Assembly (NCBI RefSeq): GCF_001953305.1
Contig: NZ_MTFE01000010.1
Location: 2,911,740-2,975,739 of the forward strand
Reading direction: 5' to 3'
From: Cnuella takakiae
Lineage (GTDB): Bacteria; Bacteroidota; Bacteroidia; Chitinophagales; Chitinophagaceae
Length of the DNA: 64,000 nucleotides
The notes under the pieces are model-generated. The model saw only the letters and a program-made list of their open reading frames with translations. It had not been told where the DNA came from and made no database searches. Positions 1 through 64,000 of this stretch are shown here, piece after piece. Both the position numbers and the translations under genes were made by a program. The stretch's first letter is position 1, and every line of letters begins with the position of its first letter.

Positions 1-106
1 CCGGAAGTGAGGCTTGGTTTCTTACCATGCCAAAACCCTACTATTATTTGGAAGTGTACAGTTGTAGCAAAGATGGCAGATCTGGATAATAGGTGGCCTA
101 CGCAGA

Positions 107-574
107 TTATCTGCTATGATCTATTATCTGTCTTACTACCAACTTGTCAATCGGCAGGGTCAGGCATTCATCTGAAAGTTCTGCCCAATCAATAAAACGG
201 AAGGACTCTGTTTCCCTCCGTTCTTCATACAGTTTCATCTGGTCTGCATCAAAGTCGAAAGGGGTAGTGCTGATGCGTACCTTGATGGGTTCCAGTGCAC
301 GCACTTTATAGTAAATTGAAATGATCTGGTCGCCGGGACGGAAAGCAGACTCCTGGAAAAAATCGGTGGTGTACAGGTGTTCCAGCACTTCTACTTTGAG
401 GTTCATTTCTTCCATGAACTCGCGTGCCAGGCAGTTGCGGGTACCTTCGCCAAACTCGAGCCCGCCACCCGGGAATTTGGTGATCCGCATGCCGCGGATC
501 AGTTCGTCGGTTACCAGCAGTTGGTTTTGTTCGTTGATGAGGATGCCATATACCCGCAGGTTCAGTTGGCCCAT
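107..574 (-). CDS. Nudix hydrolase
   Basis: 155-residue cytoplasmic Nudix-family hydrolase, expected to cleave a nucleoside diphosphate linked to another moiety. The Nudix box is visible at residues 37-59: G37, E43, R51-E52 and E55-E56 match GX5EX7REUXEE, but the final conserved Gly is Asn. No extra domain is present, so the substrate cannot be told; ADP-ribose-like compounds or oxidised nucleotides are typical. The start codon lies 2 nt after the CorA stop codon, so it is the last gene of a four-gene minus-strand operon (nucleoside phosphorylase, dapF, corA, nudix). The family call is safe and the substrate is unknown. Confidence 0.9.
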   Translation of the reverse strand: MGQLNLRVYGILINEQNQLLVTDELIRGMRITKFPGGGLEFGEGTRNCLAREFMEEMNLKVEVLEHLYTTDFFQESAFRPGDQIISIYYKVRALEPIKVRISTTPFDFDADQMKLYEERRETESFRFIDWAELSDECLTLPIDKLVVRQIIDHSR

Positions 575-576
575 GC

Positions 577-1515
577 TCAGAATATTTTTTTGCGTAAAAA
601 GAAATAACCAATGGCCAGCGATACACCCAGGGATAGGATGGCTACAATATAAAAGGCATAAGGCGAGTGCTCAAAACCACTGGGCACATTCATGCCAAAC
701 AGCGAGGAAATCAGTACCGGGAAAGTGAGTACAATGGTGATCACCGACAGCCTTTTCAATACATCGTTCTGGTTGTTGGCGATGATGGAGGCAAATGCAT
801 CCAGGGTGCTGCTCAGGATATTGGTATAGATATTCGCCATTTCAAGGGCCTGCGCATTGTCTACAATCAGGTCGGCCAGGAACTCTTTTTCATGGTCATT
901 CAACCCAAGAAAATTGGTACGCTCCAGCTTCATAAACAACAGTTCGTTGGAGCGCAGTGCCGTTACAAAGTATACCAGGCTTTTTTGTATCCGCATCAGC
1001 TGCAACAGGTACTCGTTGCGGTTGGCGGTATAAAGCTTTTGTTCCAGGCCATTCCGGCGCGAGTTGATTTCCTTCAGGTTTTCCATGAAGTTCTGCACCA
1101 CCTTTTCAAACACTTTCAGCACCATCATGTTTTTCTTGTCGGGATGACGGTTTTGAAACGTGTTTAAGAATTTCTTCATGGCGGCATTCTCAAAGGAGTT
1201 TACCGTTACAATCTGGTCGTCGGTGAGGATGATACATACCGGGATGGTGATATAGTAGGCATCACTTTCGTTGAACGAGTTGTTCTCCGTTGGTGTTTTG
1301 ATCACAATCAGCCTTACGTTCCCTTCTTCTTCAAAACGGGTTCGTTCATCAATATCCAGCGAGTCGGTCAGGAAGTCGATGGGAATGTTCAAAGTTTCCG
1401 ACAGTTCGGTAAACTCCTCCTGTTTCAGCGGGGGCAGCACATTCACCCAGGTACCGTGTTCGGGCTTGGGCGTTTGCACGGTTTTCTGGTTGATATTGAT
1501 AAAGTATTGGATCAA
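577..1515 (-). CDS. corA: CorA-family divalent cation transporter
   Basis: 312-residue inner-membrane channel of the CorA family for Mg2+ (or Co2+/Ni2+). A long, charged, mostly helical cytoplasmic N-terminal funnel (about residues 1-245) is followed by two membrane segments near 252-272 and 287-305. The defining GMN signature stands at 274-276 between them, and the protein ends with a basic tail (FFLRKKIF) as usual. Length is normal. It lies 19 nt after dapF and 2 nt before the Nudix gene on the same strand. Family membership is clear; whether Mg2+ is the main substrate is inferred. Confidence 0.93.
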   Translation of the reverse strand: MIQYFININQKTVQTPKPEHGTWVNVLPPLKQEEFTELSETLNIPIDFLTDSLDIDERTRFEEEGNVRLIVIKTPTENNSFNESDAYYITIPVCIILTDDQIVTVNSFENAAMKKFLNTFQNRHPDKKNMMVLKVFEKVVQNFMENLKEINSRRNGLEQKLYTANRNEYLLQLMRIQKSLVYFVTALRSNELLFMKLERTNFLGLNDHEKEFLADLIVDNAQALEMANIYTNILSSTLDAFASIIANNQNDVLKRLSVITIVLTFPVLISSLFGMNVPSGFEHSPYAFYIVAILSLGVSLAIGYFFLRKKIF

Positions 1516-1534
1516 AGCAGTTACTTGTGTTTAA

Positions 1535-2317
1535 TCAGATGTCAATGGTACCGGTAAATACTCTTTGCGCGGGTCCGTTCAGCCATATATTTTTAAACGA
1601 TTCGCCCACCTTGTCGTAGTCCACGCTTAAAGGTCCGCCCAGGGTTTTGATTTCCACCCTGTTGAAGCCATTATCATTGTGATAACAAACCAGGGCAGCA
1701 GCGGTAACGCCGGTGCCACAGCTATAGGTTTCGCCTTCAACGCCCCGCTCGTAGGTGCGTACAATGATCTGGTCGGTGTCGCGGGTTTGCTCCACAAAAT
1801 TTACATTGATGCCTTCTGCTTTATACGCATCGCTGTATCGTATATCGCGGCCTTTACGGGCCACGTCTTCGGCCATCACATCGTTGCTGAAGGTTACAAA
1901 ATGCGGCGACCCGGTATTGAGTACAAAGTGGCCATTGCGTTTTTCAAAGCCATCTACGTCTACCATTTTCAAAGCCACAATACCATCCAGTCCTACCGAT
2001 GCTTCGTGTGGACCATCGATAGCCAGGAAGTTATAGGTGGTTTTGATGATGCCCAGGTCGTAGGCAAATTTTACGAGGCAGCGGCCGCCGTTGCCACACA
2101 TGGTACTTTCGCCGCCATCGGCGTTGTAGTACTTCATTTCAAAGTCGAACGAAGGATGGCTGTTCAGCAGCATCAGGCCATCGGCGCCAATACCAAAGCG
2201 GCGGTCGCATAATTGTTTTACCTGCTTTTTGGTAAGCTCGTTGAACTTGCCATCGCGGTTATCAAATATGATAAAGTCGTTGCCAGTGCCCTGGTACTTA
2301 TAAAAATTTACTTGCAT
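1535..2317 (-). CDS. dapF: Diaminopimelate epimerase
   Basis: 260-residue cytoplasmic enzyme converting LL- to meso-diaminopimelate, the last step before lysine and a peptidoglycan precursor. The two catalytic cysteines are in their usual contexts: Cys74 in MCGNGGRC and Cys200 in YSCGTGV, one in each half of the pseudo-symmetric fold. The N-terminus (NFYKYQGTGNDFIIFDN) is the standard DapF opening, and length is typical for Bacteroidota. Its start codon is 2 nt downstream of the nucleoside phosphorylase stop, so the two are almost certainly co-transcribed. Confidence 0.97.
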   Translation of the reverse strand: MQVNFYKYQGTGNDFIIFDNRDGKFNELTKKQVKQLCDRRFGIGADGLMLLNSHPSFDFEMKYYNADGGESTMCGNGGRCLVKFAYDLGIIKTTYNFLAIDGPHEASVGLDGIVALKMVDVDGFEKRNGHFVLNTGSPHFVTFSNDVMAEDVARKGRDIRYSDAYKAEGINVNFVEQTRDTDQIIVRTYERGVEGETYSCGTGVTAAALVCYHNDNGFNRVEIKTLGGPLSVDYDKVGESFKNIWLNGPAQRVFTGTIDI

Positions 2318-2319
2318 GA

Positions 2320-3195
2320 TCAGATCTTTTCTACGATAGCCAGCGATTGTTTAATCAAACCTTCAACGGCTGCTGCGCCATCTTTTGTAAACTCCTGTTT
2401 TACCCTGTTGGCAACAATGGCATTCAGTGCCAGGCAATGGTGACCCAGCAAACGGCCAAGGCCAAAAATGGCGGAAGTTTCCATTTCAAAATTGGTGATG
2501 CGGTGCTGGCCATAGCTAAAGCTGGAAAGGCTGCCAATAAGCTGCGGGTTGCGAACGCCCAGGCGCAACACTCGTCCCTGCGGACCGTAAAAGCCGGGAC
2601 AGGTAACGGTAATGCCATGGTGATAACCCTGTACAAAATGTTTGAGCAGGGTAGGGCTTGCACTGCTGATATAAGGGTTGGTTACCTGCATGTGCAACTG
2701 CGAATGCGTAGTAAAGGATTGCAGCAACTGGCGCTCTTCGTCATTGTGCTCCAGGCGGTAAAAATTAAGCAGGTTGTCGAGGCCCAAACCATGCGTGGAT
2801 GCCACATAACTGTCCACGGGAATATCGGCCTGCAACGAACCCGAAGTACCCAGGCGGATGATCTGCAGTTGGGTCAGGTGGTCTTTAACCAGCCTTGTTT
2901 GAAAATCGATGTTTACCAGAGCATCCAGTTCGTTTACAACAATGTCAATATTGTCTGGACCAATGCCGGTGGAAATAACACTGATTCTTTTGTTGCCGAT
3001 GGAACCGGTGTGGGTAATGAACTCGCGGTGCTGGCTTTTATATTCGATCTTGTCGAAGTACTTGCTTACCTGTGCCACCCGATCGGGATCGCCTACGGTA
3101 AGTACGGTGGGCGCCAGCTCTTCGGGGCGCAGGTCGAGGTGGTAAACAGCACCCCTGTTATTGATGATCAGTTCGGATTCGGCTATACGCTGCAT
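2320..3195 (-). CDS. Nucleoside phosphorylase, uridine phosphorylase type
   Basis: 291-residue member of the PNP/UDP family (NP-I fold), which splits a nucleoside with phosphate into base and ribose-1-phosphate. Visible family features are the VGDPDRV motif near residue 37, the phosphate-site segment IIRLGTSGSLQ in the middle, and the ribose-binding NFEMETSAIFGL segment near residue 237. The MET signature and overall length favour uridine phosphorylase over purine phosphorylase, but base specificity cannot be proved. It is the first gene of the operon with dapF, corA and nudix, and is divergent from the tRNA-Cys gene, leaving about 105 bp for both promoters. Confidence 0.85.
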   Translation of the reverse strand: MQRIAESELIINNRGAVYHLDLRPEELAPTVLTVGDPDRVAQVSKYFDKIEYKSQHREFITHTGSIGNKRISVISTGIGPDNIDIVVNELDALVNIDFQTRLVKDHLTQLQIIRLGTSGSLQADIPVDSYVASTHGLGLDNLLNFYRLEHNDEERQLLQSFTTHSQLHMQVTNPYISSASPTLLKHFVQGYHHGITVTCPGFYGPQGRVLRLGVRNPQLIGSLSSFSYGQHRITNFEMETSAIFGLGRLLGHHCLALNAIVANRVKQEFTKDGAAAVEGLIKQSLAIVEKI

Positions 3196-3231
3196 GTTGA
3201 CCGGGAAAATTGGTGAGGGCTTGACAATAAA

Positions 3232-3262
3232 TTTGTTCGGGTGCGAAATTACCCTATTTTTG
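3232..3262 (+). promoter_or_regulatory. Bacteroidota promoter for tRNA-Cys
   Basis: TTTG at 3232-3235, a 19-bp spacer, then TATTTTTG at 3255-3262, matching the Bacteroidota housekeeping promoter (TTTG at -33, TAnnTTTG at -7). The predicted transcript would start near 3267, about 35 nt before the tRNA. This is one of only two sites in the window where I see both elements with correct spacing. Confidence 0.7.
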
Positions 3263-3301
3263 CCACCCGTTCCAAAAGCATTAGTGCTTAAGGATCAAAC
3301 T

Positions 3302-3372
3302 GGTACCGTGGCCGAGTGGCTAGGCAGAGGTCTGCAAAACCTCGTACAGCGGTTCGAATCCGCTCGGTACCT
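3302..3372 (+). tRNA. tRNA-Cys (GCA)
   Basis: 71-nt cloverleaf. The acceptor stem GGTACCG (3302-3308) pairs perfectly with CGGTACC (3365-3371), followed by discriminator T at 3372, the usual identity base for tRNA-Cys. The anticodon arm is GAGGT / loop CTGCAAA / ACCTC with anticodon GCA at 3334-3336. The T arm has AGCGG / TTCGAAT / CCGCT. CCA is not encoded. A terminator hairpin follows within 10 nt, so the gene is a single-tRNA transcription unit. Confidence 0.97.
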
Positions 3373-3378
3373 CTTCCA

Positions 3379-3407
3379 AAGCTGTCCTACCTAAGGCAGC
3401 TTTTTTT
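3379..3407 (+). terminator. Intrinsic terminator after tRNA-Cys
   Basis: AAGCTG (3379-3384) pairs with CAGCTT (3397-3402); CCT/AGG extend the stem with one bulged T. The right arm runs into seven T residues (3401-3407). It lies 7 nt after the tRNA 3' end and about 20 nt before the next gene. Confidence 0.8.
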
Positions 3408-3429
3408 GTATCCATATAGCCACAACGCC

Positions 3430-3768
3430 ATGGCACTTTCTAAAGAAGAACAGGACTTCCTGCAGTACTGGGAAGCCAACCGCAACAACAAGAAAAAATT
3501 CCTCCGCCAGTTCAGCATTGGCCTGCCGCTTAGTGCCGTTATGGCGCTTGCGCTTTTTATCAACGTATTTTCTGGATGGAACAGGCGTGCCGAGATGGTA
3601 ATGCGCGGCGACAGTTCGGCCATGTACACGGTGCTTATTGCCATTGTGGGTATAGCCGTTTTCATGACCATCTTTTCCAGCCGGCACAAATGGGACATGA
3701 ACGAACAGCGCTACCAGGAGCTGAAACAAAAACAAGAGGCTGGGGATGCAACGAATACCGCTCCCTGA
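3430..3768 (+). CDS. Small membrane protein, unknown function
   Basis: 112 residues. The ATG at 3430 is preferred because the open frame upstream runs back through the tRNA gene and its terminator. The N-terminal cytoplasmic part (1-28) is charged and rich in Lys/Asn; two hydrophobic helices lie at about 29-47 and 64-82 with a short basic loop between them; the C-terminal tail is a charged helix (Glu/Gln/Lys). I do not recognise a family. It precedes the FKBP lipoprotein by 38 nt on the same strand, so co-transcription is possible. Confidence 0.75.
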   Translation: MALSKEEQDFLQYWEANRNNKKKFLRQFSIGLPLSAVMALALFINVFSGWNRRAEMVMRGDSSAMYTVLIAIVGIAVFMTIFSSRHKWDMNEQRYQELKQKQEAGDATNTAP

Positions 3769-3806
3769 ATGTCAGCAACGCTAACCTTTTCTCTTAATAC
3801 ATTTGA

Positions 3807-4325
3807 ATGAAACGATTTTTTGCACTCGCCGCTATTGGCTTTGCCTTTGCCGGATGTTTTAAAAACGGGGAAGATTCCCGTACCTGCAACTACGACCCTT
3901 GTGGCTATAAAGCGCCACAGGCTGAAATCGATAGTGTTAAAGCCATACTGGCCCGCCAGGGCATTACCAATGCTACGGAACATTGCAGCGGCTTGTTTTA
4001 TGTAGTTGATTCGATGGGTAATGGCGCAGTACCTTCTCCTTGTGACCAGGTTGCCGTTAGGTATAAAGGCATGTTGAAAGACGGATCCGTTTTTGATCAA
4101 AGTAATACCACCTCTGGTTGGGCTCCAGTAGGAGGATTCATCCCAGGCTGGATAAATGGTTTGCCTTTGATCAAACAAGGTGGTGGCATGCGCTTATACA
4201 TCCCGCCTTCTCTCGGTTATGGCAAGAATGCTATCAAAGACCGTGTTGATACCACTAAAGTGATCATCCCTGCTAATTCTGTTTTGATTTTTGAAGTCAA
4301 GTTAGATGGGGTATGGAAAAGTTAA
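3807..4325 (+). CDS. FKBP-type peptidyl-prolyl isomerase, lipoprotein
   Basis: 172 residues. The N-terminus has a basic start, a hydrophobic stretch and a lipobox (FAGC, Cys17), so a lipid-anchored envelope protein is expected. The FKBP domain covers about 65-172: VAVRYKGMLKDGSVFDQS, then GFIPGWINGLPLIKQGG and the IPPSLGYG segment that form the proline-binding pocket. A linker with three cysteines (residues about 27-32 and 57) precedes it. The likely role is catalysis of prolyl isomerisation in secreted or outer-membrane proteins. A TAnnTTTG match (TACATTTG, 3798-3805) ends only one base before the ATG, too close to serve this start. Confidence 0.92.
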   Translation: MKRFFALAAIGFAFAGCFKNGEDSRTCNYDPCGYKAPQAEIDSVKAILARQGITNATEHCSGLFYVVDSMGNGAVPSPCDQVAVRYKGMLKDGSVFDQSNTTSGWAPVGGFIPGWINGLPLIKQGGGMRLYIPPSLGYGKNAIKDRVDTTKVIIPANSVLIFEVKLDGVWKS

Positions 4326-4342
4326 GTGGTACCCGGAACGCT

Positions 4343-4350
4343 TATTTTTG
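4343..4350 (+). promoter_or_regulatory. -7 promoter element for sdaA
   Basis: TATTTTTG, a perfect TAnnTTTG match. It lies 18 nt before the TTG codon at 4368 but downstream of the GTG at 4326, which argues that translation starts at 4368. No convincing -33 element is visible. Confidence 0.5.
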
Positions 4351-4367
4351 CCAAAAATCTAAACCCT

Positions 4368-5792
4368 TTGGCACACGAGGCGATTTCGGTATTTGATATG
4401 TTCAAGATTGGTGTAGGGCCATCCTCTTCGCACACTTTAGGTCCGTGGAGGGCGGCCCTTCGCTTTGTGGCCAACCTGCAACAAGGCCAATTACTGGAGC
4501 AGGCAGCGCACCTGGAGGTTTTACTCTACGGCTCGCTGGCAAAAACAGGCAAGGGCCACGGTACCGACATTGCCGTGCTGATGGGACTTTTGGGTGAAGA
4601 CCCCGTTACCACCGATGTTGCAGCAATAGATGCCAAGATAGCCGCTATTGCCAACAGCAGCCAATTATTGTTGGGCGGGCAAAAGGCACTTGCTTTCGAC
4701 ATCGCGGCACAACTGAAATTCCTGTTTACCGAAACTCTTCCCTTTCATCCCAACGGCTTGTCCTTTTTGGTAACGCTTGCCGATGGCAGGCAGTTTTCCG
4801 AAACCTATTATTCTATTGGTGGCGGTTTTGTGGTTAAGGAAGGAGAGGAGGCGGGCCGCTCGCAGGTACAGTTGCCTTTTCCCATCAACACCGCGGGTGA
4901 GCTGCTGCATTGGTGCCGCAAAACAGGACTTTCCATCCACGAAGTAGTGCAGGAAAACGAAGCCGCCTGGCGACCTGAAGCCGATACCCGTTCCGGTATC
5001 CTCAATATTTTCGGGGTGATGAAGGAATGTGCTTACCGGGGTTGCCACATTGAAGGCATTTTACCCGGCGGGCTCAACGTACAACGGAGGGCCGCCGCGC
5101 TCAACAAACGCCTGCTGAAAGGCCGCACTTATAATAATTACACCGAATGGCTGGAGGCCATCCGGGCCGGTGGCAATTCTTTTCAATACATTTTAGATTG
5201 GGTGAGCTGTTTTGCCCTGGCGGTAAACGAGGAGAATGCTTCCTTTGGCAGGGTGGTAACGGCACCTACCAATGGTGCTGCCGGCGTAATTCCGGCTGTA
5301 TTGCACTACTTCCTGGTTTTTGGTGAAAACATCAATGACGAGAAAATCATCCAGTTCCTGCTAACCGCTTCGGAAATCGGGTCCATCTTCAAAAAAGGTG
5401 CAACCATTTCTGCCGCCATGGGCGGTTGCCAGGCCGAGATCGGGGTTTCTTCTTCCATGGCTGCCGCGGCACTTACCGAGGCCATGGGCGGTACCCAGCG
5501 CCAGGCACTGATGGCAGCCGAAATCGCCATGGAACACCACCTGGGCATGACCTGCGACCCCATTGCCGGACTGGTGCAGGTACCCTGTATTGAGCGCAAT
5601 ACCATGGGTGCCATCAAGGCCATTACTGCATCGCAGCTGGCCCTGCAAAGCAGCCCCGATTTTGCAAAGGTGTCCCTTGATGTGGTGATTGAAACGATGT
5701 GGGAAACCGCCGTGGACATGAACAGCAAATACAAAGAAACGGCCGAAGGCGGGCTGGCGATCAATATTCCTTTGAGCCTGAGTGAGTGCTGA
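4368..5792 (+). CDS. sdaA: L-serine ammonia-lyase (L-serine dehydratase)
   Basis: Single-chain, iron-sulfur-type L-serine dehydratase, deaminating serine to pyruvate and ammonia. I place the start at TTG 4368 (474 aa), just before [11 protein letters not shown], because a promoter element lies at 4343-4350; a GTG at 4326 would add 14 residues. The beta domain has the hallmark [15 protein letters not shown] near the N-terminus. The alpha domain has [14 protein letters not shown] and the cysteines expected to hold the [4Fe-4S] cluster in [16 protein letters not shown] and VPCIERN, and the [14 protein letters not shown] segment. Length fits the fused type. It follows the FKBP gene directly. Confidence 0.95.
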
Positions 5793-5812
5793 TGCTGCCT
5801 ATAGCAGCACCA

Positions 5813-6370
5813 TCATTCAAACAATACGGTTGTATTACTCTTCCTAGGTTTGGTTCCTTTTGGGTTTTTTGACCTGGCTCTTTTCGCCGAACGGAATTCC
5901 CACGGTGCCACCGGGTTGGATTCCTTCCATAAACCCAACCGCTGGTCGCGGGCTTTGGCTTCCAGTGCACTCCAGGCCGGGTTTTTATCAAAGTCGATGT
6001 AGTGCCAGGCATAACCCTGGGCCAGCATAGTTTCGTTGATGTTGCGGCCATCATCCAGGAAAGCAACGGCAATGGTACGACCATAGCGGTCTTTGTCTTT
6101 TTCTTCAATACGCACCCGGTGGCCTTCCATCAAGGCACCCAGCACACGGCCCGCAGCCTTACCATAGGGCTGCGCTTTCTCGGGGCAGTCGATGCCATAT
6201 AACCTCACTTTTACCTGCTGGTTGCCTGCCATCAACAGGGTAAACGTATCGCCATCGGCAATCTTCACTACTTGGCCCATGTTCTGGTCGCCGTTGCTGC
6301 TGTTACAGGCAAAAAGCAGGCAGCAAAACAGGACCCTTGATACCGACATAAAAAAATGCGAACCCTTCAT
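5813..6370 (-). CDS. SNase-type thermonuclease, lipoprotein
   Basis: 185 residues. The signal region ends in a lipobox (LLFAC, Cys22), so the nuclease is probably anchored in the envelope. The staphylococcal nuclease fold covers about 33-150 and all key residues are present: D39/D41 in ADGDT, R56 in VRLYGID, D61 and E64 in DCPE for Ca2+ binding and catalysis, and R98 in DRYGR. The C-terminal 30 residues are basic (KRARSKNPKGTKPRK) and may bind nucleic acid. It should cut DNA and RNA to oligonucleotides, for nutrient scavenging or defence. It is convergent with sdaA and divergent from the YjbR gene; a TATCTTTA element lies just before its ATG. Confidence 0.92.
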   Translation of the reverse strand: MKGSHFFMSVSRVLFCCLLFACNSSNGDQNMGQVVKIADGDTFTLLMAGNQQVKVRLYGIDCPEKAQPYGKAAGRVLGALMEGHRVRIEEKDKDRYGRTIAVAFLDDGRNINETMLAQGYAWHYIDFDKNPAWSALEAKARDQRLGLWKESNPVAPWEFRSAKRARSKNPKGTKPRKSNTTVLFE

Positions 6371-6423
6371 ACCTATAAAGATAAGGGCTCTGAGTACTGG
6401 TACTTAGCAGTGCCTTTCACCCT

Positions 6424-6431
6424 TATTTTTG
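6424..6431 (+). promoter_or_regulatory. -7 promoter element for the YjbR gene, very close to the start codon
   Basis: TATTTTTG, ending 5 nt before the ATG at 6437. With transcription starting 4-6 nt after the motif, the mRNA would have no leader or nearly none. Confidence 0.5.
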
Positions 6432-6436
6432 GCGCT

Positions 6437-6790
6437 ATGGAACTGGAAACCCTGCAGGCTATCTGTATGCAAATTCCCCGTGCTACCGAGTCGGTAAAAT
6501 GGGATCACAACCTGGTATTTGCCGTTGGCGGTAAAATGTTTTGCATCACCAACCTGGATGGTCCTTTGATGTTTTCGGTTAAAGTTCCCCCCGACAGTTT
6601 TGAAGAGTGGACCTTGCTGCCGGGCATCATTCCTGCCCCATACCTGGCACGCGCCAAATGGATACAGGTACAGCAGCCCGGAAACCTGTCGCGCAGCGAA
6701 ATTGAAGACCTTATCAAAGAAAGCTACCGCCTGGTGGTTGCAGGCCTGACCAGGCAAATGAAAAAAGAATTGGGGCTGGATAAACAGTAA
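6437..6790 (+). CDS. MmcQ/YjbR family protein
   Basis: 117 residues from ATG 6437 (MELETLQAIC). I reject the longer frame from 6356 because its first 27 codons cover the promoter region. The sequence has the family pattern: an early ESVKWDHNLVFAVGGKMFCI segment, a FSVKVPPDSFEEWT core, the PAPYLARAKWIQVQ stretch and a C-terminal helix with IEDLIKESYRLV. The fold is a double-wing DNA-binding-like or CyaY-like fold; a function is not established for this family. It is divergent from the nuclease gene, with about 66 bp between the starts. Confidence 0.88.
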   Translation: MELETLQAICMQIPRATESVKWDHNLVFAVGGKMFCITNLDGPLMFSVKVPPDSFEEWTLLPGIIPAPYLARAKWIQVQQPGNLSRSEIEDLIKESYRLVVAGLTRQMKKELGLDKQ

Positions 6791-6881
6791 ACCCACGCTT
6801 TGCTGCCACCCATCCCAATGCCCATAGGCCTGGTACAGGTTTTAGCCCGGTTTTCCACCGATTGCCGCAACTTTGCGCCCT

Positions 6882-8111
6882 ATGGCCAAACAGGTTAAGG
6901 ATTCCAAATCGGCACTCCGCTTTATCTTTTTTACCCTCCTGATAGATGTAACAGGTTTGGGGTTAATCATCCCGGTGATTCCCAAACTCATCGAGCAACT
7001 GACCGGCGGCGATGTCAGTTCGGCTTCACAGTGGGGCGGCTGGCTCACCTTTGCCTATGCCATCATGCAGTTTGTGTTTGCCCCCATCCTGGGCAACCTG
7101 AGCGACCAGTACGGTCGGAGGCCCATCCTGCTGCTTTCCCTGGTGGGATTTGGTATCGATTATCTCTTTGTTTCCTTTGCACCCACCATCGGGTGGCTGT
7201 TTGTGGGCCGGCTGGTGGCGGGTATCACCGGTGCATCCTTTACTACGGCCTCCGCATATATTGCCGATGTGAGCACCGAAAAAAACAGGGCGCAAAATTT
7301 CGGGTTGATTGGTGCAGCCTTTGGCCTTGGTTTTATCATCGGCCCTGTAATTGGCGGGTTGCTGGGAGCCTATGGTGCCCGGGTGCCCTTTCTGGTGGCG
7401 GCAGGTCTTAGCCTGGCAAATGCATTATATGGCTACCTGGTATTGCCCGAGTCGCTGCCCAAGGAAAACAGGCGGCCTTTCCAATGGCGCAGGGCCAACC
7501 CACTGGGTTCACTGCTCCACCTCAAAAAATATCCCCGCGTAAGCGGACTGGTAGGCGCACTGGTACTGGTGTACATTGCCGGCCATGCGGTGCAAAGCAA
7601 CTGGACCTTTTTTACCATCCGTAAGTTTGGATGGAGCGAGTCGCTGATCGGTATATCGCTGGGCGCTTTTGGGGTGTTGATCGCCGGTGTGCAGGGTGGA
7701 CTGATCCGTTTTATTACCCCTAAAATTGGGAGTGACCGGAGCGTGTACATAGGTCTTGCCTTGTATACAATTGGTATGCTGCTCTTTGCTTTTGCTTCCC
7801 AAAGCTGGATGATGTTTGCCTTCATGGTACCTTATTGCCTGGGTGGCATCGCCGGGCCGGCACTGCAATCCATTATCTCCGGCAATGTACCCCCCAACGA
7901 GCAGGGCGAGTTGCAGGGGGCGCTTACCTCCCTCATCAGCGCCACTTCCATTGTAGGGCCGCCGCTGATGACCAATCTTTTTGCATATTTCACCCGTCCT
8001 TCCGCACCCATTCAATTCCCTGGTGCACCATTTTTAGCCGGCGCTGTGTTGATGCTTACCAGTACGCTTCTGGCTTATGCATTTTTGAAGCCGGTGGTGG
8101 TGAAAAAGTAA
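6882..8111 (+). CDS. TCR/Tet-type MFS transporter
   Basis: 409-residue inner-membrane permease of the major facilitator superfamily, with about 12 hydrophobic segments. Residues 21-38 ([16 protein letters not shown]) are the typical first helix of TetA-like drug/proton antiporters. Motif [12 protein letters not shown], stands at 71-81 in the loop between helices 2 and 3, and [12 protein letters not shown] marks helix 4. This group exports drugs or metabolites with proton exchange; tetracycline export is not proved, since chromosomal Bacteroidota members are seldom tested. ATG 6882 is chosen over a TTG at 6873 that overlaps the promoter-like CAACTTTG (6868-6875). Confidence 0.9.
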
Positions 8112-8283
8112 GGATAGCGGCAACTAGCAATTAGCTGCAAGCTACTGGCTGCAAGCTGCAAGTTGAAGCGGCAAGTTTGGGTAGGAGTAGAGAAAGGCAG
8201 CGTTATGTTGGTGGTGCGAAATAGCATCAGATATGCTTTACCATGTACTTGCAGCATTTCCATAATACAGGTACTGTGAAAAC

Positions 8284-8315
8284 AAAATAGCCACGCTGCA
8301 CAGCGTGGCTATTTT
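8284..8315. terminator. Bidirectional terminator between MFS gene and small minus-strand gene
   Basis: Perfect 15-bp inverted repeat: AAAATAGCCACGCTG at 8284-8298, 2-nt centre, and its complement at 8301-8315 ending in four T. A-tracts and T-tracts on both sides allow it to end both convergent transcripts. The rest of 8112-8381 has a one-sided tract of words like CTGCAAG (8120-8170) and no gene. Confidence 0.8.
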
Positions 8316-8381
8316 CATAATGACGGTTCTAGGCCAGCAGCTTTGGAACGCAAAATCCTTACTGGTGTTCAGGTCTGTTTT

Positions 8382-8654
8382 TTAGCCTTGTACCAGGTTG
8401 GTGTCAGCCTTATTCTCCAGGTCGTCGCGCCGGTCCACATCTTCAAAAGTAGGATCTGCGTTTTCGCCAAAGGGTTCTTCCCGGTACTGGTCGCCGGTGG
8501 TGCGGGTTAGATTCTGGTTATCGCCATCGGTTTTGGAACTGCTATAGGTTTCCACACCTGGCTGCTGCCCCGATTCTTCCCTGCGGTGCGGATCTTTCCT
8601 GCGGCCTTCGTCGGAAGGGAGGTTGCGGTGAAACTCTTCATTTTCCTTGTCCAT
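8382..8654 (-). CDS. Small highly charged, probably disordered protein
   Basis: 90 residues with almost no hydrophobic amino acids: Asp, Glu, Arg, Lys, Asn, Gln, Ser, Thr and Gly dominate, with runs such as SDEGRRKDPHRREE. No signal peptide, cysteine or aromatic core is present. This composition suggests an intrinsically disordered protein, perhaps stress-related, but I recognise no family. A second protein of the same character is at 36405-36626. The coding call rests on an uninterrupted frame, a sensible ATG and a terminator directly downstream. Confidence 0.6.
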   Translation of the reverse strand: MDKENEEFHRNLPSDEGRRKDPHRREESGQQPGVETYSSSKTDGDNQNLTRTTGDQYREEPFGENADPTFEDVDRRDDLENKADTNLVQG

Positions 8655-8708
8655 AAAAAGCGTTTCCCTAACCGGCTAAAAAGCCATGCCAAAAGATTGC
8701 GGATGTAT

Positions 8709-8778
8709 GATTTCGGATTTCGGAAGTTTCATCCAGCAGATTGTTCCTCATGCAATGAAATGTCCAAAATCCGAAATC
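8709..8778. repeat. Intergenic inverted repeat (GATTTCGGATTT words)
   Basis: GATTTCGGATTT at 8709-8720 is the exact complement of AAATCCGAAATC at 8767-8778, with 46 nt between. Each arm itself repeats the word ATTTCGG/CCGAAAT. It lies between two minus-strand genes and resembles the other word-type palindromes of this window. Confidence 0.7.
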
Positions 8779-8797
8779 TCAAATCCGGGATCAACCC

Positions 8798-9634
8798 TTA
8801 TTTCAAGCTTGTGATCAGCTTTTCATTCAGGCGCACATAGTCCATGTTCTGCGCCTTGCGGGCCAGTTCAATGGATTTGTTGGCTGCCTGCTTTGCGTCG
8901 TTGTTGCGACCCAACTTGGCAAGGGCATTAGCACGCTGGTGGTGGATCCAGAATGCATCGGGGCTCTGGGCTACGGCTTTATCCAGCCACTCCAGCGCCT
9001 TGTTCATGTCCTTACCGGTTTCCATATAGTACATGGCCGACTGGAAATAAGGACGGTTGTCCTTGTTCATCAGGTTGTCGATCTGCGCCATCACTTTGCT
9101 TTCCACATCCATATTGATGGGCAGGGCTACCGCGGTATTTTCCCATGCAAGCTGGAGGTCGGCGCCTCCGGGACGCACATTCACAAACTGCATGCTCAGG
9201 GTTTCTACCGGCATTGCAGTGGACTGGGGCTTTGCTTTTACCCGCACCAGGTCCTGGTCCTGCTTGTAAGCTGCAGGCGAGGTTACATCGGTTTGTTTGG
9301 TCAGGATAAAGGTCCATTCGCCGGCCCCGGGAATGCTCAGTAAACCATATTTTCCTGCAGGCACCTTGGTGCCGCCAATAATTACTTCGTCGGAAAAGGT
9401 GAGGGTAGTGGCCCCGTTGGCACCTGTGCGCCATACCGCATCAAAAGGCACGAGGTCGCCAAAAACTTTACGTCCCCTGGCATTGGGCCTTGAATAGGAG
9501 AGGTCAACCGAACCAATGCCCAGTTCCTGTTTGATGGTTTGGGTAGTACTGGGTGCAGGGGTACGGAGTTGCTGGGCACCGGCACCCAGGGTAATGGAAG
9601 CTAAGGCGGCAAGCAGGATACATTTTTTAATCAT
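8798..9634 (-). CDS. Secreted DUF2911 protein with C-terminal TPRs
   Basis: 278 residues from ATG 9634; an in-frame extension to 9739 is rejected because 9635-9739 holds the promoters. Residues 1-20 form a signal peptide (MIKKCILLAALASITLGAGAQ). The DUF2911 domain (about 35-175) shows IGSVDLSYSRPNARGRKVFG, then VWRTGANGATTLTFS and PAGKYGLLSIPG, the standard core. The C-terminal third has helices with TPR spacing (ALEWLDKAVAQSPDAFWIHHQRANALAKLG). The function of DUF2911 is unknown; the protein is probably periplasmic. The minus-strand promoter word TACATTTG lies at 9656-9663. Confidence 0.9.
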   Translation of the reverse strand: MIKKCILLAALASITLGAGAQQLRTPAPSTTQTIKQELGIGSVDLSYSRPNARGRKVFGDLVPFDAVWRTGANGATTLTFSDEVIIGGTKVPAGKYGLLSIPGAGEWTFILTKQTDVTSPAAYKQDQDLVRVKAKPQSTAMPVETLSMQFVNVRPGGADLQLAWENTAVALPINMDVESKVMAQIDNLMNKDNRPYFQSAMYYMETGKDMNKALEWLDKAVAQSPDAFWIHHQRANALAKLGRNNDAKQAANKSIELARKAQNMDYVRLNEKLITSLK

Positions 9635-9655
9635 GGCAAAAGTGGTTTGAAGGGT

Positions 9656-9663
9656 CAAATGTA
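9656..9663 (-). promoter_or_regulatory. -7 element for the DUF2911 gene
   Basis: Read on the minus strand this is TACATTTG (TAnnTTTG), 21 nt before the ATG at 9634. It shares the 110-bp divergent gap with the promoter word of the sensor kinase gene at 9728-9735. Confidence 0.5.
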
Positions 9664-9727
9664 GCACATCAATGCTATAGGCTGCCCTGCTGGCCAAAGC
9701 TCCTGCTGGGCTTAGGCCAGGGTCCTG

Positions 9728-9735
9728 TACCTTTG
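9728..9735 (+). promoter_or_regulatory. -7 element for the sensor kinase gene
   Basis: TACCTTTG, perfect TAnnTTTG, ending 9 nt before ATG 9745. A TTG at 9733 in the same reading frame overlaps this element and is therefore an unlikely start codon. Confidence 0.5.
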
Positions 9736-9744
9736 TCACCTGTC

Positions 9745-12633
9745 ATGAAGGGATATGCTTTTCACCGCATCTTATGGTGCTGTCTTTTGTTTTGCTGCCT
9801 GCCTTATGCCAGCGGCAGTCAAACCGTATTTACCAAGGTGGAAGGTCTGCCTACCAACGAAATATTCGACTTGCTGGTGGATAAGAAGGGTTACGTGTGG
9901 GTAGGCCACGATATGGGTATCAGCCGCTTCGATGGCGTAAGCTTTACTCCTTTCAGCCACCCCGAAAGGTCCTCGCTGAGCATTACAGATATCATAGAGG
10001 ACAACCAGGGAAAAATCTGGTTTCACAATTTTACCGGGCAGATCTTTTATATTGAAAATGAACGCGTACACCTGCTGAAGGCTTACCGCAACGAGGCGGA
10101 GGACGTATTTCCCCGCATGGTGCTGCTGGGTGATGAACTGGTGGTTACCTCCAACAAAGGGTTGTTTGTATGCAATACAAGGACTTTGGAAAGCAGGTAC
10201 GAGGTGGTAAAGGGGCCTAAATATGGTGGCACAAGGTCGCTGGCAAGGGTAGGCAACCAGGTGATGGCCATTCACATCAACCGCTTTTACCTGTACGACA
10301 AAAAAAATGGGTTCAGGGCAGTAAAACTGCCGCAGCCCCATATTTATGTGCAAAACCGAAATATGGTTTTGCAAACGGAAGGGCTGGGCGATACCGCCCT
10401 GATGATTGCCAACCCATCTGGTACCATGTACCAGCTTAAAGTGCAGCACAATGAGATCAAAATGGTAGGTACGAGGCAGTTGCCCGACTTTATCAACTCG
10501 ATTAGTTTGCTCAAGGGAAGGCCCTGGATCCATGCAAAGCACGCGAGCTTAAAACCATCGGCAACAGGTATTGAAGACAGTATTGAAGGCCTGAATATCA
10601 GCGATATGGCTGTTGACCTGCAGGGCAGACTGTGGGTCAGTTCGCTAACCAAGGGATTAATGGCAGCCCAAACAGGTGGTTTCAACCAGGCTTTCCAGCC
10701 TTCTTTCCTGGAGGCCAGCGACCTGATCAGCGCGGGTACTGCTTTCAATGATACGCTTTTGTTGGGGTCCCGGAACGGCTGGCTGTTCCTCGTGGCTGGC
10801 AAACAGAAAAACCTGATCTGGAAACACAAGCTCCCTGCCGATGTGGGCGGCGTCAACCTGATTTCCCGGCAGGTTGGCGGAAGATTTATCATCAGTACTT
10901 CCCTGGGCACTTTCCAGTTTTATTATCCTTCCAAAACCATCTTCAAGTTTTTCTCTTTTATCACCAAGGATGTTGAATTCTACCGGGGCCGCATCCTGGT
11001 GGCTTCGGCGGTGGGATTGATCTCATTTCCCTTGCATGTGTCGCCCGATACCTTTATCCTCCGCAATATCATAGGACATTATAATTGGAATAATTGGTGG
11101 CAGCGTTACCGGGAGACTGTCGTTGTCGAGGAAGACCAGCGATATTTCTGGTACCTGCCGCGTTGCAGGAGCATTGCCTTGACCGAAGACCGCAACCTCT
11201 ACGCTTCCTTCATGAATGGCGTACACTATTTTGACAAAAGGGGCATCCTTCCGCTGCTGCATATGGGCAAAAGGGTGTATTCCAACTCACTGGTGGCCAT
11301 TGGAAAAAAAGTATACATCGGTACCCTTAACAAAGGGTTGATGGTAATGGAAGGAGGGAAGCTGAAAATGGTGGGCACGCCGGAAGGTTTGTTTTCCGAA
11401 AGCATCATCCGCCTGAAGCATACCGGCCCTTATTTGTGGTTGTTGCTCGACCGTGGTATTCAACTGCTTAATTTGCAAACCGACCGGATCATCTCCAATA
11501 TCGAGCTGCCAGAAGAGTCGGGCTCCAATGTACAGGACATCATACTGGATGGCGACACGGCCCTGATCGCTACCAACTCGGGGCTCCTGAAAGTAGCCAT
11601 GAAGCCTTCCGGCAATTACAACAAGCTCCATAGCGAGCTGAAGCTGGTGGTGGTAAACGGTTTGGATACCTTACGCCAGCAATCCGGCAAGCTATCGCAC
11701 CAGCAGAACACCATCCAATTCCACCTGTCCGTTCCCTGGTACAGCCCGGGCAGGGGTTTGTATTTTAAATACCGCCTGTTGGGCGGCACCAATACCCAGT
11801 GGTATTACAGTCTTCCCGGCGAACGCATCATCCGTTTTGCATCGCTCATGCCGGGTGATTATACCTTTGAATCTTATGCCGTGGTTTCCGGTTTCCAGGA
11901 GCCCCGGCCTGTTCGCTACCAATTTTCCATTCAAAAGCCCTGGTGGCGCAGCTGGACCTTCAACATCACCCTGCTGGTGCTGGCAGCCCTTATATTTTAC
12001 GGCCTCTACCGGATGCGGGTTCGACAGGTACTGCACCTGGCCCAGGTGCGCCAGGCCATCAGCAGCGACCTGCACGACGAGATCGGGTCTACCATCAGCA
12101 GCATTAATATTTATTCGGAACTGGCCAAGTCGGAAACGAATAACGAACCCTACCTGCAACTGATTCAGGAAAATACAAGGGAGGTGATCAGCAAACTCGA
12201 CGACCTGGTGTGGAGTATCAACCCGCGCAACGATTGCCTGAGCCAGTTGGTAGCCCGTATGCGATCCGTGGCCGAGCCCGTGTTGCTGGGTGCCGGTATC
12301 CAGCCCCGTTTTTTTATTGCCGAAGGCATCGATGAACTGGAGTTGTCGCTGCATGCTAAACGCAACTTTTACCTGATATACAAGGAGTTGGTCAACAACG
12401 TAGTCAAGCATTCAAAAGCCACCCACTGCCAGATCAGGCTGCAATTGCTGCCCGGGTGGCTGGAGCTGTCCATTTCGGATGATGGCATTGGCTTTCCCGA
12501 AAATGTCAGCCAAAAGGGCAGGAGCGGTATGTACAATATGCAGGAGCGGGCCCAGCAGGTAAAAGCCAGGTTCTTCATTTCCAGCCAGGAAGGCCAGGGC
12601 ACTTATGCCACTGTGCAGTTGCCCTTAAAATAA
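9745..12633 (+). CDS. Propeller sensor histidine kinase (Reg_prop / Y_Y_Y / HisKA_3)
   Basis: 962-residue membrane sensor kinase. A signal peptide (1-24) is followed by a large periplasmic beta-propeller, of which blades are visible as repeats like GYVWVGHDMGISRFDG and GKIWFHNFTG. Then come a Y_Y_Y-type Ig-like domain near 670-740 (YFKYRLLGGTNTQWY, LMPGDYTFESYAV) and one membrane helix near 750-770. The cytoplasmic part has a HisKA_3 phosphoacceptor (SSDLHDEIGSTISS) and an HATPase domain with N-box ELVNNVVKHSKA and DDGIGF. It lacks the fused response regulator and AraC domain of hybrid propeller kinases; its partner regulator is the next gene. The stimulus is unknown. Confidence 0.93.
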   Translation: MKGYAFHRILWCCLLFCCLPYASGSQTVFTKVEGLPTNEIFDLLVDKKGYVWVGHDMGISRFDGVSFTPFSHPERSSLSITDIIEDNQGKIWFHNFTGQIFYIENERVHLLKAYRNEAEDVFPRMVLLGDELVVTSNKGLFVCNTRTLESRYEVVKGPKYGGTRSLARVGNQVMAIHINRFYLYDKKNGFRAVKLPQPHIYVQNRNMVLQTEGLGDTALMIANPSGTMYQLKVQHNEIKMVGTRQLPDFINSISLLKGRPWIHAKHASLKPSATGIEDSIEGLNISDMAVDLQGRLWVSSLTKGLMAAQTGGFNQAFQPSFLEASDLISAGTAFNDTLLLGSRNGWLFLVAGKQKNLIWKHKLPADVGGVNLISRQVGGRFIISTSLGTFQFYYPSKTIFKFFSFITKDVEFYRGRILVASAVGLISFPLHVSPDTFILRNIIGHYNWNNWWQRYRETVVVEEDQRYFWYLPRCRSIALTEDRNLYASFMNGVHYFDKRGILPLLHMGKRVYSNSLVAIGKKVYIGTLNKGLMVMEGGKLKMVGTPEGLFSESIIRLKHTGPYLWLLLDRGIQLLNLQTDRIISNIELPEESGSNVQDIILDGDTALIATNSGLLKVAMKPSGNYNKLHSELKLVVVNGLDTLRQQSGKLSHQQNTIQFHLSVPWYSPGRGLYFKYRLLGGTNTQWYYSLPGERIIRFASLMPGDYTFESYAVVSGFQEPRPVRYQFSIQKPWWRSWTFNITLLVLAALIFYGLYRMRVRQVLHLAQVRQAISSDLHDEIGSTISSINIYSELAKSETNNEPYLQLIQENTREVISKLDDLVWSINPRNDCLSQLVARMRSVAEPVLLGAGIQPRFFIAEGIDELELSLHAKRNFYLIYKELVNNVVKHSKATHCQIRLQLLPGWLELSISDDGIGFPENVSQKGRSGMYNMQERAQQVKARFFISSQEGQGTYATVQLPLK

Positions 12634-12682
12634 CCCGGTATAAACAAAGCCCGGCTGTTGCCAGGCACTTACCTTTATGGGT

Positions 12683-13306
12683 ATGATCCGTATATGTATC
12701 GTTGAGGACAATATGGCTTATCGCAATGCCCTGGCCCTGTTCATCGGCCGGGTAAGTGATTTCGAGGTGGTGCACATCAGCGATACGCTGGAGGACATCG
12801 AAAACGTAGTGCGTAATGTAAACCCCGATGTATATGTGCTGGACATCGACCTGCCGGTAACCTCCGGCATCAGGGGCATCCGGCTAATCAAGGACATCAA
12901 CCCCGAAGCCAATATCCTGATGCTGACCGTGTTTGAAGATGAGGAAAAAATTTTCCAGTCGGTAAAGGCTGGTGCACTGGGATACCTGTTGAAAAAGGAC
13001 CCGCCCGAAAGGATCATCCATGCCATCCGCAGCATCCATGGCGGCGAAAGCATCATGAATGGCCAGATTGCCCGCAAGATCCTGAACTATTTTACCAAGC
13101 AGGTGCCGGCAAAACCCAGCTTTGAAGATTATAACCTTACCAAGCGGGAAACGGAAATCCTGATGTTGTTGATTGATGGGTTGACATATAAAGAAATTGC
13201 CGCCCGTTGCTTTATTTCCCTTGATACTGTTTTTTCGCATATCAAGAAGATCTATGCCAAGCTGAAAGTGAACTCGCGGTCCGAAATTGCCGCCCGTTTC
13301 CGGTAA
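12683..13306 (+). CDS. LuxR/NarL-type response regulator
   Basis: 207 residues from ATG 12683 (MIRICIVEDN), the usual opening of this family; an ATG at 12677 would add two residues but overlaps a TACCTTTA promoter-like word. The receiver domain has the acidic pair E8/D9, phosphoacceptor D54 in YVLDIDLP, and the switch Lys in YLLKKD. The C-terminal LuxR helix-turn-helix (about 140-200) reads LTKRETEILMLLIDGLTYKEIAARC. It is almost surely phosphorylated by the kinase encoded 49 nt upstream and binds DNA at unknown targets; one candidate is the neighbouring trehalose operon. Confidence 0.95.
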   Translation: MIRICIVEDNMAYRNALALFIGRVSDFEVVHISDTLEDIENVVRNVNPDVYVLDIDLPVTSGIRGIRLIKDINPEANILMLTVFEDEEKIFQSVKAGALGYLLKKDPPERIIHAIRSIHGGESIMNGQIARKILNYFTKQVPAKPSFEDYNLTKRETEILMLLIDGLTYKEIAARCFISLDTVFSHIKKIYAKLKVNSRSEIAARFR

Positions 13307-13312
13307 AAAAAA

Positions 13313-13335
13313 GCTCCAGGTAAAATACCCGGAGC
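13313..13335 (+). terminator. Terminator hairpin after the response regulator gene
   Basis: GCTCC (13313-13317) pairs with GGAGC (13331-13335); GGT/ACC extend the stem inside. It lies 7 nt after the stop codon but has only a short T stretch, so efficiency is uncertain. The rest of the gap to 13617 shows no gene, no recognisable RNA and no clear TAnnTTTG word. Confidence 0.6.
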
Positions 13336-13617
13336 GTTTGCTAAGTAGCCGTGTTAGCGTAAACAGTTTAGTATTGGTTGCTCAATAAATTTGATACAGC
13401 AAAGTTACCTGAGGCATATACGCCACCCTATCGCATATTTATGTGATTTTTATGGGATGCCCTTGCCGATTCCACATTATATAATAAATTCTACCCCTGC
13501 TTAGTCCCATTTTCCAAAGCCAGATAGCTGGGGCGTGCTCTTTTGGCTGGTAACTGCTGCAGCTGCTTTTTCCCTTGTGGCGCAATTTTTTAGCTATGCC
13601 TGCACGGAGAAATATTC

Positions 13618-15837
13618 ATGAGCAGACTGATCATCGTTTCCAACAGGCTTCCATTTTCCATCGACCGTTCCAACGATACCCTCTCGGTACGGCAAAGCTC
13701 CGGGGGGCTGGTATCGGCCATCAAAAGCTATTTTGAAGGCGAAAACCAGACAGCGGATTTCCAGGGTAAAATTTGGATTGGCACTTTTGATGCACCCGAA
13801 GAAGACTGGCAGGCGGCCCTGGAAGCTGGCGCCATTCCTACTGATTTCGGAATTGAACCCGTATTTGCCGGCCGCGATATATACGAAGCTTTTTACAATG
13901 GCTTTTCCAACTCCACATTGTGGCCCCTTTTCCACTATTTCCCTTCGCTGGTAGAATACGAACAGGAGAACTTTGATGCCTACCTGGCCGTGAACCGCCT
14001 TTTTGCCGAAAAAATCCAGGCCATTTACCAGCCGGGTGATGTCGTTTGGGTGCACGATTATCAATTGCTTTTGCTGCCCGCCCTGGTGCGCCAACTGATA
14101 CCCGATATCACCCTTGGTTTTTTCCTCCACATACCTTTTCCATCCTACGAGATATTCAGGATGATGCCTACCGACTGGAAAAGACAGATACTCCATGGTA
14201 TGCTGGGCGCCGACCTGATTGGCTTTCATACCCATGACTATGTGCAGCATTTCATCCAGTCGGTAAAAATGGCTTTGAAAGGCGACTCGCAGTTCAATAC
14301 CATTTACTATGAAAGCCGCATTGTGCGTGCAGAGCTTTTTCCTATTGCCATTGACTTTAAAAAGTTTCAGCAGGCTGTGACCACTCCGCAGGTGCAGGGC
14401 ATACGCGAGAGTCTGGAAGAGCGGTTCCGGGATAAAAAGATCATTTTCAGTGTCGACCGGCTGGATTATACCAAGGGGCTCAACTACCGGCTGAATGCTT
14501 TTGAGCGGTTTTTAGAAACCTATCCAGAGTGGAAGGAAAAGCTGGTTTTTATTTTCAATGTCATTCCCTCAAGGGATGTGATCCCTACCTATATTGACCG
14601 CAAACGCAGCATCGAGGAAAAGGTGAGTACCATCAATGGCCGCTTTTCCACCCTCGACTGGCAGCCCCTGTTGTACCGCTACAACCACATGTCCTTTGAA
14701 GAACTCTGCGCCCTGTACAGCGCTGCCGATGTGGCCCTGATTACACCCTTGCGCGATGGCATGAACCTGGTGGCGAAGGAGTATGTAGCAGCCTGCAGCG
14801 ATAAAGGTGTTTTGATTTTAAGTGAACTTACAGGCGCCGCCAGCGAGCTGTCGGAAGCACTCCAGGTAAACCCTACCGATATCATGGATGTGGTGCAGGC
14901 GCTGGAGCAGGCCCTGCTGATGCCTGCCAACGAGCAAGGGCGCAGGCTTGCCGGTATGCAACAGCGTCTTAGCCGTTATGATGTAAACCACTGGATAGAG
15001 GATTTTTTGCAGCAACTGCAGGAAGCCAAACAGGAGCAGCAGCGGAATGAGATCAACCTGCTGGACCCCGACGAGGTAAAAGAAATTCTGGAAGCTTTTC
15101 ATAAAGCAGAAAAACGTTGCATCCTGCTGGATTATGACGGCACCCTTTCGCCCATACAAAAGCTGCCCTCTATGGCCAAACCTTCGGAGGAATTGCTGGA
15201 ACTGCTGATCCAATTGTGTAGTGATCCCAGGAATGAAGTGGTGGTAATCAGTGGTCGTGATGCCGATACCCTTGAAGGCTGGCTGGGTCAGCTGCCCCTC
15301 AGCCTGGTGGCCGAGCACGGCGCCTGCATCAGGCTGCGCAACGAAAGCTGGCAAACCCTCAGCAACCAGTCGCCAAGCTGGAAAGAAGCCATCAAACCCA
15401 TACTGGAACTGTTTGTCAACCGGTGCCCCGGGTCATTTATCGAGGAAAAGAAAAACACGCTGGCCTGGCATTATCGCACCACCAACCCCGACCTGGGTTT
15501 TACCCGGAGCCGCGAGTTGCGCAACAGCCTTTTGCAGCTGACTACCAATACCAACCTGCAGGTAATTGACGGCAATAAAGTGATCGAGGTACGCCAGATA
15601 GGGATTGATAAAGGAAACACGGCCTGTAATATCATCAACCAGTTTGCACCCGATTTTGTGCTGTGCATGGGTGACGATACCACCGATGAGGACATGTTCA
15701 AAACCCTGCGCGACCAGGCCTTTACCATCAAAATTGGCAGGGGCACTACCGCCGCGCAATACTCCCTTTGGAGCCAGGAAGAAGTGCTGCCCCTCCTGAG
15801 AAAGTTAATCAACCACCAACCTAAAGTATATGGCTAA
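13618..15837 (+). CDS. otsAB: Bifunctional trehalose-6-phosphate synthase / phosphatase
   Basis: 739-residue fusion of OtsA and OtsB, making trehalose from UDP-glucose and glucose-6-phosphate. The GT20 synthase (about 1-465) shows [60 protein letters not shown] and [12 protein letters not shown], covering donor and acceptor sites. The HAD-type phosphatase (about 490-735) has the nucleophile motif [11 protein letters not shown] and the metal motif [11 protein letters not shown]. The fused form is common in Bacteroidota. GGAG lies 10 nt before the ATG, a rare SD-like site in this window. The stop overlaps the next start, so the GH15 gene is translationally coupled. Confidence 0.96.
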
Positions 15838-17608
15838 ACATAAATACAATTTCGGGGTCATCGGCAACTGTTCCTACCTGGCTTATATCGATATGCATGC
15901 AGACGTAAAGTGGATGTGTTTGCCGCGTTTTGACTCGTCTTTCCTGTTTGGTTCCCTCCTGGATGAAGAAAAAGGGGGGCATTTTTACATCCGCCCTGCA
16001 GCCGAGCAATACGAGAGCAAACAGTATTACCTGCCCAACACCAATGTATTGTGTACAGAGTTTACCACTGCCGACGGCCGCTTCCGGATTGTGGATTGCG
16101 CCCCGCGCATGACCATCCATGACCGCCAGTTCCGGCCGCTGATGCTGGTGCGTAAAATAGAATTGCTATCGGGTGATCCAAGCATCAAGGTGGTATGCGA
16201 CCCCAGAGGGGAATATGGCAAAATAGTACCCGAAACTGCTACCGGCAGCAACCATATTGCTTTCCTTGGGCTGGGCAAACAGGTGCGGATGACTACCGAT
16301 ATTTCGCTCAACTATGTACTGGAGCAAAGGCCTTTTGTGCTGGACGAAACCCGCTACATCGTACTTACTTATGGCCAGCCTTTGGAAGCGCCACTCCGGG
16401 AAACGGCCGAGGAGTTTCTGACCAAAACAGTGCTGCACTGGCAGGCCTGGGTGAAGGGTTGCTATATCCCCAATATTTACCAGGAGCAGATCATACGGTC
16501 GGCGCTGATATTGAAATTGCACCAGTACGAAGATACCGGCGGTATCATTGCCTCGGGCACAACCAGCTTGCCCGAGTACCACAACAGCACCCGCAACTGG
16601 GACTACCGTTTTGTGTGGTTCCGGGATGCTTATTATACGCTCCGCGCTTTCAACCAGATCGGGCATTTTGAAGAGCTGGAGCGTTATTTCGATTTTATCC
16701 AGAATGTCATCCGCAATTCGGGCGACACCTTGCAACCTTTGTATTCCATTACGGGCGAAAAAGACCTGCACGAACTGGAGCTTGACCTGGCAGGATATAT
16801 GGGCAACCAGCCGGTGCGTATAGGCAATAAAGCTTCAATCCAGATACAAAACGATGTATATGGGCAGGTAATGGTAAGCCTGATGCCTCTGTTTACCGAC
16901 AAGCGCCTGACCTTTGCCCGAAAAGAAAGCTATAAGAAAATTGTACCCTGGCTGCTGGACCGCATAGAAATGACCATGCATGCCGAAGATGCAGGCTTGT
17001 GGGAATTCAGGAACAGTAAGTACATTTTCGCCTATACCATGATGTTTCATTGGGCAGGCGCAAAGGCTGCTTTTAAAATTGCCCAGGCTTTCAATGATAC
17101 AGCCATCATGGCAAAAGCCAGCAAACTGGCCAGTGAGGCTGCCAAGAATATTGAAAAGTGCTGGGATCCTGAACGGGGGTGCTATACCCAGGCCATCGGA
17201 AGCAAGAACCTCGATGCCAGCACGCTCAAACTGATCTCCATGAATTACCTGCCCGGAAACGACCCGCGGGCAAAAACGCATATAGCCGCACTGGAAAAAG
17301 AGTTGCTTGCCGACCATGGCCTTTTTTACCGCTACAAACATTACGATGATTTTGGCGAGCCGGAAACCACTTTCCTCGTGTGCGCTTTTTGGTACATAGA
17401 TGCGCTGGCCTGCGTGGGCCGTATTGATGATGCTAAAAAGAACCTGGACCAGATCATGCAGTTCAGCAACCACCTGGGCATCTTCAGCGAGGACGTGGCC
17501 ACCGATGGTTCGCAGTGGGGCAATATCCCGCAAACCTATAGCCATGTTGGCTTGATCAACGCAGCTTTCCGGGTATCGCGTAAGCTGGACCAGGCGGAGT
17601 TTATATAG
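15830..17608 (+). CDS. Glycoside hydrolase family 15 protein
   Basis: 592 residues, cytoplasmic (no signal peptide). Family GH15 enzymes are glucoamylases, glucodextranases or, in some bacteria, trehalases. An N-terminal beta-sandwich domain (about 1-210) begins with the typical IGNCSYLAYIDMHADVKWMCLPRFDS; the (alpha/alpha)6 catalytic barrel contains RNWDYRFVWFRDAYYTLRA and the late segment EPETTFLVCAFWYIDALACVGR expected around the catalytic bases. The ATG overlaps the otsAB stop by 8 nt. That coupling makes trehalose breakdown or control of a related glucan a reasonable role, but glucoamylase activity is equally compatible with the sequence. Confidence 0.9.
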   Translation: MAKHKYNFGVIGNCSYLAYIDMHADVKWMCLPRFDSSFLFGSLLDEEKGGHFYIRPAAEQYESKQYYLPNTNVLCTEFTTADGRFRIVDCAPRMTIHDRQFRPLMLVRKIELLSGDPSIKVVCDPRGEYGKIVPETATGSNHIAFLGLGKQVRMTTDISLNYVLEQRPFVLDETRYIVLTYGQPLEAPLRETAEEFLTKTVLHWQAWVKGCYIPNIYQEQIIRSALILKLHQYEDTGGIIASGTTSLPEYHNSTRNWDYRFVWFRDAYYTLRAFNQIGHFEELERYFDFIQNVIRNSGDTLQPLYSITGEKDLHELELDLAGYMGNQPVRIGNKASIQIQNDVYGQVMVSLMPLFTDKRLTFARKESYKKIVPWLLDRIEMTMHAEDAGLWEFRNSKYIFAYTMMFHWAGAKAAFKIAQAFNDTAIMAKASKLASEAAKNIEKCWDPERGCYTQAIGSKNLDASTLKLISMNYLPGNDPRAKTHIAALEKELLADHGLFYRYKHYDDFGEPETTFLVCAFWYIDALACVGRIDDAKKNLDQIMQFSNHLGIFSEDVATDGSQWGNIPQTYSHVGLINAAFRVSRKLDQAEFI

Positions 17609-17626
17609 TTTGGAGTTCGGGGTTGG

Positions 17627-17982
17627 TCTCACAGATGACACAGATGACACGGATGTTTTTGGATAAACTTGATTCTTGCTTTCCTGTTTAATTTGGTTTT
17701 GTAAATCCCTCAATATTGTATTTCCATCTGTGCTATCTGTGTCATCTGTGAGCAAAAAATTGAATAAAAGTTCTCACGGATGACTCGGATAGCACAGATG
17801 GTTTTTCGTGTAGAGAAGTAGGTGTTTACAATTTATGGGCACTCTTTATCCAGTGGTTTTTATCCGTGTTATCTGTGTCATCTGTGAGAACCTATTAAAC
17901 CAATACGACAAACAGTGAGGTCTAAAAACACTACGGCACTGTTGAGCATCATAACCTTATCATCTGTGGCATCTATGAGAAC
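17627..17982. repeat. Tandem word-type inverted repeats, CAGATGACAC vocabulary
   Basis: The gap 17609-18042 holds no gene. It contains two complete inverted repeats and one lone arm, all built from variants of TCACAGATGACAC. Element 1 has arms 17627-17655 and 17725-17752; element 2 has arms 17771-17801 and 17862-17890; a lone arm is at 17960-17982. Arms pair imperfectly, and each is itself two or three copies of a 9-10-nt word. The transcript would fold into two long hairpins between the GH15 and antiporter genes. Confidence 0.8.
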
Positions 17983-18042
17983 TTATCATTTCAGTAAACC
18001 ATCCAAGCCGCAGCTGCTGGCTAAATATTGTACTTTTCTACC

Positions 18043-19272
18043 ATGGGATTAGTGTCAACAGAATTATTGCTGATCATACTGTGCAGCCTGGTTATCCTTT
18101 CTTATTTCTTTTCCATCATCAGCCAGTACATACGGGTGCCATCTGTTTTGCTGTTGTTGTTTGCCGGTATTGGGTTAAGGATGATTGCCGATGCCTACCA
18201 GTTGAATCTGCGGCTGCCAGCCACCCTTGTAGAAGGGCTTGGCGTGGTGGGCCTCATCATGATCATCCTGGAAGCCGGCCTGGACCTGAAGTTGGGCCGC
18301 GATAAAATAAAGCTGGTGCGCGACTCCTTTTTGTCGGCGCTGGTCATACTGGTGGTATCGGTAGCGCTGATCACGGCCATCCTCCATATCTGGTTGCGGG
18401 AAGACGTGATCTCCTGTATCGTTTATGCATTGCCGTTATCCATCATGAGTTCGTCCATCACCATTCCTTCCATCCACAACCTCACACCTGCCAAGAAGGA
18501 ATTCCTGGTGTATGAAGCTTCGTTTTCCGATATCCTGGGCATCATGTTGTTCAACTATTTTGCTGCACCCGAAATCCTCACAGCAAAATCCATCGGCATT
18601 TTTGGCTTCAACATCATCATATCGATCCTGCTGTCGATTGTCATTTCTTTCCTGCTCTTCCTCGTACTGGCACGCACCAAACTGAACATTAAGTTCTTCC
18701 TGGTATTTTCCCTGCTGGTGGTGATCTATTCGGGTGGTAAGATGCTGCACCTGCCATCCCTGCTCATTATCCTTGTTTTTGGTATGGTGATCAACAACTG
18801 GGACAAAATTCCATTACCCGGTTTGCTGAAGCGTTACCCACAGAAAGAGGTAGACCCCTTGCGGGAATTCCTGCATTCCATTACCGCGGAATCCTCATTT
18901 TTGATCCGCACCTTTTTCTTCATCCTCTTTGGTTATACCATCGATCTTTCCTTTATCAACGACCAGGAAGTGATCGTTGTGGGCAGCCTCATTGTGCTGG
19001 CATTTTTCCTGATCCGTTTAATTTACCTGAAGTTCTACTTCCGGACCCAAGTGGTACCCGAGGTGTTTTTTATTCCCCGCGGACTGATCACCATTGTCTT
19101 ATTCTTTAAAATCCCCACCTCCTTAAAGCTGGCCAGTTTCAACGACGGCATTTTGTTTTTTATCATTCTCTCCACAAGTATTATCTTATCACTGGGAATG
19201 ATCCTTTACAAGAAACCAGCGGAAGCTGTGGTGGAAGACCCGCAGTTTTCGGAAAGAAGCGACATACTATGA
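18043..19272 (+). CDS. Cation:proton antiporter (CPA family)
   Basis: 409-residue inner-membrane protein with about 11-12 hydrophobic helices and short loops, the pattern of Na+(K+)/H+ exchangers of the CPA superfamily. Family-like segments are FAGIGLRMIAD, GVVGLIMIILEAGLDLKLG (helix 3 region) and FFIPRGLITIVLFFKIP near the C-terminus, similar to the RGL/RGA segment of NhaP-type exchangers. ATG 18043 is chosen over a TTG at 18028 because TACTTTTC, a promoter-like word, lies between. No cytosolic TrkA domain follows. The last four bases overlap the next start (ATGA), so the following gene is coupled. Ion specificity is unknown. Confidence 0.85.
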   Translation: MGLVSTELLLIILCSLVILSYFFSIISQYIRVPSVLLLLFAGIGLRMIADAYQLNLRLPATLVEGLGVVGLIMIILEAGLDLKLGRDKIKLVRDSFLSALVILVVSVALITAILHIWLREDVISCIVYALPLSIMSSSITIPSIHNLTPAKKEFLVYEASFSDILGIMLFNYFAAPEILTAKSIGIFGFNIIISILLSIVISFLLFLVLARTKLNIKFFLVFSLLVVIYSGGKMLHLPSLLIILVFGMVINNWDKIPLPGLLKRYPQKEVDPLREFLHSITAESSFLIRTFFFILFGYTIDLSFINDQEVIVVGSLIVLAFFLIRLIYLKFYFRTQVVPEVFFIPRGLITIVLFFKIPTSLKLASFNDGILFFIILSTSIILSLGMILYKKPAEAVVEDPQFSERSDIL

Positions 19273-20309
19273 ACTTGACCCATTTCAAATTTTACGGCAA
19301 AGAAGAAGTGCTGCAGCAAACAAGGCTGCGCAAGTTTGAAACCAAGCTGGGTGAAGTGGTGCAAACCATGCAACCGGGTATCAGCGTGCAAAAGGAACTG
19401 GACCAGAGCACAGCAGGCTACGTGGTTTTTGGCATTCCGGAAGACATAGGCATCAAAGCCAACCTGGGTTCTGCTACCAGCCGGGGTGCCTGGAATGCGT
19501 TTCTCGATGCGTTCCTCAACACGCAAAGCAATGATTTCCTGGAAGGGGAAGAAGTGCTTTTGCTGGGTCATTTTGATTTTACGGAAGTAGAAGAACTGGT
19601 GGAGCAAATGGCCCTGAATGCCGATGAAAAAACAGGCGCTTACCGACATGCCGTCAACTCCATTGACGATGCTGTGGAAGGCCTGGTTAAACTGATTGTT
19701 GCGTCTGATAAAATCCCCATTGTAATTGGCGGTGGGCACAACAATGCTTACCCCTGTATCAAAGGTGCGGCAAAAGGCCTGGCACAAACCGGGCAGGTAG
19801 CCATTCCGCAAATCAATGCCATCAACCTGGATGCGCACAGCGGTTATGCTCCCACTGAAGGCCGGCACAGCGGCAATGCCTTCCGTTACGCAGAAGAAGA
19901 CGGGTACCTGGAAAAATATTGCGTGGTTGGCATCCAGGAAGCATGCCTGCCACAAAATGTATGGATGGATATCGTCAACAATCCATTTACGGATTGCATC
20001 ACATTTGAAGACATCTATGTACGCAACAAACGCAGCTTTGTAGCTGCCGTTGAACATGCCATCGACTTTACTGATGATACCCATGTAGGCATTGAGCTGG
20101 ATATGAATATCCTGCAACAGGTAGAAGGCATCAATGGCATCACGGCCATGCATGCCCGGCAGTACCTGAACCTATGTGGCAGGGCTGCCAAAGTGGCCTA
20201 CCTGCATATTGCAGAAGGCGCAGGCCCACAAACTACTGCAAGTGTGGGACAGCTCACGGCTTACCTGGTGAGTGATTTTGTAAAAGCGGTGGAAGAGATA
20301 AGGGATTAG
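19269..20309 (+). CDS. Formimidoylglutamase/arginase-family protein with altered metal ligands
   Basis: 346 residues with the ureohydrolase fold, most like Bacteroidota formimidoylglutamase-type proteins (IGGGHNNAYPCIKG, EGRHSGNAF). In this superfamily two Mn2+ ions are held by one His, the D-x-H-x-D motif and the D-x-D motif. Here H157, D188, H190 and D278 are kept, but the third acidic ligand of the first motif is G192 (DAHSG) and the second Asp of the last motif is N280 (ELDMN). Activity is therefore doubtful, or the substrate or metal differs. No other hut genes are near; it overlaps the antiporter gene by 4 nt. Confidence 0.8.
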   Translation: MNLTHFKFYGKEEVLQQTRLRKFETKLGEVVQTMQPGISVQKELDQSTAGYVVFGIPEDIGIKANLGSATSRGAWNAFLDAFLNTQSNDFLEGEEVLLLGHFDFTEVEELVEQMALNADEKTGAYRHAVNSIDDAVEGLVKLIVASDKIPIVIGGGHNNAYPCIKGAAKGLAQTGQVAIPQINAINLDAHSGYAPTEGRHSGNAFRYAEEDGYLEKYCVVGIQEACLPQNVWMDIVNNPFTDCITFEDIYVRNKRSFVAAVEHAIDFTDDTHVGIELDMNILQQVEGINGITAMHARQYLNLCGRAAKVAYLHIAEGAGPQTTASVGQLTAYLVSDFVKAVEEIRD

Positions 20310-20336
20310 GAGAACGGTTGGTTTCAGATATAAGAA

Positions 20337-20420
20337 GACCACGGACAACGGACAACAGACCTCAAAATACAGCTAATACCCTGATTACATTTTGTCGTCT
20401 GTCGTCCGTTGTCCGTGGTC
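20337..20420. repeat. Word-type inverted repeat, GGACAACGGACAAC vocabulary
   Basis: The left arm 20337-20360 (GACCACGGACAACGGACAAC...) and right arm 20394-20420 are near-complementary, with 33 nt between. Each arm repeats the word GGACAAC / GTCCGTTGTCCG. It lies between two convergent genes and could end both transcripts. Confidence 0.8.
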
Positions 20421-20441
20421 TATTCTAAGCTCTTACCGCTA

Positions 20442-22379
20442 CTAGCTTTCCATCTCCATGATCTGCTCAAAAAGCTGCTCGTAGGTTTTATTTAAAGACG
20501 CGAGATCTTCTTTTACCTTTTTATAAGCGGCCTCTGTTTGTGCAAATACCTGCGGGTTGGAGTAGGTTCCGGGATTACCCAGGCTTTCTTCCAATTCCCG
20601 CTTTTTATCGTTCAGTTTTGCCAGTTCTTCTTCTGTTTGCTTGAACTTGCGCTGCACCTTTTGCAATTCTTTATTAATCGGCTGATTCTTTACAGGTGCA
20701 GGTGCGGCTACCGGCTGCGGAGCGGCTTGTTTTGCACCTTTCCCTTTTTCTTCTTTGCCATTTTCATCGCCTTTCCGGGCTGCCATCCGTTCTTTCCAGG
20801 CAACATACTCTTCGTAATTGCCTTTGAACTCCTTGATCTCGCCATCTACAATTTCCCAGATCTTATTGGCAGCCTTGGAAATAAAATAACGATCGTGGCT
20901 TACCAGCAGGAAGGAGCCTTCGTAGCGGTTGAGTGCGTTTACCAGCAGCTCGGTAGAATGGATATCGAGGTGGTTGGTAGGTTCATCCAACAACATGAAG
21001 TTGGCCTTGGAAATGATGGTTTTGGCAAGGGCCACGCGGGCCTTTTCGCCACCACTCAGTACGCGGATCTTTTTCTCTACATCATCGCCGCCAAAGAGGA
21101 AGCAACCCAGCAGGGTGCGCAGCTCCAGTTCGTTTTTCTTCGAACCGGCCTCCTTCATTTCTTCAATGATCGTATTGTTGATGTTGAGGGCTTCCAGTTG
21201 GTGCTGTGCGTAAAACGCTTCTTCTACGTTGTGGCCCCATTTGCGTTCGCCATCAATAGGTTCCTGGCCGGCGACAATCCGCAGCAGGGTTGATTTACCC
21301 TTGCCGTTGGCACCAATCAGTGCAATCTTGTCACCGCGTTCAATTTCAGCAGTAGCACCTTTCAGGATTTGGAGTTCGCCAAAGCTTTTGTTGACATTCT
21401 TCAGCTCCACCAGCACCTTGCCCGGTGTTTTTTCAACAGCAAAGTTGATGCGGATATCAGGTCGCTCAATGGCCACATCTTCAATTCTGTCCAGCTTGTC
21501 GAGGCGCTTCATCACACTCTGGGCCTGTGCAGCCTTGCTGGCTTTTGCCTTGAAACGCTCGATGAAACGTTCCTGCTGGCGGATATACTCTTGTTGGTTT
21601 TCGAAGGCACGTTGTTGCAGTTCCACGCGTTGCAGCTTTTCTACTTCGTAAAACTCGTAGTCGCCGTTGTAGAAATGCAGTTCGCGCTGGTACAGTTCCA
21701 CCACCTTCGTCACCATGCGGTTCATGAAATAGCGGTCGTGGCTCACAATCACCACGGCGCCTTTGTAGTGCAGCAGGTATTTTTCCAACCATTCAATAGA
21801 GGGAAGGTCCAAGTGGTTGGTCGGTTCGTCAAGCAGCAGCAGGTCGGGGGCCTGAAGGATCATTTTAGCCAGCAACACCCGCATCCGCCAGCCACCGCTG
21901 AATTGCTTATAAGGTTTCTGAAGGTCGGCATTGCTGAAGCCAAGACCCTGCAGCACTTCTTCAGTTTGGTGCTGGATGGTATATCCGCCCGCTTCTTCAA
22001 ACTCGTGTAGCTTCTCGCTGTACAGCATCAGCTTATCATCCGAACTATCGGATTCCAGTTCTTTGGTCAGGGCTTCCAGTTCTTTTTCGATGGCCATGGC
22101 TTTATCAAAAGCATGCATGGCCACACCCAGGATGGACTCGTTGGTGTCGAAAGAAAGCAGGTCCTGGTGCAGGTAACCGATGGTGGTAAAGCGGCCTTTT
22201 TCCACCTGTCCCACGCTGGGCAGGTATTCGCCTACTAGCACTTTAAGGAGGGTGGATTTGCCGGTGCCATTATAGCCAACTAGGCCAATGCGTTCGCCTG
22301 GATGAATATGCCAGGTGGCATTTTCAACGATGGTGCGTGCGCCAAATTCAAAAGTAACGTTCTGGAAACCTGCTAACAT
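20442..22379 (-). CDS. ABC-F family ATPase
   Basis: 645-residue soluble protein with two ABC nucleotide-binding domains and no membrane segments, the ABC-F type that acts on ribosomes. Domain 1 has Walker A GYNGTGKST at 35-43, signature FSGGWRMRVLLAK and LLLDEPTNHLD; the helical linker (about 240-310) is rich in Gln, Arg and Glu; domain 2 has GANGKGKST, LSGGEKARVALAK and a second DEPTNHLD. A Lys-rich spacer (about 540-580) leads to a C-terminal coiled coil as in Uup/YheS-type proteins. Members rescue stalled ribosomes or, in some cases, give antibiotic resistance; which applies here cannot be read from sequence. Confidence 0.93.
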   Translation of the reverse strand: MLAGFQNVTFEFGARTIVENATWHIHPGERIGLVGYNGTGKSTLLKVLVGEYLPSVGQVEKGRFTTIGYLHQDLLSFDTNESILGVAMHAFDKAMAIEKELEALTKELESDSSDDKLMLYSEKLHEFEEAGGYTIQHQTEEVLQGLGFSNADLQKPYKQFSGGWRMRVLLAKMILQAPDLLLLDEPTNHLDLPSIEWLEKYLLHYKGAVVIVSHDRYFMNRMVTKVVELYQRELHFYNGDYEFYEVEKLQRVELQQRAFENQQEYIRQQERFIERFKAKASKAAQAQSVMKRLDKLDRIEDVAIERPDIRINFAVEKTPGKVLVELKNVNKSFGELQILKGATAEIERGDKIALIGANGKGKSTLLRIVAGQEPIDGERKWGHNVEEAFYAQHQLEALNINNTIIEEMKEAGSKKNELELRTLLGCFLFGGDDVEKKIRVLSGGEKARVALAKTIISKANFMLLDEPTNHLDIHSTELLVNALNRYEGSFLLVSHDRYFISKAANKIWEIVDGEIKEFKGNYEEYVAWKERMAARKGDENGKEEKGKGAKQAAPQPVAAPAPVKNQPINKELQKVQRKFKQTEEELAKLNDKKRELEESLGNPGTYSNPQVFAQTEAAYKKVKEDLASLNKTYEQLFEQIMEMES

Positions 22380-22442
22380 AGTCGGAATTGAGCCCGCAAA
22401 GATAAACAGGGCAGGCTTACGGCTGGCAGGTTTAAGATGAAG

Positions 22443-22510
22443 TTGATTTTAGGAGTGGAACCACGGAGACCCGGAGGGCAGGGAGGTACACAGAGGTAGG
22501 GTAAAATCAA
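22443..22510. repeat. Small intergenic element bounded by a 9-bp inverted repeat
   Basis: TTGATTTTA at 22443-22451 and TAAAATCAA at 22502-22510 are exact complements. Between them lies a GGAG-rich stretch of the word type (ACCACGGAGACCCGGAGG). It separates the nickel permease gene from the ABC-F gene, both on the minus strand. Confidence 0.55.
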
Positions 22511-22522
22511 AAAAGAAGGTAG

Positions 22523-23224
22523 TTACCAGCCCAGGGCAATGATACCCAGTCCGCAGATAAAAATGGTAAGCCCACCAAGTGGGTGCATGTACCGCTCCAG
22601 TTTCTCCGTTTTCAAAAAGCCCAGGCCGAAGTACCCGGCAAGTACCATCCCGGCCATGGTAAGCAGGGTTATGGTTGTGTAAACAGCAACGATGAGCGCC
22701 ATAGCACCCCAGGATGCTTTTGCCGCAGGCATAAACAGCAGGGGGATCATGGGTTCGCAGGGTCCCAAAAGAAAGATGAGAAATAGGACCCAGGGCGTTA
22801 CCGTATGCCGGTCCTGGGGTAATACAGCCTGGCCATGCCGGTGTTCAAAAACATAGAGGCTTCCGGCTTCATCCATATCAAAATGCTTGTGCCGCCGGTT
22901 GCGTCCAAGCTGGTACATACCCCAGGCTGCGTAGCCAACACCAAAGACCAATAGCGCCCAACCGGCAATGCCGCCGCGAATTTCCTGCAATCCCTGCAAA
23001 CCTGCAAGGCTCCAGCCAAGGGCTGCGCCCAATAATCCCAGTACAATAGAACTGCCCACGTGGCCGAGGCCGCACAAAAAGGTCCAGAACAGGGTTTTTT
23101 GGAGGCTCCATCCCCTTGCCTTTGATAGTGCCACAAAGGGTATATAGTGATCCGGCCCTGCAAGGGTATGCAGGAAGGAAATGGTGATGGCAGATAAAAG
23201 GAGTAGGGTCAGTTCAGAATGCAT
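22523..23224 (-). CDS. ureH: UreH/NicO-type nickel permease of the urease cluster
   Basis: 233 residues from ATG 23224; an upstream ATG in the same frame at 23230 adds two. Six or so hydrophobic segments are visible. The first contains HTLAGPDHYIPF, the His-x5-Asp-His form of the metal motif seen in UreH/RcnA/NicO permeases. A cytoplasmic loop near 105-140 holds several His (RRHKHFD, EHRHG), and LLGPCEPMIPLL resembles the second conserved region. It is the last gene of the urease operon and overlaps ureD by 11 nt, which strongly supports nickel import for urease maturation. A more general TauE/UreH label is the alternative. Confidence 0.88.
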   Translation of the reverse strand: MHSELTLLLLSAITISFLHTLAGPDHYIPFVALSKARGWSLQKTLFWTFLCGLGHVGSSIVLGLLGAALGWSLAGLQGLQEIRGGIAGWALLVFGVGYAAWGMYQLGRNRRHKHFDMDEAGSLYVFEHRHGQAVLPQDRHTVTPWVLFLIFLLGPCEPMIPLLFMPAAKASWGAMALIVAVYTTITLLTMAGMVLAGYFGLGFLKTEKLERYMHPLGGLTIFICGLGIIALGW

Positions 23225-24011
23225 GGGCAAAGGTTTTGGATTGCGGCTGCACCAGGACCGCCAGTTGCTGGATACAGGTAAAAAGCTGTTCGCCCTTGTG
23301 GCCTACCATCCTGACCAGCAAACCCGGTACGGGTAATTGGGAAATACCCCAACGGATACCAGTAAAAGCGGCAAGTTTTTGCGCCAGCTTCTCCTGGTAG
23401 TTACCCTCGTAACCTTCCGGTGATAACCACAGAAAGCTGGCCTGGTGTGAAAAGCCTTCAAGTTGTCCCATACCTAAGGGGTTGATTGTACTCGGAGTAA
23501 TCACCAGGTTATCTTTTACCACCAGTTTGCCTTCCTGGAATATCTCGGTGCTGCTCTGATAATGCCGGAAGGAAAAAGCTTCGCCCTGCAGCTGGCGGCC
23601 GGGTGTCAGCACTTCCCCCCAGGCAAGGGTGCAGCTTTTTTCCAGGTAAATTTTATTGATACCGGTAAAATGGGCAGCCCGGTGGGGCACCGAAGGGTGG
23701 GGGATATAGGTAAGACAGCAATCTTCTTCCATCCTTACTTCCATAGTTTGGCTGGCCCTTCCCTGCATCTTGAAAATCCGCTGGTAGGCCTGTGTTTCCA
23801 GCTGGAGCGAGGTGCCCGTATCCATTGCCACCTGGATATCATAATGATCCCCATCCAGCACACCCGGCGAGGCGTTCATGATCATGGCACGACAGCCCGG
23901 CAGCCCGCGCTGGCTGATATCGGCCAGTTTGAACGGTGCGGAAAAATAGGTGGAACCCAGCACGGTTTTGCCTTCCCGTAAACGGGTATGTAGGTGCAGG
24001 CTTGCCTTCAT
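23214..24011 (-). CDS. ureD: Urease accessory protein UreD
   Basis: 265 residues. UreD (UreH in some species) binds apo-urease and forms the complex with UreF and UreG that carries nickel and CO2 to the active site. Family features are the early [15 protein letters not shown] and [21 protein letters not shown] segments, [14 protein letters not shown], and the central [14 protein letters not shown] stretch. Length is normal. The start overlaps the ureG stop by 4 nt and the stop overlaps the permease gene by 11 nt, so it is coupled on both sides. Confidence 0.93.
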
Positions 24012-24643
24012 CGTACCAGTTCGGGTTCGTCAATTGTTTCCAGCAAAGCGTATTTTTTGATCCAGCCAATCACGCTGTCCAGGCCGATATCGTTCCGCAG
24101 GTTGGTAAACACAAAAGGGCTGCCTTTGCGCATCCGGCGGGCATCTGTTTCCATCACCTCAAGGCTGGCGCCAACGTAAGGAGCCAGGTCAATTTTATTG
24201 ATCACCAACAGGTCGGAGCGGGTAATGCCGGGGCCGCCCTTACGGGGAATTTTGTCGCCTTCGGCAACATCGATCACAAAAATGGTCAGGTCGGCCAGGT
24301 CGGGGCTGAAGGTGGCCGAAAGGTTGTCGCCGCCGCTCTCAATAAAAATGAGTTGGATTGCCGGGAAGCGTTCTGCCATTTCCTCCACAGCCTCCAGGTT
24401 CATGCTCGCATCCTCGCGGATGGCTGTATGTGGGCAGCCGCCGGTTTCCACGCCAATGATGCGGTCGGCTGGCAGCAGGCTGTTTTTGGTAAGGAACTCG
24501 GCGTCTTCTTTTGTATAAATATCGTTGGTGATCACCCCAAGGTCGTAGTGGTGCATCATGTGGCGGCTCAGCCGTTCGATCAGGGCTGTCTTGCCCGAGC
24601 CAACCGGGCCGGCAATACCAATTTTGATATAGTTTCTTTCCAA
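24008..24643 (-). CDS. ureG: Urease accessory GTPase UreG
   Basis: 211-residue SIMIBI-class GTPase that drives nickel insertion into urease. Walker [12 protein letters not shown] lies at about 12-22; the metal-binding Cys-Pro-His is present as [15 protein letters not shown]; the Walker B-like [19 protein letters not shown] and the guanine specificity motif NKID follow. No N-terminal His-rich extension is present, so nickel storage is not expected here. It follows ureF after a 67-nt gap with no clear promoter and overlaps ureD by 4 nt. Confidence 0.97.
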
Positions 24644-24710
24644 GTTTATTTGATTTGTTGCCTTTCGGTTGTTCTTGTTTCAACATGAGTTACCTAAAGG
24701 GCAGGTTTTA

Positions 24711-25400
24711 TCAGGACATGTATAATCTCGAATAAAGGCCTTCATGTTGCATGCTCCGGATGTCGAAGCCGGTACAGCAGCGGCCAAGCAATTCCGGGTC
24801 AGGAGTTATTGTAGCGGTTGCCAATTCATCCATCAGTGGTTGCAGGGAAAACAGGATTTCCTGTCCATCCTGCTGGCCAAGCGGTACCAGTTTTACGCTA
24901 TTGGTAACCATGCCTACAGCGGCATTGTAAAAGAACCCCGTGAGCGCTTCCTTTTTGCCAATACCCATGGCAGCGGCATAGATGCCAAAGGCGATGCAGT
25001 AATGGCCACTACATTCTTTTTGCCGGATCATGTGCAGGTATGCTGCGCCACAGCTATTGGCTACCAGGGGCTGCAATATTTTAATCAACCGTAAACCCAG
25101 CTTCTGGCTGGCTTCCCTGATTTCCCTGGGCAGCTTAAGAGCTGTACAGGTTTGGTCAAGATCCGCGATTACCGCTATGTTATCTTCCACGGTAGCATCA
25201 AAAGCCAGCGAAACAAAAGCCGCATCATTAAATGACAGGTTGTGCCGCAATTGTCCCTCGATAAAAGCTAAAGCCGTGGCCTTGTTGTGCACAGCGCCCT
25301 GCTGCACATAGGTTTCCAAACCTGCGGAATGGGAAAAGCCACCAATGGGAAGCGTCGGGTCGGTTATCTGTAAAAGCCTGAGCAGGGATAGATCAGCCAT
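24711..25400 (-). CDS. ureF: Urease accessory protein UreF
   Basis: 229 residues, all-helical, the UreF component of the UreDFG maturation complex. The N-terminal LLRLLQITDPTLPIGGFSHSAGLETYV is the family hallmark; the C-terminal region with NSVKLVPLGQQDGQ is also typical. It overlaps the ureE 3' end by 8 nt. No oddities are visible. Confidence 0.95.
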   Translation of the reverse strand: MADLSLLRLLQITDPTLPIGGFSHSAGLETYVQQGAVHNKATALAFIEGQLRHNLSFNDAAFVSLAFDATVEDNIAVIADLDQTCTALKLPREIREASQKLGLRLIKILQPLVANSCGAAYLHMIRQKECSGHYCIAFGIYAAAMGIGKKEALTGFFYNAAVGMVTNSVKLVPLGQQDGQEILFSLQPLMDELATATITPDPELLGRCCTGFDIRSMQHEGLYSRLYMS

Positions 25401-25896
25401 TCTGGGTCATTTGCAGGATACGGGAAAACAGGCTGGGATTATTGTTGCCATGGCCATGCGGCGCAACCGTTGTTTTCAATGGATGGAGCAGTTTGGCGGT
25501 TTCGGCAATGGGCTCAAAACCTGCAGCCTGCAGTACCTGGAACAGGGGCTTTTCAAACGGCACCAACAGGCAGTCGTCCTGGTAAAAGAGGGGCAGGTGC
25601 TTGTTGCCGATCTCATATACCACCTGTGCCATGGCGTACATGGTTTTGGGTTGGATGCGGATAACGTTGCAGGGTAGTATGTTGATGACACAAATCGTTT
25701 GTTCATCTGAATTTACCACATCATCCTGCTCCAGCGCGGCGGTTTCATTGATCCTTTTCAGCACGATTTCCTTGCCCAAAGCACTGCGTTTATGCAGGAT
25801 CTTTTTTCCTGTTTCAAACCACTCCAGGCTTACTGTATCCACCACAAAATGAGGGGGGAAATCCGCCTTTTTACCAAGCACTTTTTGTATCACCAT
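25393..25896 (-). CDS. ureE: Urease nickel metallochaperone UreE
   Basis: 167 residues with an N-terminal peptide-binding-like domain and a C-terminal metal-binding domain. The conserved metal His is in YEIGNKHLPLFY near residue 98. The C-terminus has only a short His motif (PHGHGNNN) rather than the long poly-His tail of Klebsiella-type UreE, so metal capacity should be low. It delivers nickel to UreG. It lies 9 nt after ureC and overlaps ureF by 8 nt. Confidence 0.93.
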   Translation of the reverse strand: MVIQKVLGKKADFPPHFVVDTVSLEWFETGKKILHKRSALGKEIVLKRINETAALEQDDVVNSDEQTICVINILPCNVIRIQPKTMYAMAQVVYEIGNKHLPLFYQDDCLLVPFEKPLFQVLQAAGFEPIAETAKLLHPLKTTVAPHGHGNNNPSLFSRILQMTQNG

Positions 25897-25905
25897 CCTT
25901 GTTGG

Positions 25906-27627
25906 TTAAAAAAGAAAATAACGTTGGGTAAGCGGCAGTTCTGCCATTGGCTCACAGGTAAGGTGTACGCCGTCTACTTTTACTTCGTAGGTTTCGGGGT
26001 TCACCTCGATGTCTGGGGTAGCATCATTGAGCAGCAGGTCTTTTTTGGAGATGTTGCGGCAACCCTTTACAGCTTGCACCTGTTTTTGCAACCCATAGGA
26101 AGCTACTACTCCATTATCAAGCGATGCCTGCGAAACAAAGGTGATACAGGACTGGAACAAAGCTTTGCCATAAGCGCCAAACATGGGACGGTACAATACG
26201 GGCTGTGGCGTTGGTATGGAAGCATTGGGATCGCCCATTCTGCTGGCGATGATCATGCCGCTCTTGATGATGATCTCGGGCTTTACGCCAAAAAAGGCGG
26301 GTTTCCACAAAACCAAATCCGCCAGTTTGCCAGCTTCTAATGAGCCTACGGTGTCGCTAATGCCATGGGTGATGGCGGGGTTGATGGTGTATTTGGCTAC
26401 ATACCTCTTTACCCGGAAATTATCATGGCCTTTGCCCTCGTCTTCGGGCAAGCTGCCCCGCTGCACTTTCATCTTGTGGGCGGTTTGCCAGGTGCGGGTA
26501 ATCACTTCGGCTACGCGGCCCATGGCCTGCGAGTCGGAACTCATCATGCTGAACACACCCATGTCGTGGAGTATATCCTCTGCGGCGATGGTTTCAGGCC
26601 GGATGCGCGAATCGGCAAATGCCACATCTTCGGGCACCGATTTGTCGAGGTGGTGGCATACCATCAGCATGTCGAGGTGTTCGTCGATGGTGTTGATGGT
26701 AAAGGGCCGGGTAGGGTTGGTGGAAGAGGGCAGGATATTGGGGTACATGGCCGACTTGATAATATCGGGGGCATGCCCGCCACCGGCGCCTTCGGTATGA
26801 AAGGTGTGGATGGTACGGCCTGCTATGGCTGCCATGGTATCTTCCAAAAAGCCGCTTTCATTCAAGGTGTCGGTATGTATGGCTACCTGCACATCGTACT
26901 GGTCGGCTACCTGCAGGCAGGCGTCAATTACGGCAGGCGTGGAGCCCCAGTCTTCGTGGATCTTAAGGCCACAGGCACCCGCCTCCACCTGTTCGGCAAT
27001 GGGAGCCGTGGTGGCACAGTTACCCTTACCAAAGAAACCCAGGTTCATAGGAAAGGCATCGGCGGACTCCAGCATCCGCCGCATGTTCCAGGCACCCGGC
27101 GTAACGGTGGTGGCATTGGTGCCATCGGCCGGGCCGGTGCCGCCGCCCATCATGGTGGTAATGCCACTGTACAGGGCATGTTCTATTTGCTGGGGGCAGA
27201 TAAAATGAATATGCGTGTCGATACCGCCGGCAGTGGCAATCAACGCCGCGCCGCCATGCACTTCGGTGGAAGCGCCAATGATCATATTGGGCGAAACACC
27301 ATCCATGGTATCGGGGTTGCCTGCCTTGCCGATGCCCACGATGCGGCCATCCCTGATCCCTATATCGCCTTTTACAATACCCCAATGGTCGATGATGATG
27401 ACATTGGTGATCACAAAATCGAGTACGCCATCGCTGCGCAGGGCAGTAGCCGATTGGGCCATGCCATCGCGGATGGTTTTGCCGCCGCCAAACTTGGCTT
27501 CATCGCCATAATGGGCAAAATCCTTTTCGATCTCGATCAGCAGTTCGGTATCGCCCAGCCGCACTTTGTCGCCAGTTGTGGGGCCGTACATGCTGGCGTA
27601 TTTATGCCGGTTGATGGATAAACTCAT
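25906..27627 (-). CDS. ureC: Urease catalytic subunit alpha
   Basis: 573-residue catalytic subunit hydrolysing urea to ammonia and carbamate. Every nickel-centre motif is present: [10 protein letters not shown] (two His), the carbamylated Lys in [10 protein letters not shown], the His in [10 protein letters not shown] and in [15 protein letters not shown], the mobile-flap Cys/His in [13 protein letters not shown], and the Asp ligand region before [15 protein letters not shown]. Length is typical for the three-subunit bacterial enzyme. The start overlaps the ureB stop by 4 nt. Long open frames on the opposite strand here are shadows. Confidence 0.98.
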
Positions 27628-27998
27628 GAAGTGGTGTTTTTAAAATGAGCAGCATTGGCTTTTGCTACAGCCGCTTCACGGGCTTCGGCACTGGTTGTTT
27701 CGCCGCCTGCCAGGTTGCTGAAGCCATGCAGGATGTGCTGACCGCCAAAAGCGACCAGTTCAACCTCTTTCTCTTCACCGGGTTCAAAGCGAACCGCTGT
27801 GCCGGCGGGAATATTGAGGCGCATGCCAAAGGCCAGGCTGCGTTCAAAAGCCATGTGCTTGTTTACTTCGAAAAAGTGAAAATGCGAGCCCACCTGCACG
27901 GGCCGGTCGCCGGTATTGGTAACAAAAACTGTTGCGGTTGCCCTGCCCACATTGGCGGTGATGGGCTCGGAAGCAAGGAAATATTCTCCAGGAATCAT
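27624..27998 (-). CDS. ureB: Urease subunit beta
   Basis: 124-residue beta subunit of the (alpha-beta-gamma)3 urease; a structural, non-catalytic part. The opening [13 protein letters not shown], the [19 protein letters not shown] core and the [17 protein letters not shown] segment are the family signature. It follows ureA after 51 nt and overlaps ureC by 4 nt. Confidence 0.97.
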
Positions 27999-28049
27999 GC
28001 GCTGCCGTTTTAGAAGATGAATGTATGGGAGTATGCTTTTTCCCTTGGA

Positions 28050-28352
28050 CTACCTGATGGGATGATGTACGGTGACCAGCTTGGTGCCATCGGGGAACGT
28101 AGCTTCAATCTGTATCTCCTCGATCATTTCAGGAACGCCACTCATCACGTCTTCGCGGGTCAGGATGGTGGTGCCGTACTGCATCAGTTCGGCAACGGTT
28201 TTGCCATCGCGTGCAGCTTCCTGCAGGTGCGAGGAGATCAGAGCGACCGCTTCGGGGTAGTTGAGTTTGAGTCCGCGGTCCTTGCGTTTTTGCGCCAGCT
28301 CACCGGCCAGGAATATCAATAGTTTTTCCGACTCCCTTGGAGACAAATGCAT
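28050..28352 (-). CDS. ureA: Urease subunit gamma
   Basis: 100-residue gamma subunit, first gene of the urease operon. I start at ATG 28352 ([20 protein letters not shown]), which gives the exact usual length; an open frame back to 28445 has no conserved content. Family segments [24 protein letters not shown] and the [13 protein letters not shown] end are clear. The upstream region to 28610 carries three tandem hairpins and no readable TAnnTTTG word on this strand. Confidence 0.96.
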
Positions 28353-28454
28353 AAGCTGTGGTTGAATTGGGTAGATAACGGGGACAGGCAACCGGGAATA
28401 GAACGGCAAGTAATGCTTTTCTGGATTCCGCGTTTGAATGTACAACAGTTTGAT

Positions 28455-28487
28455 AAACCTTGAAGGTTTCGAAAACCTTCAAGGTTT
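28455..28487. repeat. 33-nt hairpin 1 of 3 (15-3-15)
   Basis: AAACCTTGAAGGTTT (28455-28469), loop CGA, then its exact complement AAACCTTCAAGGTTT (28473-28487). Each arm is itself nearly palindromic (AACCTT..AAGGTT), so the DNA can fold as one long or two short hairpins. It stands in the divergent gap between ureA and the DUF3347 gene. Confidence 0.9.
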
Positions 28488-28499
28488 GCTGATCTCCAT

Positions 28500-28532
28500 A
28501 AACCTATAAGGTTTCAAAAACCTTATAGGTTT
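28500..28532. repeat. 33-nt hairpin 2 of 3 (15-3-15)
   Basis: AAACCTATAAGGTTT (28500-28514), loop CAA, then AAACCTTATAGGTTT (28518-28532), a perfect 15-bp stem with the same geometry as hairpin 1 and 12 nt away from it. Arms again contain ACCT..AGGT. Confidence 0.9.
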
Positions 28533-28534
28533 TA

Positions 28535-28567
28535 ACACCTAACAGGTCTTGAAGACCTGTTAGGTGT
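28535..28567. repeat. 33-nt hairpin 3 of 3 (15-3-15)
   Basis: ACACCTAACAGGTCT (28535-28549), loop TGA, then AGACCTGTTAGGTGT (28553-28567), a perfect 15-bp stem 2 nt after hairpin 2. The arm keeps the ACCT..AGGT core but the rest differs from hairpins 1 and 2, so geometry is conserved more than sequence. Confidence 0.9.
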
Positions 28568-28585
28568 ACCCATCACCGATACAGC

Positions 28586-28593
28586 TATTTTTG
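28586..28593 (+). promoter_or_regulatory. -7 element for the DUF3347 gene
   Basis: TATTTTTG, perfect TAnnTTTG, 16 nt before ATG 28610 and 18 nt after the third hairpin. No -33 TTTG is present at the right spacing. Confidence 0.5.
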
Positions 28594-28609
28594 CACAAAG
28601 AAACCTTGT

Positions 28610-29227
28610 ATGAAAAAGATTGTCCTGCTGGTAGTTTTGGCCCTGGCTGGCGTTGCTGCCTGGTATTTTTGGGAAACCAAACCCAAACCCGATAATGAGG
28701 TTGCGGCCCTTTCGCAGCCTTTGGCCAGCAAACATAGCCTTGCTTTCAACCAGTCGGTAGACTCGGTACTGAATGCCTATTATGCCCTTTCGGATGCCCT
28801 GGTAAACTGGGATTCGGCAAAGGCGCAAATACATACCACCCAACTCAAGGACAGGTTGGCTCATTTTCCCCTTTCTGAATTGAAGGGAGATGAGGCATTG
28901 CAGCAAACTGCCCGACCTTTATTGGCACAGGTACAACAGGGAACCACCAGCATGGAAGCCGCTGCCGGCCTGGAAGCCAAACGCCGGGCTTTTCACACCC
29001 TGTCGCAAAACCTGTACAACCTGTTGCGTACGGTACGCTACGATGCTGCCACCATTTACCTGCAGGAATGCCCCATGGCTTTTAACGATGACGGCACCGG
29101 CAACTGGCTGAGCCAGACCGCGGCCATCCGTAATCCTTACCTGGGCACCCAGCATCCTAAATACAAGAGCGGCATGCTGGAATGTGGCGAAACCAAGGAC
29201 TCCATTGATTTTGCCCACGGCAAATAA
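28610..29227 (+). CDS. DUF3347 protein, membrane-anchored, possible metal binding
   Basis: 205 residues. An N-terminal hydrophobic helix (5-20) anchors or exports the protein. Residues 45-150 form a helical bundle; the C-terminal part carries the DUF3347 pattern ECPMAF (153-158), RNPYLG (174-179) and ML-ECGE (189-193). In this family the conserved Cys and Met residues often occur with heavy-metal (copper) efflux or binding proteins, so C154, M156, M189 and C192 are candidate metal ligands. The next gene, 12 nt downstream, encodes a TonB-dependent receptor. The metal role is inferred. Confidence 0.82.
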   Translation: MKKIVLLVVLALAGVAAWYFWETKPKPDNEVAALSQPLASKHSLAFNQSVDSVLNAYYALSDALVNWDSAKAQIHTTQLKDRLAHFPLSELKGDEALQQTARPLLAQVQQGTTSMEAAAGLEAKRRAFHTLSQNLYNLLRTVRYDAATIYLQECPMAFNDDGTGNWLSQTAAIRNPYLGTQHPKYKSGMLECGETKDSIDFAHGK

Positions 29228-29239
29228 GCAAACCCCTGC

Positions 29240-31591
29240 ATGAAACCATTACTTTCCTTAATGCTGGTGATGCTTTGCCTGGGTGCAACGGCCCAGAAAA
29301 AGATGACCCTGAGCGGCTATGTGCGCGACAGTGCTACCGGCGAGTCGGTGATCAGTGCCACCATTGCGGTATCGGGTAAAAACCTTTCGGTGAGCAGCAA
29401 CCAGTATGGCTTTTTCTCGCTGACCCTTGATAGCGGCAGCTATGTGCTGGCAGTAACCCATGTGGGTTATATCACCCAGGGTTACCCGGTAAACCTGCAA
29501 CAGGACCAGCGGCTCGACATCTTGTTGCAATCCACCAGCAGTGCCCTGAGCGAAGTAAAGGTGTATAGCCGCCGCCGCGACCAGAACGTGCGGAACGCTC
29601 AAATGGGGCGTATCGATCTGTCCATCAACCAGATCAAGAACATCCCGGCCTTCCTGGGCGAGGTGGACATCCTGAAAACCCTGCAACTGCTGCCCGGTGT
29701 GCGCAATGCGGGTGAAGGGAATGCCGGTTTTTACGTTCGGGGTGGTGGTGCCGACCAAAACCTGATCATGCTGGATGATGCCGTGGTGTACAATACCGGC
29801 CACCTGTTTGGGTTTTTCTCCATTTTCAACTCAGACGCTATCAAAAATACTTCCCTGATCAAGGGCGGCATGCCTGCACAGTACGGCGGCAGGCTGTCTT
29901 CAGTGCTGGACATTACCATGAAGGACGGCAATAGCCGCAAATTTGAAGGGGAAGGCGGCATCGGCCTGATTGCATCGCGGCTTTCGTTGCAGGGACCATT
30001 GGTAAAGGACAAAGCTTCCTTTATCGTATCGGCCCGCCGCACTTATGTGGATGCGCTCACCCGGCCATTTATCAAAAAAACTTCCGATTTCTACGGTTCT
30101 GGCTATTTCTTTTACGACCTTAATGCCAAGATCAACTACCGGATCTCGGAAAAAGACCGGCTCTACCTAAGCGGGTACTTTGGCCGCGATGTTTTTGATT
30201 TCAACAACCAGCGCCGATCTTTTGGCGCCAAGATTCCTTGGGGTAACAGCACGGCAACGCTGCGGTGGAACCATGTGTTCAGCAATAAACTGTTTGCCAA
30301 CACTACGGTGGTGTTCAATGATTATAAGTTCCGGTTTACTGCGAGGCAGGATAACCTGAATTTCACCCTCGCCTCCGGCATCCGCGATGGCAATGCCAAG
30401 GTAGATTTTGACTATTACCCGGCACCCAGGCACAAGATGAAGTTTGGGGGTCAAACCACCTACCACCGCTTTACGCCCAATGTACTCAGCGGGAACCAGG
30501 ATTCGGTGGTATTTACGCCCAGCAATGAGGACAATAAATACGCCTGGGAAAACGCCCTGTACATTCAGGACGATTGGGACCTGAGCGAAAAGATAAAGCT
30601 GAACTATGGCCTGCGGTGGACCGGTTTCAGCCAGGTGGGTCCTTATACGGCCTTCCAGCGGGACGCCAACCGCAATAAGCTGGATAGCACCGTGTATGGC
30701 AGTGGCGACCTGATCAAAACCTACCAGGGTTTGGAGCCCAGGGCCACTATGCGTTTCCAGATAAATGACGCGTCTTCCATCAAGGCGGCGGTAAACCGCA
30801 ATTACCAGTTCATACACCTTGTAAGCAATTCTGGTTCTACGCTGCCCACCGACCTTTGGGTGCCCAGTACCTTCCGGGTAAAACCGCAGATTGCCTGGCA
30901 GTATGCTTTGGGTTATTTTAAAAACCTGAAGGATAATGCTATTGAAACTTCGGTAGAAGTGTATTACAAGTCTATGCAAAACCAGATCGAGTACCGCGAA
31001 GGCTACACACCCGGCCTCACCGACCCCGAAGAGGAATTTGTTTTTGGCAAGGGCTGGAGTTATGGCTCCGAGTTCCTGATCAACAAAGTGCGGGGTAAAC
31101 TGACCGGCTGGGTTGGGTATACGCTTTCCTGGACCTGGCGGCAGTTTCCACAATTGAATGAAGGCAAAAAGTACCCGGCCCGTTACGACCGCCGCCATGA
31201 TCTCTCCGTAGTAGGTACTTACGAACTCAGTCCAAAATGGCGGTTTGGTGGTGCCTTTGTTTATGGTACCGGTAATGCCACTTCCCTGCCCGAACGGTTT
31301 TATATTGTTGAAGGAGTGCTCACACAGGCATTCAGCCGCATCAATGCCTACCGCTTACCGGCTTATCACCGCCTCGACCTGAGTGCAACCCTTACCCCCA
31401 ACAAGAATAAAAACCGGAAACTCGGTACCCAATGGGTGTTCAGCATTTATAATGTGTACAGCAGGCTCAATCCTTACTTCCTCTACTTCGACCAAACCGG
31501 CAGCCCGCTTGATGGCAGCCTGAAGGTAGAAGCGAGGCAAGTGTCGCTGTTCCCAATTATTCCTACCGTTACCTGGAACTTTAAGTTTTAA
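29240..31591 (+). CDS. TonB-dependent receptor with CarboxypepD_reg-like domain
   Basis: 783-residue outer-membrane receptor. Signal peptide 1-18 (MKPLLSLMLVMLCLGATAQ); an Ig-like CarboxypepD_reg-like domain about 22-105 (LSGYVRDSATGESVISATIAV, YGFFSLTLDSGSYVL); a plug domain about 120-240 with NAGFYVRGGGADQNLIMLDDAVVYN; then a beta-barrel to the C-terminal aromatic VTWNFKF. It is short for a SusC-type receptor and no SusD partner follows, so glycan uptake is unlikely. Co-transcription with the DUF3347 gene (12-nt gap) hints at a metal or metal-chelate substrate; this is inference. Confidence 0.92.
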   Translation: MKPLLSLMLVMLCLGATAQKKMTLSGYVRDSATGESVISATIAVSGKNLSVSSNQYGFFSLTLDSGSYVLAVTHVGYITQGYPVNLQQDQRLDILLQSTSSALSEVKVYSRRRDQNVRNAQMGRIDLSINQIKNIPAFLGEVDILKTLQLLPGVRNAGEGNAGFYVRGGGADQNLIMLDDAVVYNTGHLFGFFSIFNSDAIKNTSLIKGGMPAQYGGRLSSVLDITMKDGNSRKFEGEGGIGLIASRLSLQGPLVKDKASFIVSARRTYVDALTRPFIKKTSDFYGSGYFFYDLNAKINYRISEKDRLYLSGYFGRDVFDFNNQRRSFGAKIPWGNSTATLRWNHVFSNKLFANTTVVFNDYKFRFTARQDNLNFTLASGIRDGNAKVDFDYYPAPRHKMKFGGQTTYHRFTPNVLSGNQDSVVFTPSNEDNKYAWENALYIQDDWDLSEKIKLNYGLRWTGFSQVGPYTAFQRDANRNKLDSTVYGSGDLIKTYQGLEPRATMRFQINDASSIKAAVNRNYQFIHLVSNSGSTLPTDLWVPSTFRVKPQIAWQYALGYFKNLKDNAIETSVEVYYKSMQNQIEYREGYTPGLTDPEEEFVFGKGWSYGSEFLINKVRGKLTGWVGYTLSWTWRQFPQLNEGKKYPARYDRRHDLSVVGTYELSPKWRFGGAFVYGTGNATSLPERFYIVEGVLTQAFSRINAYRLPAYHRLDLSATLTPNKNKNRKLGTQWVFSIYNVYSRLNPYFLYFDQTGSPLDGSLKVEARQVSLFPIIPTVTWNFKF

Positions 31592-31720
31592 GTCGGAGGT
31601 AAGAAGTACGAAGTCAACAGCCGGTCACATCAAGAACCGGCTGTTTACTTTGTACTTTGAAATTCGCACTTCGCACTTCGCACTTCCAACTTCGTACTTC
31701 GCACTTCCACCTTCGTACTT
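31592..31720. repeat. Terminator hairpin inside a word-type inverted repeat
   Basis: The convergent gap is filled from stop to stop. Left arm 31592-31616 (GAAGTACGAAGT words) faces right arm 31647-31720, made of repeated CGCACTTC, CGTACTTC and CCAACTTC words. Between them AACAGCCGGT (31616-31625) pairs with ACCGGCTGTT (31636-31645), followed by TACTTT, a plausible terminator. The right arm runs into the TAA of the thioredoxin-like gene. Confidence 0.8.
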
Positions 31721-32843
31721 AATACACCCTTCCAATCAAGGGATGATCCACGATCATCTTCTTGATGGCCATGGGATTGATAGTGGCCTGTTTGCGGTAA
31801 ACAATTTTTCCGCCGGGCTCCACCAGGATGGTGTAGGGGAGGGCGCCCTGCCATTTGGAGTCCACTGCTTCAATCAGTTTGTATTTGTCGTCTGCCGAAA
31901 ACAGGTAGTTCTTATTGGATGCACCTTTTCCCTGCAGGAACTTCAGCACTTTATCTTTCTTTTCAGGGCTGTCAGCGGAAATGGAAACAAACTCGAAATC
32001 CCTTCCGCGGTACATACGGTTGATGCTCATAAAATCGGGGAACTCAACCACGCAGGGCCCGCACCAAGTAGCCCAAATATTGATCAGGCGGAGTTTGTCG
32101 CCTTTGTTGGCCAGGAGCTCTTTTACGCCGGCTTCGTCAATCATATCCAAACCCACGGGTTCTTTCATCCAACCTTCCATGGCTGTTTTGTTGCCTTCCT
32201 CTTTTTCGGCCCATTTTACCGAGCAGCCAAAAACCTTTGTAGTAGCCACCGGCACTTCTTTTTCCTGGAGCAGGGCGTCAAGCGCATTGCGGGTATCGAG
32301 GCTGTTGGGTGTTTTGGTGGGTTTCTCCACATCATCGATGCGGCCCTGGTAGCGCAGCTTACGTTCTTTGTCGAAAATAAAAACATGTGGGGTAGCTACG
32401 GGTCCATAGGCTTTGGCCATGGCCTGCATATCGCCATCATACAGGTAAGGGAAATTGTATCCTTTCTCCTTTGCCCTTTGCTTCATCTCGGCATAAGAGT
32501 CGCTCAGGTCGGTATAACCCAGTTCATCCAACCGTACAGCCTTGGGGTCGTTGGGCGATACTGCTACAACAGCAACGCCTTTTGCTGCATAATCTTTGGT
32601 AAGTTGAATCAACCGGTCTTCGTAAGCCTGGGCAGTAGGGCAGTGGTTACAGGTAAATACGATGGCCAGCAGTTTGGCGCTATTAAATGACGCAAGGGTA
32701 TAGGTTTTACCGTCTACGCCTTTGAGGGAAAAGGACGGTGCCTTGGTTCCGATGGCAATGGTTGGATGATCATCTGCCGCTAAGGCCAAAACGGGCAGCA
32801 AAAACAATAGGAGTAAGGAAGTTAGCAGGGTTCCTTTTTTCAT
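31719..32843 (-). CDS. Secreted tandem thioredoxin-fold protein
   Basis: 374 residues with signal peptide 1-22. Two thioredoxin-like domains are fused. The first (about 28-195) looks like an AhpC/TSA-type redoxin with CNHC at 65-68 (IVFTCNHCPTAQAYED). The second (about 215-374) is TlpA/ResA-like with WCGPC at 260-264 (NIWATWCGPCVVEFP) and a cis-Pro region (ALPYTILVEP). A cysteine at 207 (FGCSVKW) lies in the linker. The likely role is disulfide or peroxide chemistry in the periplasm. Neighbours give no partner. Confidence 0.9.
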   Translation of the reverse strand: MKKGTLLTSLLLLFLLPVLALAADDHPTIAIGTKAPSFSLKGVDGKTYTLASFNSAKLLAIVFTCNHCPTAQAYEDRLIQLTKDYAAKGVAVVAVSPNDPKAVRLDELGYTDLSDSYAEMKQRAKEKGYNFPYLYDGDMQAMAKAYGPVATPHVFIFDKERKLRYQGRIDDVEKPTKTPNSLDTRNALDALLQEKEVPVATTKVFGCSVKWAEKEEGNKTAMEGWMKEPVGLDMIDEAGVKELLANKGDKLRLINIWATWCGPCVVEFPDFMSINRMYRGRDFEFVSISADSPEKKDKVLKFLQGKGASNKNYLFSADDKYKLIEAVDSKWQGALPYTILVEPGGKIVYRKQATINPMAIKKMIVDHPLIGRVY

Positions 32844-32925
32844 GGTGACAAGCTTTATGCTAATATAAGCACAACAGGCTTAAGCATTAGCCGCCGTTTT
32901 CATACAAGCAAAAAGGAAAGCAGGA

Positions 32926-33645
32926 TTATAAATAGAGATAGTAATCTTTCAAAAGTTCCGTGAATGCGGCACTATAGTTCTTGTCTTCTGTACAAATAAG
33001 CAGGCTGGTTTCTGTTTGCATCTGCGGTGCCCTTTTCGATAATTGCATCATCAAACGGAATGGCGCATGACTGGGTGTTTGATGTACCCTTACCACCTGT
33101 GCCAGGTGGAAACCAGAATCGGAGATGAGCTTGACTATTTCCTGGGTTCTTTTGGCTGGCAGGAGCAAATAGGCCTGGCCATCTGCCTCAAGCAGGTTGT
33201 AGGTTTTGGCAAAAAGGTCCTTGAGCAGCAATCCGCCAGCATGATGGGCCAGGTTGCGTCCCTGGTGGGTGGACGCCAGTTCTCCCTCGTAAAAGGGCGG
33301 GTTGCTGAAAATCAGGGGGTATTTCCGGGAAAAAGATGTTTTCAGGAAATCACCCATTATTACGTTCACCTGTTGGGGCCAGGGACTGGCGGCAATATTC
33401 TCCCCTGCCTGTGCCGCTGCCTCCGGGTCGATTTCCACCGCATCTATAGGTACTTGATTTTGCTGCGCTACCATCAGCGACAATAAGCCGGTACCCGTTC
33501 CGATGTCAAGGGCTGCATCATATGTTTTTCCTGCAGCCTGGTGGGCTACCCATGCCCCAAACAGGCAACCGTCGGTGGTTACCTTCATGGCACAGCGGTC
33601 GTGCCGGATGCAGAATTGCTTGAATTGAAAGTAGGGGTTGGGCAT
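32926..33645 (-). CDS. trmN6: tRNA1(Val) (adenine-37-N6)-methyltransferase
   Basis: 239 residues, class I SAM-dependent methyltransferase of the YfiC/TrmN6 type, modifying A37 of tRNA1(Val). The N-terminus FQFKQFCIRHDRCAMKVTTDG is the family opening; the SAM motif is DIGTGTG at 47-53; the N6-adenine motif NPPF is at 115-118 (SNPPFYEGE). Length is typical. It ends 27 nt before tsaD on the same strand in map terms, tsaD being upstream, so both tRNA modification genes may share a transcript. Confidence 0.93.
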   Translation of the reverse strand: MPNPYFQFKQFCIRHDRCAMKVTTDGCLFGAWVAHQAAGKTYDAALDIGTGTGLLSLMVAQQNQVPIDAVEIDPEAAAQAGENIAASPWPQQVNVIMGDFLKTSFSRKYPLIFSNPPFYEGELASTHQGRNLAHHAGGLLLKDLFAKTYNLLEADGQAYLLLPAKRTQEIVKLISDSGFHLAQVVRVHQTPSHAPFRLMMQLSKRAPQMQTETSLLICTEDKNYSAAFTELLKDYYLYL

Positions 33646-33671
33646 ACCTCGATGGATATCATTTACACAAA

Positions 33672-34739
33672 CTACCAGGTAGCCCTTGCACTGGCGCTTT
33701 CCGCTAAGGGCGTAAAGGTACCTGCCAGGTATTTGTAATATCCTGTAATAGCAATCATGGCGGCATTGTCGGTACAGTACTCAAAATCTGGAATAAACAC
33801 TTCCCAGCCATGTTGGGCACCTAATTCCTTTAATCCCTTACGCAGCCCGCTATTGGCCGATACACCGCCAGCCATGCAAAGACGCGTACAGCCTGTTTGC
33901 AGGGCCGCTTTCTTCAATTTGTTAAGTAGGATGGTTACAATCCGGTGTTGGATAGAAGCGCAGATGTCAGCCAGGTGTTTGGTAACAAAGTCTGGGTTTT
34001 CTTTTTGCTGCTTTTGCAAAAAATACAGCACGGAAGTTTTTAAGCCACTGAAACTAAAATCAAGTCCTTCAATTTGAGGCTCGGCAAAAGCAAAAGCTTT
34101 GGGATTGCCCGATTGGGCATATTTGTCAATCAGGGGGCCGCCAGGGTATGAAAGGCCCATGATCTTGGCCGTTTTGTCGAATGCCTCACCGGCTGCATCA
34201 TCAAGTGTTTCGCCAATCACTTCCATATCGGAAGGGCTTTTCACAAACACAATTTGGGTATGGCCGCCGCTAACGGTCAAACATAAAAAAGGAAATGCCG
34301 GTTGCGGGTCACCAATGAGATTGGCAAGTACATGCGCCTGCATGTGGTGAACAGCAATCAGGGGCTTGTCCATTGCAATGGCAAGGGACCGGGCAAACTG
34401 GCTGCCCACCAGCAGGGAGCCGATCAGGCCCGGAGCCTGGGTATAAGCAATGGCATCAATTTCCGGAAGGGAAACATTCGCTTGCTTTAGCGCAAGGTCT
34501 ACTACGGGTACGATGTTTTGCATGTGTGCCCGGCTAGCCAGCTCGGGCACCACGCCGCCATATTGTTCGTGTACGGTCTGGTTGGCTATATAGTTGGAAA
34601 GGATCTTGCCATCCCGGCACACCGAAGCCGAGGTTTCATCACAGGAAGATTCAATGGCCAAAATTGTAACACCAACACCCCATGTCCCCCTGAATGGGGA
34701 ACTTAGGCCGGAGTTTCCTTGTTCAGTTTCCAAATTCAT
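33672..34739 (-). CDS. tsaD: tRNA threonylcarbamoyladenosine synthase subunit TsaD, with a repeat-encoded N-terminal extension
   Basis: 355-residue Kae1/TsaD ATPase that makes t6A37 in ANN-decoding tRNAs with TsaB and TsaE. Family signature: LAIESSCDETS, HHMQAHVLANL (metal His pair), LTVSGGHTQIV and the C-terminal CTDNAAMIAITGYY. Conserved sequence begins at residue 25; the first 24 residues are not part of the family. Codons 9-22 are the translation of a 39-nt dispersed repeat (34676-34714). No ATG or GTG occurs between the repeat and the conserved core (only ATT 34664 and TTG 34661), and a TATCTTCG promoter-like word precedes ATG 34739, so the extended start is the best choice. Confidence 0.95.
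   Translation of the reverse strand: MNLETEQGNSGLSSPFRGTWGVGVTILAIESSCDETSASVCRDGKILSNYIANQTVHEQYGGVVPELASRAHMQNIVPVVDLALKQANVSLPEIDAIAYTQAPGLIGSLLVGSQFARSLAIAMDKPLIAVHHMQAHVLANLIGDPQPAFPFLCLTVSGGHTQIVFVKSPSDMEVIGETLDDAAGEAFDKTAKIMGLSYPGGPLIDKYAQSGNPKAFAFAEPQIEGLDFSFSGLKTSVLYFLQKQQKENPDFVTKHLADICASIQHRIVTILLNKLKKAALQTGCTRLCMAGGVSANSGLRKGLKELGAQHGWEVFIPDFEYCTDNAAMIAITGYYKYLAGTFTPLAESASARATW
34676..34714 (-). repeat. Family A palindromic repeat, copy A, inside tsaD coding sequence
   Basis: 39 nt, read on the minus strand as ACTCCGGCCTAAGTTCCCC, then a short loop, GGGGG and GGGGTG. It differs from copy B at 3 of 39 positions. Its length is 13 codons and it leaves the tsaD frame open. It faces copy B (34924-34962) in inverted orientation. 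Confidence 0.9.
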
Positions 34740-34809
34740 CGGTGCGAAGATAGGGCAAGCTTAGACCGGTTAAATGCGTGTAGACCTGGGGCAAAGTATT
34801 AAAAAGCGA

Positions 34810-34833
34810 ATGGGCTGTGTAGACACAGCCCAT
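34810..34833. repeat. Perfect hairpin within the copy A-copy B segment
   Basis: ATGGGCTGTGT (34810-34820) and ACACAGCCCAT (34823-34833) are exact complements with a 2-nt loop. No T-run follows, so terminator function for the permease transcript is uncertain. It lies upstream of the tsaD start. Confidence 0.75.
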
Positions 34834-34923
34834 GACATATTACTTCAGTTCTTAAGTGTTTAATAAAAAATCACTAAGCATACCATTTAACCCTGCAAAA
34901 TGCCCATAGAAAACAAGAAAGGT

Positions 34924-34962
34924 ACTCCGGCCTAAGTTCCCCCTTCAGGGGAACAGGGGGTG
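34924..34962 (+). repeat. Family A palindromic repeat, copy B, 3 nt from the permease stop codon
   Basis: 39 nt beginning ACTCCGGCCTAAGTTCCCCC and ending CAGGGGGTG. The inner part TTCCCC/GGGGAA can form a hairpin. The ABC permease stop codon (34966-34968, minus strand) is 3 nt away. Confidence 0.9.
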
Positions 34963-34965
34963 GAT

Positions 34966-36216
34966 TTAACTCCTGATGGCCACAACCGGGTCCATCTTGG
35001 CAGCCTGGGAAGCCGGAATAATGCCCGCCAAAACGCCTACGATGATACAGATAGAAATGGCCAAAATCATGTTGCTTGTGGATATGAAAATGGGGAAATT
35101 CAGCGCACTGCTAATGACAATGGTGAGTAGGTAAACCAGCAAAATACCCAGGAAGCCACCGATGAGACATAAGGCCGCGGACTCCATCAGGAACTCGGTC
35201 AGGATAACGCGGGGCTTGGCGCCAATGGCTTTTTTCAAACCAATCTGGCTGGTTCGTTCTTTTACCGTTACAAACATGATATTGGCTACGCCAAACATGC
35301 CTACGATGAGGGAGAGGGCTGCAATGGCCCAGCCGCCAATATTTACGCTGGCAAAAATGCCGCTCATGGCCTCGCTGAATTCATTGATGTCGTTGAGGGC
35401 AAAATTTAATTCCTGTGTGGGCGTCAGTTTGCGGATGCCCCTGAGAGCAATGGTGAGTTCATCCTTTAAAAGGGCGGTGCTGGTGGTTTCTTTTCCTTTT
35501 ACCAGGATCAAGGGGTCAGCCGTTAGCTCGTTCATAATGGTCCGGCCATACTGGTAAGAAAAAATCACCGATTTATCCAGTTGCCAACCACCCAGCATCT
35601 GGCCACCTTGCTTTTTAATTACACCAATCACCTGGTTGGTTCGTCCTCTTACCGTAATGATTTTGCCAACAGCCCGTTCGGCATCACCCACCAGTTGTTC
35701 GGCAATTTCATTTCCAATGACTGCAACGCCGGCGCCTTGCTCAAATTCGGAAGGCGTGAGCATCCGGCCGTAGGCAATTTCTACCGGCTGAATGGCGGGA
35801 AAGTCTTCTGTGATACCATATATCACTGCGCCGTTCAGCACATTGCTGCCAAACTCCACTTGTCCGGATGTATTATTTACAAATGCCACGGCGGAAGCCG
35901 AGGGGGTCCGCTCCCGGATCATTTCTATTTCCCTGTATTTGGGAACCGGCCGGTTTACATATTTCCACCAGGGATAATCAGGGCCACCGCCTGCCGAATA
36001 GTCCCATTTGTCGATATAAATTGTATTGGTGCCCAGCGATTTGATTTCGTTCTGGATATTGTACTCCAGGCTATTGACGGTAGCCAGCACCCCGATGATG
36101 CAGAAGATGCCAATGGTGACACCAAAAAGGGAAAGGAAAGCACGGAGTTTATTTTTCCATAATTCCTGAAAAGCCATTTTAAAGCTGTTCACGATAATTT
36201 CCAGGTTCTGGCGCAT
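34966..36216 (-). CDS. ABC transporter permease, MacB/FtsX type
   Basis: 416 residues. One N-terminal membrane helix (about 22-45, LRAFLSLFGVTIGIFCIIGVLATV), a large periplasmic MacB_PCD domain (about 50-270), then three C-terminal helices with the FtsX-like segment VKERTSQIGLKKAIGAKPRVILTEFLMES. This topology belongs to mechanotransmission-type exporters or lipoprotein-release systems that work with an ATPase and often a periplasmic adaptor. Neither partner gene is adjacent, so the system is split or encoded elsewhere. Substrate unknown. Confidence 0.92.
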   Translation of the reverse strand: MRQNLEIIVNSFKMAFQELWKNKLRAFLSLFGVTIGIFCIIGVLATVNSLEYNIQNEIKSLGTNTIYIDKWDYSAGGGPDYPWWKYVNRPVPKYREIEMIRERTPSASAVAFVNNTSGQVEFGSNVLNGAVIYGITEDFPAIQPVEIAYGRMLTPSEFEQGAGVAVIGNEIAEQLVGDAERAVGKIITVRGRTNQVIGVIKKQGGQMLGGWQLDKSVIFSYQYGRTIMNELTADPLILVKGKETTSTALLKDELTIALRGIRKLTPTQELNFALNDINEFSEAMSGIFASVNIGGWAIAALSLIVGMFGVANIMFVTVKERTSQIGLKKAIGAKPRVILTEFLMESAALCLIGGFLGILLVYLLTIVISSALNFPIFISTSNMILAISICIIVGVLAGIIPASQAAKMDPVVAIRS

Positions 36217-36285
36217 GCAACAAATGTAACCGAATTGCCGGGAACCTTTGCGCCCCCTGCACCAGCATACTACCGGTAATCAACA

Positions 36286-36313
36286 AAAAGGCCGGCAATA
36301 TTGCCGGCCTTTT
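36286..36313. terminator. Terminator, perfect 28-nt palindrome
   Basis: AAAAGGCCGGCAAT followed directly by its complement ATTGCCGGCCTTTT. With A-tracts and T-tracts it can work both ways; it most probably ends the minus-strand transcript of the small gene at 36405-36626. Confidence 0.85.
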
Positions 36314-36404
36314 ATGTTATAAAAAAAGCAGAATCGGTACTTTCCTGGATCATTTCCTTTCTTTAATCATTATTCATCCACGGTACCCACCTACCTCTGC
36401 TTTG

Positions 36405-36626
36405 TTAATGTTGGGAACGGTCATCTTGTTTGTGTTCGCTGCTGCCCGACATATCATCTTTAGTAGGATGACTGTTTTGCTGCTGGCGCTTATTAAAGTA
36501 GGGTTCTCTTCTTTGTTCAAAGTTCATACCCTCAAATCCCTGCTCAGCCGAAGACCTGCCCGAATCGTTGTAAGAACCACCACCGGGATGACCGCCTCGG
36601 TTCCCGTTTTCCCGATTTTGTTCCAT
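36405..36626 (-). CDS. Small hydrophilic, probably disordered protein
   Basis: 73 residues from ATG 36626 (MEQNRENGNRGG); an ATG at 36674 would add 16 residues that look unlike the rest. The protein is almost free of aliphatic residues and rich in Gly, Ser, Asn, Gln, Arg, Glu and Asp, with three short segments holding aromatic residues (FEGMNFEQRREPYF). No family is recognised. Its composition is like that of the protein at 8382-8654. A strong terminator 92 nt downstream supports it as a separate transcription unit. Confidence 0.55.
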   Translation of the reverse strand: MEQNRENGNRGGHPGGGSYNDSGRSSAEQGFEGMNFEQRREPYFNKRQQQNSHPTKDDMSGSSEHKQDDRSQH

Positions 36627-36837
36627 AGCAATTAACGTTACAACCCTTATGGACCTAAAACTATGCCGGAGCAATGTACCCTATGGTCAAAGGTGTACCA
36701 GATACATTCTGGGGAATTTTCGCCCGTTCGGGCCATTGTGCTTTCCCCGAAATTTCTATATAAGTTGTTAAGGCTGAATGATTATAATCAGGGCAACTTT
36801 CTCTTCAATGCCTTATGCCCCTTAAGGTTCTTTCCTC

Positions 36838-36867
36838 TTGCCCAAAGGCTGCCATGCCTTACCTTTG
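36838..36867 (+). promoter_or_regulatory. Promoter for prfC
   Basis: TTG at 36838-36840, a 19-bp spacer, then TACCTTTG at 36860-36867. This is the second site in the window with both Bacteroidota promoter elements at normal spacing. The transcript would start near 36872 and have a leader of about 44 nt. Confidence 0.65.
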
Positions 36868-36882
36868 CAGCCGCAAAATGAC

Positions 36883-36909
36883 CCCGCCCCAACATTGCGG
36901 CGGGTTTTT
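36883..36909 (+). terminator. Terminator-like hairpin in the prfC leader
   Basis: CCCGCC (36883-36888) pairs with GGCGGG (36899-36904) across a 10-nt loop and is followed at once by TTTTT (36905-36909). It lies between the predicted transcription start (about 36872) and the start codon (36916), so it has the form and place of an attenuator. The alternative is a chance GC-rich hairpin that hides the start region. Confidence 0.5.
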
Positions 36910-36915
36910 ACCACC

Positions 36916-38502
36916 ATGAAGTATCAACAGGAAATCAGCCGCCGCCGCACTTTTGCCATCATCTCGCACCCCGATGCGGGAAAGACCACCCTTACCGAGA
37001 AGTTCCTGCTTTTTGGTGGTGCCATCCAGGTAGCCGGCGCGGTGAAAAGCAATAAAATAAAAAAGGCCGCAACCTCCGACTTTATGGAGATTGAGCGGCA
37101 ACGCGGTATCTCGGTAGCCACCTCGGTTATGAGCTTCGAGTACCAGAATACCTTGGTGAACCTGCTGGACACCCCGGGTCACAAGGACTTTGCGGAAGAC
37201 ACATTCCGCACCCTCACTGCCGTGGATTCGGTGATCCTGGTGGTGGACAGTGTAAATGGTGTGGAAGAACAAACCCGCCGCCTGATGCAGGTATGCAGCA
37301 TGCGTAAAACTTCGGTGATCGTGTTCATCAACAAAATGGACCGCGATGGTAAGAACCGCTTCGACCTGCTGGAGGAGATTGAAAAGGAGCTGTCTATTTC
37401 CCTGCATCCCATGACCTGGCCTATCAACCAGGGTAAGGAGTTCAAGGGGGTTTACGACCTCCACAACCGCAGCCTGCGCCTGTTTACAGCCAATACCAAG
37501 GCAACAGATGAAGATACCATTTCTATTTCCGACCTCAACGATGGCCAATTAGATGATAAAGTAGGGAAGAAGGATGCCGACCTCCTGCGCGAAGATGTGG
37601 AACTGATTGACGGCGTTTACGGCGAACTGGATGTTGCCAGTTACCTGTCGGGTGATGTGGCGCCGGTATTTTTCGGATCGGCCATCAACAACTTTGGCGT
37701 TAAGGAAATGCTGGACACCTTTATACGTATTGCCCCCGTGCCCCGCGACCGGGAAACCAACCTGCGCAAGGTAGGGGTGGGCGAGGACAAGTTTTCCGGC
37801 TTTATCTTTAAAATACACGCCAACCTCGACCCCAAGCACCGCGACCGGATTGCCTTTTTGCGGGTATGTTCGGGTAAGTTTGAGCGCAATAAATATTTCC
37901 ACCACGTACGGCTGGATAAGGATGTACGCTTCTCCAATCCTTACACGTTTTTGGCCCGCGAGAAAAGCGTGGTTGATGATGCTTATCCCGGCGATGTGGT
38001 GGGTTTGTTTGATACGGGAAACTTCAAAATTGGTGATACCCTCACCGAAGGCGAGGAGTTTTTCTTTACGGGCATTCCAACCTTTTCACCCGAAATTTTT
38101 AAAGAGGTGATCAATAAGGACCCGATGAAAACTAAGCAACTGGAAAAAGGCCTGCTGCAGCTCACGGACGAAGGTGTGGCCCAGCTCTTTACCCAGTTTG
38201 GCGGCAATAAAAAGATCATCGGGTGCGTAGGTGAGCTCCAGTTTGAAGTAATCCAGTACCGCCTGCTGCACGAATACGGCGCATCGGTACAGTTCAACTC
38301 CCTGCCTTTTTACAAGGCCACCTGGATCACCAGCAACGACCCCCAGAAACTGGAAGACTTTACCCGGTTCAAACAGGCCAATATCGCGGAAGACAAGGAC
38401 AAGCAGCTGGTGTACCTGGCCCAAAGCGAATGGTTCCTGAATACCGAAAGAAACAATAACCCGGAGATCGAGTTTCATTTTACGAGTGAGGTGAATAAGT
38501 AA
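36916..38502 (+). CDS. prfC: Peptide chain release factor 3
   Basis: 528-residue translational GTPase that recycles RF1/RF2 after termination. I use ATG 36916 ([20 protein letters not shown]), giving the usual length; the open frame back to 36838 covers the promoter and hairpin. G1 is [15 protein letters not shown]2 lies in [17 protein letters not shown] (QRGI..T), G3 is DTPGHKDF and G4 is NKMD (FINKMDRD). RF3-specific C-terminal sequence [17 protein letters not shown] follows. It is monocistronic and convergent with recF. Confidence 0.97.
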
Positions 38503-38520
38503 ACCTCACCTCCCGGCTCA

Positions 38521-38552
38521 CACCCCCTGTTCCCCTAAAGGGGGAACTTAGG
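38521..38552 (-). repeat. Family A palindromic repeat, copy C, 18 nt after the prfC stop
   Basis: Read on the minus strand it carries CCTAAGTTCCCCCTTTAGGG and ACAGGGGGTG; the ACTCCGG head is degraded to a few bases. It faces copy D in inverted orientation across 94 nt. Confidence 0.88.
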
Positions 38553-38569
38553 TCAAACAGTCTGATTAC

Positions 38570-38602
38570 AACAGTGCCCCTCCTAAGCAGAGGGGCACTG
38601 TT
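38570..38602. terminator. Bidirectional terminator between prfC and recF
   Basis: AACAGTGCCCCTC (38570-38582) and its exact complement (38590-38602), 13-bp stem with a 7-nt loop, followed by GTTTATAAAAA. It lies between repeat copies C and D and would serve both convergent genes. Confidence 0.8.
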
Positions 38603-38646
38603 GTTTATAAAAACTTCGCCTTAACGTATGGAGCAAAAATGGCAAC

Positions 38647-38685
38647 ACTCCGGCCTAAGTTCCCCCTTTAGGGGGACAGGGGGTG
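38647..38685 (+). repeat. Family A palindromic repeat, copy D, abutting the recF stop codon
   Basis: 39 nt, two differences from copy B. The last base is 38685 and the recF stop codon starts at 38686, so no base separates them. Relative to recF the repeat reads CACCCCCTGTCCCC first, the same orientation in which copies B and C follow their genes. Confidence 0.9.
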
Positions 38686-39783
38686 TCAGGGCTGTTTGAG
38701 CTCTATTATCTGAAACGGCCGCCCCAATTTTTCCAGCTGGCTGGTAAGCCTTTCGCAACTGGTATCGGTGATAAAAACCTGGCTTTCGTTTTCCGTACAT
38801 ACCCGCATCAGGAGGTTGGAGATGCGTTCCTCGTCCAGCTTTTCGAATACATCATCCAGCAGGATAAAAGGGGGGGTGCGTTTTTCCTGGTGCAGAATAT
38901 CTACTTCCGCTAGTTTGAGGGCAAAAAGCAGGCTCTTGCGCTGTCCCTGCGAGGCGATGCTTTTAAAAGTTTGCTCGGCCATATTCAGGGTAAGGTCATC
39001 GCGGTGTATGCCGGCCGTAGTGCGCTGAAGCATCAGGTCCTTCTGGCGGGTAGTATGCAGCAAATGCTCCAGCGGGGTATGGTGCAGTTCGCTTTCATAA
39101 AAAAGTTGCAGGGGCTCGTACTGGCGGGCAATTTCGTTGTACAACTGTTTTACCGCAGGCAAAAATCCAAGCAGGAAGTGCTGCCGTTTTCCAAAAATAA
39201 AATTGCCTTCCCGGGATAGTTGTTCATCCAAAATGTCCAGCACCGACAGGTCGCGGCCCCCAAAGCCTGATGAATAGTTGCGCAGAAAAGAATTACGCTG
39301 CTGAAGGATCCGGGTATAATTAATCAGGGATTGCAGGTAATCGGGATCAAGCTGGGAGAGGAGGGTATCCACAAATTTGCGGCGCTCCTCGCTGGTACCG
39401 ATGATCAGCTGCACATCATCGGGGGCAATCACCACGCAAGGGTAGCGGCCGATATGTTTGGAGAAACGGCTATAGGCATCCCCATCAACCGAGAACTCTT
39501 TTTTTCCTGTTTCACGCAAAATGCAAACGGCTTGCTCGGCATGGCCGCGCAAATTGAACTTGCCTTCGATCCGGAAACCCTGGTGGCCATGCATGGTAAC
39601 CAGCGCATCCTGACGGGTAAAATAGCTTTTGGTGAAACAGAGATAGTGCAGAGCGTCCAGCAGGTTGGTTTTGCCCATGCCATTAAGCCCGCAAATACCC
39701 ACAATGGATTCGGTAAACTGAAACTCCTGGTGGAAATAGTTTTTGAACTGAAACAGCGATATGGAATGACAACGGAGGTCCAA
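38686..39783 (-). CDS. recF: DNA replication and repair protein RecF
   Basis: 365-residue SMC-like ATPase that loads RecA at single-strand gaps with RecO/RecR. Walker A is GLNGMGKTN at 32-40 (family usually G-x-N-G-x-G-K-T); the QGQRKSLLFALKLAE segment holds the ABC-type signature region, and ILLDDVFEKLD is Walker B and D-loop. Length is typical. It is not next to dnaA, dnaN or gyrB, as in many Bacteroidota. Its upstream gap is filled by a word-type repeat. Confidence 0.95.
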   Translation of the reverse strand: MDLRCHSISLFQFKNYFHQEFQFTESIVGICGLNGMGKTNLLDALHYLCFTKSYFTRQDALVTMHGHQGFRIEGKFNLRGHAEQAVCILRETGKKEFSVDGDAYSRFSKHIGRYPCVVIAPDDVQLIIGTSEERRKFVDTLLSQLDPDYLQSLINYTRILQQRNSFLRNYSSGFGGRDLSVLDILDEQLSREGNFIFGKRQHFLLGFLPAVKQLYNEIARQYEPLQLFYESELHHTPLEHLLHTTRQKDLMLQRTTAGIHRDDLTLNMAEQTFKSIASQGQRKSLLFALKLAEVDILHQEKRTPPFILLDDVFEKLDEERISNLLMRVCTENESQVFITDTSCERLTSQLEKLGRPFQIIELKQP

Positions 39784-39824
39784 CGCTGCAAAGAAAAGGG
39801 GATAATGTGAAAATGAGCCAAAGT

Positions 39825-40023
39825 GGTAATAGGCTAATTAGCTATTTTGCTAATGTGCTAAAGTTTCGGTCGAAAAGGATGATTTTTTCCGGGTTTTCGT
39901 GTTGGTACAAATGTCCCAAAAAACTTAATTGCCTATGTCTTATAGAAGCGTACTGCATCTTTTTAGCACATTATCCCATTAGCTAATTAGCACATTGGCA
40001 CATTAGCTAATTACCCTATTACC
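39825..40023. repeat. Word-type inverted repeat, GCTAATTAGC vocabulary
   Basis: The 284-bp divergent gap between recF and pdhA holds AT-rich arms made of GCTAATTAGC, GCACATT and CCTATTACC words: left arm 39825-39863, right arm 39963-40023, with a non-repetitive 99-nt centre. Unlike most members of this class it lies between divergent genes, where a terminator makes little sense. Confidence 0.75.
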
Positions 40024-40041
40024 ATATTCTCATCTTTCCCT

Positions 40042-40049
40042 TATTTTTG
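40042..40049 (+). promoter_or_regulatory. -7 element for pdhA
   Basis: TATTTTTG, perfect TAnnTTTG, 18 nt before the GTG start at 40068. A TTG at 40047 in the same frame overlaps the element and is unlikely to start translation. Confidence 0.5.
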
Positions 40050-40067
40050 CCCCTCAAATTTCCAACC

Positions 40068-41063
40068 GTGGCTACACAATTTTCGAAAGAAACTTATCTG
40101 TACTGGTACGAACTTATGCAGTTGATCCGTCAGTTTGAACTGATGGCTGAGGAAAAATACAAGATGGAAGGCAAGATCCGTGGCTTCTTCCACTCCTATG
40201 TGGGCCAGGAGGCAATTGCCGCCGGATGTATGACCGCAACAAAGCCTGAAGATTCCTTTATCACCGCCTACCGCGACCACGGTCTTGCGGTTGCCAAAGG
40301 CGTATCGGTAAACAGCTGCATGGCCGAACTGTATGGTAAAGCTACAGGCTGCGCCAAAGGCAAGGGTGGCTCGATGCACTTCTTTGGCAAGGATGTAAAC
40401 TTTTTTGGCGGCCACGGAATCGTAGGTGCCCAAATTGGTACCGGCGCAGGCATCGCTTTCGCCGAGCAGTACAACGGCACCGATAATGTTTGCCTCACCT
40501 TCTTTGGTGACGGCGCCTCCCGCCAGGGCATGCTGCATGAGACCTTCAACCTGGCCATGCTGTGGAAGCTGCCCGTGATCTTTATTTGCGAAAACAACAA
40601 CTACGCGATGGGTACCTCGGTGAAGCGTACCTCCAACGTACACGATATTTACAAGCTGGCAGATGCTTACGAAATGCCTGCCGACCAGGTAGATGGTATG
40701 CGCCCCGAGGCCGTACACGAAGCCATGAGCCGTGCCGTAAAGCGTGCCCGCTCCGGCGATGGTCCCACACTGCTGGAGATCAAAACCTACCGCTACAAAG
40801 GCCACTCCATTTCTGATCCCCAGAAATACCGCACCAAGGACGAAGTGGAAGAGTACCGCGCCAAGGATCCTGTAGCCATCATTGAGCAGACCATCCTCGA
40901 CAACAAATTTGCTACGCCTGAAGAACTGGCAGTCATTAACAAGCGTGTAGAAGACGCAGTGGTTGAAAGCGTGCGGTTTGCCGAAGAATCTCCCTGGCCC
41001 AGCGATGACGAGGTGTTAAAAGATGTGTACATCGACCAAGATTATCCCTTCATTGTAGACTAA
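40068..41063 (+). CDS. pdhA: Pyruvate dehydrogenase E1 component, alpha subunit
   Basis: 331-residue thiamine-diphosphate-dependent subunit that decarboxylates pyruvate in the alpha2-beta2 E1 of the pyruvate dehydrogenase complex. The TPP motif GDGASRQGMLHETFNLAMLW..ICENNNYAMGT is complete. HSYVGQEAIAAG, YRDHGLAVAKG and the active-site KGGSMHFFGK segment fit PdhA rather than a branched-chain E1, and length agrees. GTG 40068 (ATQFSKETYLYWY) is the natural start. The E1 beta, E2 and E3 genes are not adjacent. Confidence 0.93.
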   Translation: MATQFSKETYLYWYELMQLIRQFELMAEEKYKMEGKIRGFFHSYVGQEAIAAGCMTATKPEDSFITAYRDHGLAVAKGVSVNSCMAELYGKATGCAKGKGGSMHFFGKDVNFFGGHGIVGAQIGTGAGIAFAEQYNGTDNVCLTFFGDGASRQGMLHETFNLAMLWKLPVIFICENNNYAMGTSVKRTSNVHDIYKLADAYEMPADQVDGMRPEAVHEAMSRAVKRARSGDGPTLLEIKTYRYKGHSISDPQKYRTKDEVEEYRAKDPVAIIEQTILDNKFATPEELAVINKRVEDAVVESVRFAEESPWPSDDEVLKDVYIDQDYPFIVD

Positions 41064-41092
41064 TACTGCTTGCCCTTTTTAATTTTATTTTC

Positions 41093-41779
41093 ATGGTAGA
41101 AACAAATCAAACTGTACCCACCCGAAACGACAACGAGGTAGTGGTAGAAAAAGCCAGGGACTTCTGGGCCCGTAGTGGCAAGACCGTTACCATCGCAGCC
41201 CTGGCTGTGATCGTGTTGGGCGCTGCTTACCTGGGTTATAAATACCTGATTCAGGCACCTAAAGAGAAAAAGGCTGCCGATGCACTGGCTGTTGCCGAAG
41301 GTTATTTCCGTTCCGATTCCATTGGTGTTGCGCTTAATGGCGATGGTGTAAATCCCGGTATGCTCAAGGTAATTGACCAGTACGGTGGCACCAAGGCCGG
41401 TAACCTGGCCCGCTATTATGCCGGTACCCTGCTGTTGAAGCAAGGAAAGCCAGCAGATGCTGCCAAGCACCTGGGCGATTTCAGCACCGACAGCAAGATG
41501 GTTCAGGCACGTGCCTACAAACTGCTGGGTGATGCCTATGCCGAGCAGGGCAAGAACAGCGATGCGCTGGCACAGTACAAGAAGGCCGCCAGGCATTTTA
41601 CGGACGATGAAGTGAATGCTTCTGAATACCTCTTTCTCGCCGCATATTTTGCCGACCGCGTGGTAAAAGACCAGCAGCAGGCTATTGAGCTGTTCAAGGA
41701 ACTGAAAGAAAAATTCCCCCGCACCGAACGTGGTTTCGAGGCGGACAAGTACCTGGCCCAGTTGGGACAATACAAATAA
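41093..41779 (+). CDS. Membrane-anchored tetratricopeptide repeat protein
   Basis: 228 residues. A charged N-terminal segment is followed by one membrane helix at about 31-51 (VTIAALAVIVLGAAYLGYKYLI) and a periplasmic or cytoplasmic domain with TPR-like helices: AGNLARYYAGTLLLKQGKPADAAKHL, AYKLLGDAYAEQGKNSDALAQYKKA and the end QAIELFKELKEKFPRTERG. The layout is like YfgM-type (TPR_21) proteins that assist translocation or envelope folding. It starts 29 nt after pdhA on the same strand; a functional link is not evident. Confidence 0.82.
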   Translation: MVETNQTVPTRNDNEVVVEKARDFWARSGKTVTIAALAVIVLGAAYLGYKYLIQAPKEKKAADALAVAEGYFRSDSIGVALNGDGVNPGMLKVIDQYGGTKAGNLARYYAGTLLLKQGKPADAAKHLGDFSTDSKMVQARAYKLLGDAYAEQGKNSDALAQYKKAARHFTDDEVNASEYLFLAAYFADRVVKDQQQAIELFKELKEKFPRTERGFEADKYLAQLGQYK

Positions 41780-41785
41780 GTAAAC

Positions 41786-41836
41786 AGTCTTTAGTTGATA
41801 GATCAAAGTCAAAATATGAACTATCAATTAAAGACT
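41786..41836. repeat. Short inverted repeat between TPR gene and ribH
   Basis: AGTCTTTAGTTGATAG (41786-41801) pairs with CTATCAATTAAAGACT (41821-41836) at 15 of 16 positions. The following word ATCAAAGTC recurs near the right arm as GACTTTGA. There is no T-run, so termination is uncertain. Confidence 0.7.
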
Positions 41837-41852
41837 TTGAACTGAAATTATT

Positions 41853-42347
41853 ATGGCTGATGTAGCAAACAGCAAGTTATTACAACAGGTAGAGGGCATC
41901 CAGCAAGTTCAGGATGCCCTTGTTGTTTTGGTTAAGACCGAGTGGAACGCAACGGTAGTGGACGAACTGGAAAGGGGAGCCCTTGCCGTATTGAAACAGT
42001 ACGGCATAGCGGCAAAAACTTTGGTGGTGCCCGGGGCGGTTGAAATCCCTTTTGCCATCCAGCGCTGCTGGGCAAAAAGCCAGCAAAAGCCGGCTGCTTT
42101 TATTGCATTGGGCTGCGTAGTACGTGGTGGTACCCCCCATTTTGAATACGTGTGCCAAACTGTAACCGATGGTGTTACCCACCTGAACCTGAACCTTCCC
42201 GTTCCGGTAATTTATGGCGTACTCACCGTTAACACCGATGAACAGGCCCGCGAACGTATTGGCGGAATCCATGGCCATAAAGGAGAAGAGGCGGCCATCA
42301 CGGCTTTGAAGATGATGGTGTTGAATGAAGCATTGAATGATGAGTAA
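41853..42347 (+). CDS. ribH: 6,7-dimethyl-8-ribityllumazine synthase
   Basis: 164-residue subunit of the icosahedral or pentameric enzyme for the penultimate riboflavin step. Family segments are present: the substrate-binding VVKTEWNA near residue 28, VPGAVEIPFAIQ, ALGCVVRGGTPHFEYVCQTVTDGV and the phosphate/catalytic region VIYGVLTVNTDEQARER. Length is typical. No FMN riboswitch or other rib genes are visible nearby. Confidence 0.95.
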   Translation: MADVANSKLLQQVEGIQQVQDALVVLVKTEWNATVVDELERGALAVLKQYGIAAKTLVVPGAVEIPFAIQRCWAKSQQKPAAFIALGCVVRGGTPHFEYVCQTVTDGVTHLNLNLPVPVIYGVLTVNTDEQARERIGGIHGHKGEEAAITALKMMVLNEALNDE

Positions 42348-42442
42348 TGAATAAGAGGTAGTAGAATTCTGTTTGCTGCTCGTTCGTTTTTTATTTGTGC
42401 TGCTCACTTTTTACTCATCATATATTATTCATCCCCGCTTTC

Positions 42443-43162
42443 ATGAACGTCCAACTGTTTATTCCCTGCTTTGTAGATCAACTTTATCCTGATGCGGCCT
42501 TCAATATGGTGAAAGTGCTGCAAAAGGCCGGTTGTACCGTTAGCTATAATGCCAACCAAACCTGTTGCGGCCAACCTGCCTTTAATGCCGGCTTTTGGGA
42601 TGATTCCAGAACCATTTGTGGCAAGTTCCTGGACGACTTCAATACCGAAGATTATATTGTTGCGCCCAGTGCTTCCTGTGTGGGTTTTGTACGCAACTAC
42701 TACAGTAAGCTTTTTACCGAAGGAGCAGCAGCTGAAAAGGCGAAAAAGATCGGTGCAAATATTTTCGAGTTTTCCGATTTTCTGGTTAATGTGCTGGGTA
42801 AGACAGATTTTGGTGCCCGCCTCCAAGGCCAGGCTACTTACCACGACTCCTGTGCGGCACTCCGCGAATGCAAGATCAAACAGGAACCGCGAACACTACT
42901 CGATAATGTACAGGGTCTTTCGTTAACCGAAATGCAGGATGTGGAAACCTGTTGCGGCTTCGGGGGCACTTTTGCTGTTAAGTTTGAACCCATCTCGATA
43001 GGTATGGGCGAACAAAAAGTGGAAAATGCCGTAGCCACCGGTGCCGAGTACCTTATCTCCACCGACCTTTCCTGCCTGATGCACCTGGATGGTTATATCC
43101 GGAAAAACAATAGCAACATCAAGGTCATGCATTTGGCCGATGTGCTGGCGAGCGGTTGGTAA
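42443..43162 (+). CDS. LutA/YkgE-type iron-sulfur protein, solitary
   Basis: 239 residues from ATG 42443 (MNVQLFIPCFVDQ); the open frame upstream has no family content. Two cysteine-rich CCG domains are present: C9, C41-C42 (TCCGQPAFNAG) and C79 in the first; C137, C170-C171 (TCCGFGGTFAVK) and a Cys near 210 in the second. This is the LutA/GlpC/heterodisulfide-reductase-subunit fold, in lutABC operons part of L-lactate oxidation. Here no lutB or lutC is adjacent, so the electron partner is elsewhere. Repeat copy 1 of family B begins 3 nt after its stop. Confidence 0.9.
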   Translation: MNVQLFIPCFVDQLYPDAAFNMVKVLQKAGCTVSYNANQTCCGQPAFNAGFWDDSRTICGKFLDDFNTEDYIVAPSASCVGFVRNYYSKLFTEGAAAEKAKKIGANIFEFSDFLVNVLGKTDFGARLQGQATYHDSCAALRECKIKQEPRTLLDNVQGLSLTEMQDVETCCGFGGTFAVKFEPISIGMGEQKVENAVATGAEYLISTDLSCLMHLDGYIRKNNSNIKVMHLADVLASGW

Positions 43163-43165
43163 GCA

Positions 43166-43192
43166 GCCCCTCCCAGCCCTCCCCGTAGGGAG
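43166..43192 (-). repeat. Family B palindromic repeat, copy 1, 3 nt after the lutA-like stop
   Basis: On the minus strand it reads CTCCCTACGGGGAGGGCTGG and continues GAGGGGC. The stop codon of the upstream gene ends at 43162. It is an inverted partner of copy 2. Confidence 0.85.
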
Positions 43193-43349
43193 TTGGGAAC
43201 CCGCAGGTTTGAACAGGAATAATTCATAATAATATTGCGGATTTGAAATTTTGAAATTCCTGGAACCTCTGGAACGGCTGAAATACCTAATGCAACCAGT
43301 GTGTGTCCCTCTTAAAGATTTGAAACAAATCCTACCCTAAATAATGAAT

Positions 43350-43826
43350 ATGGCTAAAAAGCAATCAGGAACTGCTGCTACTACCTCCGTCCCTACCGGG
43401 GAGGACCGGGGAGGAGCTGCCTACTGGCTGATCAAATCCGAACCATTTAAATATTCCTGGGACCAGTTTGTACAGGATGGTTCCACCTTTTGGGATGGCG
43501 TGCGCAATTATGCCGCCCGCAACAACCTGCGGGCCATGAAAGTAGGCGACAAAGCTTTTTTTTACCACAGCAATGAAGGCCTGGAGATCGTAGGCGTAGC
43601 CGAAGTGATCCGGGAAGCTTACCAGGATCCAACGTCGGAGGAAGAGACCTGGTCGGCTGTGGACTTTAAACCAGTGCGCAAGCTGCAAAATCCTGTATCG
43701 CTCAAAGTCATCAAAGCCGATCCACGCCTGGAGCAAATGGCATTATTAAGGCTTGGCCGGCTTTCGGTGCAGCCTGTAACCCCTGAAGAATGGGAGCTGG
43801 TTTTGCAGTATGAAAGGGGAACATAA
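43350..43826 (+). CDS. EVE-domain protein with a repeat-encoded N-terminal extension
   Basis: 158 residues from ATG 43350; ATG 43344 is two codons upstream. The EVE (PUA-like) domain starts only at residue 25 (YWLIKSEPFKYSWDQF), where family members normally begin within a few residues of Met. Core segments WDGVRNYAARNNLRAMKVGDKAFFYHS, VGVAEVIREAYQDPT and the end RLGRLSVQPVT are all present, and the pocket is of the type that reads modified bases. Residues 12-23 are the translation of a dispersed GC-rich repeat (43385-43417). No start codon exists between the repeat and the domain. Confidence 0.92.
   Translation: MAKKQSGTAATTSVPTGEDRGGAAYWLIKSEPFKYSWDQFVQDGSTFWDGVRNYAARNNLRAMKVGDKAFFYHSNEGLEIVGVAEVIREAYQDPTSEEETWSAVDFKPVRKLQNPVSLKVIKADPRLEQMALLRLGRLSVQPVTPEEWELVLQYERGT
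43385..43417 (+). repeat. Family B palindromic repeat, copy 2, inside the EVE gene
   Basis: It reads TCCCTACCGGGGAGGACC and goes on with GGGGAGGAGC, matching copy 1 apart from two single-base insertions and a few substitutions. It covers codons 12-23 and keeps the frame open. Confidence 0.85.
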
Positions 43827-43976
43827 AAACTCCCATAGCCAGGCTAATATTCAAGGGAACTGAATAAGTATCAACACAGCCAGACAACTGCAAAAGAACA
43901 ATCCGTTGCTGTTGTTTGGCTGTTTGCATTTACACTATTATAAAACGCCTGGAAGGCCCATTCCCCGAGCTATTGT

Positions 43977-44639
43977 TTAAACGGGCCATTGCTGCACCAG
44001 TTGAAACAGCTCTTTCATGCTGTATACCTTATGCTTTGCAAACTGCGTTCTGGCCGCAACAATCATGGCCCGCGCCACATCAAAACCCTGGATGGATTTA
44101 GTTACGCCCAAACCGGGCACAAACTGCAATGCACCACTCAGGGACAAGGCCAGCTGTTCACCCAGCCGCTTTTCCGTTCTTGCTCCCGCCAACAGGCCAG
44201 GTTGCATAATGGAAATATGCTGGAAAGATAACTGGCTGATATCCCGCTCCAATTCACCCTTCATCCGGCTGTAAAAGAAAAAAGAATCGGTTGCCGCATT
44301 GGCCGAAGAAACGAGTACATAATGTGTCACACCATTGGCAGCCGCAGCGGCTGCAAACTGGTACTGGTAAGTGTAGTCTACTTTATACTGGGCTTGTTTG
44401 CTGCCCGCAGCAGCAAGGGTGGTACCCAGGGCAGAAAACAAAACGGTGCCTTTTACCTGCTGCCGCCATTGCCCGGGCTGGTCAAAATCAATGACATGCT
44501 CCCGTAGTTTGGGGTGGGTGATACCCGTAGGCCGGCGCACAAAAACATGTACTTCCTGCCAGTGGGCATCGGTAAGCAGCAGTTGGGTAAGCTGTTTGCC
44601 TACCAGGCCGGTAGCGCCAAGTACAAGGGCTGTTGCCAT
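43977..44639 (-). CDS. NAD(P)-binding oxidoreductase, HTATIP2/NmrA-like SDR
   Basis: 220 residues from ATG 44639 (MATALVLGATGLVG); the open frame back to 44693 is not conserved. The Rossmann motif is LGATGLVG at about 7-14, followed by VRRP (NADP-type Arg), a central SALGTTLAAAGSKQAQYKVDY, and VLVSSANAATDSFFFYSRMKGELE with the atypical-SDR Y-x3-K (YSRMK). The pattern matches the HTATIP2/TIP30-like atypical SDR group, whose substrates are mostly unknown. Confidence 0.85.
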   Translation of the reverse strand: MATALVLGATGLVGKQLTQLLLTDAHWQEVHVFVRRPTGITHPKLREHVIDFDQPGQWRQQVKGTVLFSALGTTLAAAGSKQAQYKVDYTYQYQFAAAAAANGVTHYVLVSSANAATDSFFFYSRMKGELERDISQLSFQHISIMQPGLLAGARTEKRLGEQLALSLSGALQFVPGLGVTKSIQGFDVARAMIVAARTQFAKHKVYSMKELFQLVQQWPV

Positions 44640-44693
44640 AAATAAAGGTTGAAAGGTTGGTAAAAAGTTCTTTTTGCCGGAAAGGGATCGCAA

Positions 44694-44724
44694 AACAAAT
44701 GCCCGGCTTTACCGGGCATTTGTT
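44694..44724. terminator. Strong terminator hairpin
   Basis: AACAAATGCCCGG (44694-44706), loop CTTTA, exact complement at 44712-44724. It directly follows the minus-strand gene at 44730-44960 and separates it from the oxidoreductase gene. Confidence 0.8.
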
Positions 44725-44729
44725 GCAAG

Positions 44730-44960
44730 CTAGCGCTTTCCCTGCAGGCGCTCAGCAATGGCCACCTCAAGGCTGTCGGGCATGGTACCCGCATCATCAT
44801 CAATGGGAGCCAGGCGGCCAAGGGAGGGATCGTAGTAAAAGATGTGGTCATCGCCACCGTTATAAGTTACCCGGTAGCGGGTTTCTTCATTAAACGAAAA
44901 AGGCTCGGCAGTAACACGGTACGGCACTTTGTCTACCAACAGTTCGAAAGTTTGTTCCAT
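44730..44960 (-). CDS. Small conserved-looking protein, unknown function
   Basis: 76 residues, soluble, acidic, with alternating hydrophobic residues that suggest a small beta-sheet protein (FELLVDKVPYRVTAEPFSF, RYRVTYNGGDDHIFYYDPSLG) and a C-terminal helix (SLEVAIAERLQGK). No catalytic motif is visible. The clear ATG, the terminator 6 nt after the stop and protein-like composition support it as a gene. I do not recognise the family. Confidence 0.7.
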   Translation of the reverse strand: MEQTFELLVDKVPYRVTAEPFSFNEETRYRVTYNGGDDHIFYYDPSLGRLAPIDDDAGTMPDSLEVAIAERLQGKR

Positions 44961-45067
44961 TATTTACCATTTTCCTTTCGCCCTGCAAATACAAGTCCAT
45001 AATAAGGTATGGCTGAGGTTTAGGGCGTTGGAGCTGATTTACCTGCAGGGGCAGAACCGTATACAAA

Positions 45068-45140
45068 AAGACCACAGCCTACAGCCTACAAACCACCTTT
45101 AGGTTTCCCATGTGGTCTGTCGTCTGTAGGCTGTGGTCTT
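45068..45140. repeat. Word-type inverted repeat, CAGCCTACAGCCTAC vocabulary
   Basis: Left arm 45068-45096 (AAGACCACAGCCTACAG...) and right arm 45112-45140 pair with few mismatches around a 15-nt centre. Each arm repeats the word CAGCCTA or GTCTGT. It lies after the M16 gene (minus strand) and before the 76-residue gene. Confidence 0.8.
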
Positions 45141-45208
45141 CCTATCTTCTGCCAATGTTCAGGTTGCAGTATTACCAGCTACTGATAAATTGCAACGCAC
45201 GGCTGGAT

Positions 45209-46597
45209 CTAAAATGACTTTGCCTGCTCTTCCTTTATATTAACCTCGGTAACCGGACCCCATTTTTTTGCCAGTTCCCTGATTTCGGAAGCTTTGCCTA
45301 CCAGCACAAACTGGAGCTTGTCTTTTGGAAAATACCTCTGGATGATTTCCTTGGCCCGGGCAGTGGTGAGGCCATCCACCTGCTTTTGAAAATTGTTGAT
45401 ATACGACTCGTCGAAGCCATACCAGTACATTTGGGTGAGCAAGCCGGCCAGCTGGCCGGAAGTTTCGTACCGGGGCGGAAACTGTCCTTTCACATAGTTC
45501 TTTGCCGATGCCAAAGTGTTTTCATCCACACCCTGGGTGTGCAGGCGCTGCATTACTTCCAGGGCCTTGTCGATGGCGGCCGCAGTGTTTTTGGTAGCCG
45601 TAAAAGTGGAAATGCGGAAACTGCCGCCATTCTTCAGGCTGCTGAACCCGCTGTTGGCACCATAGGTAAGGCCACTGTTTACCCGCAATTCGTCGTTGAG
45701 CCAGGAGGTGAAACGACCACCCAGGATGGTATTGATGACATCAATGGCAACCAGGTCGGGGTTACTGCGGCTTACACCCGGTGCACCGATGTAAAAGGTA
45801 GTTTCGCGGGCATCGTCCTTATTTACCAGCAAAACTTTGGCAGATGCCGGTGCGTTTATGGGCTGGTTGGCGAGGTTGGCAGGCAGGTTGCCCTTGGTCC
45901 ATTTTCCAAACAGGTCGGCCAGGAGCTTTTTCATCTCCCTGCTGTCAAAATCGCCGGCAACAGCAATGGCAGAACCATTGGGCAGGTATTGTGCCTTGTA
46001 AAAAGCAGCCACATCCTTTGCGCTAAGGGCAGCCACACTCGCCTTGTTACCGCTGGCCGGATTGGCGTACACATGGCCGGCAAACATTACCTGGTCAAAA
46101 TAGTTGCCGATCACCTGGCGGGGGCTTTCCTTGGCCTGCTCCAGTTGCACCAGGGTGCGCTGTTGTTCCTTGCGGAATTCGGCCGTGTCAAAGCGGGGCG
46201 ACAGTACAATGTCGCGGATCAGGCCCAAAACAGTAGCCGCATCTTTGCGGGCAAAACGGGCACTCAGCCCAGCGCTTTCCTTACCTGCATAAGTATTCAC
46301 TTCAGCACCCAGGTAGTCGATGGTGGAATCCAGCACCTGCTTGCTCATGGTGCGGGTGCCATGCATCAGGGCTGAGGCAGTAAGCGAAGCCAGTCCCGAC
46401 TTTTGCGCATCGTAAATGGCACCAGCGGGAAAAATGGCTGATACGGACACCAGGGGAACTTCTTTTTGTTCCATCAGGTACACCGTAAGGCCATTGGGCA
46501 ACTGGAATTTCTGGTAGGGGGGAAGTTTGAAGGCAGCTTGCTGCGACTGTGCAATGAAGCAGGCCAGCAGGGTTATACAGAATAAAAGCTTTTTCAT
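45209..46597 (-). CDS. M16-family peptidase-like protein without zinc motif
   Basis: 462 residues from ATG 46597; signal peptide 1-20. The two-lobe M16 (pitrilysin/insulinase) fold is clear: LPNGLTVYLMEQKEVPLVSV, then GNYFDQVMFAGHVYANPASG, KQRDDARETTFYIGAPG-like segments and the R-Y motif region of the C-terminal lobe. In the place of the HxxEH zinc motif stands LTASALMHGT, so it should be catalytically inactive. It is encoded directly after an M16 protein with an intact HFFEH, an arrangement known for heterodimeric M16B proteases in which the inactive chain supplies the R/Y residues. Confidence 0.92.
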   Translation of the reverse strand: MKKLLFCITLLACFIAQSQQAAFKLPPYQKFQLPNGLTVYLMEQKEVPLVSVSAIFPAGAIYDAQKSGLASLTASALMHGTRTMSKQVLDSTIDYLGAEVNTYAGKESAGLSARFARKDAATVLGLIRDIVLSPRFDTAEFRKEQQRTLVQLEQAKESPRQVIGNYFDQVMFAGHVYANPASGNKASVAALSAKDVAAFYKAQYLPNGSAIAVAGDFDSREMKKLLADLFGKWTKGNLPANLANQPINAPASAKVLLVNKDDARETTFYIGAPGVSRSNPDLVAIDVINTILGGRFTSWLNDELRVNSGLTYGANSGFSSLKNGGSFRISTFTATKNTAAAIDKALEVMQRLHTQGVDENTLASAKNYVKGQFPPRYETSGQLAGLLTQMYWYGFDESYINNFQKQVDGLTTARAKEIIQRYFPKDKLQFVLVGKASEIRELAKKWGPVTEVNIKEEQAKSF

Positions 46598-46632
46598 GTG
46601 GGTTGTATTACCGGTTATTTGGGGTGAGCACA

Positions 46633-47943
46633 TTAATCGATATTGGACTGGAGCACGCCAACAGTGCGGGTGCTTTTGCGCAAGTACTTGTTGGCAACCC
46701 GCTGGATGTCGGCAGTGGTCAGTTTGTTGTATTCCTGCGGTGCTTCAAACAGCTTGCGGTAATCGCCAAAATATGCCTCGTAGTTACCCAAATTATTGCT
46801 CTTACCGTTGATGGTTTCCAGTTGGCGGTAGAGTTCTACCGTTTTTTGGTTCTTGATTTTTTGCAACTCAGCCTCGGTGATGCCTTCGCGCTTCAGCTTT
46901 TCCAGTTGGGTGTAAATGGCCTGCTCCAATGTTTCGGGTTGTACACCGGCATTGGTTACGGCATTGATGGAAAAAAGATTGGGATCAAATGACTCACCAA
47001 AGTATACGAATACACTGGTGGCCAGTTGTTGCTGGTCAACCAGCGATGCATACAATCGGCTGGAATTGCCGGCAGCCAGCACCGATTCCAGCACCTTTAG
47101 TGCATAATAATCCGAATCGCGGGTAGCTGGAGTGCGGTAGGCAATACTCAGGTAAGGCGTTGCCACTTCTTTCTGCACCACAATGCGGCGTTCACCCAGT
47201 TGCGGGCTTTCCACCAGGTGCACGGGCTTGGGTGCCGGTTGTGCGGCAATGGGTTCCAGGTATTTTGTTGCCAGTCTTTTTACGTCTTCTGTTTTTACAC
47301 CGCCCGAAACCACCACCACGGCATTGTTGGGAGCATAGTAGGTGCGGAAGTAATATTCCAGGTCTTTCTTTGTCCAGTTTTTAATGTCCTGCTCGTAGCC
47401 AATTACCGGCCAGTGGTAGGGTCCATCCTGGAAGGCAGTAGCCTGCACGTTTTCCAGCAGCAGGCGCCAGGGCGAGTTTTCCAAACCCGTACTTCTTTCG
47501 GATAGCACCACGCCGCGTTCGCTTTCCACCATGGCCGAATCGATATTCAGGCTGGCGATGCGGTCGGCCTCTAGGTCAAAGATGGTTTCCAGCGCCGATG
47601 CAGGGAACCAGTCCGTATACACCGTCATGTCTTCGGTGGTATAGGCGTTATTGGCGCCGCCATTGAATTCCATTACCCGGTCAAATTGCTTGGGTCCGTG
47701 TTTTTTGGCGCCATTGAACATCATGTGTTCAAAAAAATGCGAGAGGCCGGTGATTCCCGGATGTTCATTGCGGGACCCTACCTTGTAGAACAGGTACATA
47801 TTGGCGTTGGGAATGGAAAAGTCCTCGAGCACCAGGAACTTCATCCCATTTTTAAGGGTGAAGGTCTGAACGTCGGAAGCCTTGTTTTGGGCCTGGCTAC
47901 CCATACTTAAGCCCAGCAGGGCCAGCAGGATCAGTTTTCTCAT
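46633..47943 (-). CDS. M16-family zinc metallopeptidase, active subunit
   Basis: 436 residues from ATG 47943; signal peptide 1-18 (MRKLILLALLGLSMGSQA). The inverted zinc motif HFFEH is at 69-73, and the third ligand E149 lies 76 residues after H73, as in the M16 family. The C-terminal lobe follows (YLSIAYRTPATRDSDYYALKVLESVL). It probably forms a periplasmic heterodimer with the inactive protein 35 nt downstream and degrades peptides. The region 47944-48009 is promoter rather than coding. Confidence 0.95.
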   Translation of the reverse strand: MRKLILLALLGLSMGSQAQNKASDVQTFTLKNGMKFLVLEDFSIPNANMYLFYKVGSRNEHPGITGLSHFFEHMMFNGAKKHGPKQFDRVMEFNGGANNAYTTEDMTVYTDWFPASALETIFDLEADRIASLNIDSAMVESERGVVLSERSTGLENSPWRLLLENVQATAFQDGPYHWPVIGYEQDIKNWTKKDLEYYFRTYYAPNNAVVVVSGGVKTEDVKRLATKYLEPIAAQPAPKPVHLVESPQLGERRIVVQKEVATPYLSIAYRTPATRDSDYYALKVLESVLAAGNSSRLYASLVDQQQLATSVFVYFGESFDPNLFSINAVTNAGVQPETLEQAIYTQLEKLKREGITEAELQKIKNQKTVELYRQLETINGKSNNLGNYEAYFGDYRKLFEAPQEYNKLTTADIQRVANKYLRKSTRTVGVLQSNID

Positions 47944-48029
47944 GTGTGTAAACGGTTTGCCCGGTTGGATACGGGTTTGGTTAAATGGGAATGCAAAGAG
48001 CGTGATCAAATTGAAGCCGATAGTTTAAA

Positions 48030-48389
48030 TCAGGACTCCCTGTTGGCTCCTTCGGGGGTAAAAGCGGGAATGCAAATGCTCCAATACTGGCATTCGGTTT
48101 CAAAAGGATTGGAGTAGCGCACCTTGGTGCCCGCAGCAATAAAGATGCTTTGGCCAGCTTCCAGCACTACGGTTTTCCCATCCGCTTCCACTTGTTTGCG
48201 GCCGCTGCTTACCAGGGTGTATTCATCGAAATCGGGTGTTTGAAAAGGTTCGCCCCAACCCGGAGGTGCCACCATCCGGGCAATGCTGTGACCAATGTTG
48301 GCAGTAGCTACAACGCCAAAATGTTCTTCGATCAGTTTACCATCGGTGGTAGGAACAATGAATGGAGCCTTCTGGTGAAAATGTGGCAT
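48030..48389 (-). CDS. Cupin-domain protein
   Basis: 119 residues, a single small beta-barrel of the cupin superfamily. The first motif region is GWGEPFQTPDFDEYTLVSSGRKQVE and the second is LEAGQSIFIAAGTKVRYSNPFETEC. The usual metal-binding His residues of motif 1 are missing (EPFQTPDFDEY), but E and the acidic D remain, so metal binding is uncertain. Function unknown; it may bind a small molecule. It precedes the M16 operon on the same strand. Confidence 0.8.
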   Translation of the reverse strand: MPHFHQKAPFIVPTTDGKLIEEHFGVVATANIGHSIARMVAPPGWGEPFQTPDFDEYTLVSSGRKQVEADGKTVVLEAGQSIFIAAGTKVRYSNPFETECQYWSICIPAFTPEGANRES

Positions 48390-48520
48390 GTACAGGTATT
48401 ATGTTGAGAATAGTAATAAGGACAATTAGTGCCTTGCTAATTGGTTTATAATTATTAACGGCCCACAAATTACAGCCAATGGCAACAATTAAAATTAATG
48501 AGGCTGTTTGTTTAGGGGTA

Positions 48521-48528
48521 TATATTTG
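48521..48528 (+). promoter_or_regulatory. -7 element for the ATP-grasp gene
   Basis: TATATTTG, a TAnnTTTG match 41 nt before ATG 48570. A TTTG at 48507 is too close (10 bp) to be its -33 partner. Confidence 0.4.
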
Positions 48529-48569
48529 TAGTTTATTCCCTTTTTACCATACCCATCACAACGAAACCG

Positions 48570-49454
48570 ATGAATATCAAAAGCATTGCTCGCCGTATTT
48601 TCAAAACAGAAGAAAAAAAAGAGGATACCATCAACGGGGAATTTGGACAAAGAATCAGGGCGCGACATGCCCGTTTTTGGAAGACCGAAGATGGTGAACA
48701 GGTACGCAATACCATCCATTTTGCCGAAGACCCCATAGAAATCTGGAAGGACAAACAGCTATGGCAGCGTAAGCTGAGTAATAAATTCAATGCCCGCGAG
48801 TTTGCCAAAAAGCATGGCTGTCAGGTTGCGGAGTTGTATTGGAGAGGCCGCGATCTGAACACGCTGGACTTTGCCCAGCTGCCTGCACAATATGTAATGC
48901 GGCCAACAATAGGACACAACTCCAACCAGGTATTTCTTATGAATGACGGGGTGAATATCCTGGAAAACAAACCTTACACGCCAGAAGAAATCAAAGCAGC
49001 CCTGCAAAAGGCTTTTGACGCTAACCCCAGTCTCGAATTCGTGGTAGAGGAGTTCCTGCAAAATGAAGCCGGCGAATACAAGATTCCTGTTGATTACAAA
49101 ATGTATTTGTTCAATGGTGAGCTGGCTGCTTTCCTGGTCATCCAGCGCTCCGGCCCTACCAAAGGTTTTGGCAATTTTTATGACGAAAAATGGACCCCCA
49201 TAGAGCGCCTGCGCACCCATTATCCTGAAGGAGAGTTGCTTCCTAAACCCCATTGTTTTGACCAGATGGTGGCTGATGCCAAACGCCTGAGCAAGGCTTA
49301 TGAAATTTTTGTGCGGATTGATTTTTATGCTACACCGCAGGGCGCCGTGTTTGGTGAGTTTACCCCCACGCCTGCATTGGGTAAAGATTACACCGAAGCT
49401 GGCGAACAATTATTGCTTTCCTATTGGAACCGGTTTACACCCGGTAAATTCTGA
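48570..49454 (+). CDS. TupA-like ATP-grasp protein
   Basis: 294 residues, cytoplasmic. The sequence pattern is that of the TupA-like ATP-grasp family, first named from teichuronopeptide biosynthesis: LWQRKLSNKFNAREFAKKHGCQV, then YVMRPTIGHNSNQVFLMND (nucleotide-binding Lys/Arg loop region), VVEEFLQNEAGEYKIPVDYKMYLFNG and the metal/ATP end FVRIDFYATPQGAVFGEFTPTPALG with acidic residues. It should ligate an amino acid to a carboxylate, often in surface polysaccharide modification. No glycosyltransferase genes are near, so the substrate is unknown. The sirtuin gene follows by 33 nt. Confidence 0.82.
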   Translation: MNIKSIARRIFKTEEKKEDTINGEFGQRIRARHARFWKTEDGEQVRNTIHFAEDPIEIWKDKQLWQRKLSNKFNAREFAKKHGCQVAELYWRGRDLNTLDFAQLPAQYVMRPTIGHNSNQVFLMNDGVNILENKPYTPEEIKAALQKAFDANPSLEFVVEEFLQNEAGEYKIPVDYKMYLFNGELAAFLVIQRSGPTKGFGNFYDEKWTPIERLRTHYPEGELLPKPHCFDQMVADAKRLSKAYEIFVRIDFYATPQGAVFGEFTPTPALGKDYTEAGEQLLLSYWNRFTPGKF

Positions 49455-49487
49455 TTGTTACAGGAATGTTTCAGGATATCTTTTAGC

Positions 49488-50177
49488 ATGAAAAAAAGAC
49501 TCGTTGTACTCACCGGTGCCGGCATCAGCGCGGAAAGTGGACTGAAAACTTTCCGCGATGCCGACGGTTTGTGGGAAGGATATGATATCGAGGAAGTGGC
49601 AACGGCTACTGCATGGCGGCGCAACCCGGCACTGGTGCAGGAGTTTTACAATATGCGCCGTAAAAATGTACAGGAGGCGCAACCCAATAGCGCCCATTTG
49701 GAACTGGCAGCCTTGGAGCAGCACTTCGACGTGCAAATCATCACCCAAAATATTGACGATCTGCACGAAAGGGCAGGCTCTTCACAGGTACTGCACCTGC
49801 ACGGCGAAATTTTGAAGATGCGTAGTGAGTTGGATGAAGAGCTGGTCTTTCCTGTTGCAGGCGATATTCAAATGGGCGATCTGGCGCCTGATGGCGCTCA
49901 GCTTCGACCGCATATTGTATGGTTTGAAGAAGCCGTTCCCATGATAGAGCCGGCAGCAGCCCTGGTTAGAAAGGCGGATATTTTTGTGGTGGTGGGCACA
50001 TCACTGGTGGTGTACCCAGCGGCAGGCTTAGTAGACTTTGCGCCCCGGCATATACCCAAGTTTATTGTAGACAAAAAGATTCCTTACAATGCATCCCTGC
50101 CCAATCTTCAAACCATTGAAGCGCCTGCAACGGAGGGTATCAAACAATTGACCCACATGCTTGAGTCGATGCGGTAA
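49488..50177 (+). CDS. Sirtuin NAD-dependent protein deacylase, zinc-ribbon-less
   Basis: 229 residues from ATG 49488. Rossmann-fold motifs are GAGISAESGLKTFRDADGLW, TQNIDDLHERAG and catalytic His in VLHLHGE (H105). The acyl-pocket pair Y54 and R57 (EFYNMRR) is the Y-x-x-R signature of desuccinylase/demalonylase-type sirtuins. The four zinc cysteines are absent between H105 and RPHIVWFEE, where the usual zinc module is shortened (SELDEELVFPVAGD). Members of this form exist in Bacteroidota. It follows the ATP-grasp gene closely on the same strand. Confidence 0.92.
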   Translation: MKKRLVVLTGAGISAESGLKTFRDADGLWEGYDIEEVATATAWRRNPALVQEFYNMRRKNVQEAQPNSAHLELAALEQHFDVQIITQNIDDLHERAGSSQVLHLHGEILKMRSELDEELVFPVAGDIQMGDLAPDGAQLRPHIVWFEEAVPMIEPAAALVRKADIFVVVGTSLVVYPAAGLVDFAPRHIPKFIVDKKIPYNASLPNLQTIEAPATEGIKQLTHMLESMR

Positions 50178-50230
50178 CAGCTATTTTGAAATGGTTTTTC
50201 CGGTAGCTTTTCGTGCGGAGACAATTGAAT

Positions 50231-51739
50231 CTAAAGGGTTTTTTCCTGCTCCACAAAGCATATGCCTTTTTGCTCCAGCGCTTCCAGTACCGGGTTAAAA
50301 ATGCCAGGCAGAATAGGTATATGCAAGCCCCGTACTGGTAGTTTGTTTTGCAGCAGCAATACCGCTGCAATGCCCAGGGGTAAACCTACGGTTGTGGCCA
50401 TGGCTGTGCGGCTGTCGTCTTCGCCTTCCAGCACCAGGGAGCTTTCTACCTGGTAGCTGCGGCCATCCAATTCATAGGCAATCTGGTGAAGCATGACCAC
50501 CAGGTCGCGGTCGCCGGGTTTTAAGGCCAGCTTTTGCTCTAGGGCAAATTGCAGCAGTTCGGCAGCCGAGCAGCGGCCTTTGTTTACCAGCGTAAGGTCG
50601 TCGTTCAAACCCAGGTAAAACAGCTGCTGCAGGGTGAGCTTCGACTCGTGCATCCGGAAGGCGAGGGAAGCGGCAGCGTTGTATTTCAGGCCATCGAGGT
50701 CAACCTCACGGAGGTCGCCTTTTTCGTCTACCAGCAACATCTCCTCCGGCTCCTGCTTGCTGGCCCTATTGCTTTCATTTTCCAGTTCAACCAGTTCCAT
50801 CAGGCTACGCAACAGCTCCTGGCTGCCCTCCAACTGGCTTTTCAGCTTTTGCTCCAGCCAGCTGCTGAATTGAAAGCGGTCCATGTGCTCCTTGAAAACC
50901 GAAGCAAGGGTTCTGCCATCGCTTTCGTAAAAGGTGGCCGTGCTCGTGAGCTGCAGGTCTACGAGGTTTTTCCATCCATAAATAAAATCCGGATGCCGCA
51001 GGGTGGTGCGCACAAAATCGCGGCAATGCGGGAGGCCATAAATGTCCAGGTAATGTAGGGAATCGCGGTTGGGGTACCAACAATAGGTTTGATCCTGTAT
51101 CTCCACGGGTCTGCGTTCCGAAAAAAGATCGGCGTAGGGTAATTGTATCTTTTTACCCCCTTTTAAGAACAGGGCGCCTTCTTTACCGGCATGTACTACG
51201 TTGCGGGGATTCCAGCTTATTTTATAGTGCCAGGGATTATCGTCATTTCCGGGTGCTACCAATCCGCCACAATGCGAGTAAAAGCGGGTCACCTTGCCAC
51301 CAAGAGCCTTAATGTCATTGAGCAGCTTCATGGCACTCATGTGGTCTATACCAGGATCGAGACCCATTTCGCATAAAAAGAGCAACCCTTTTTCCTCTAT
51401 TGTCGGTCTGAGCGCTTCCAGCTGCGTATCGATATAGGAGGCGGTGAGCAGGTGTTTTCCTTCCTGCAAACAGGTTTGGGCCACCTGGATATGTAAGGAA
51501 GGCGGGAGCATGGAAATCACCACGTCGGCATGCCTGATGCGGGCTGTGCGGGAATCGACATCCAAGATGTCGAAAGAAACAGCCTCCCCGGAAGGATGGC
51601 CATTGATTTTACTTGCTGCAAGCGACAGTTGTGCATCTACCACCACCAGCAGCCAGCCGTACCGGGCACATTGCTCCAAAAGATATTCGATCAGCACGGT
51701 TGCCGATTTGCCGGCGCCGAAAAGCAGGATTTGTTTCAT
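50231..51739 (-). CDS. Saccharopine dehydrogenase-like oxidoreductase
   Basis: 502 residues. The N-terminal Rossmann domain starts ILLFGAGKSATVLIEYL and includes VVISMLPPSLHIQVAQTCLQEGKHLLTASY; the middle part LCEMGLDPGIDHMSAMKLLNDIKALGG is the hallmark of saccharopine dehydrogenase/carboxynorspermidine-type enzymes. The C-terminal half (YGWKNLVDLQL..., LVVMLHQIAYELDGR) completes the fold. It could be a saccharopine reductase of lysine breakdown or a related carboxyamine dehydrogenase; since dapF shows that lysine is made by the DAP route, a biosynthetic role for saccharopine is unlikely. Confidence 0.85.
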   Translation of the reverse strand: MKQILLFGAGKSATVLIEYLLEQCARYGWLLVVVDAQLSLAASKINGHPSGEAVSFDILDVDSRTARIRHADVVISMLPPSLHIQVAQTCLQEGKHLLTASYIDTQLEALRPTIEEKGLLFLCEMGLDPGIDHMSAMKLLNDIKALGGKVTRFYSHCGGLVAPGNDDNPWHYKISWNPRNVVHAGKEGALFLKGGKKIQLPYADLFSERRPVEIQDQTYCWYPNRDSLHYLDIYGLPHCRDFVRTTLRHPDFIYGWKNLVDLQLTSTATFYESDGRTLASVFKEHMDRFQFSSWLEQKLKSQLEGSQELLRSLMELVELENESNRASKQEPEEMLLVDEKGDLREVDLDGLKYNAAASLAFRMHESKLTLQQLFYLGLNDDLTLVNKGRCSAAELLQFALEQKLALKPGDRDLVVMLHQIAYELDGRSYQVESSLVLEGEDDSRTAMATTVGLPLGIAAVLLLQNKLPVRGLHIPILPGIFNPVLEALEQKGICFVEQEKTL

Positions 51740-51805
51740 ACCGTTTCGAAAGGCCTAATATAGGGATTCGATGTGATGCGTCAATCCCCGGCATTCAGGA
51801 AACAG

Positions 51806-52609
51806 TTAAAGTGCACGCAAGGAAGTGCGGAGCGATTTGGACCTGATTTCCTGGATATAACAGTGCACCTGGGCATCGGGTAAAACATTGCCAAGTTCCA
51901 GCACCCGCACACCCAGCGGGCTGAGCGAGTCCGCTGTAATATTTTCGGTGCGCAACAGGTGGCCGGCCTTATTCAGTATTTCTACCTGCACAATCACTTT
52001 ATCGATGGTAGAACGGGTGCCATTGAAAATACGTACCTGCCTGCTATCCCCCCTTTTTTCAGGTGCGGGAGCGCTTACCTCCACATCGTCCAGCAAACCT
52101 TTGGGCAGGGCTGCCCCGTTAGCGGTATTGGTTACGATATTCGTATCTGCTGCTGCAATATGCTCACGGGTGAGTGCATGCTGGTATTCATTTTCCACGG
52201 CATCTTCAAGTGCCGGACCGCTGCCCGGTTTGTGTGCAGCAATGGAAGGGTGCAGCCCCGACTGTCCATATGCACTCAGGTGCATGGTACTGATCATGAT
52301 TTGCAAAATGCCAATGGCTGCAAATACTGTAGCCACAAGGGAAAACAAGGATACCCAGGCCGTTGAAACCCGTTTATGGGGCCGCTTGGCCGAATCCTTC
52401 CTTTGCAGGGGCGGGAGCACAAAAACATGGGGTGGGACAGGAGCCGTTAATCGGTACACGGTACTTATCTTATGCCTGCGCGGCAGGGCAATAAATACAT
52501 TAGCCGCATGGTTTGCAGCTCCTGACTTAGGGAATATCTTGCCTTCAGCACGCTTGCCGATCCAGCCTGATGCAATTACCCGCTCCCGCAACCATTGAAC
52601 CCTGTTCAT
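51806..52609 (-). CDS. Single-pass membrane protein, unknown function
   Basis: 267 residues. A basic cytoplasmic N-terminal part (about 1-82, rich in Arg/Lys, with PPHVFVLPPLQRKD) is followed by one membrane helix at about 85-108 (WVSLFSLVATVFAAIGILQIMI) and an extracytoplasmic part. The last 100 residues have beta-strand-like sequence (RQVRIFNGTRSTIDKVIVQVEILNKAGHLL) resembling FxLYD/DUF-type Ig-like domains. It is divergent from gyrA with about 205 bp between the starts. I do not recognise the family. Confidence 0.7.
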   Translation of the reverse strand: MNRVQWLRERVIASGWIGKRAEGKIFPKSGAANHAANVFIALPRRHKISTVYRLTAPVPPHVFVLPPLQRKDSAKRPHKRVSTAWVSLFSLVATVFAAIGILQIMISTMHLSAYGQSGLHPSIAAHKPGSGPALEDAVENEYQHALTREHIAAADTNIVTNTANGAALPKGLLDDVEVSAPAPEKRGDSRQVRIFNGTRSTIDKVIVQVEILNKAGHLLRTENITADSLSPLGVRVLELGNVLPDAQVHCYIQEIRSKSLRTSLRAL

Positions 52610-52769
52610 AGTGCCCCCGTTTTAACAACTGGTATAAAGAAAATACTATGCCCATTGCCTAAACAGGGTTCCCGTTGGAACAATTAAATTTAACAGCAGC
52701 TTGCCTAAAGGATCAGCTAAATGTGGGTAAATAGACCTAAACTGTGCGGATATTTAGGCGGCAAAAAAG

Positions 52770-52777
52770 TATTTTTG
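52770..52777 (+). promoter_or_regulatory. -7 element for gyrA
   Basis: TATTTTTG, perfect TAnnTTTG, giving a leader of about 33 nt before ATG 52815. The leader contains repeated CTTTAAA and GCTTTA words; no -33 element is clear. Confidence 0.5.
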
Positions 52778-52814
52778 CAGGCCTTTAAATGGCTTTATAA
52801 AGCTTTAAAAACGA

Positions 52815-55430
52815 ATGGAAGATAATCTGCAACCGCAAGAAACTCAGGATAATAACCGGATTATTCCGGTAAATATCGAAGAGCAGATGAAAACGGCCTA
52901 TATCGACTACTCTATGTCGGTAATTGTAGGCCGTGCCCTACCTGATGTACGCGATGGTTTCAAACCCGTTCACCGCCGCATTCTCCATGCGATGAACGAA
53001 TTGGGTATGTACCACAACAAACCGCACAAGAAATCTGCCCGTATTGTGGGCGAGGTTTTGGGTAAATACCACCCACACGGCGACTCCTCGGTGTACGATG
53101 CAATGGTGCGTATGGCCCAGGAGTGGAGCATGCGCTACACCATCATCGATGGCCAGGGTAACTTCGGTAACCAGGATGGCGACGGTCCCGCTGCCATGCG
53201 TTATACCGAGGCCCGCATGGAAAAGATCACGGAGTATATGCTCCAGGATATTGATAAGGAAACAGTGGATTTCCAGCTCAACTTTGACGACTCGCTGGAA
53301 GAACCTACGGTAATGCCTACCCGTGTTCCCCAGTTGCTGGTAAACGGCTCCTCGGGCATCGCTGTGGGTATGGCCACCAACATGATGCCCCACAACCTCT
53401 CGGAGGTAATTGACGGCTGTCTGGCCTATATCGACAACCGCGAGATCACCATTGAAGAGCTGATGCAGTATGTAAAAGCCCCCGACTTCCCAACCGGTGG
53501 GGTTATCTACGGCATGGAAGGCATCAAGGCTGGCTACAACACCGGCCGTGGCCGCGTGGTGCTGCGTGGTAAAATGCAGGTGGAAACAAAGGCCAGCGGC
53601 CGCGAGCAGATCATCGTGACCGAAGTGCCCTACCAGGTAAACCGCGACGCCCTCTGCGACCGCATCGGGCAACTGGTTACCGACAAAACCATTGAAGGTA
53701 TTGCCCATATCAACAACGAATCGAACAAGAAGGAAGGCACCCGTATTGTAATGGACCTGAAGAGGGACGCTGTTGCCAACGTGGTGATCAACCAATTGTT
53801 TAAATACACCGAACTGCAAACCAGCTACGGCATCAACAACGTAGCCCTTGCAAAAGGCCGCCCCAAGATCCTCAACCTGAAGGACCTGATTTCGGAATTT
53901 ATCGAATTCCGCCATGAGGTGGTAGTGCGCCGCACCCAGTTTGAGCTGCGCGAAGCACAGAAGAAAGCCCATATCCTCCAGGGCTACCTCATTGCCCTCG
54001 ATCACCTCGATGAAGTAATTGCCCTGATCCGTGCTTCGGCTACACCCGAAGTTGCCCGCGAAGGCCTGATCAACGCAGGCTGGGGACTGGACGAGATCCA
54101 GGCACGTGCGATCCTCGAGCTGCGTTTGCAGCGCCTTACCGGCATGGAACGCGACAAGATCAAGGCCGAATTCGATGAACTGATGAAGCTGATCAACTAC
54201 CTGCAGGAACTGCTGGCCGACGAAGGCAAGCGGTACGAAGTGATCAAAACAGAACTGCAGGAAGTAAAAGATAAGTTTGGCGATGCCCGCAAAACCGAGA
54301 TCTCTTACCTCGACAACGAAGTAAGCATTAAGGACCTGATCAAGGAAGAAGATGTGGTGATCACCATCTCGCACCTGGGTTATATCAAGCGTACATCGGC
54401 TACCGAGTTCCGCTCGCAGAAGCGTGGCGGCCGCGGTGCCCGTGGCGCAGCTACCCGTGATGAAGACTTTGTAGAACACCTTTTTGTGGCCTCTACTCAC
54501 CATACCATGTTGTTCTTTACCGAGAAGGGCAGGTGTTACTGGCTGAACGTCTACCAGATTCCGGAAGGTGAAAAAACCGGCAAGGGCCGTGCTATTCAGA
54601 ACATGCTTCAACTGAGCCCGGATGATAAGATCCGTGCCATCATTGATATTCCTGACCTGCAGGACAGCGATTACGTGAACAGCCACGACATCATCCTGTG
54701 TACCAAGCAGGGAACCATTATGCGTACGGCGCTGGTTAACTTCAGCCGCCCCCGCACAACTGGTGTTAACGCCATTACCATTGTTGAAGGCGACCAGTTG
54801 CTGGAAGCCCGCCTGGCAGACGAGAACACCGAGATGATGATGGCCATTGCTTCGGGTCGCTCCATCCGTTTCCCTGTTGTTAAGGTTCGCCGCTCGGGCC
54901 GGGGCGCCATCGGTGTTCGAGGTATCGACGTAGATGAAACCCAGGATGAAGTAATTGGTATGATTTGTGTTAACCCCAGCACGCCCGACCGTACTGTACT
55001 GGTTGTGAGCGAAAAAGGCTTTGGTAAACGCACTTCTGTAGAAGAGTACCGCATTACCAACAGAGGCGGGAAGGGTGTAAAAACCATTTCTGTTACTGAA
55101 AAAACCGGTAAGTTGGTGGGCCTTTTGGATGTTGCCGACCAGGAAGACCTGATCATTACCTGTAAAAGCGGTATCACCATCCGCATGAAAGTGGCCGACA
55201 TTCGCGAGTTAGGCCGTGCCGCCCAGGGTGTAAAGCTTATCCGAATCGACGAAAAAGATAAGATAGCAGCCATCACCCGCGTAGATGTGCAGGATGAAGA
55301 TGAAGTGTTGGACGAAGCTACCGTAGCAGAAGTGGTTGCCGATATTCCTGAAGCCGATGTAGTGGCTCCGGACAATGCAACCGAAACAGAGGAAGGCGCA
55401 TCTAACGAAGAGCAAGGAGTTCAATCATAA
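52815..55430 (+). CDS. gyrA: DNA gyrase subunit A
   Basis: 871-residue type IIA topoisomerase subunit. The catalytic tyrosine is Y130 ([10 protein letters not shown]). In the quinolone-resistance region, [11 protein letters not shown] (85-95), Ser91 and Asp95 correspond to E. coli Ser83 and Asp87, both in the sensitive state. The GyrA box, which distinguishes gyrase from Topo IV, is present as [10 protein letters not shown] near residue 535, so negative supercoiling activity is expected. The beta-pinwheel C-terminal domain and an acidic tail follow. A TPR protein gene begins 22 nt downstream. Confidence 0.97.
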
Positions 55431-55452
55431 TAATAAAACAAACAACAACGAA

Positions 55453-56706
55453 ATGCGTAAACTGATCTTATCCGCATTGATGCTTGCCACCGGCGCCGGT
55501 GCTTTTGCCCAAAAGCTTTCCGATGTGGAAGACAAACTGAGCAAGGGCAAATACGATGAAGCCCGTGCCACCATCGACAAGATGATGGCCGATCCCAAGA
55601 ACCAGACCAATGCCAATGCATGGTATCGCAAGGGCAGCATCTATGGTCAGCTGGCAATGGATTCAACCAAGGCCGATCAGGCGCTGGCCAATCGTGCAGA
55701 AGCGCTCAATGCCTTCAAAAAGTACTACGAACTGGATCCCAAGAATGTACTGGGCCAGCTGGAGCAAAATGTAAGGATGTTCCAACTGTACGAAGGGCAC
55801 TACAATGCTGCTTTGGGCGAATACAACAAGCAGAACTTCGCCGGCTCTTTTGCCAACTTTAGCAAAGCGCTGGAAACAGAAGAATACATCAAGAGCAAGG
55901 GTTTTACCTACGGAGGCATCAACTTCCCCGCACTGGATACCAACCTCTACCTCAACACTGCAGCTACTGCATTGAAGGCCAAGATGGAAGATTCGGCGAT
56001 GAAGTACTATGCCAAGCTGGCGGATGCCAAGATTAAAAACGACCAGTTTATTGAAGTGTACCAGACCCTGGTAGATTATTATGGCCGTAAAGGCGATAAG
56101 GCCAACCAGATGAAGTACATGGAAATCGGTAAGGAGCTCTATCCCGGCAACGACTACTGGGTAGAAGCCGAACTGGAGCCTGTTCGCGATAACAAGCCCC
56201 AGCTGTTTGCCAAATACCAGGAACTGATTGGCAAAAACCCCGGTAGCTATTACCTGAACTACAACTACGCGGTTGAGCTGTTCAACTACATGTATGCCAA
56301 CGACCAGAAACCTGCAGATGCAGCTACTATTGAGCCGCTGGTAGAGCCTGCCATTGCTGCCGCCATCAAGGCGAACAGCAATGCCGATGCTAACTACCTG
56401 ATGGTGCGCTACATGACTGAAAAGATCTACCGTACCGAAGATGCCATGCGTGCCTTAAAAGGTACGGATGCCGCCAGCATCAACAAGCGTAAGAATTACG
56501 CTGCTGATATCAAGAAACAGTGGGCTGCCATGGCGCCTTATGCCGAAACAGCCTTTGCAGCTTACGAAGGCAAAAAAGACCTGAAAGGTTTTGAAAAAGG
56601 CAACTTCAAGAATGTGAGCAATGTACTTACCGATTATTACGGTATGCAGAAAAACGAAGCCAAGGTAAAAGAATACCAGGATCGTTTGAAAGCAGCTGGT
56701 ATGTAA
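55453..56706 (+). CDS. Secreted TPR protein downstream of gyrA
   Basis: 417 residues from ATG 55453, with signal peptide 1-19 (MRKLILSALMLATGAGAFAQ). The rest is helical with TPR-like pairs: LSKGKYDEARATIDKMMADPKNQTNANAWYRKGSIYGQL, EALNAFKKYYELDPKN and NAALGEYNKQNFAGSFANFSKALE. Composition is rich in Ala, Lys and Tyr, consistent with a well-expressed envelope protein. The 22-nt gap suggests read-through from gyrA, and a terminator follows at 56725. A specific function is not visible. Confidence 0.88.
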   Translation: MRKLILSALMLATGAGAFAQKLSDVEDKLSKGKYDEARATIDKMMADPKNQTNANAWYRKGSIYGQLAMDSTKADQALANRAEALNAFKKYYELDPKNVLGQLEQNVRMFQLYEGHYNAALGEYNKQNFAGSFANFSKALETEEYIKSKGFTYGGINFPALDTNLYLNTAATALKAKMEDSAMKYYAKLADAKIKNDQFIEVYQTLVDYYGRKGDKANQMKYMEIGKELYPGNDYWVEAELEPVRDNKPQLFAKYQELIGKNPGSYYLNYNYAVELFNYMYANDQKPADAATIEPLVEPAIAAAIKANSNADANYLMVRYMTEKIYRTEDAMRALKGTDAASINKRKNYAADIKKQWAAMAPYAETAFAAYEGKKDLKGFEKGNFKNVSNVLTDYYGMQKNEAKVKEYQDRLKAAGM

Positions 56707-56724
56707 TCAAATTGTCTTTATAGT

Positions 56725-56754
56725 AAAAAGGCTCCTGAAAAGGAGCCTTTTTTA
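56725..56754 (+). terminator. Intrinsic terminator after gyrA-TPR unit
   Basis: AAAAAGGCTCCT (56725-56736), GAAA tetraloop, exact complement 56741-56752, ending in a T-run. The remaining gap to 57039 (about 285 bp) shows no open frame, hairpin or repeat that I can support. Confidence 0.9.
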
Positions 56755-57039
56755 TTTAGGTAATTGCCTCGTCCTAAAATAAGTTGCCACAAGAGATGAT
56801 TTACATGAGTAATCCTGGTGTTTAGGAATATTGCAAGCGATTCAGAAAGCCTACCATTTTGCCTTCAGTTGCAAGTAGTAGATGAACGCTAAACTGTAAA
56901 CCTTTCTCGAAGCAGTTCAAGATCAGGTAATGGTTACAGAAGTTATATCCAGTGTATTAAAGGACAATTCTCCTTTAGCAAGTCTTATAGAATATTATTG
57001 ACCAACCGAAACCTTGATAACCTTTTAAAGATTGTAGCC

Positions 57040-57774
57040 CTAAATGATAAAGTTCACTACCATCTTACCGCCATAATTACCCCAGTTACGTAGTACTTTG
57101 TCCAATTGTTGATGCAGTTCTACTTTGTTGGTCTTTTTGCCTTTTCCTACAGGTGCTTTTACGGCAGAAAGGTTAACGCCGTTTACTTCAACCTTGGTGG
57201 CAAACCAGGTTGCATGGAGTCTTGGAATACCCATACCCAGGATCAAACCGGGAAGGCCGTGAATGCTTTCGGGACCGCCGGGCACCATGATTTCATCGGT
57301 ATAAAAAGCAAATACACCCACGCTGTCGTCAAGTATACCCACAGCTTTACGGCATTCGAAACCGGCAATCACCCTGGTGTCTGCAGTTAGCTTCCACTTG
57401 ATGCGGGCAAGGCTGTCCTCTACCTGGAAGGTCTCTTCAAATACAGGCTTCAGGCTGTTCACCTTACCTGTTTTGAAATTGGTATATACCTGGTTTTTTG
57501 TTTCACTGATGTCCATAAAACCTTGCTTCTTGCCGGGCAACTCCCTGCCCGGTTTGAAAAGCGACTGGCTGGTATCAGCCACCATATCAAAGTAACTGAT
57601 ATTGGCTGCGGGCATCTTATCCTTAATCCAATCGTACCATTCCTGGTCTATTTCCTTTGCCAGCTGGTGTATGTAAATGGTCTTTTCATATTCCACTTTA
57701 ACGGAGCTGAAAAAATGCTGCTGGCTTTTTGCAAACAAGGGCAGCAGGAAAAAAAATATAAGGATCCGTTTCAT
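57040..57774 (-). CDS. GLPGLI family protein
   Basis: 244 residues with signal peptide 1-18. The name-giving motif is present as ESIHGLPGLILGMG near 185, preceded by AGFECRKA and VFAFYTDEIMVPGGPE, as is standard. The protein family is confined to Bacteroidota and has no known activity; it is periplasmic or outer-membrane-associated. It follows the large beta-barrel gene by 41 nt, the usual pairing of GLPGLI with outer-membrane beta-barrel proteins. Confidence 0.93.
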   Translation of the reverse strand: MKRILIFFFLLPLFAKSQQHFFSSVKVEYEKTIYIHQLAKEIDQEWYDWIKDKMPAANISYFDMVADTSQSLFKPGRELPGKKQGFMDISETKNQVYTNFKTGKVNSLKPVFEETFQVEDSLARIKWKLTADTRVIAGFECRKAVGILDDSVGVFAFYTDEIMVPGGPESIHGLPGLILGMGIPRLHATWFATKVEVNGVNLSAVKAPVGKGKKTNKVELHQQLDKVLRNWGNYGGKMVVNFII

Positions 57775-57815
57775 GATTGTAATATTTAAAAAGGTCGGTT
57801 TGTGAATAGATGGTG

Positions 57816-60560
57816 CTATTGCCCGGGCATTTTGTTCAACGTGTACTCCAGTTTCAACATCACATAACGGCTTACCCGCTGGTAGCGCTGGTCGGTGATA
57901 AAGTTGCTGTTGATGGTACGTTCAAAGCCTCGGTTCTGGTTTAGGATGTCATTGGCATGTACCAGCATGCGGGTTTTCTTTTTCTTGTCCATCCAGCGGC
58001 TGAGCGTTGCATTCCAGTAGATGATATTGGTGTTTTGTGCAAATACGTCAAGACGCTGGCGCAGGTCGAAATTGGCATTGGTGCGCAGTTCTATACGCCC
58101 AGGGAAGGCCAGCATGCCTTCCACATCGCCGCCATAGGTAAAGTAGTTGATCTTTTGGTCGGGACGAAGGCTGGTGCGGCTCCAGTTGTAACCCAGGTTG
58201 GGACGAAAATAGATACTGCGCTTTTCGGAAATTTCATAGCGCAAACCAAACCCAACAGCCGGGTTTACATAAGTATTGCGGTTAGCCAACCCATTTACAA
58301 AATTGTTGTTGCGGCCGCCATTCATATTGCTGCTCAGCGAAACGATCCATTTCTTTTCTCCTTCTCCCAGGTTATAATCAAACCAGTAATGAAAATTACG
58401 GTTGCCGTTCACATTCACCGGCTGGGTGGTACGGCGTCCATTGGCATCAATGGTCACCTTGTTGGTGATGGCATTGTCCTGGAAGTTGGCGCCAAAACTC
58501 ATCCAAACACCTCTTTGCTTCAGCACTTTGTAGCTGTTGTAAAAGCCTTCAATACTGTGGTTGAAACCCACTTTGAGGTCAGGGTTGCCAATGATGATAT
58601 TCAGCGGATCGTTATTATCGCGGAGCGGTTGCAACTGGTTAATAGTAGGCTGCCGCGTGGTGCCCCGGTAATTAAGTGAAATACCACTCTGCTGCTTGGG
58701 ACTAAACCGAAAAGCCAGCTGCGGCATGAAGTTCAGGAAATTGTATACCCTGCGTTCGGCCTTGTCCTGGTTGTACAGGTTGAGGCGGGTAGTGGCAATA
58801 CCCGAACCTGCTGCAAAGCGGATCTTTTTGTGGTTGTACTTGCCAATCAGGGTGCCGTTGTGTGCATTTACATCCAGGTCAAAATTGTTGGAGAACAAGG
58901 GATTCAAGGTTTCATATTTGCCATTGTTTCCCCTTTCATACGTGTTGAACCGAGACACGGAGTTGTTGTTGTTAAATCCATATTCACCAACGATGGCCAG
59001 GCGGCTGTTGATGGGTTCACTGAAGGTGATCTTCCCGCCAAGGGTGCGGCTATTGCCATTATTAAGTTTTTGCTGGTCTATCTGTTCCACCTGCGATTCC
59101 ACACCATTGGTGTAAAAGCGGTTGGTAGCGCGCAGGTAATTTTCATTATTATCTTCAATCAATCCAAAGCGAAAAACTGCCAGCAGCAACCGGTCTTTCT
59201 TTTTGAACTGTTGGCGATAGGTCAGCTGGTTGTCCCACTTCAGCCTTAAAGCATCCGTGAGGTTATTGCGGTTGCTTTGGTTTACAAAAAGCTTTTCCTC
59301 CGTCAGCGATTCCGAATAGGTATCATTATCCGAAATATTGGTTTTTTGCGACCCGCTGACATTAAGCTTTAGGCTCCGCAGGGAGTCCAGCTTCCATTCG
59401 TATTTAAAACTCAGCGCATGCTGCCGCAACAATACCGTGTTGTCAGAGTACTGGTTGGTAAAGAAACTGGTATCGGGTAAAATGTTTTGAGTTAAAATAG
59501 AGCTGCGGTTGGTGGTGCCCAACTGGTTGAAGGTATAGGAACCATTCACACCCTGCCGGTCGGCATTCCAGCGATTGATGAACAGGCCACCTGCATTGTA
59601 GGCGGTAGGCAGGCCGCGCAGGTTCCAGTTGTCAAATTCATCGCTGTTGCCAAAAGAAAAATAATAGCCGCTGATCTCATCGTACTCGTAATCGTTTTCA
59701 ATACCCAACTTCTGCCGGTCCTGCCAGCTCAGGCTGCCAGTGCTGGTAGTGCTGCGGCCACCATACACCGACATTTTCTTTTTGCCTACAAAGCGGTTGT
59801 ACAAGGCTTTTACATCATGGTACTGGTTGAAGTTGGAGCCCGCTTCAGCTTTGCCAAAAGCTCCCCGTTTCTGGTCTTCTTTGAGTTTGATGTTGACAGT
59901 TTTGCCATCCTGCGCCGAGGTCATCCCCGTAATTTGCTGTTGCTCTGTTTTATTGTCAAAAATCTGCACCTTGTCCACTGCTTTTGCCGCAATATTCTGG
60001 GTGGCTACGGTGGGGTCGTTGCCAAAAAACTCTTCCCCGTCCACCAACACTTTAGACACCCGTTGACCCTGGGCTGTAATCTCGCCCCTGCTGTTTACCT
60101 GGAAGCCGGGCAATTTCTTCAGCAGTTCCTCCACCGTAGCGCCTTCCCGCACCTTGAAAGAGTCGGCAACAAATTCTGTTGTATCTCCTTTGATACGGAT
60201 AGCGCCTGCACTGCGCACCACTACTTCGGATAGTAATTTGCTCTTAAGGGTAAGCGATATTCTGCCTGCATCCGTCTGCTGGCCATCCTCCAGTGTATAT
60301 TGCTCGGCAAAATCGGCAAACTTGGGAAAGCTTACCAGCAGGGAATAGCGGCCTATGCCGGGTGCCTGAAGTAGAAAAGAGCCATCGGGAGCGCTGCGGG
60401 TAAAGCCATGTAGTACGCTGTCAGAAGCGCCCACCAGGGCTACAACGGCATTGCGCAAGGGCTTGTTTTCTAAAGTGTCGCGAACTTGTCCGCGGATACT
60501 GGTTTGGGAGAAACTTAAATGGCTAAGCAGCACGAAAAGGAGCAGGAAGATGTTCCGCAT
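57816..60560 (-). CDS. Outer-membrane beta-barrel (TonB-receptor-like) protein with CarboxypepD_reg domain
   Basis: 914 residues from ATG 60560 (MRNIFLLLFVLLSHLSFSQ, signal peptide). An N-terminal carboxypeptidase-regulatory-like domain (TSIRGQVRDTLENKPLRNAVVALVG) is followed by a plug-like part (GATVEELLKKLPGFQVNSRGEITAQGQRVSKVLVDGEEFFG) and a long OMP_b-brl_3-type barrel rich in aromatic and Asn residues. This type always occurs with GLPGLI partners in Bacteroidota; whether it transports a substrate is unknown. The extension back to 60650 has no conserved sequence and is rejected. Confidence 0.92.
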   Translation of the reverse strand: MRNIFLLLFVLLSHLSFSQTSIRGQVRDTLENKPLRNAVVALVGASDSVLHGFTRSAPDGSFLLQAPGIGRYSLLVSFPKFADFAEQYTLEDGQQTDAGRISLTLKSKLLSEVVVRSAGAIRIKGDTTEFVADSFKVREGATVEELLKKLPGFQVNSRGEITAQGQRVSKVLVDGEEFFGNDPTVATQNIAAKAVDKVQIFDNKTEQQQITGMTSAQDGKTVNIKLKEDQKRGAFGKAEAGSNFNQYHDVKALYNRFVGKKKMSVYGGRSTTSTGSLSWQDRQKLGIENDYEYDEISGYYFSFGNSDEFDNWNLRGLPTAYNAGGLFINRWNADRQGVNGSYTFNQLGTTNRSSILTQNILPDTSFFTNQYSDNTVLLRQHALSFKYEWKLDSLRSLKLNVSGSQKTNISDNDTYSESLTEEKLFVNQSNRNNLTDALRLKWDNQLTYRQQFKKKDRLLLAVFRFGLIEDNNENYLRATNRFYTNGVESQVEQIDQQKLNNGNSRTLGGKITFSEPINSRLAIVGEYGFNNNNSVSRFNTYERGNNGKYETLNPLFSNNFDLDVNAHNGTLIGKYNHKKIRFAAGSGIATTRLNLYNQDKAERRVYNFLNFMPQLAFRFSPKQQSGISLNYRGTTRQPTINQLQPLRDNNDPLNIIIGNPDLKVGFNHSIEGFYNSYKVLKQRGVWMSFGANFQDNAITNKVTIDANGRRTTQPVNVNGNRNFHYWFDYNLGEGEKKWIVSLSSNMNGGRNNNFVNGLANRNTYVNPAVGFGLRYEISEKRSIYFRPNLGYNWSRTSLRPDQKINYFTYGGDVEGMLAFPGRIELRTNANFDLRQRLDVFAQNTNIIYWNATLSRWMDKKKKTRMLVHANDILNQNRGFERTINSNFITDQRYQRVSRYVMLKLEYTLNKMPGQ

Positions 60561-60742
60561 TGGGAAGGCTTTGGTGTATAGTTTTGAGGGTGCAATCCTG
60601 CTGCAGTAGGCCAGACGGTGAGTTCCATTTTCCTGCCTGCTGCTGCGCATCTTAACCTATCTTCACTGCGTACCCAATTTACCAAAATAATCCGCATCGA
60701 AACGGTTGCGGCAACCTTTTACATAATCATAACAGCCAGGCC

Positions 60743-62719
60743 ATGAATGGTAATAATGAAGTACAACCGGTAGAAAAGCCACCGCGTTTTGAGGACCACA
60801 ACTTTGTGGATACTACCAAACCCGTCTGGAACTATTCCCTGCTTGATGCCGACGATATCCGAAACTTTCAGAACGGTACCCATTACCGCATCTATGAAAA
60901 GTTTGGTTCCAAGCCCTGGGAGGTGTTGGGAAAGGAAGGGTATTATTTTTGTGTGTGGGCACCCAATGCAACGGCGGTTTCGGTCATTGGCAATTTCAAC
61001 AAATGGAAAGAAGACCAGCACCCGCTGCATCCACGTTGGGACAAGAGCGGTATCTGGGAAGGGTTTATACCCGGTGTGGCAAAAGGTGAAGTGTACAAAT
61101 ACCATATCGTAGGGTTCGAGGGACGCATTACAAAAAAGGGCGACCCGCTCGCCAACTACTGGGAGCTAAGGCCCAATACGGCTACCATCACCTGGGAATT
61201 TGATTACGAGTGGCAGGACAAAACCTGGATGGAGAAACGCAGCCAACACAATGCCCTGGATGCACCCTGGAGTGTGTACGAATTGCACCTGGCAAGCTGG
61301 ATGCGCCCTGATCCAAACAACGAAGAGACCTATAACAGCTACCACTATATTGCCGAAAGGCTGGTGCCCTATATTAAGGAGATGGGCTTTACGCATGTAG
61401 AGTTTATGCCCGTAATGGAGTATCCTTTTGATGGCAGCTGGGGTTACCAGTGTACCGGCTATTTTGCCGCTACCTCCCGCTTTGGCGAACCCGAAGGTTT
61501 GATGTACCTGATTGACCAATTGCACCATGCAGATATCGGTGTCATCCTCGACTGGGTGCCCTCGCACTTCCCTGCCGATGCGCATGGCCTGTACATGTTT
61601 GATGGCACACATACCTACGAGTACGCCGATATGCGCAAGGGTTTCCACCCCGATTGGAACTCTTATATTTTTAACTACAAAAGGGGAGAGGTAAAATCTT
61701 TCCTGATCTCCAGTGCACGATTCTGGTTCGATAAATTTCATATTGACGGCATCCGTGTAGATGCAGTATCCAGCATGCTGAAACTGGACTATAGTCGTAC
61801 CCACGGACAATGGGAACCAAACGAATATGGTGGCAACGGCAACATCGAAGCCATTGCTTTTATCAAAGACCTGAACGAGACCATCTACCGCGATTTTCCT
61901 GATGTGCAAACCATTGCCGAAGAGGCAACCGACTGGCCCGGTGTATCACAGCCCACATCTGCTGGTGGATTGGGCTTTGGTATGAAATGGATGATGGGGT
62001 GGATGCACGATACGCTTAATTATTTCAAGTTTCATCCCTACCACCGCCAGCATCACCAGGACAAGTTTTCGTTTTCCATGATGTATTTCTACGATGAAAA
62101 CTTTATGCTGCCCCTCAGCCACGATGAAGTGGTTCATGGCAAAAGCCCGATGATCTATAAGATGCCCGGCGACGACTGGCAGAAGTTTGCCAACCTGCGC
62201 TCCCTGTATACGTATATGTGGACGCATCCCGGCGGCAGGCTTTTGTTTATGGGGAATGAAATCGGGCAAACGACTGAGTGGAATTACAAAAGTGAACTAG
62301 ACTGGGGCTTGCTCCGGTTTCCCGCACATGAAGGTTTGCGGCAATGCATTGCCGATCTGAACAAATTGCTGGTGGAGCAGCCAGCGCTTTACGCCAACCA
62401 GTTCAATATCCAGGGTTTCCAATGGATTGACCTGAGCCACCGGCCAGATTGTGTGTTGGTGTACCGCCGCAAGGGCAAGGAAAGTAAAGATGACCTCCTG
62501 GTTGTCCTGAACCTGAAACCCGAAGTGCGGTGGAATTGGGAAATTTACCTGGAAGGGAAAACCTATGCAACAGAAATATTCAACAGTGATCAGCAGCAAT
62601 ACTGGGGTACCGGCGATGTATTTAATACCGAGATCAAAAGCGAGCTGGTAGACGAAACATCAAAGACCTATAAGATGCTGGTAAACCTGCCGGCATTAAG
62701 TGCAGTGGTGTTGAAGTAG
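60743..62719 (+). CDS. glgB: 1,4-alpha-glucan branching enzyme
   Basis: 658-residue GH13 branching enzyme that puts alpha-1,6 branches in glycogen. A CBM48 domain (about 60-160, GYYFCVWAPNATAVSVIGNFNKW) precedes the barrel. Conserved regions: DWVPSHFPAD, nucleophile Asp in IDGIRVDAVSSML, acid Glu in IAEEATDWPG and LSHDEVVHGK. HPDWNSYIFNYKRGEVKSFLISSARFW is typical of the bacterial GlgB group. Length is shorter than E. coli GlgB because one N-terminal module is missing, as in many species. No other glg genes are adjacent. Divergent from the beta-barrel gene. Confidence 0.95.
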   Translation: MNGNNEVQPVEKPPRFEDHNFVDTTKPVWNYSLLDADDIRNFQNGTHYRIYEKFGSKPWEVLGKEGYYFCVWAPNATAVSVIGNFNKWKEDQHPLHPRWDKSGIWEGFIPGVAKGEVYKYHIVGFEGRITKKGDPLANYWELRPNTATITWEFDYEWQDKTWMEKRSQHNALDAPWSVYELHLASWMRPDPNNEETYNSYHYIAERLVPYIKEMGFTHVEFMPVMEYPFDGSWGYQCTGYFAATSRFGEPEGLMYLIDQLHHADIGVILDWVPSHFPADAHGLYMFDGTHTYEYADMRKGFHPDWNSYIFNYKRGEVKSFLISSARFWFDKFHIDGIRVDAVSSMLKLDYSRTHGQWEPNEYGGNGNIEAIAFIKDLNETIYRDFPDVQTIAEEATDWPGVSQPTSAGGLGFGMKWMMGWMHDTLNYFKFHPYHRQHHQDKFSFSMMYFYDENFMLPLSHDEVVHGKSPMIYKMPGDDWQKFANLRSLYTYMWTHPGGRLLFMGNEIGQTTEWNYKSELDWGLLRFPAHEGLRQCIADLNKLLVEQPALYANQFNIQGFQWIDLSHRPDCVLVYRRKGKESKDDLLVVLNLKPEVRWNWEIYLEGKTYATEIFNSDQQQYWGTGDVFNTEIKSELVDETSKTYKMLVNLPALSAVVLK

Positions 62720-62790
62720 TGGAGAAAAAATGATAACAGATTGTGGGCCTTCATTGCGAGGTGCCAGTTTTGGTTGGTGTTATGCAACAG

Positions 62791-62881
62791 TTAGCGGCGC
62801 TGAATCAATCTACTGCAGTAATCCGGTTGCAGGTAGTGCAGGCGCAGTGGCTTACAGCGGCAGGTGATTGATTCGGCGCTA
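62791..62881. repeat. Imperfect inverted repeat in the glgB-argS gap
   Basis: TTAGCGGCGCTGAATCAATC (62791-62810) faces GATTGATTCGGCGCTA (62866-62881), and the centre holds repeated GCAGT/GTAGTGCAGG words that can form inner helices. The 302-bp gap 62720-63021 has no gene; this structure and the terminator at 62956 are all I see. Confidence 0.55.
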
Positions 62882-62955
62882 GTATCCTGAAACTCCAAGC
62901 TTTTAATGCGCCTTCTTAATGACGCCAATCGTTATATATGTTTTCCTAAAACTGT

Positions 62956-63001
62956 ATAACAAAGAAGCCCGCAAGTATTTACTTGCGGGCTTCTTTGTTA
63001 T
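62956..63001. terminator. Long bidirectional terminator between glgB and argS
   Basis: 22-bp perfect stem around a 2-nt loop: ATAACAAAGAAGCCCGCAAG.. at 62956-62977 and its complement at 62980-63001. T-runs in both directions fit ends of both convergent transcripts. Confidence 0.88.
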
Positions 63002-63021
63002 TAGATTTTAATTAAATGCAG

Positions 63022-64000
63022 TTACATCCTTTCCGGCACACGGATACCCAGCAGGCCCATGGCCGACTTGATGGTAGTTGCAGTAAGCTGGCACAAACGC
63101 AAACGCAGCTCTTTCTTTTCTTCGCTTTCTGCACTCAGCACCGAATGCTCGGTATAAAAACTGTTGTAGGTTTTGGCAACGTTAAAAGCGTAAATAGCCA
63201 GCACCGAAGGGTTTTGTTCCACTGCAGCCTGCCGAACAGTACCGGGGTATTGCTCCAGCAGTACCAGCAGTTCCTTTTCAAGTTTTTCCAACCCGTTGAA
63301 GTTTACCGCAACGGCTTCGTTGATGGGCTGCCTGCGCAGGATGGATTTGATCCTTGCATGCGTGTACTGTATAAAGGGACCAGTGAAACCATGAAAATCG
63401 ATCGACTCTTCGGGGTTGAAGATCATCTTCTTTTTAGGATCCACACGGAGCAGGAAGAACTTGAGGGCACCAATTGCAATGGTGTCATACAGCTCCTTCA
63501 GTTCGGCTTCCGTAAAGTCTTTCACCTTGCCTGATTCTTCGGTGTGCCTGGCAGCAATAGCAACCATTTCCTCTACCAGATCATCAGCATCTACAACGGT
63601 TCCTTCGCGGCTCTTCATACGGCCTGTAGGCAGCTCCACCATGCCATAACTGAGGTGGAAAATACCATCAGCATAAGGCTTGCCCAGCTTTTTCAAAATG
63701 AGCTGGAGCACCTTCATGTGGTAGTTCTGCTCGTCGGCAATCACATAAATGCTTTGGTCGTAAGGAAACTCCCCATATTTTTCATCAGCAAGCCCAAGGT
63801 CCTGGGTGATGTATACCGAAGTGCCGTCTTTGCGCAGCACCAGTTTTTCATCCAGGCCTTCTGCAGTCAGGTCGATCCATACCGAACCGTCTTCTTTTTT
63901 GTAAAAAACACCCTGCTCCAATCCTTCCTCCACGAACTTGCGGCCCAGCAGGTAGGTCTGGCTTTCATAATAGGTTTTATCGAAATCGGTTCCGATTCTT
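63022..64000 (-). CDS. argS: Arginyl-tRNA synthetase, C-terminal part (gene continues beyond the window)
   Basis: Partial: 326 residues to the stop at 63022; the frame stays open to the right edge, so the start lies outside. Class I synthetase charging tRNA-Arg. Visible parts: KEDGSVWIDLTAEGLDEKLVLRKDGTSVYITQDLGLA of the catalytic domain, VIADEQNYHMKVLQLILKKLG, and the KMSKS counterpart GRMKSREGTVVDADDLVEE. The anticodon-binding domain follows (FTGPFIQYTHARIKSILRR, later YNSFYTEHSVLSAESEEKKELRLRL) and the usual LGIRVPERM end. The HIGH motif is outside the window. Confidence 0.96.
   Translation of the reverse strand, partial: RIGTDFDKTYYESQTYLLGRKFVEEGLEQGVFYKKEDGSVWIDLTAEGLDEKLVLRKDGTSVYITQDLGLADEKYGEFPYDQSIYVIADEQNYHMKVLQLILKKLGKPYADGIFHLSYGMVELPTGRMKSREGTVVDADDLVEEMVAIAARHTEESGKVKDFTEAELKELYDTIAIGALKFFLLRVDPKKKMIFNPEESIDFHGFTGPFIQYTHARIKSILRRQPINEAVAVNFNGLEKLEKELLVLLEQYPGTVRQAAVEQNPSVLAIYAFNVAKTYNSFYTEHSVLSAESEEKKELRLRLCQLTATTIKSAMGLLGIRVPERM

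Follow-up and report, generated by a model that had tools for sequence, protein, structure and literature searches.

A REP-like palindrome in frame ahead of the TsaD core in Cnuella takakiae and palindromes at the same gene border in related species

The tsaD gene of Cnuella takakiae, a member of the Chitinophagaceae (Bacteroidota), contains, in frame and immediately ahead of the conserved family core, one copy of a dispersed 39-nt palindrome (hereinafter the arm), and palindromes of differing sequence are found at the same position in the tsaD genes of several other species. We interpret the arm family as a selfish, REP-like palindrome that lodges at the borders of genes and, where it tags a protein, is tolerated; the tsaD copy is, with good probability, read by ribosomes as a disposable tail, tolerated and trapped in place.

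The window analyzed is a 64,000-nt stretch of the 5.70-Mb genome (GCF_001953305.1, NZ_MTFE01000010.1, positions 2,911,740-2,975,739, forward strand), and the positions given below for tsaD and its surroundings are window coordinates. The tsaD gene (33672-34739, minus strand; 355 codons from the start ATG 34739) encodes a subunit of the tRNA t6A synthase and is generally essential. Its product matches TIGR03723 with 423.5 bits (cut-off 296.1), and the profile begins at residue 26, behind an N-terminal extension of 24 codons (34668-34739, minus strand) in which copy A of the arm (34676-34714, minus strand) accounts for codons 9-22 and encodes the peptide SGLSSPFRGTWGV. The inverted partner, copy B (34924-34962, plus strand), differs from copy A at 3 of the 39 positions, lies 209 nt away, and is located 3 nt from the stop codon of an open reading frame (34966-36216, minus strand) that, from an earlier note and from its sequence, we take to be a putative ABC transporter permease gene; a similar C-terminus is encoded upstream of tsaD in relatives. 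This geometry, namely the spacing and divergence of the inverted copies, the position of copy B at the permease stop and that of copy A at TsaD residues 9-22 ahead of the core, had been given in a preliminary description of this DNA and agrees in full with the sequence, the coordinates and the profile match. A repeat search of the window lengthens the match between the inverted copies to 48 nt (85%). Between the two copies lie a hairpin, ATGGGCTGTG-TAGA-CACAGCCCAT, followed by a T run (34810-34833, minus strand; read from the sequence), which is likely to be the terminator of the permease gene, the box TATCTTCG (34745-34752, minus strand) and codons 1-8 of tsaD, beginning with ATG 34739.

A second pair is present in the window: its left arm (38517-38552, minus strand) follows the stop of the open reading frame 36838-38502, and its right arm (38647-38689, plus strand) faces the 3′ end of a gene called by the codon-model gene finder (38686-39783, minus strand). 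A scan of positions 34300-39000 against Rfam yielded 8 matches up to E 1, none above the gathering score and none on the arms. Two other repeats of the window are recorded here as separate observations: an AT-rich inverted pair (39803-39862 and 39962-40021, CTAATTAGC...), which is similar to the AT-rich repeats found on both sides of the permease-tsaD gap in certain other species, and ACTTCG-type inverted and tandem repeats (31583-31716) adjoining the 3′ end of the gene 31719-32843.

The arm family in the C. takakiae genome

In its consensus orientation, the arm reads approximately CTCCGGCCTAAGTTCCCCCTTYAGGGGGACAGGGGGTG, with a strongly conserved core of about 31 nt preceded by 7 nt that are mainly of two types, CTCCGG and GTTTGA. 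A genome search with the 18-mer head of the arm yields 76 matches (31 + 45, at most 3 mismatches), compared with 0 for the reversed control, and a covariance model built from 40 copies detects at least 127 copies at E <= 0.01, a lower bound given that 150 of the 1510 candidates of the model were scored. The arrangement of the arms was analyzed in the 118 copies found in the DNA surrounding the 18-mer matches. These comprise 52 inverted pairs (104 copies) and 14 unpaired arms, and wherever neighboring arms are less than 600 nt apart, they are ordered minus then plus, with the outer ends towards the genes (53 of 53). The start-to-start spacing of the pairs has its mode at 105-109 nt; pairs with this spacing mostly consist of one CTCCGG-type and one GTTTGA-type arm, and most of their interiors contain a similar terminator hairpin.

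With gene borders taken from a simple codon-model gene finder, 87 of the 118 arms face the 3′ end of a gene, and 76 of these lie no more than 20 nt from its stop codon; a start is faced by 26 arms, and the remaining 5 face neither. The pairs include 27 located between convergent genes, 20 facing one stop and one start, and 5 with an arm inside a called gene.

Palindromes at the starts of tsaD and other genes

Translation outward through the 118 arms, with the cores placed by family profiles, identifies an N-terminal arm before the family core in seven genes, those for TsaD, MetAT, PaaC, AroK, PssA, a ComF-like protein and a nitronate monooxygenase-like protein, and in these genes the profiles begin at or soon after the arm. 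The methionine aminotransferase (MetAT) reads MNYSGLSSPFRGTGG-VSKLPNVG across the junction, PaaC reads MLQTITKDTGNSGLSSPFRGTGG-FILHLAD, none of the 60 codons that follow its arm being a start codon, and shikimate kinase (AroK) reads MENITNNKDNSGLSSPLKGTGG-GIYLIGF, with a TTG inside the arm. The nitronate monooxygenase-like gene uses another frame of the arm (VGPKFPLQGDRG), and the TTG at residue 24 is a poorer alternative start; such poorer TTG alternatives exist in 2 of the 7 cases. The PssA-like gene has TTG as its sole upstream start and a profile score just under the family cut-off, and the ComF-like gene has an upstream GTG and a score below the cut-off. Four further genes are ambiguous because a start codon comes after the arm, and are outside the count of seven: a metallo-beta-lactamase-fold gene (GTG), a molybdopterin oxidoreductase (ATG), MtaB (ATG, after a degenerate arm) and a glycosylase-like gene (GTG). 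Several arms directly precede an ATG and hence are extragenic (for example, those at loci L010, L022, L023 and L081). At the opposite end of genes, about 14 genes called by the codon-model gene finder alone end in an arm-coded C-terminal tail (for example, at loci L072, L066 and L083): 10 arms provide the final codons together with the stop codon (tails such as HPLSP), and 4 read farther (tails such as PPVPPKGELRPNRP, ending at a stop), with NPLSP and PPVPLKGEPRSK as further examples among these tails; 3 other copies among the 17 on this list are antisense to genes with an N-terminal arm and were set aside. The in-frame arm of tsaD is real, as had been proposed, but tsaD is not a special case in this genome, given the 6 other genes with an N-terminal arm and the roughly 14 with a C-terminal one.

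Among tsaD 5′ regions from the family, this genome included (225 loci fetched, 185 of them distinct), reading recognized an in-frame palindrome of the CCCCTTTAGGGG type directly ahead of the TsaD core in at least 11 of the 185, a minimum given that not all genes with a start at the core were read. One of the 11 is degenerate (L132), another is cut by a contig end (L037), and a twelfth region (L112) has a palindrome of a different kind. Eight of the 11 lack a start codon in the stretch from palindrome to core; L102 and L145 have one there. The encoded peptides vary (SPFRGGGV, SAPFRETGC, NPFRGRGL, SPLQGAEGV, YPLRGEGI and KPPLVGLGV). A clear inverted partner near the permease stop is present in 7 of the 11 (this genome, L102, L104, L136, L155, L163 and L188), a degenerate one was noticed by eye at L132 and L145, and none was seen near the permease stop at L294; the partners in other species were called by motif, pattern or reading. 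In a shuffle test, p was <= 0.005 only for this genome and L136 among the palindrome-bearing loci; it was 0.025 for L104 and 0.03 for L163. Applied to any inverted arm pair in the gap, the test singles out 11 of 184 loci at p <= 0.005, mostly with AT-rich repeats, and for this reason it was not used to count translated palindromes. An automatic stem test flagged 10 of the 185 loci, a set that differs from the 11 taken by reading.

In a tsaD tree of 99 rows, the palindrome is scattered, with 10 changes for 11 marked rows (L112 included) or 9 for 10 when L112 is left out; shuffles required 10.7 changes on average, 146 of 500 being as low as observed, and the well-supported branches force at least 3 changes. 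Given this scattered pattern, a single ancestral insertion followed by many losses is unlikely. All 8 matches of a strict motif scan lie in the permease-tsaD gap, as do 14 of the 20 matches of a looser scan over 657 kb around tsaD (80 loci); the 6 matches outside the gap are no more than noise because the reversed control gave 9 in the same DNA. The permease-tsaD gap is a hot spot among its neighbors within about 4 kb.

Copies of one fixed pattern (at most 2 mismatches), counted in 10 of the 12 genomes requested, number 104 here, 45 in genome G028, 37 in G307 (the source of L136), 33 in G012 and 26 in G309 (the source of L145), and are few in G201 (8), G310 (7), G308 (4), G306 (3) and G311 (2). 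In all three genomes whose variants were inspected, the tsaD copy is of the variant common in that genome (ACAGGGGG here and in G012, CGGAGGGG in G028). In G028, where loci were obtained for 30 of 35 matches, tsaD and a HisF-like gene both have an in-frame N-terminal arm with no earlier usable alternative; a PLP-enzyme-like gene also has one, directly followed by a TTG, and the AroK, MiaA-like and MAP-like genes are ambiguous because of an ATG after the arm (HisF, PLP, MiaA and MAP being presumptive names based on the sequences). For AroK (78 genomes searched, 30 loci, 28 readable), palindromes at the start were found in this genome, at L329 (in frame, with an ATG after it) and at L310 (just before the ATG). 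For PaaC (17 relatives, 14 readable), G010 has an unlike in-frame palindrome (APFPRERAGEW) along with a palindrome after the stop of the preceding gene, and G013 has a short in-frame palindrome (SPPEGAP), all recognized by eye.

Comparison with relatives gives a near empty site for MetAT, where the nearest relative (G002, 74% identity) begins ATG TAT AGC AAA CTA, whereas the gene of C. takakiae begins ATG AAC TAT, followed by 39 nt of arm and AGT AAG CTG, and is thus longer by one codon plus the arm; 6 of the 15 MetAT relatives were unreadable by the motif used. In PssA, 14 of the 16 relatives read have an ATG four codons before the core, where C. takakiae has a GTT adjoining the arm; the exceptions are G012, with the ATG seven codons before the core, and G002, which likewise lacks the core ATG and is extended in its own way. 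On the tsaD tree, the closest relatives (L091, L033 and L032) possess extensions of 23-26 codons without an arm, so the N-terminal extension of TsaD probably predates the arm. Many tsaD genes of Chitinophagaceae appear to start with TTG or GTG right at the core (for example, L034, L036, L040, L108 and L110). No exact empty site for copy A was found among the tsaD relatives compared: the expectation that strains free of the repeat would be missing exactly copy A was not cleanly borne out for tsaD, whose nearest relatives carry an extension of similar length free of the repeat, most of the others starting at the core, and came close to realization in the methionine aminotransferase gene instead.

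These patterns bear on two alternative views of the pairs. The first, which concerns mobility alone and is compatible with a translated border palindrome, is that the two arms move together with their interior as one composite element in the REPIN or MITE style, so that the terminator, promoter and start codon of tsaD would have been brought in with the arms. The constant order of the arms, the modal spacing, the similar terminator hairpins and the preponderance of mixed CTCCGG and GTTTGA pairs all fit such an element. The tsaD pair, however, consists of two CTCCGG-type arms around an unlike interior of 209 nt, the palindromes that bracket one and the same gap differ from species to species, and on its promoter side the interior of the MetAT pair has AAACACATT, a short sequence, in common with the native sequence of a relative. 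Joint movement is therefore regarded as possible but doubtful. The second view holds that the arms are kept for a function, with the 5′ hairpin of a leaderless tsaD mRNA, or the hairpin after a stop, tuning mRNA stability or translation. This view is favored by the recurrence at tsaD, where lineages differ in their palindromes, by the stable folds predicted for the first 90 nt and by the report that in E. coli a REP no more than 15 nt from a stop codon reduces translation (PMC12306157). A conserved function is nevertheless improbable, considering that the palindrome is scattered on the tsaD tree and absent from most relatives, that the same palindrome occurs in unrelated genes and that its sequence differs between species.

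Translation of the tsaD copy

Read in the sense direction, two of the three frames of the arm are free of stops, and the third contains TAA. In the tsaD frame, the start codons upstream of copy A are ATG 34739 and TTG 34733. No start codon occurs between copy A and the TsaD core; the next one in frame, TTG 34661, is inside the core, only 3 codons before the ESSC motif (ESSCDET). The box TATCTTCG begins 13 nt before ATG 34739 and deviates by one mismatch from the Bacteroidota -7 box TAnnTTTG, which is reported at -12 to -5 from the transcript start (PMC9723704). Where tsaD has an upstream ATG but lacks a start 6-10 codons before ESSC (37 genes), a TAnnTTYG box is found within 40 nt of the ATG in 30 and begins 11-14 nt before it in 20, compared with 0.1 expected from the rate further upstream, these sequences being related and accordingly not independent events. 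Taken together, the box at ATG 34739 and this pattern suggest that the tsaD mRNA is probably leaderless or nearly so, starting at about ATG 34739, which would be the start codon; in flavobacteria, leaderless mRNAs are reported to be a minority (5.5%; PMC9723704).

The position of the hairpin is compatible with initiation at this codon: it begins at +41, and the zone of low structure described around the start codons of F. johnsoniae spans -20 to +20 (PMC6847099). In the 16 cases measured (7 genes of this genome and 9 tsaD genes elsewhere), the stem begins at +20 to +56, and in 3 ambiguous genes of this genome at +32 to +41.

Alternatively, the repeat could lie in an untranslated leader, with TsaD starting at TTG 34661 or at the rare start ATT 34664, both inside the core. 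In 141 of the 185 distinct tsaD 5′ regions there is indeed a start codon, often TTG, 6-10 codons before ESSC, and in the literature many NH2-terminal REPs are held to be extragenic (PMC3733652). Initiation at TTG 34661 would, however, cut the first strand of the protein, the promoter box points to transcription beginning close to ATG 34739, and the same arrangement recurs in other genes, including PaaC with its 60 codons devoid of starts. The absence of later starts, together with the promoter boxes and the recurrence, opposes the extragenic reading, which is very unlikely here, and copy A is very probably translated as part of TsaD. Translation of the repeat had been the central proposal of the preliminary description, and it gains support from the absence of a start between arm and core, from the promoter box and from the like cases in other genes and species. 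As read from the DNA, the repeat-coded peptides expected in TsaD are NSGLSSPFR and GTWGVGVTILAIESS.

That the inverted arms delimit an invertible promoter segment subject to phase variation is barely credible: invertible promoters occur in Bacteroidota and arms of 39-48 nt do flank a promoter here, but tsaD is generally essential, reversal of the interior would leave no start codon after the last stop, and 27 of the 52 pairs are located between convergent genes.

Relation to known repeats and proposed origin

The arm resembles REPs and REPINs in length (39 nt, within the range of 20-40 nt), in the number of dispersed copies (over 100) and in the arrangement in inverted pairs (52). REPs have been described within 20 nt of the stops of convergent genes, where they sometimes supply the stop codon, and also inside genes (PMC3733652). 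By contrast, the GTAG or CGTC tag is absent from the consensus of the 118 copies, and no cognate RAYT flanked by the same palindrome is found in this genome. Because these two hallmarks of RAYT-REP systems fail, the arm is denoted REP-like.

No parent transposase for the arm was found among the two Y1 transposases of the genome. The 1.5-kb flanks of the two Y1_Tnp genes carry other hairpins and no CCTAAGTTC arm, and the nearest known arms to one of these genes are about 3 kb away (581599 compared with 584775); a RAYT was accordingly rejected as the mover. The hairpin families at the Y1 genes are CCCACGGTTTCAACCGTGGG (L089, 1352-2202) and GCCGCCGGTGCAACCGGCGG and AACCCCGTAGGGGTT (L090, 24-2125). 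The four-helix-bundle genes (23S rRNA IVP, PF05635) were also rejected since the repeats that bracket them differ in sequence from the arm. There are 8 such genes in the genome (L298-L305), 7 of them bracketed by long inverted repeats; for one (L304), an arm pair is found at a distance of about 0.9 kb. The bracketing repeats are all different in sequence, most being built from short degenerate tandem units, and leave about 430-740 nt between their arms. At two tsaD loci of other species (L105 and L191), a gene that presumably resembles the PF05635 genes, judging by its sequence, is located between the permease gene and tsaD and is bracketed by AT-rich inverted arms.

Short elements fused in frame to genes are known from several systems. 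The palindromic elements of Rickettsia (RPE) are likewise dispersed and in frame in conserved genes, and N-terminal RPE-1 cases are reported to be expressed in vivo (PMC3733652; PMC2229807); the 7 N-terminal cases described here are derived from DNA alone. The RPE are 105-146 bp long, whereas here the translated unit is the 39-nt arm, and here the arms lie at gene borders, mostly in inverted pairs, in Bacteroidota. ERIC/RU elements and bacterial MITEs are also short and non-autonomous and become fused in frame to genes (PMC2229807; PMC2759123), and the arms at both ends of a pair correspond to the terminal inverted repeats of MITEs, but MITE units exceed 100 bp and several MITE families produce target duplications. 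In-frame REPs are reported in the GTAG and CGTC families, including a same-site case in recB of two Xanthomonas (PMC3733652), and in-frame palindromes in tnpA genes of subclass 2.4 (Cyanobacteria, Bacteroidetes), a subclass abundant in Bacteroidetes (PMC6006769). In contrast to both, the palindromes described here are at the N-terminus just before a core that lacks a start of its own, and several species have different palindromes at one and the same gene start. In the literature surveyed (titles and openings of abstracts, few subscription journals), no account of a translated palindrome was encountered for tsaD or for Chitinophagaceae. The novelty originally attached to a translated palindrome in Bacteroidota is thus reduced to a part: in-frame palindromes as such are known outside Rickettsia, according to the two reports just cited, whereas their recurrent N-terminal capture in Bacteroidota looks like a new form.

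The preferred reading, a REP-like border palindrome translated as part of TsaD, may be put as follows. A mover would bring arms to gene borders, mostly as inverted pairs with one arm behind a stop codon and its partner either behind the stop that faces it or at the start that comes next. An arm that comes to lie in an open frame at a start border, behind the start codon and ahead of the core, would yield a protein with a hydrophilic tail; with the mRNA starting at or next to ATG 34739, ribosomes would read the arm and SGLSSPFRGTWGV would become part of the N-terminal tail. Such an arm would be tolerated because two of its three sense frames are stop-free and its 39 nt preserve the frame, and because the tail comes ahead of the folded core and the hairpin, starting 20 nt or more behind the start codon, is clear of the region in which structure would hinder initiation. 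With no later start before the core, copy A would be trapped and could be lost only through an in-frame change, so that copies in essential genes would persist; retention of the tsaD copy in genomes with few copies fits this expectation. Counting against this reading, the recurrence at tsaD exceeds what a neutral random process suggests.

A more specific suggestion, which we consider unlikely, is that the palindromes are delivered by a process that recognizes the edges of coding sequences, that is, stop codons and the starts of leaderless or nearly leaderless genes. If so, they would represent a mobile element targeted by transcript or translation ends, the gaps before tsaD, paaC and aroK would be bracketed repeatedly, and the arm on the start side would become an N-terminal peptide tag.

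For genome annotation, tails such as SGLSSPFRGTGG and PLSP are to be recognized as repeat, and start codons in such genes need care. More generally, these findings indicate that a selfish palindrome can enter a generally essential protein outside Rickettsia, and can do so several times in one genome, and the recurrence at tsaD across species makes the arrival of repeats at gene borders directly testable.
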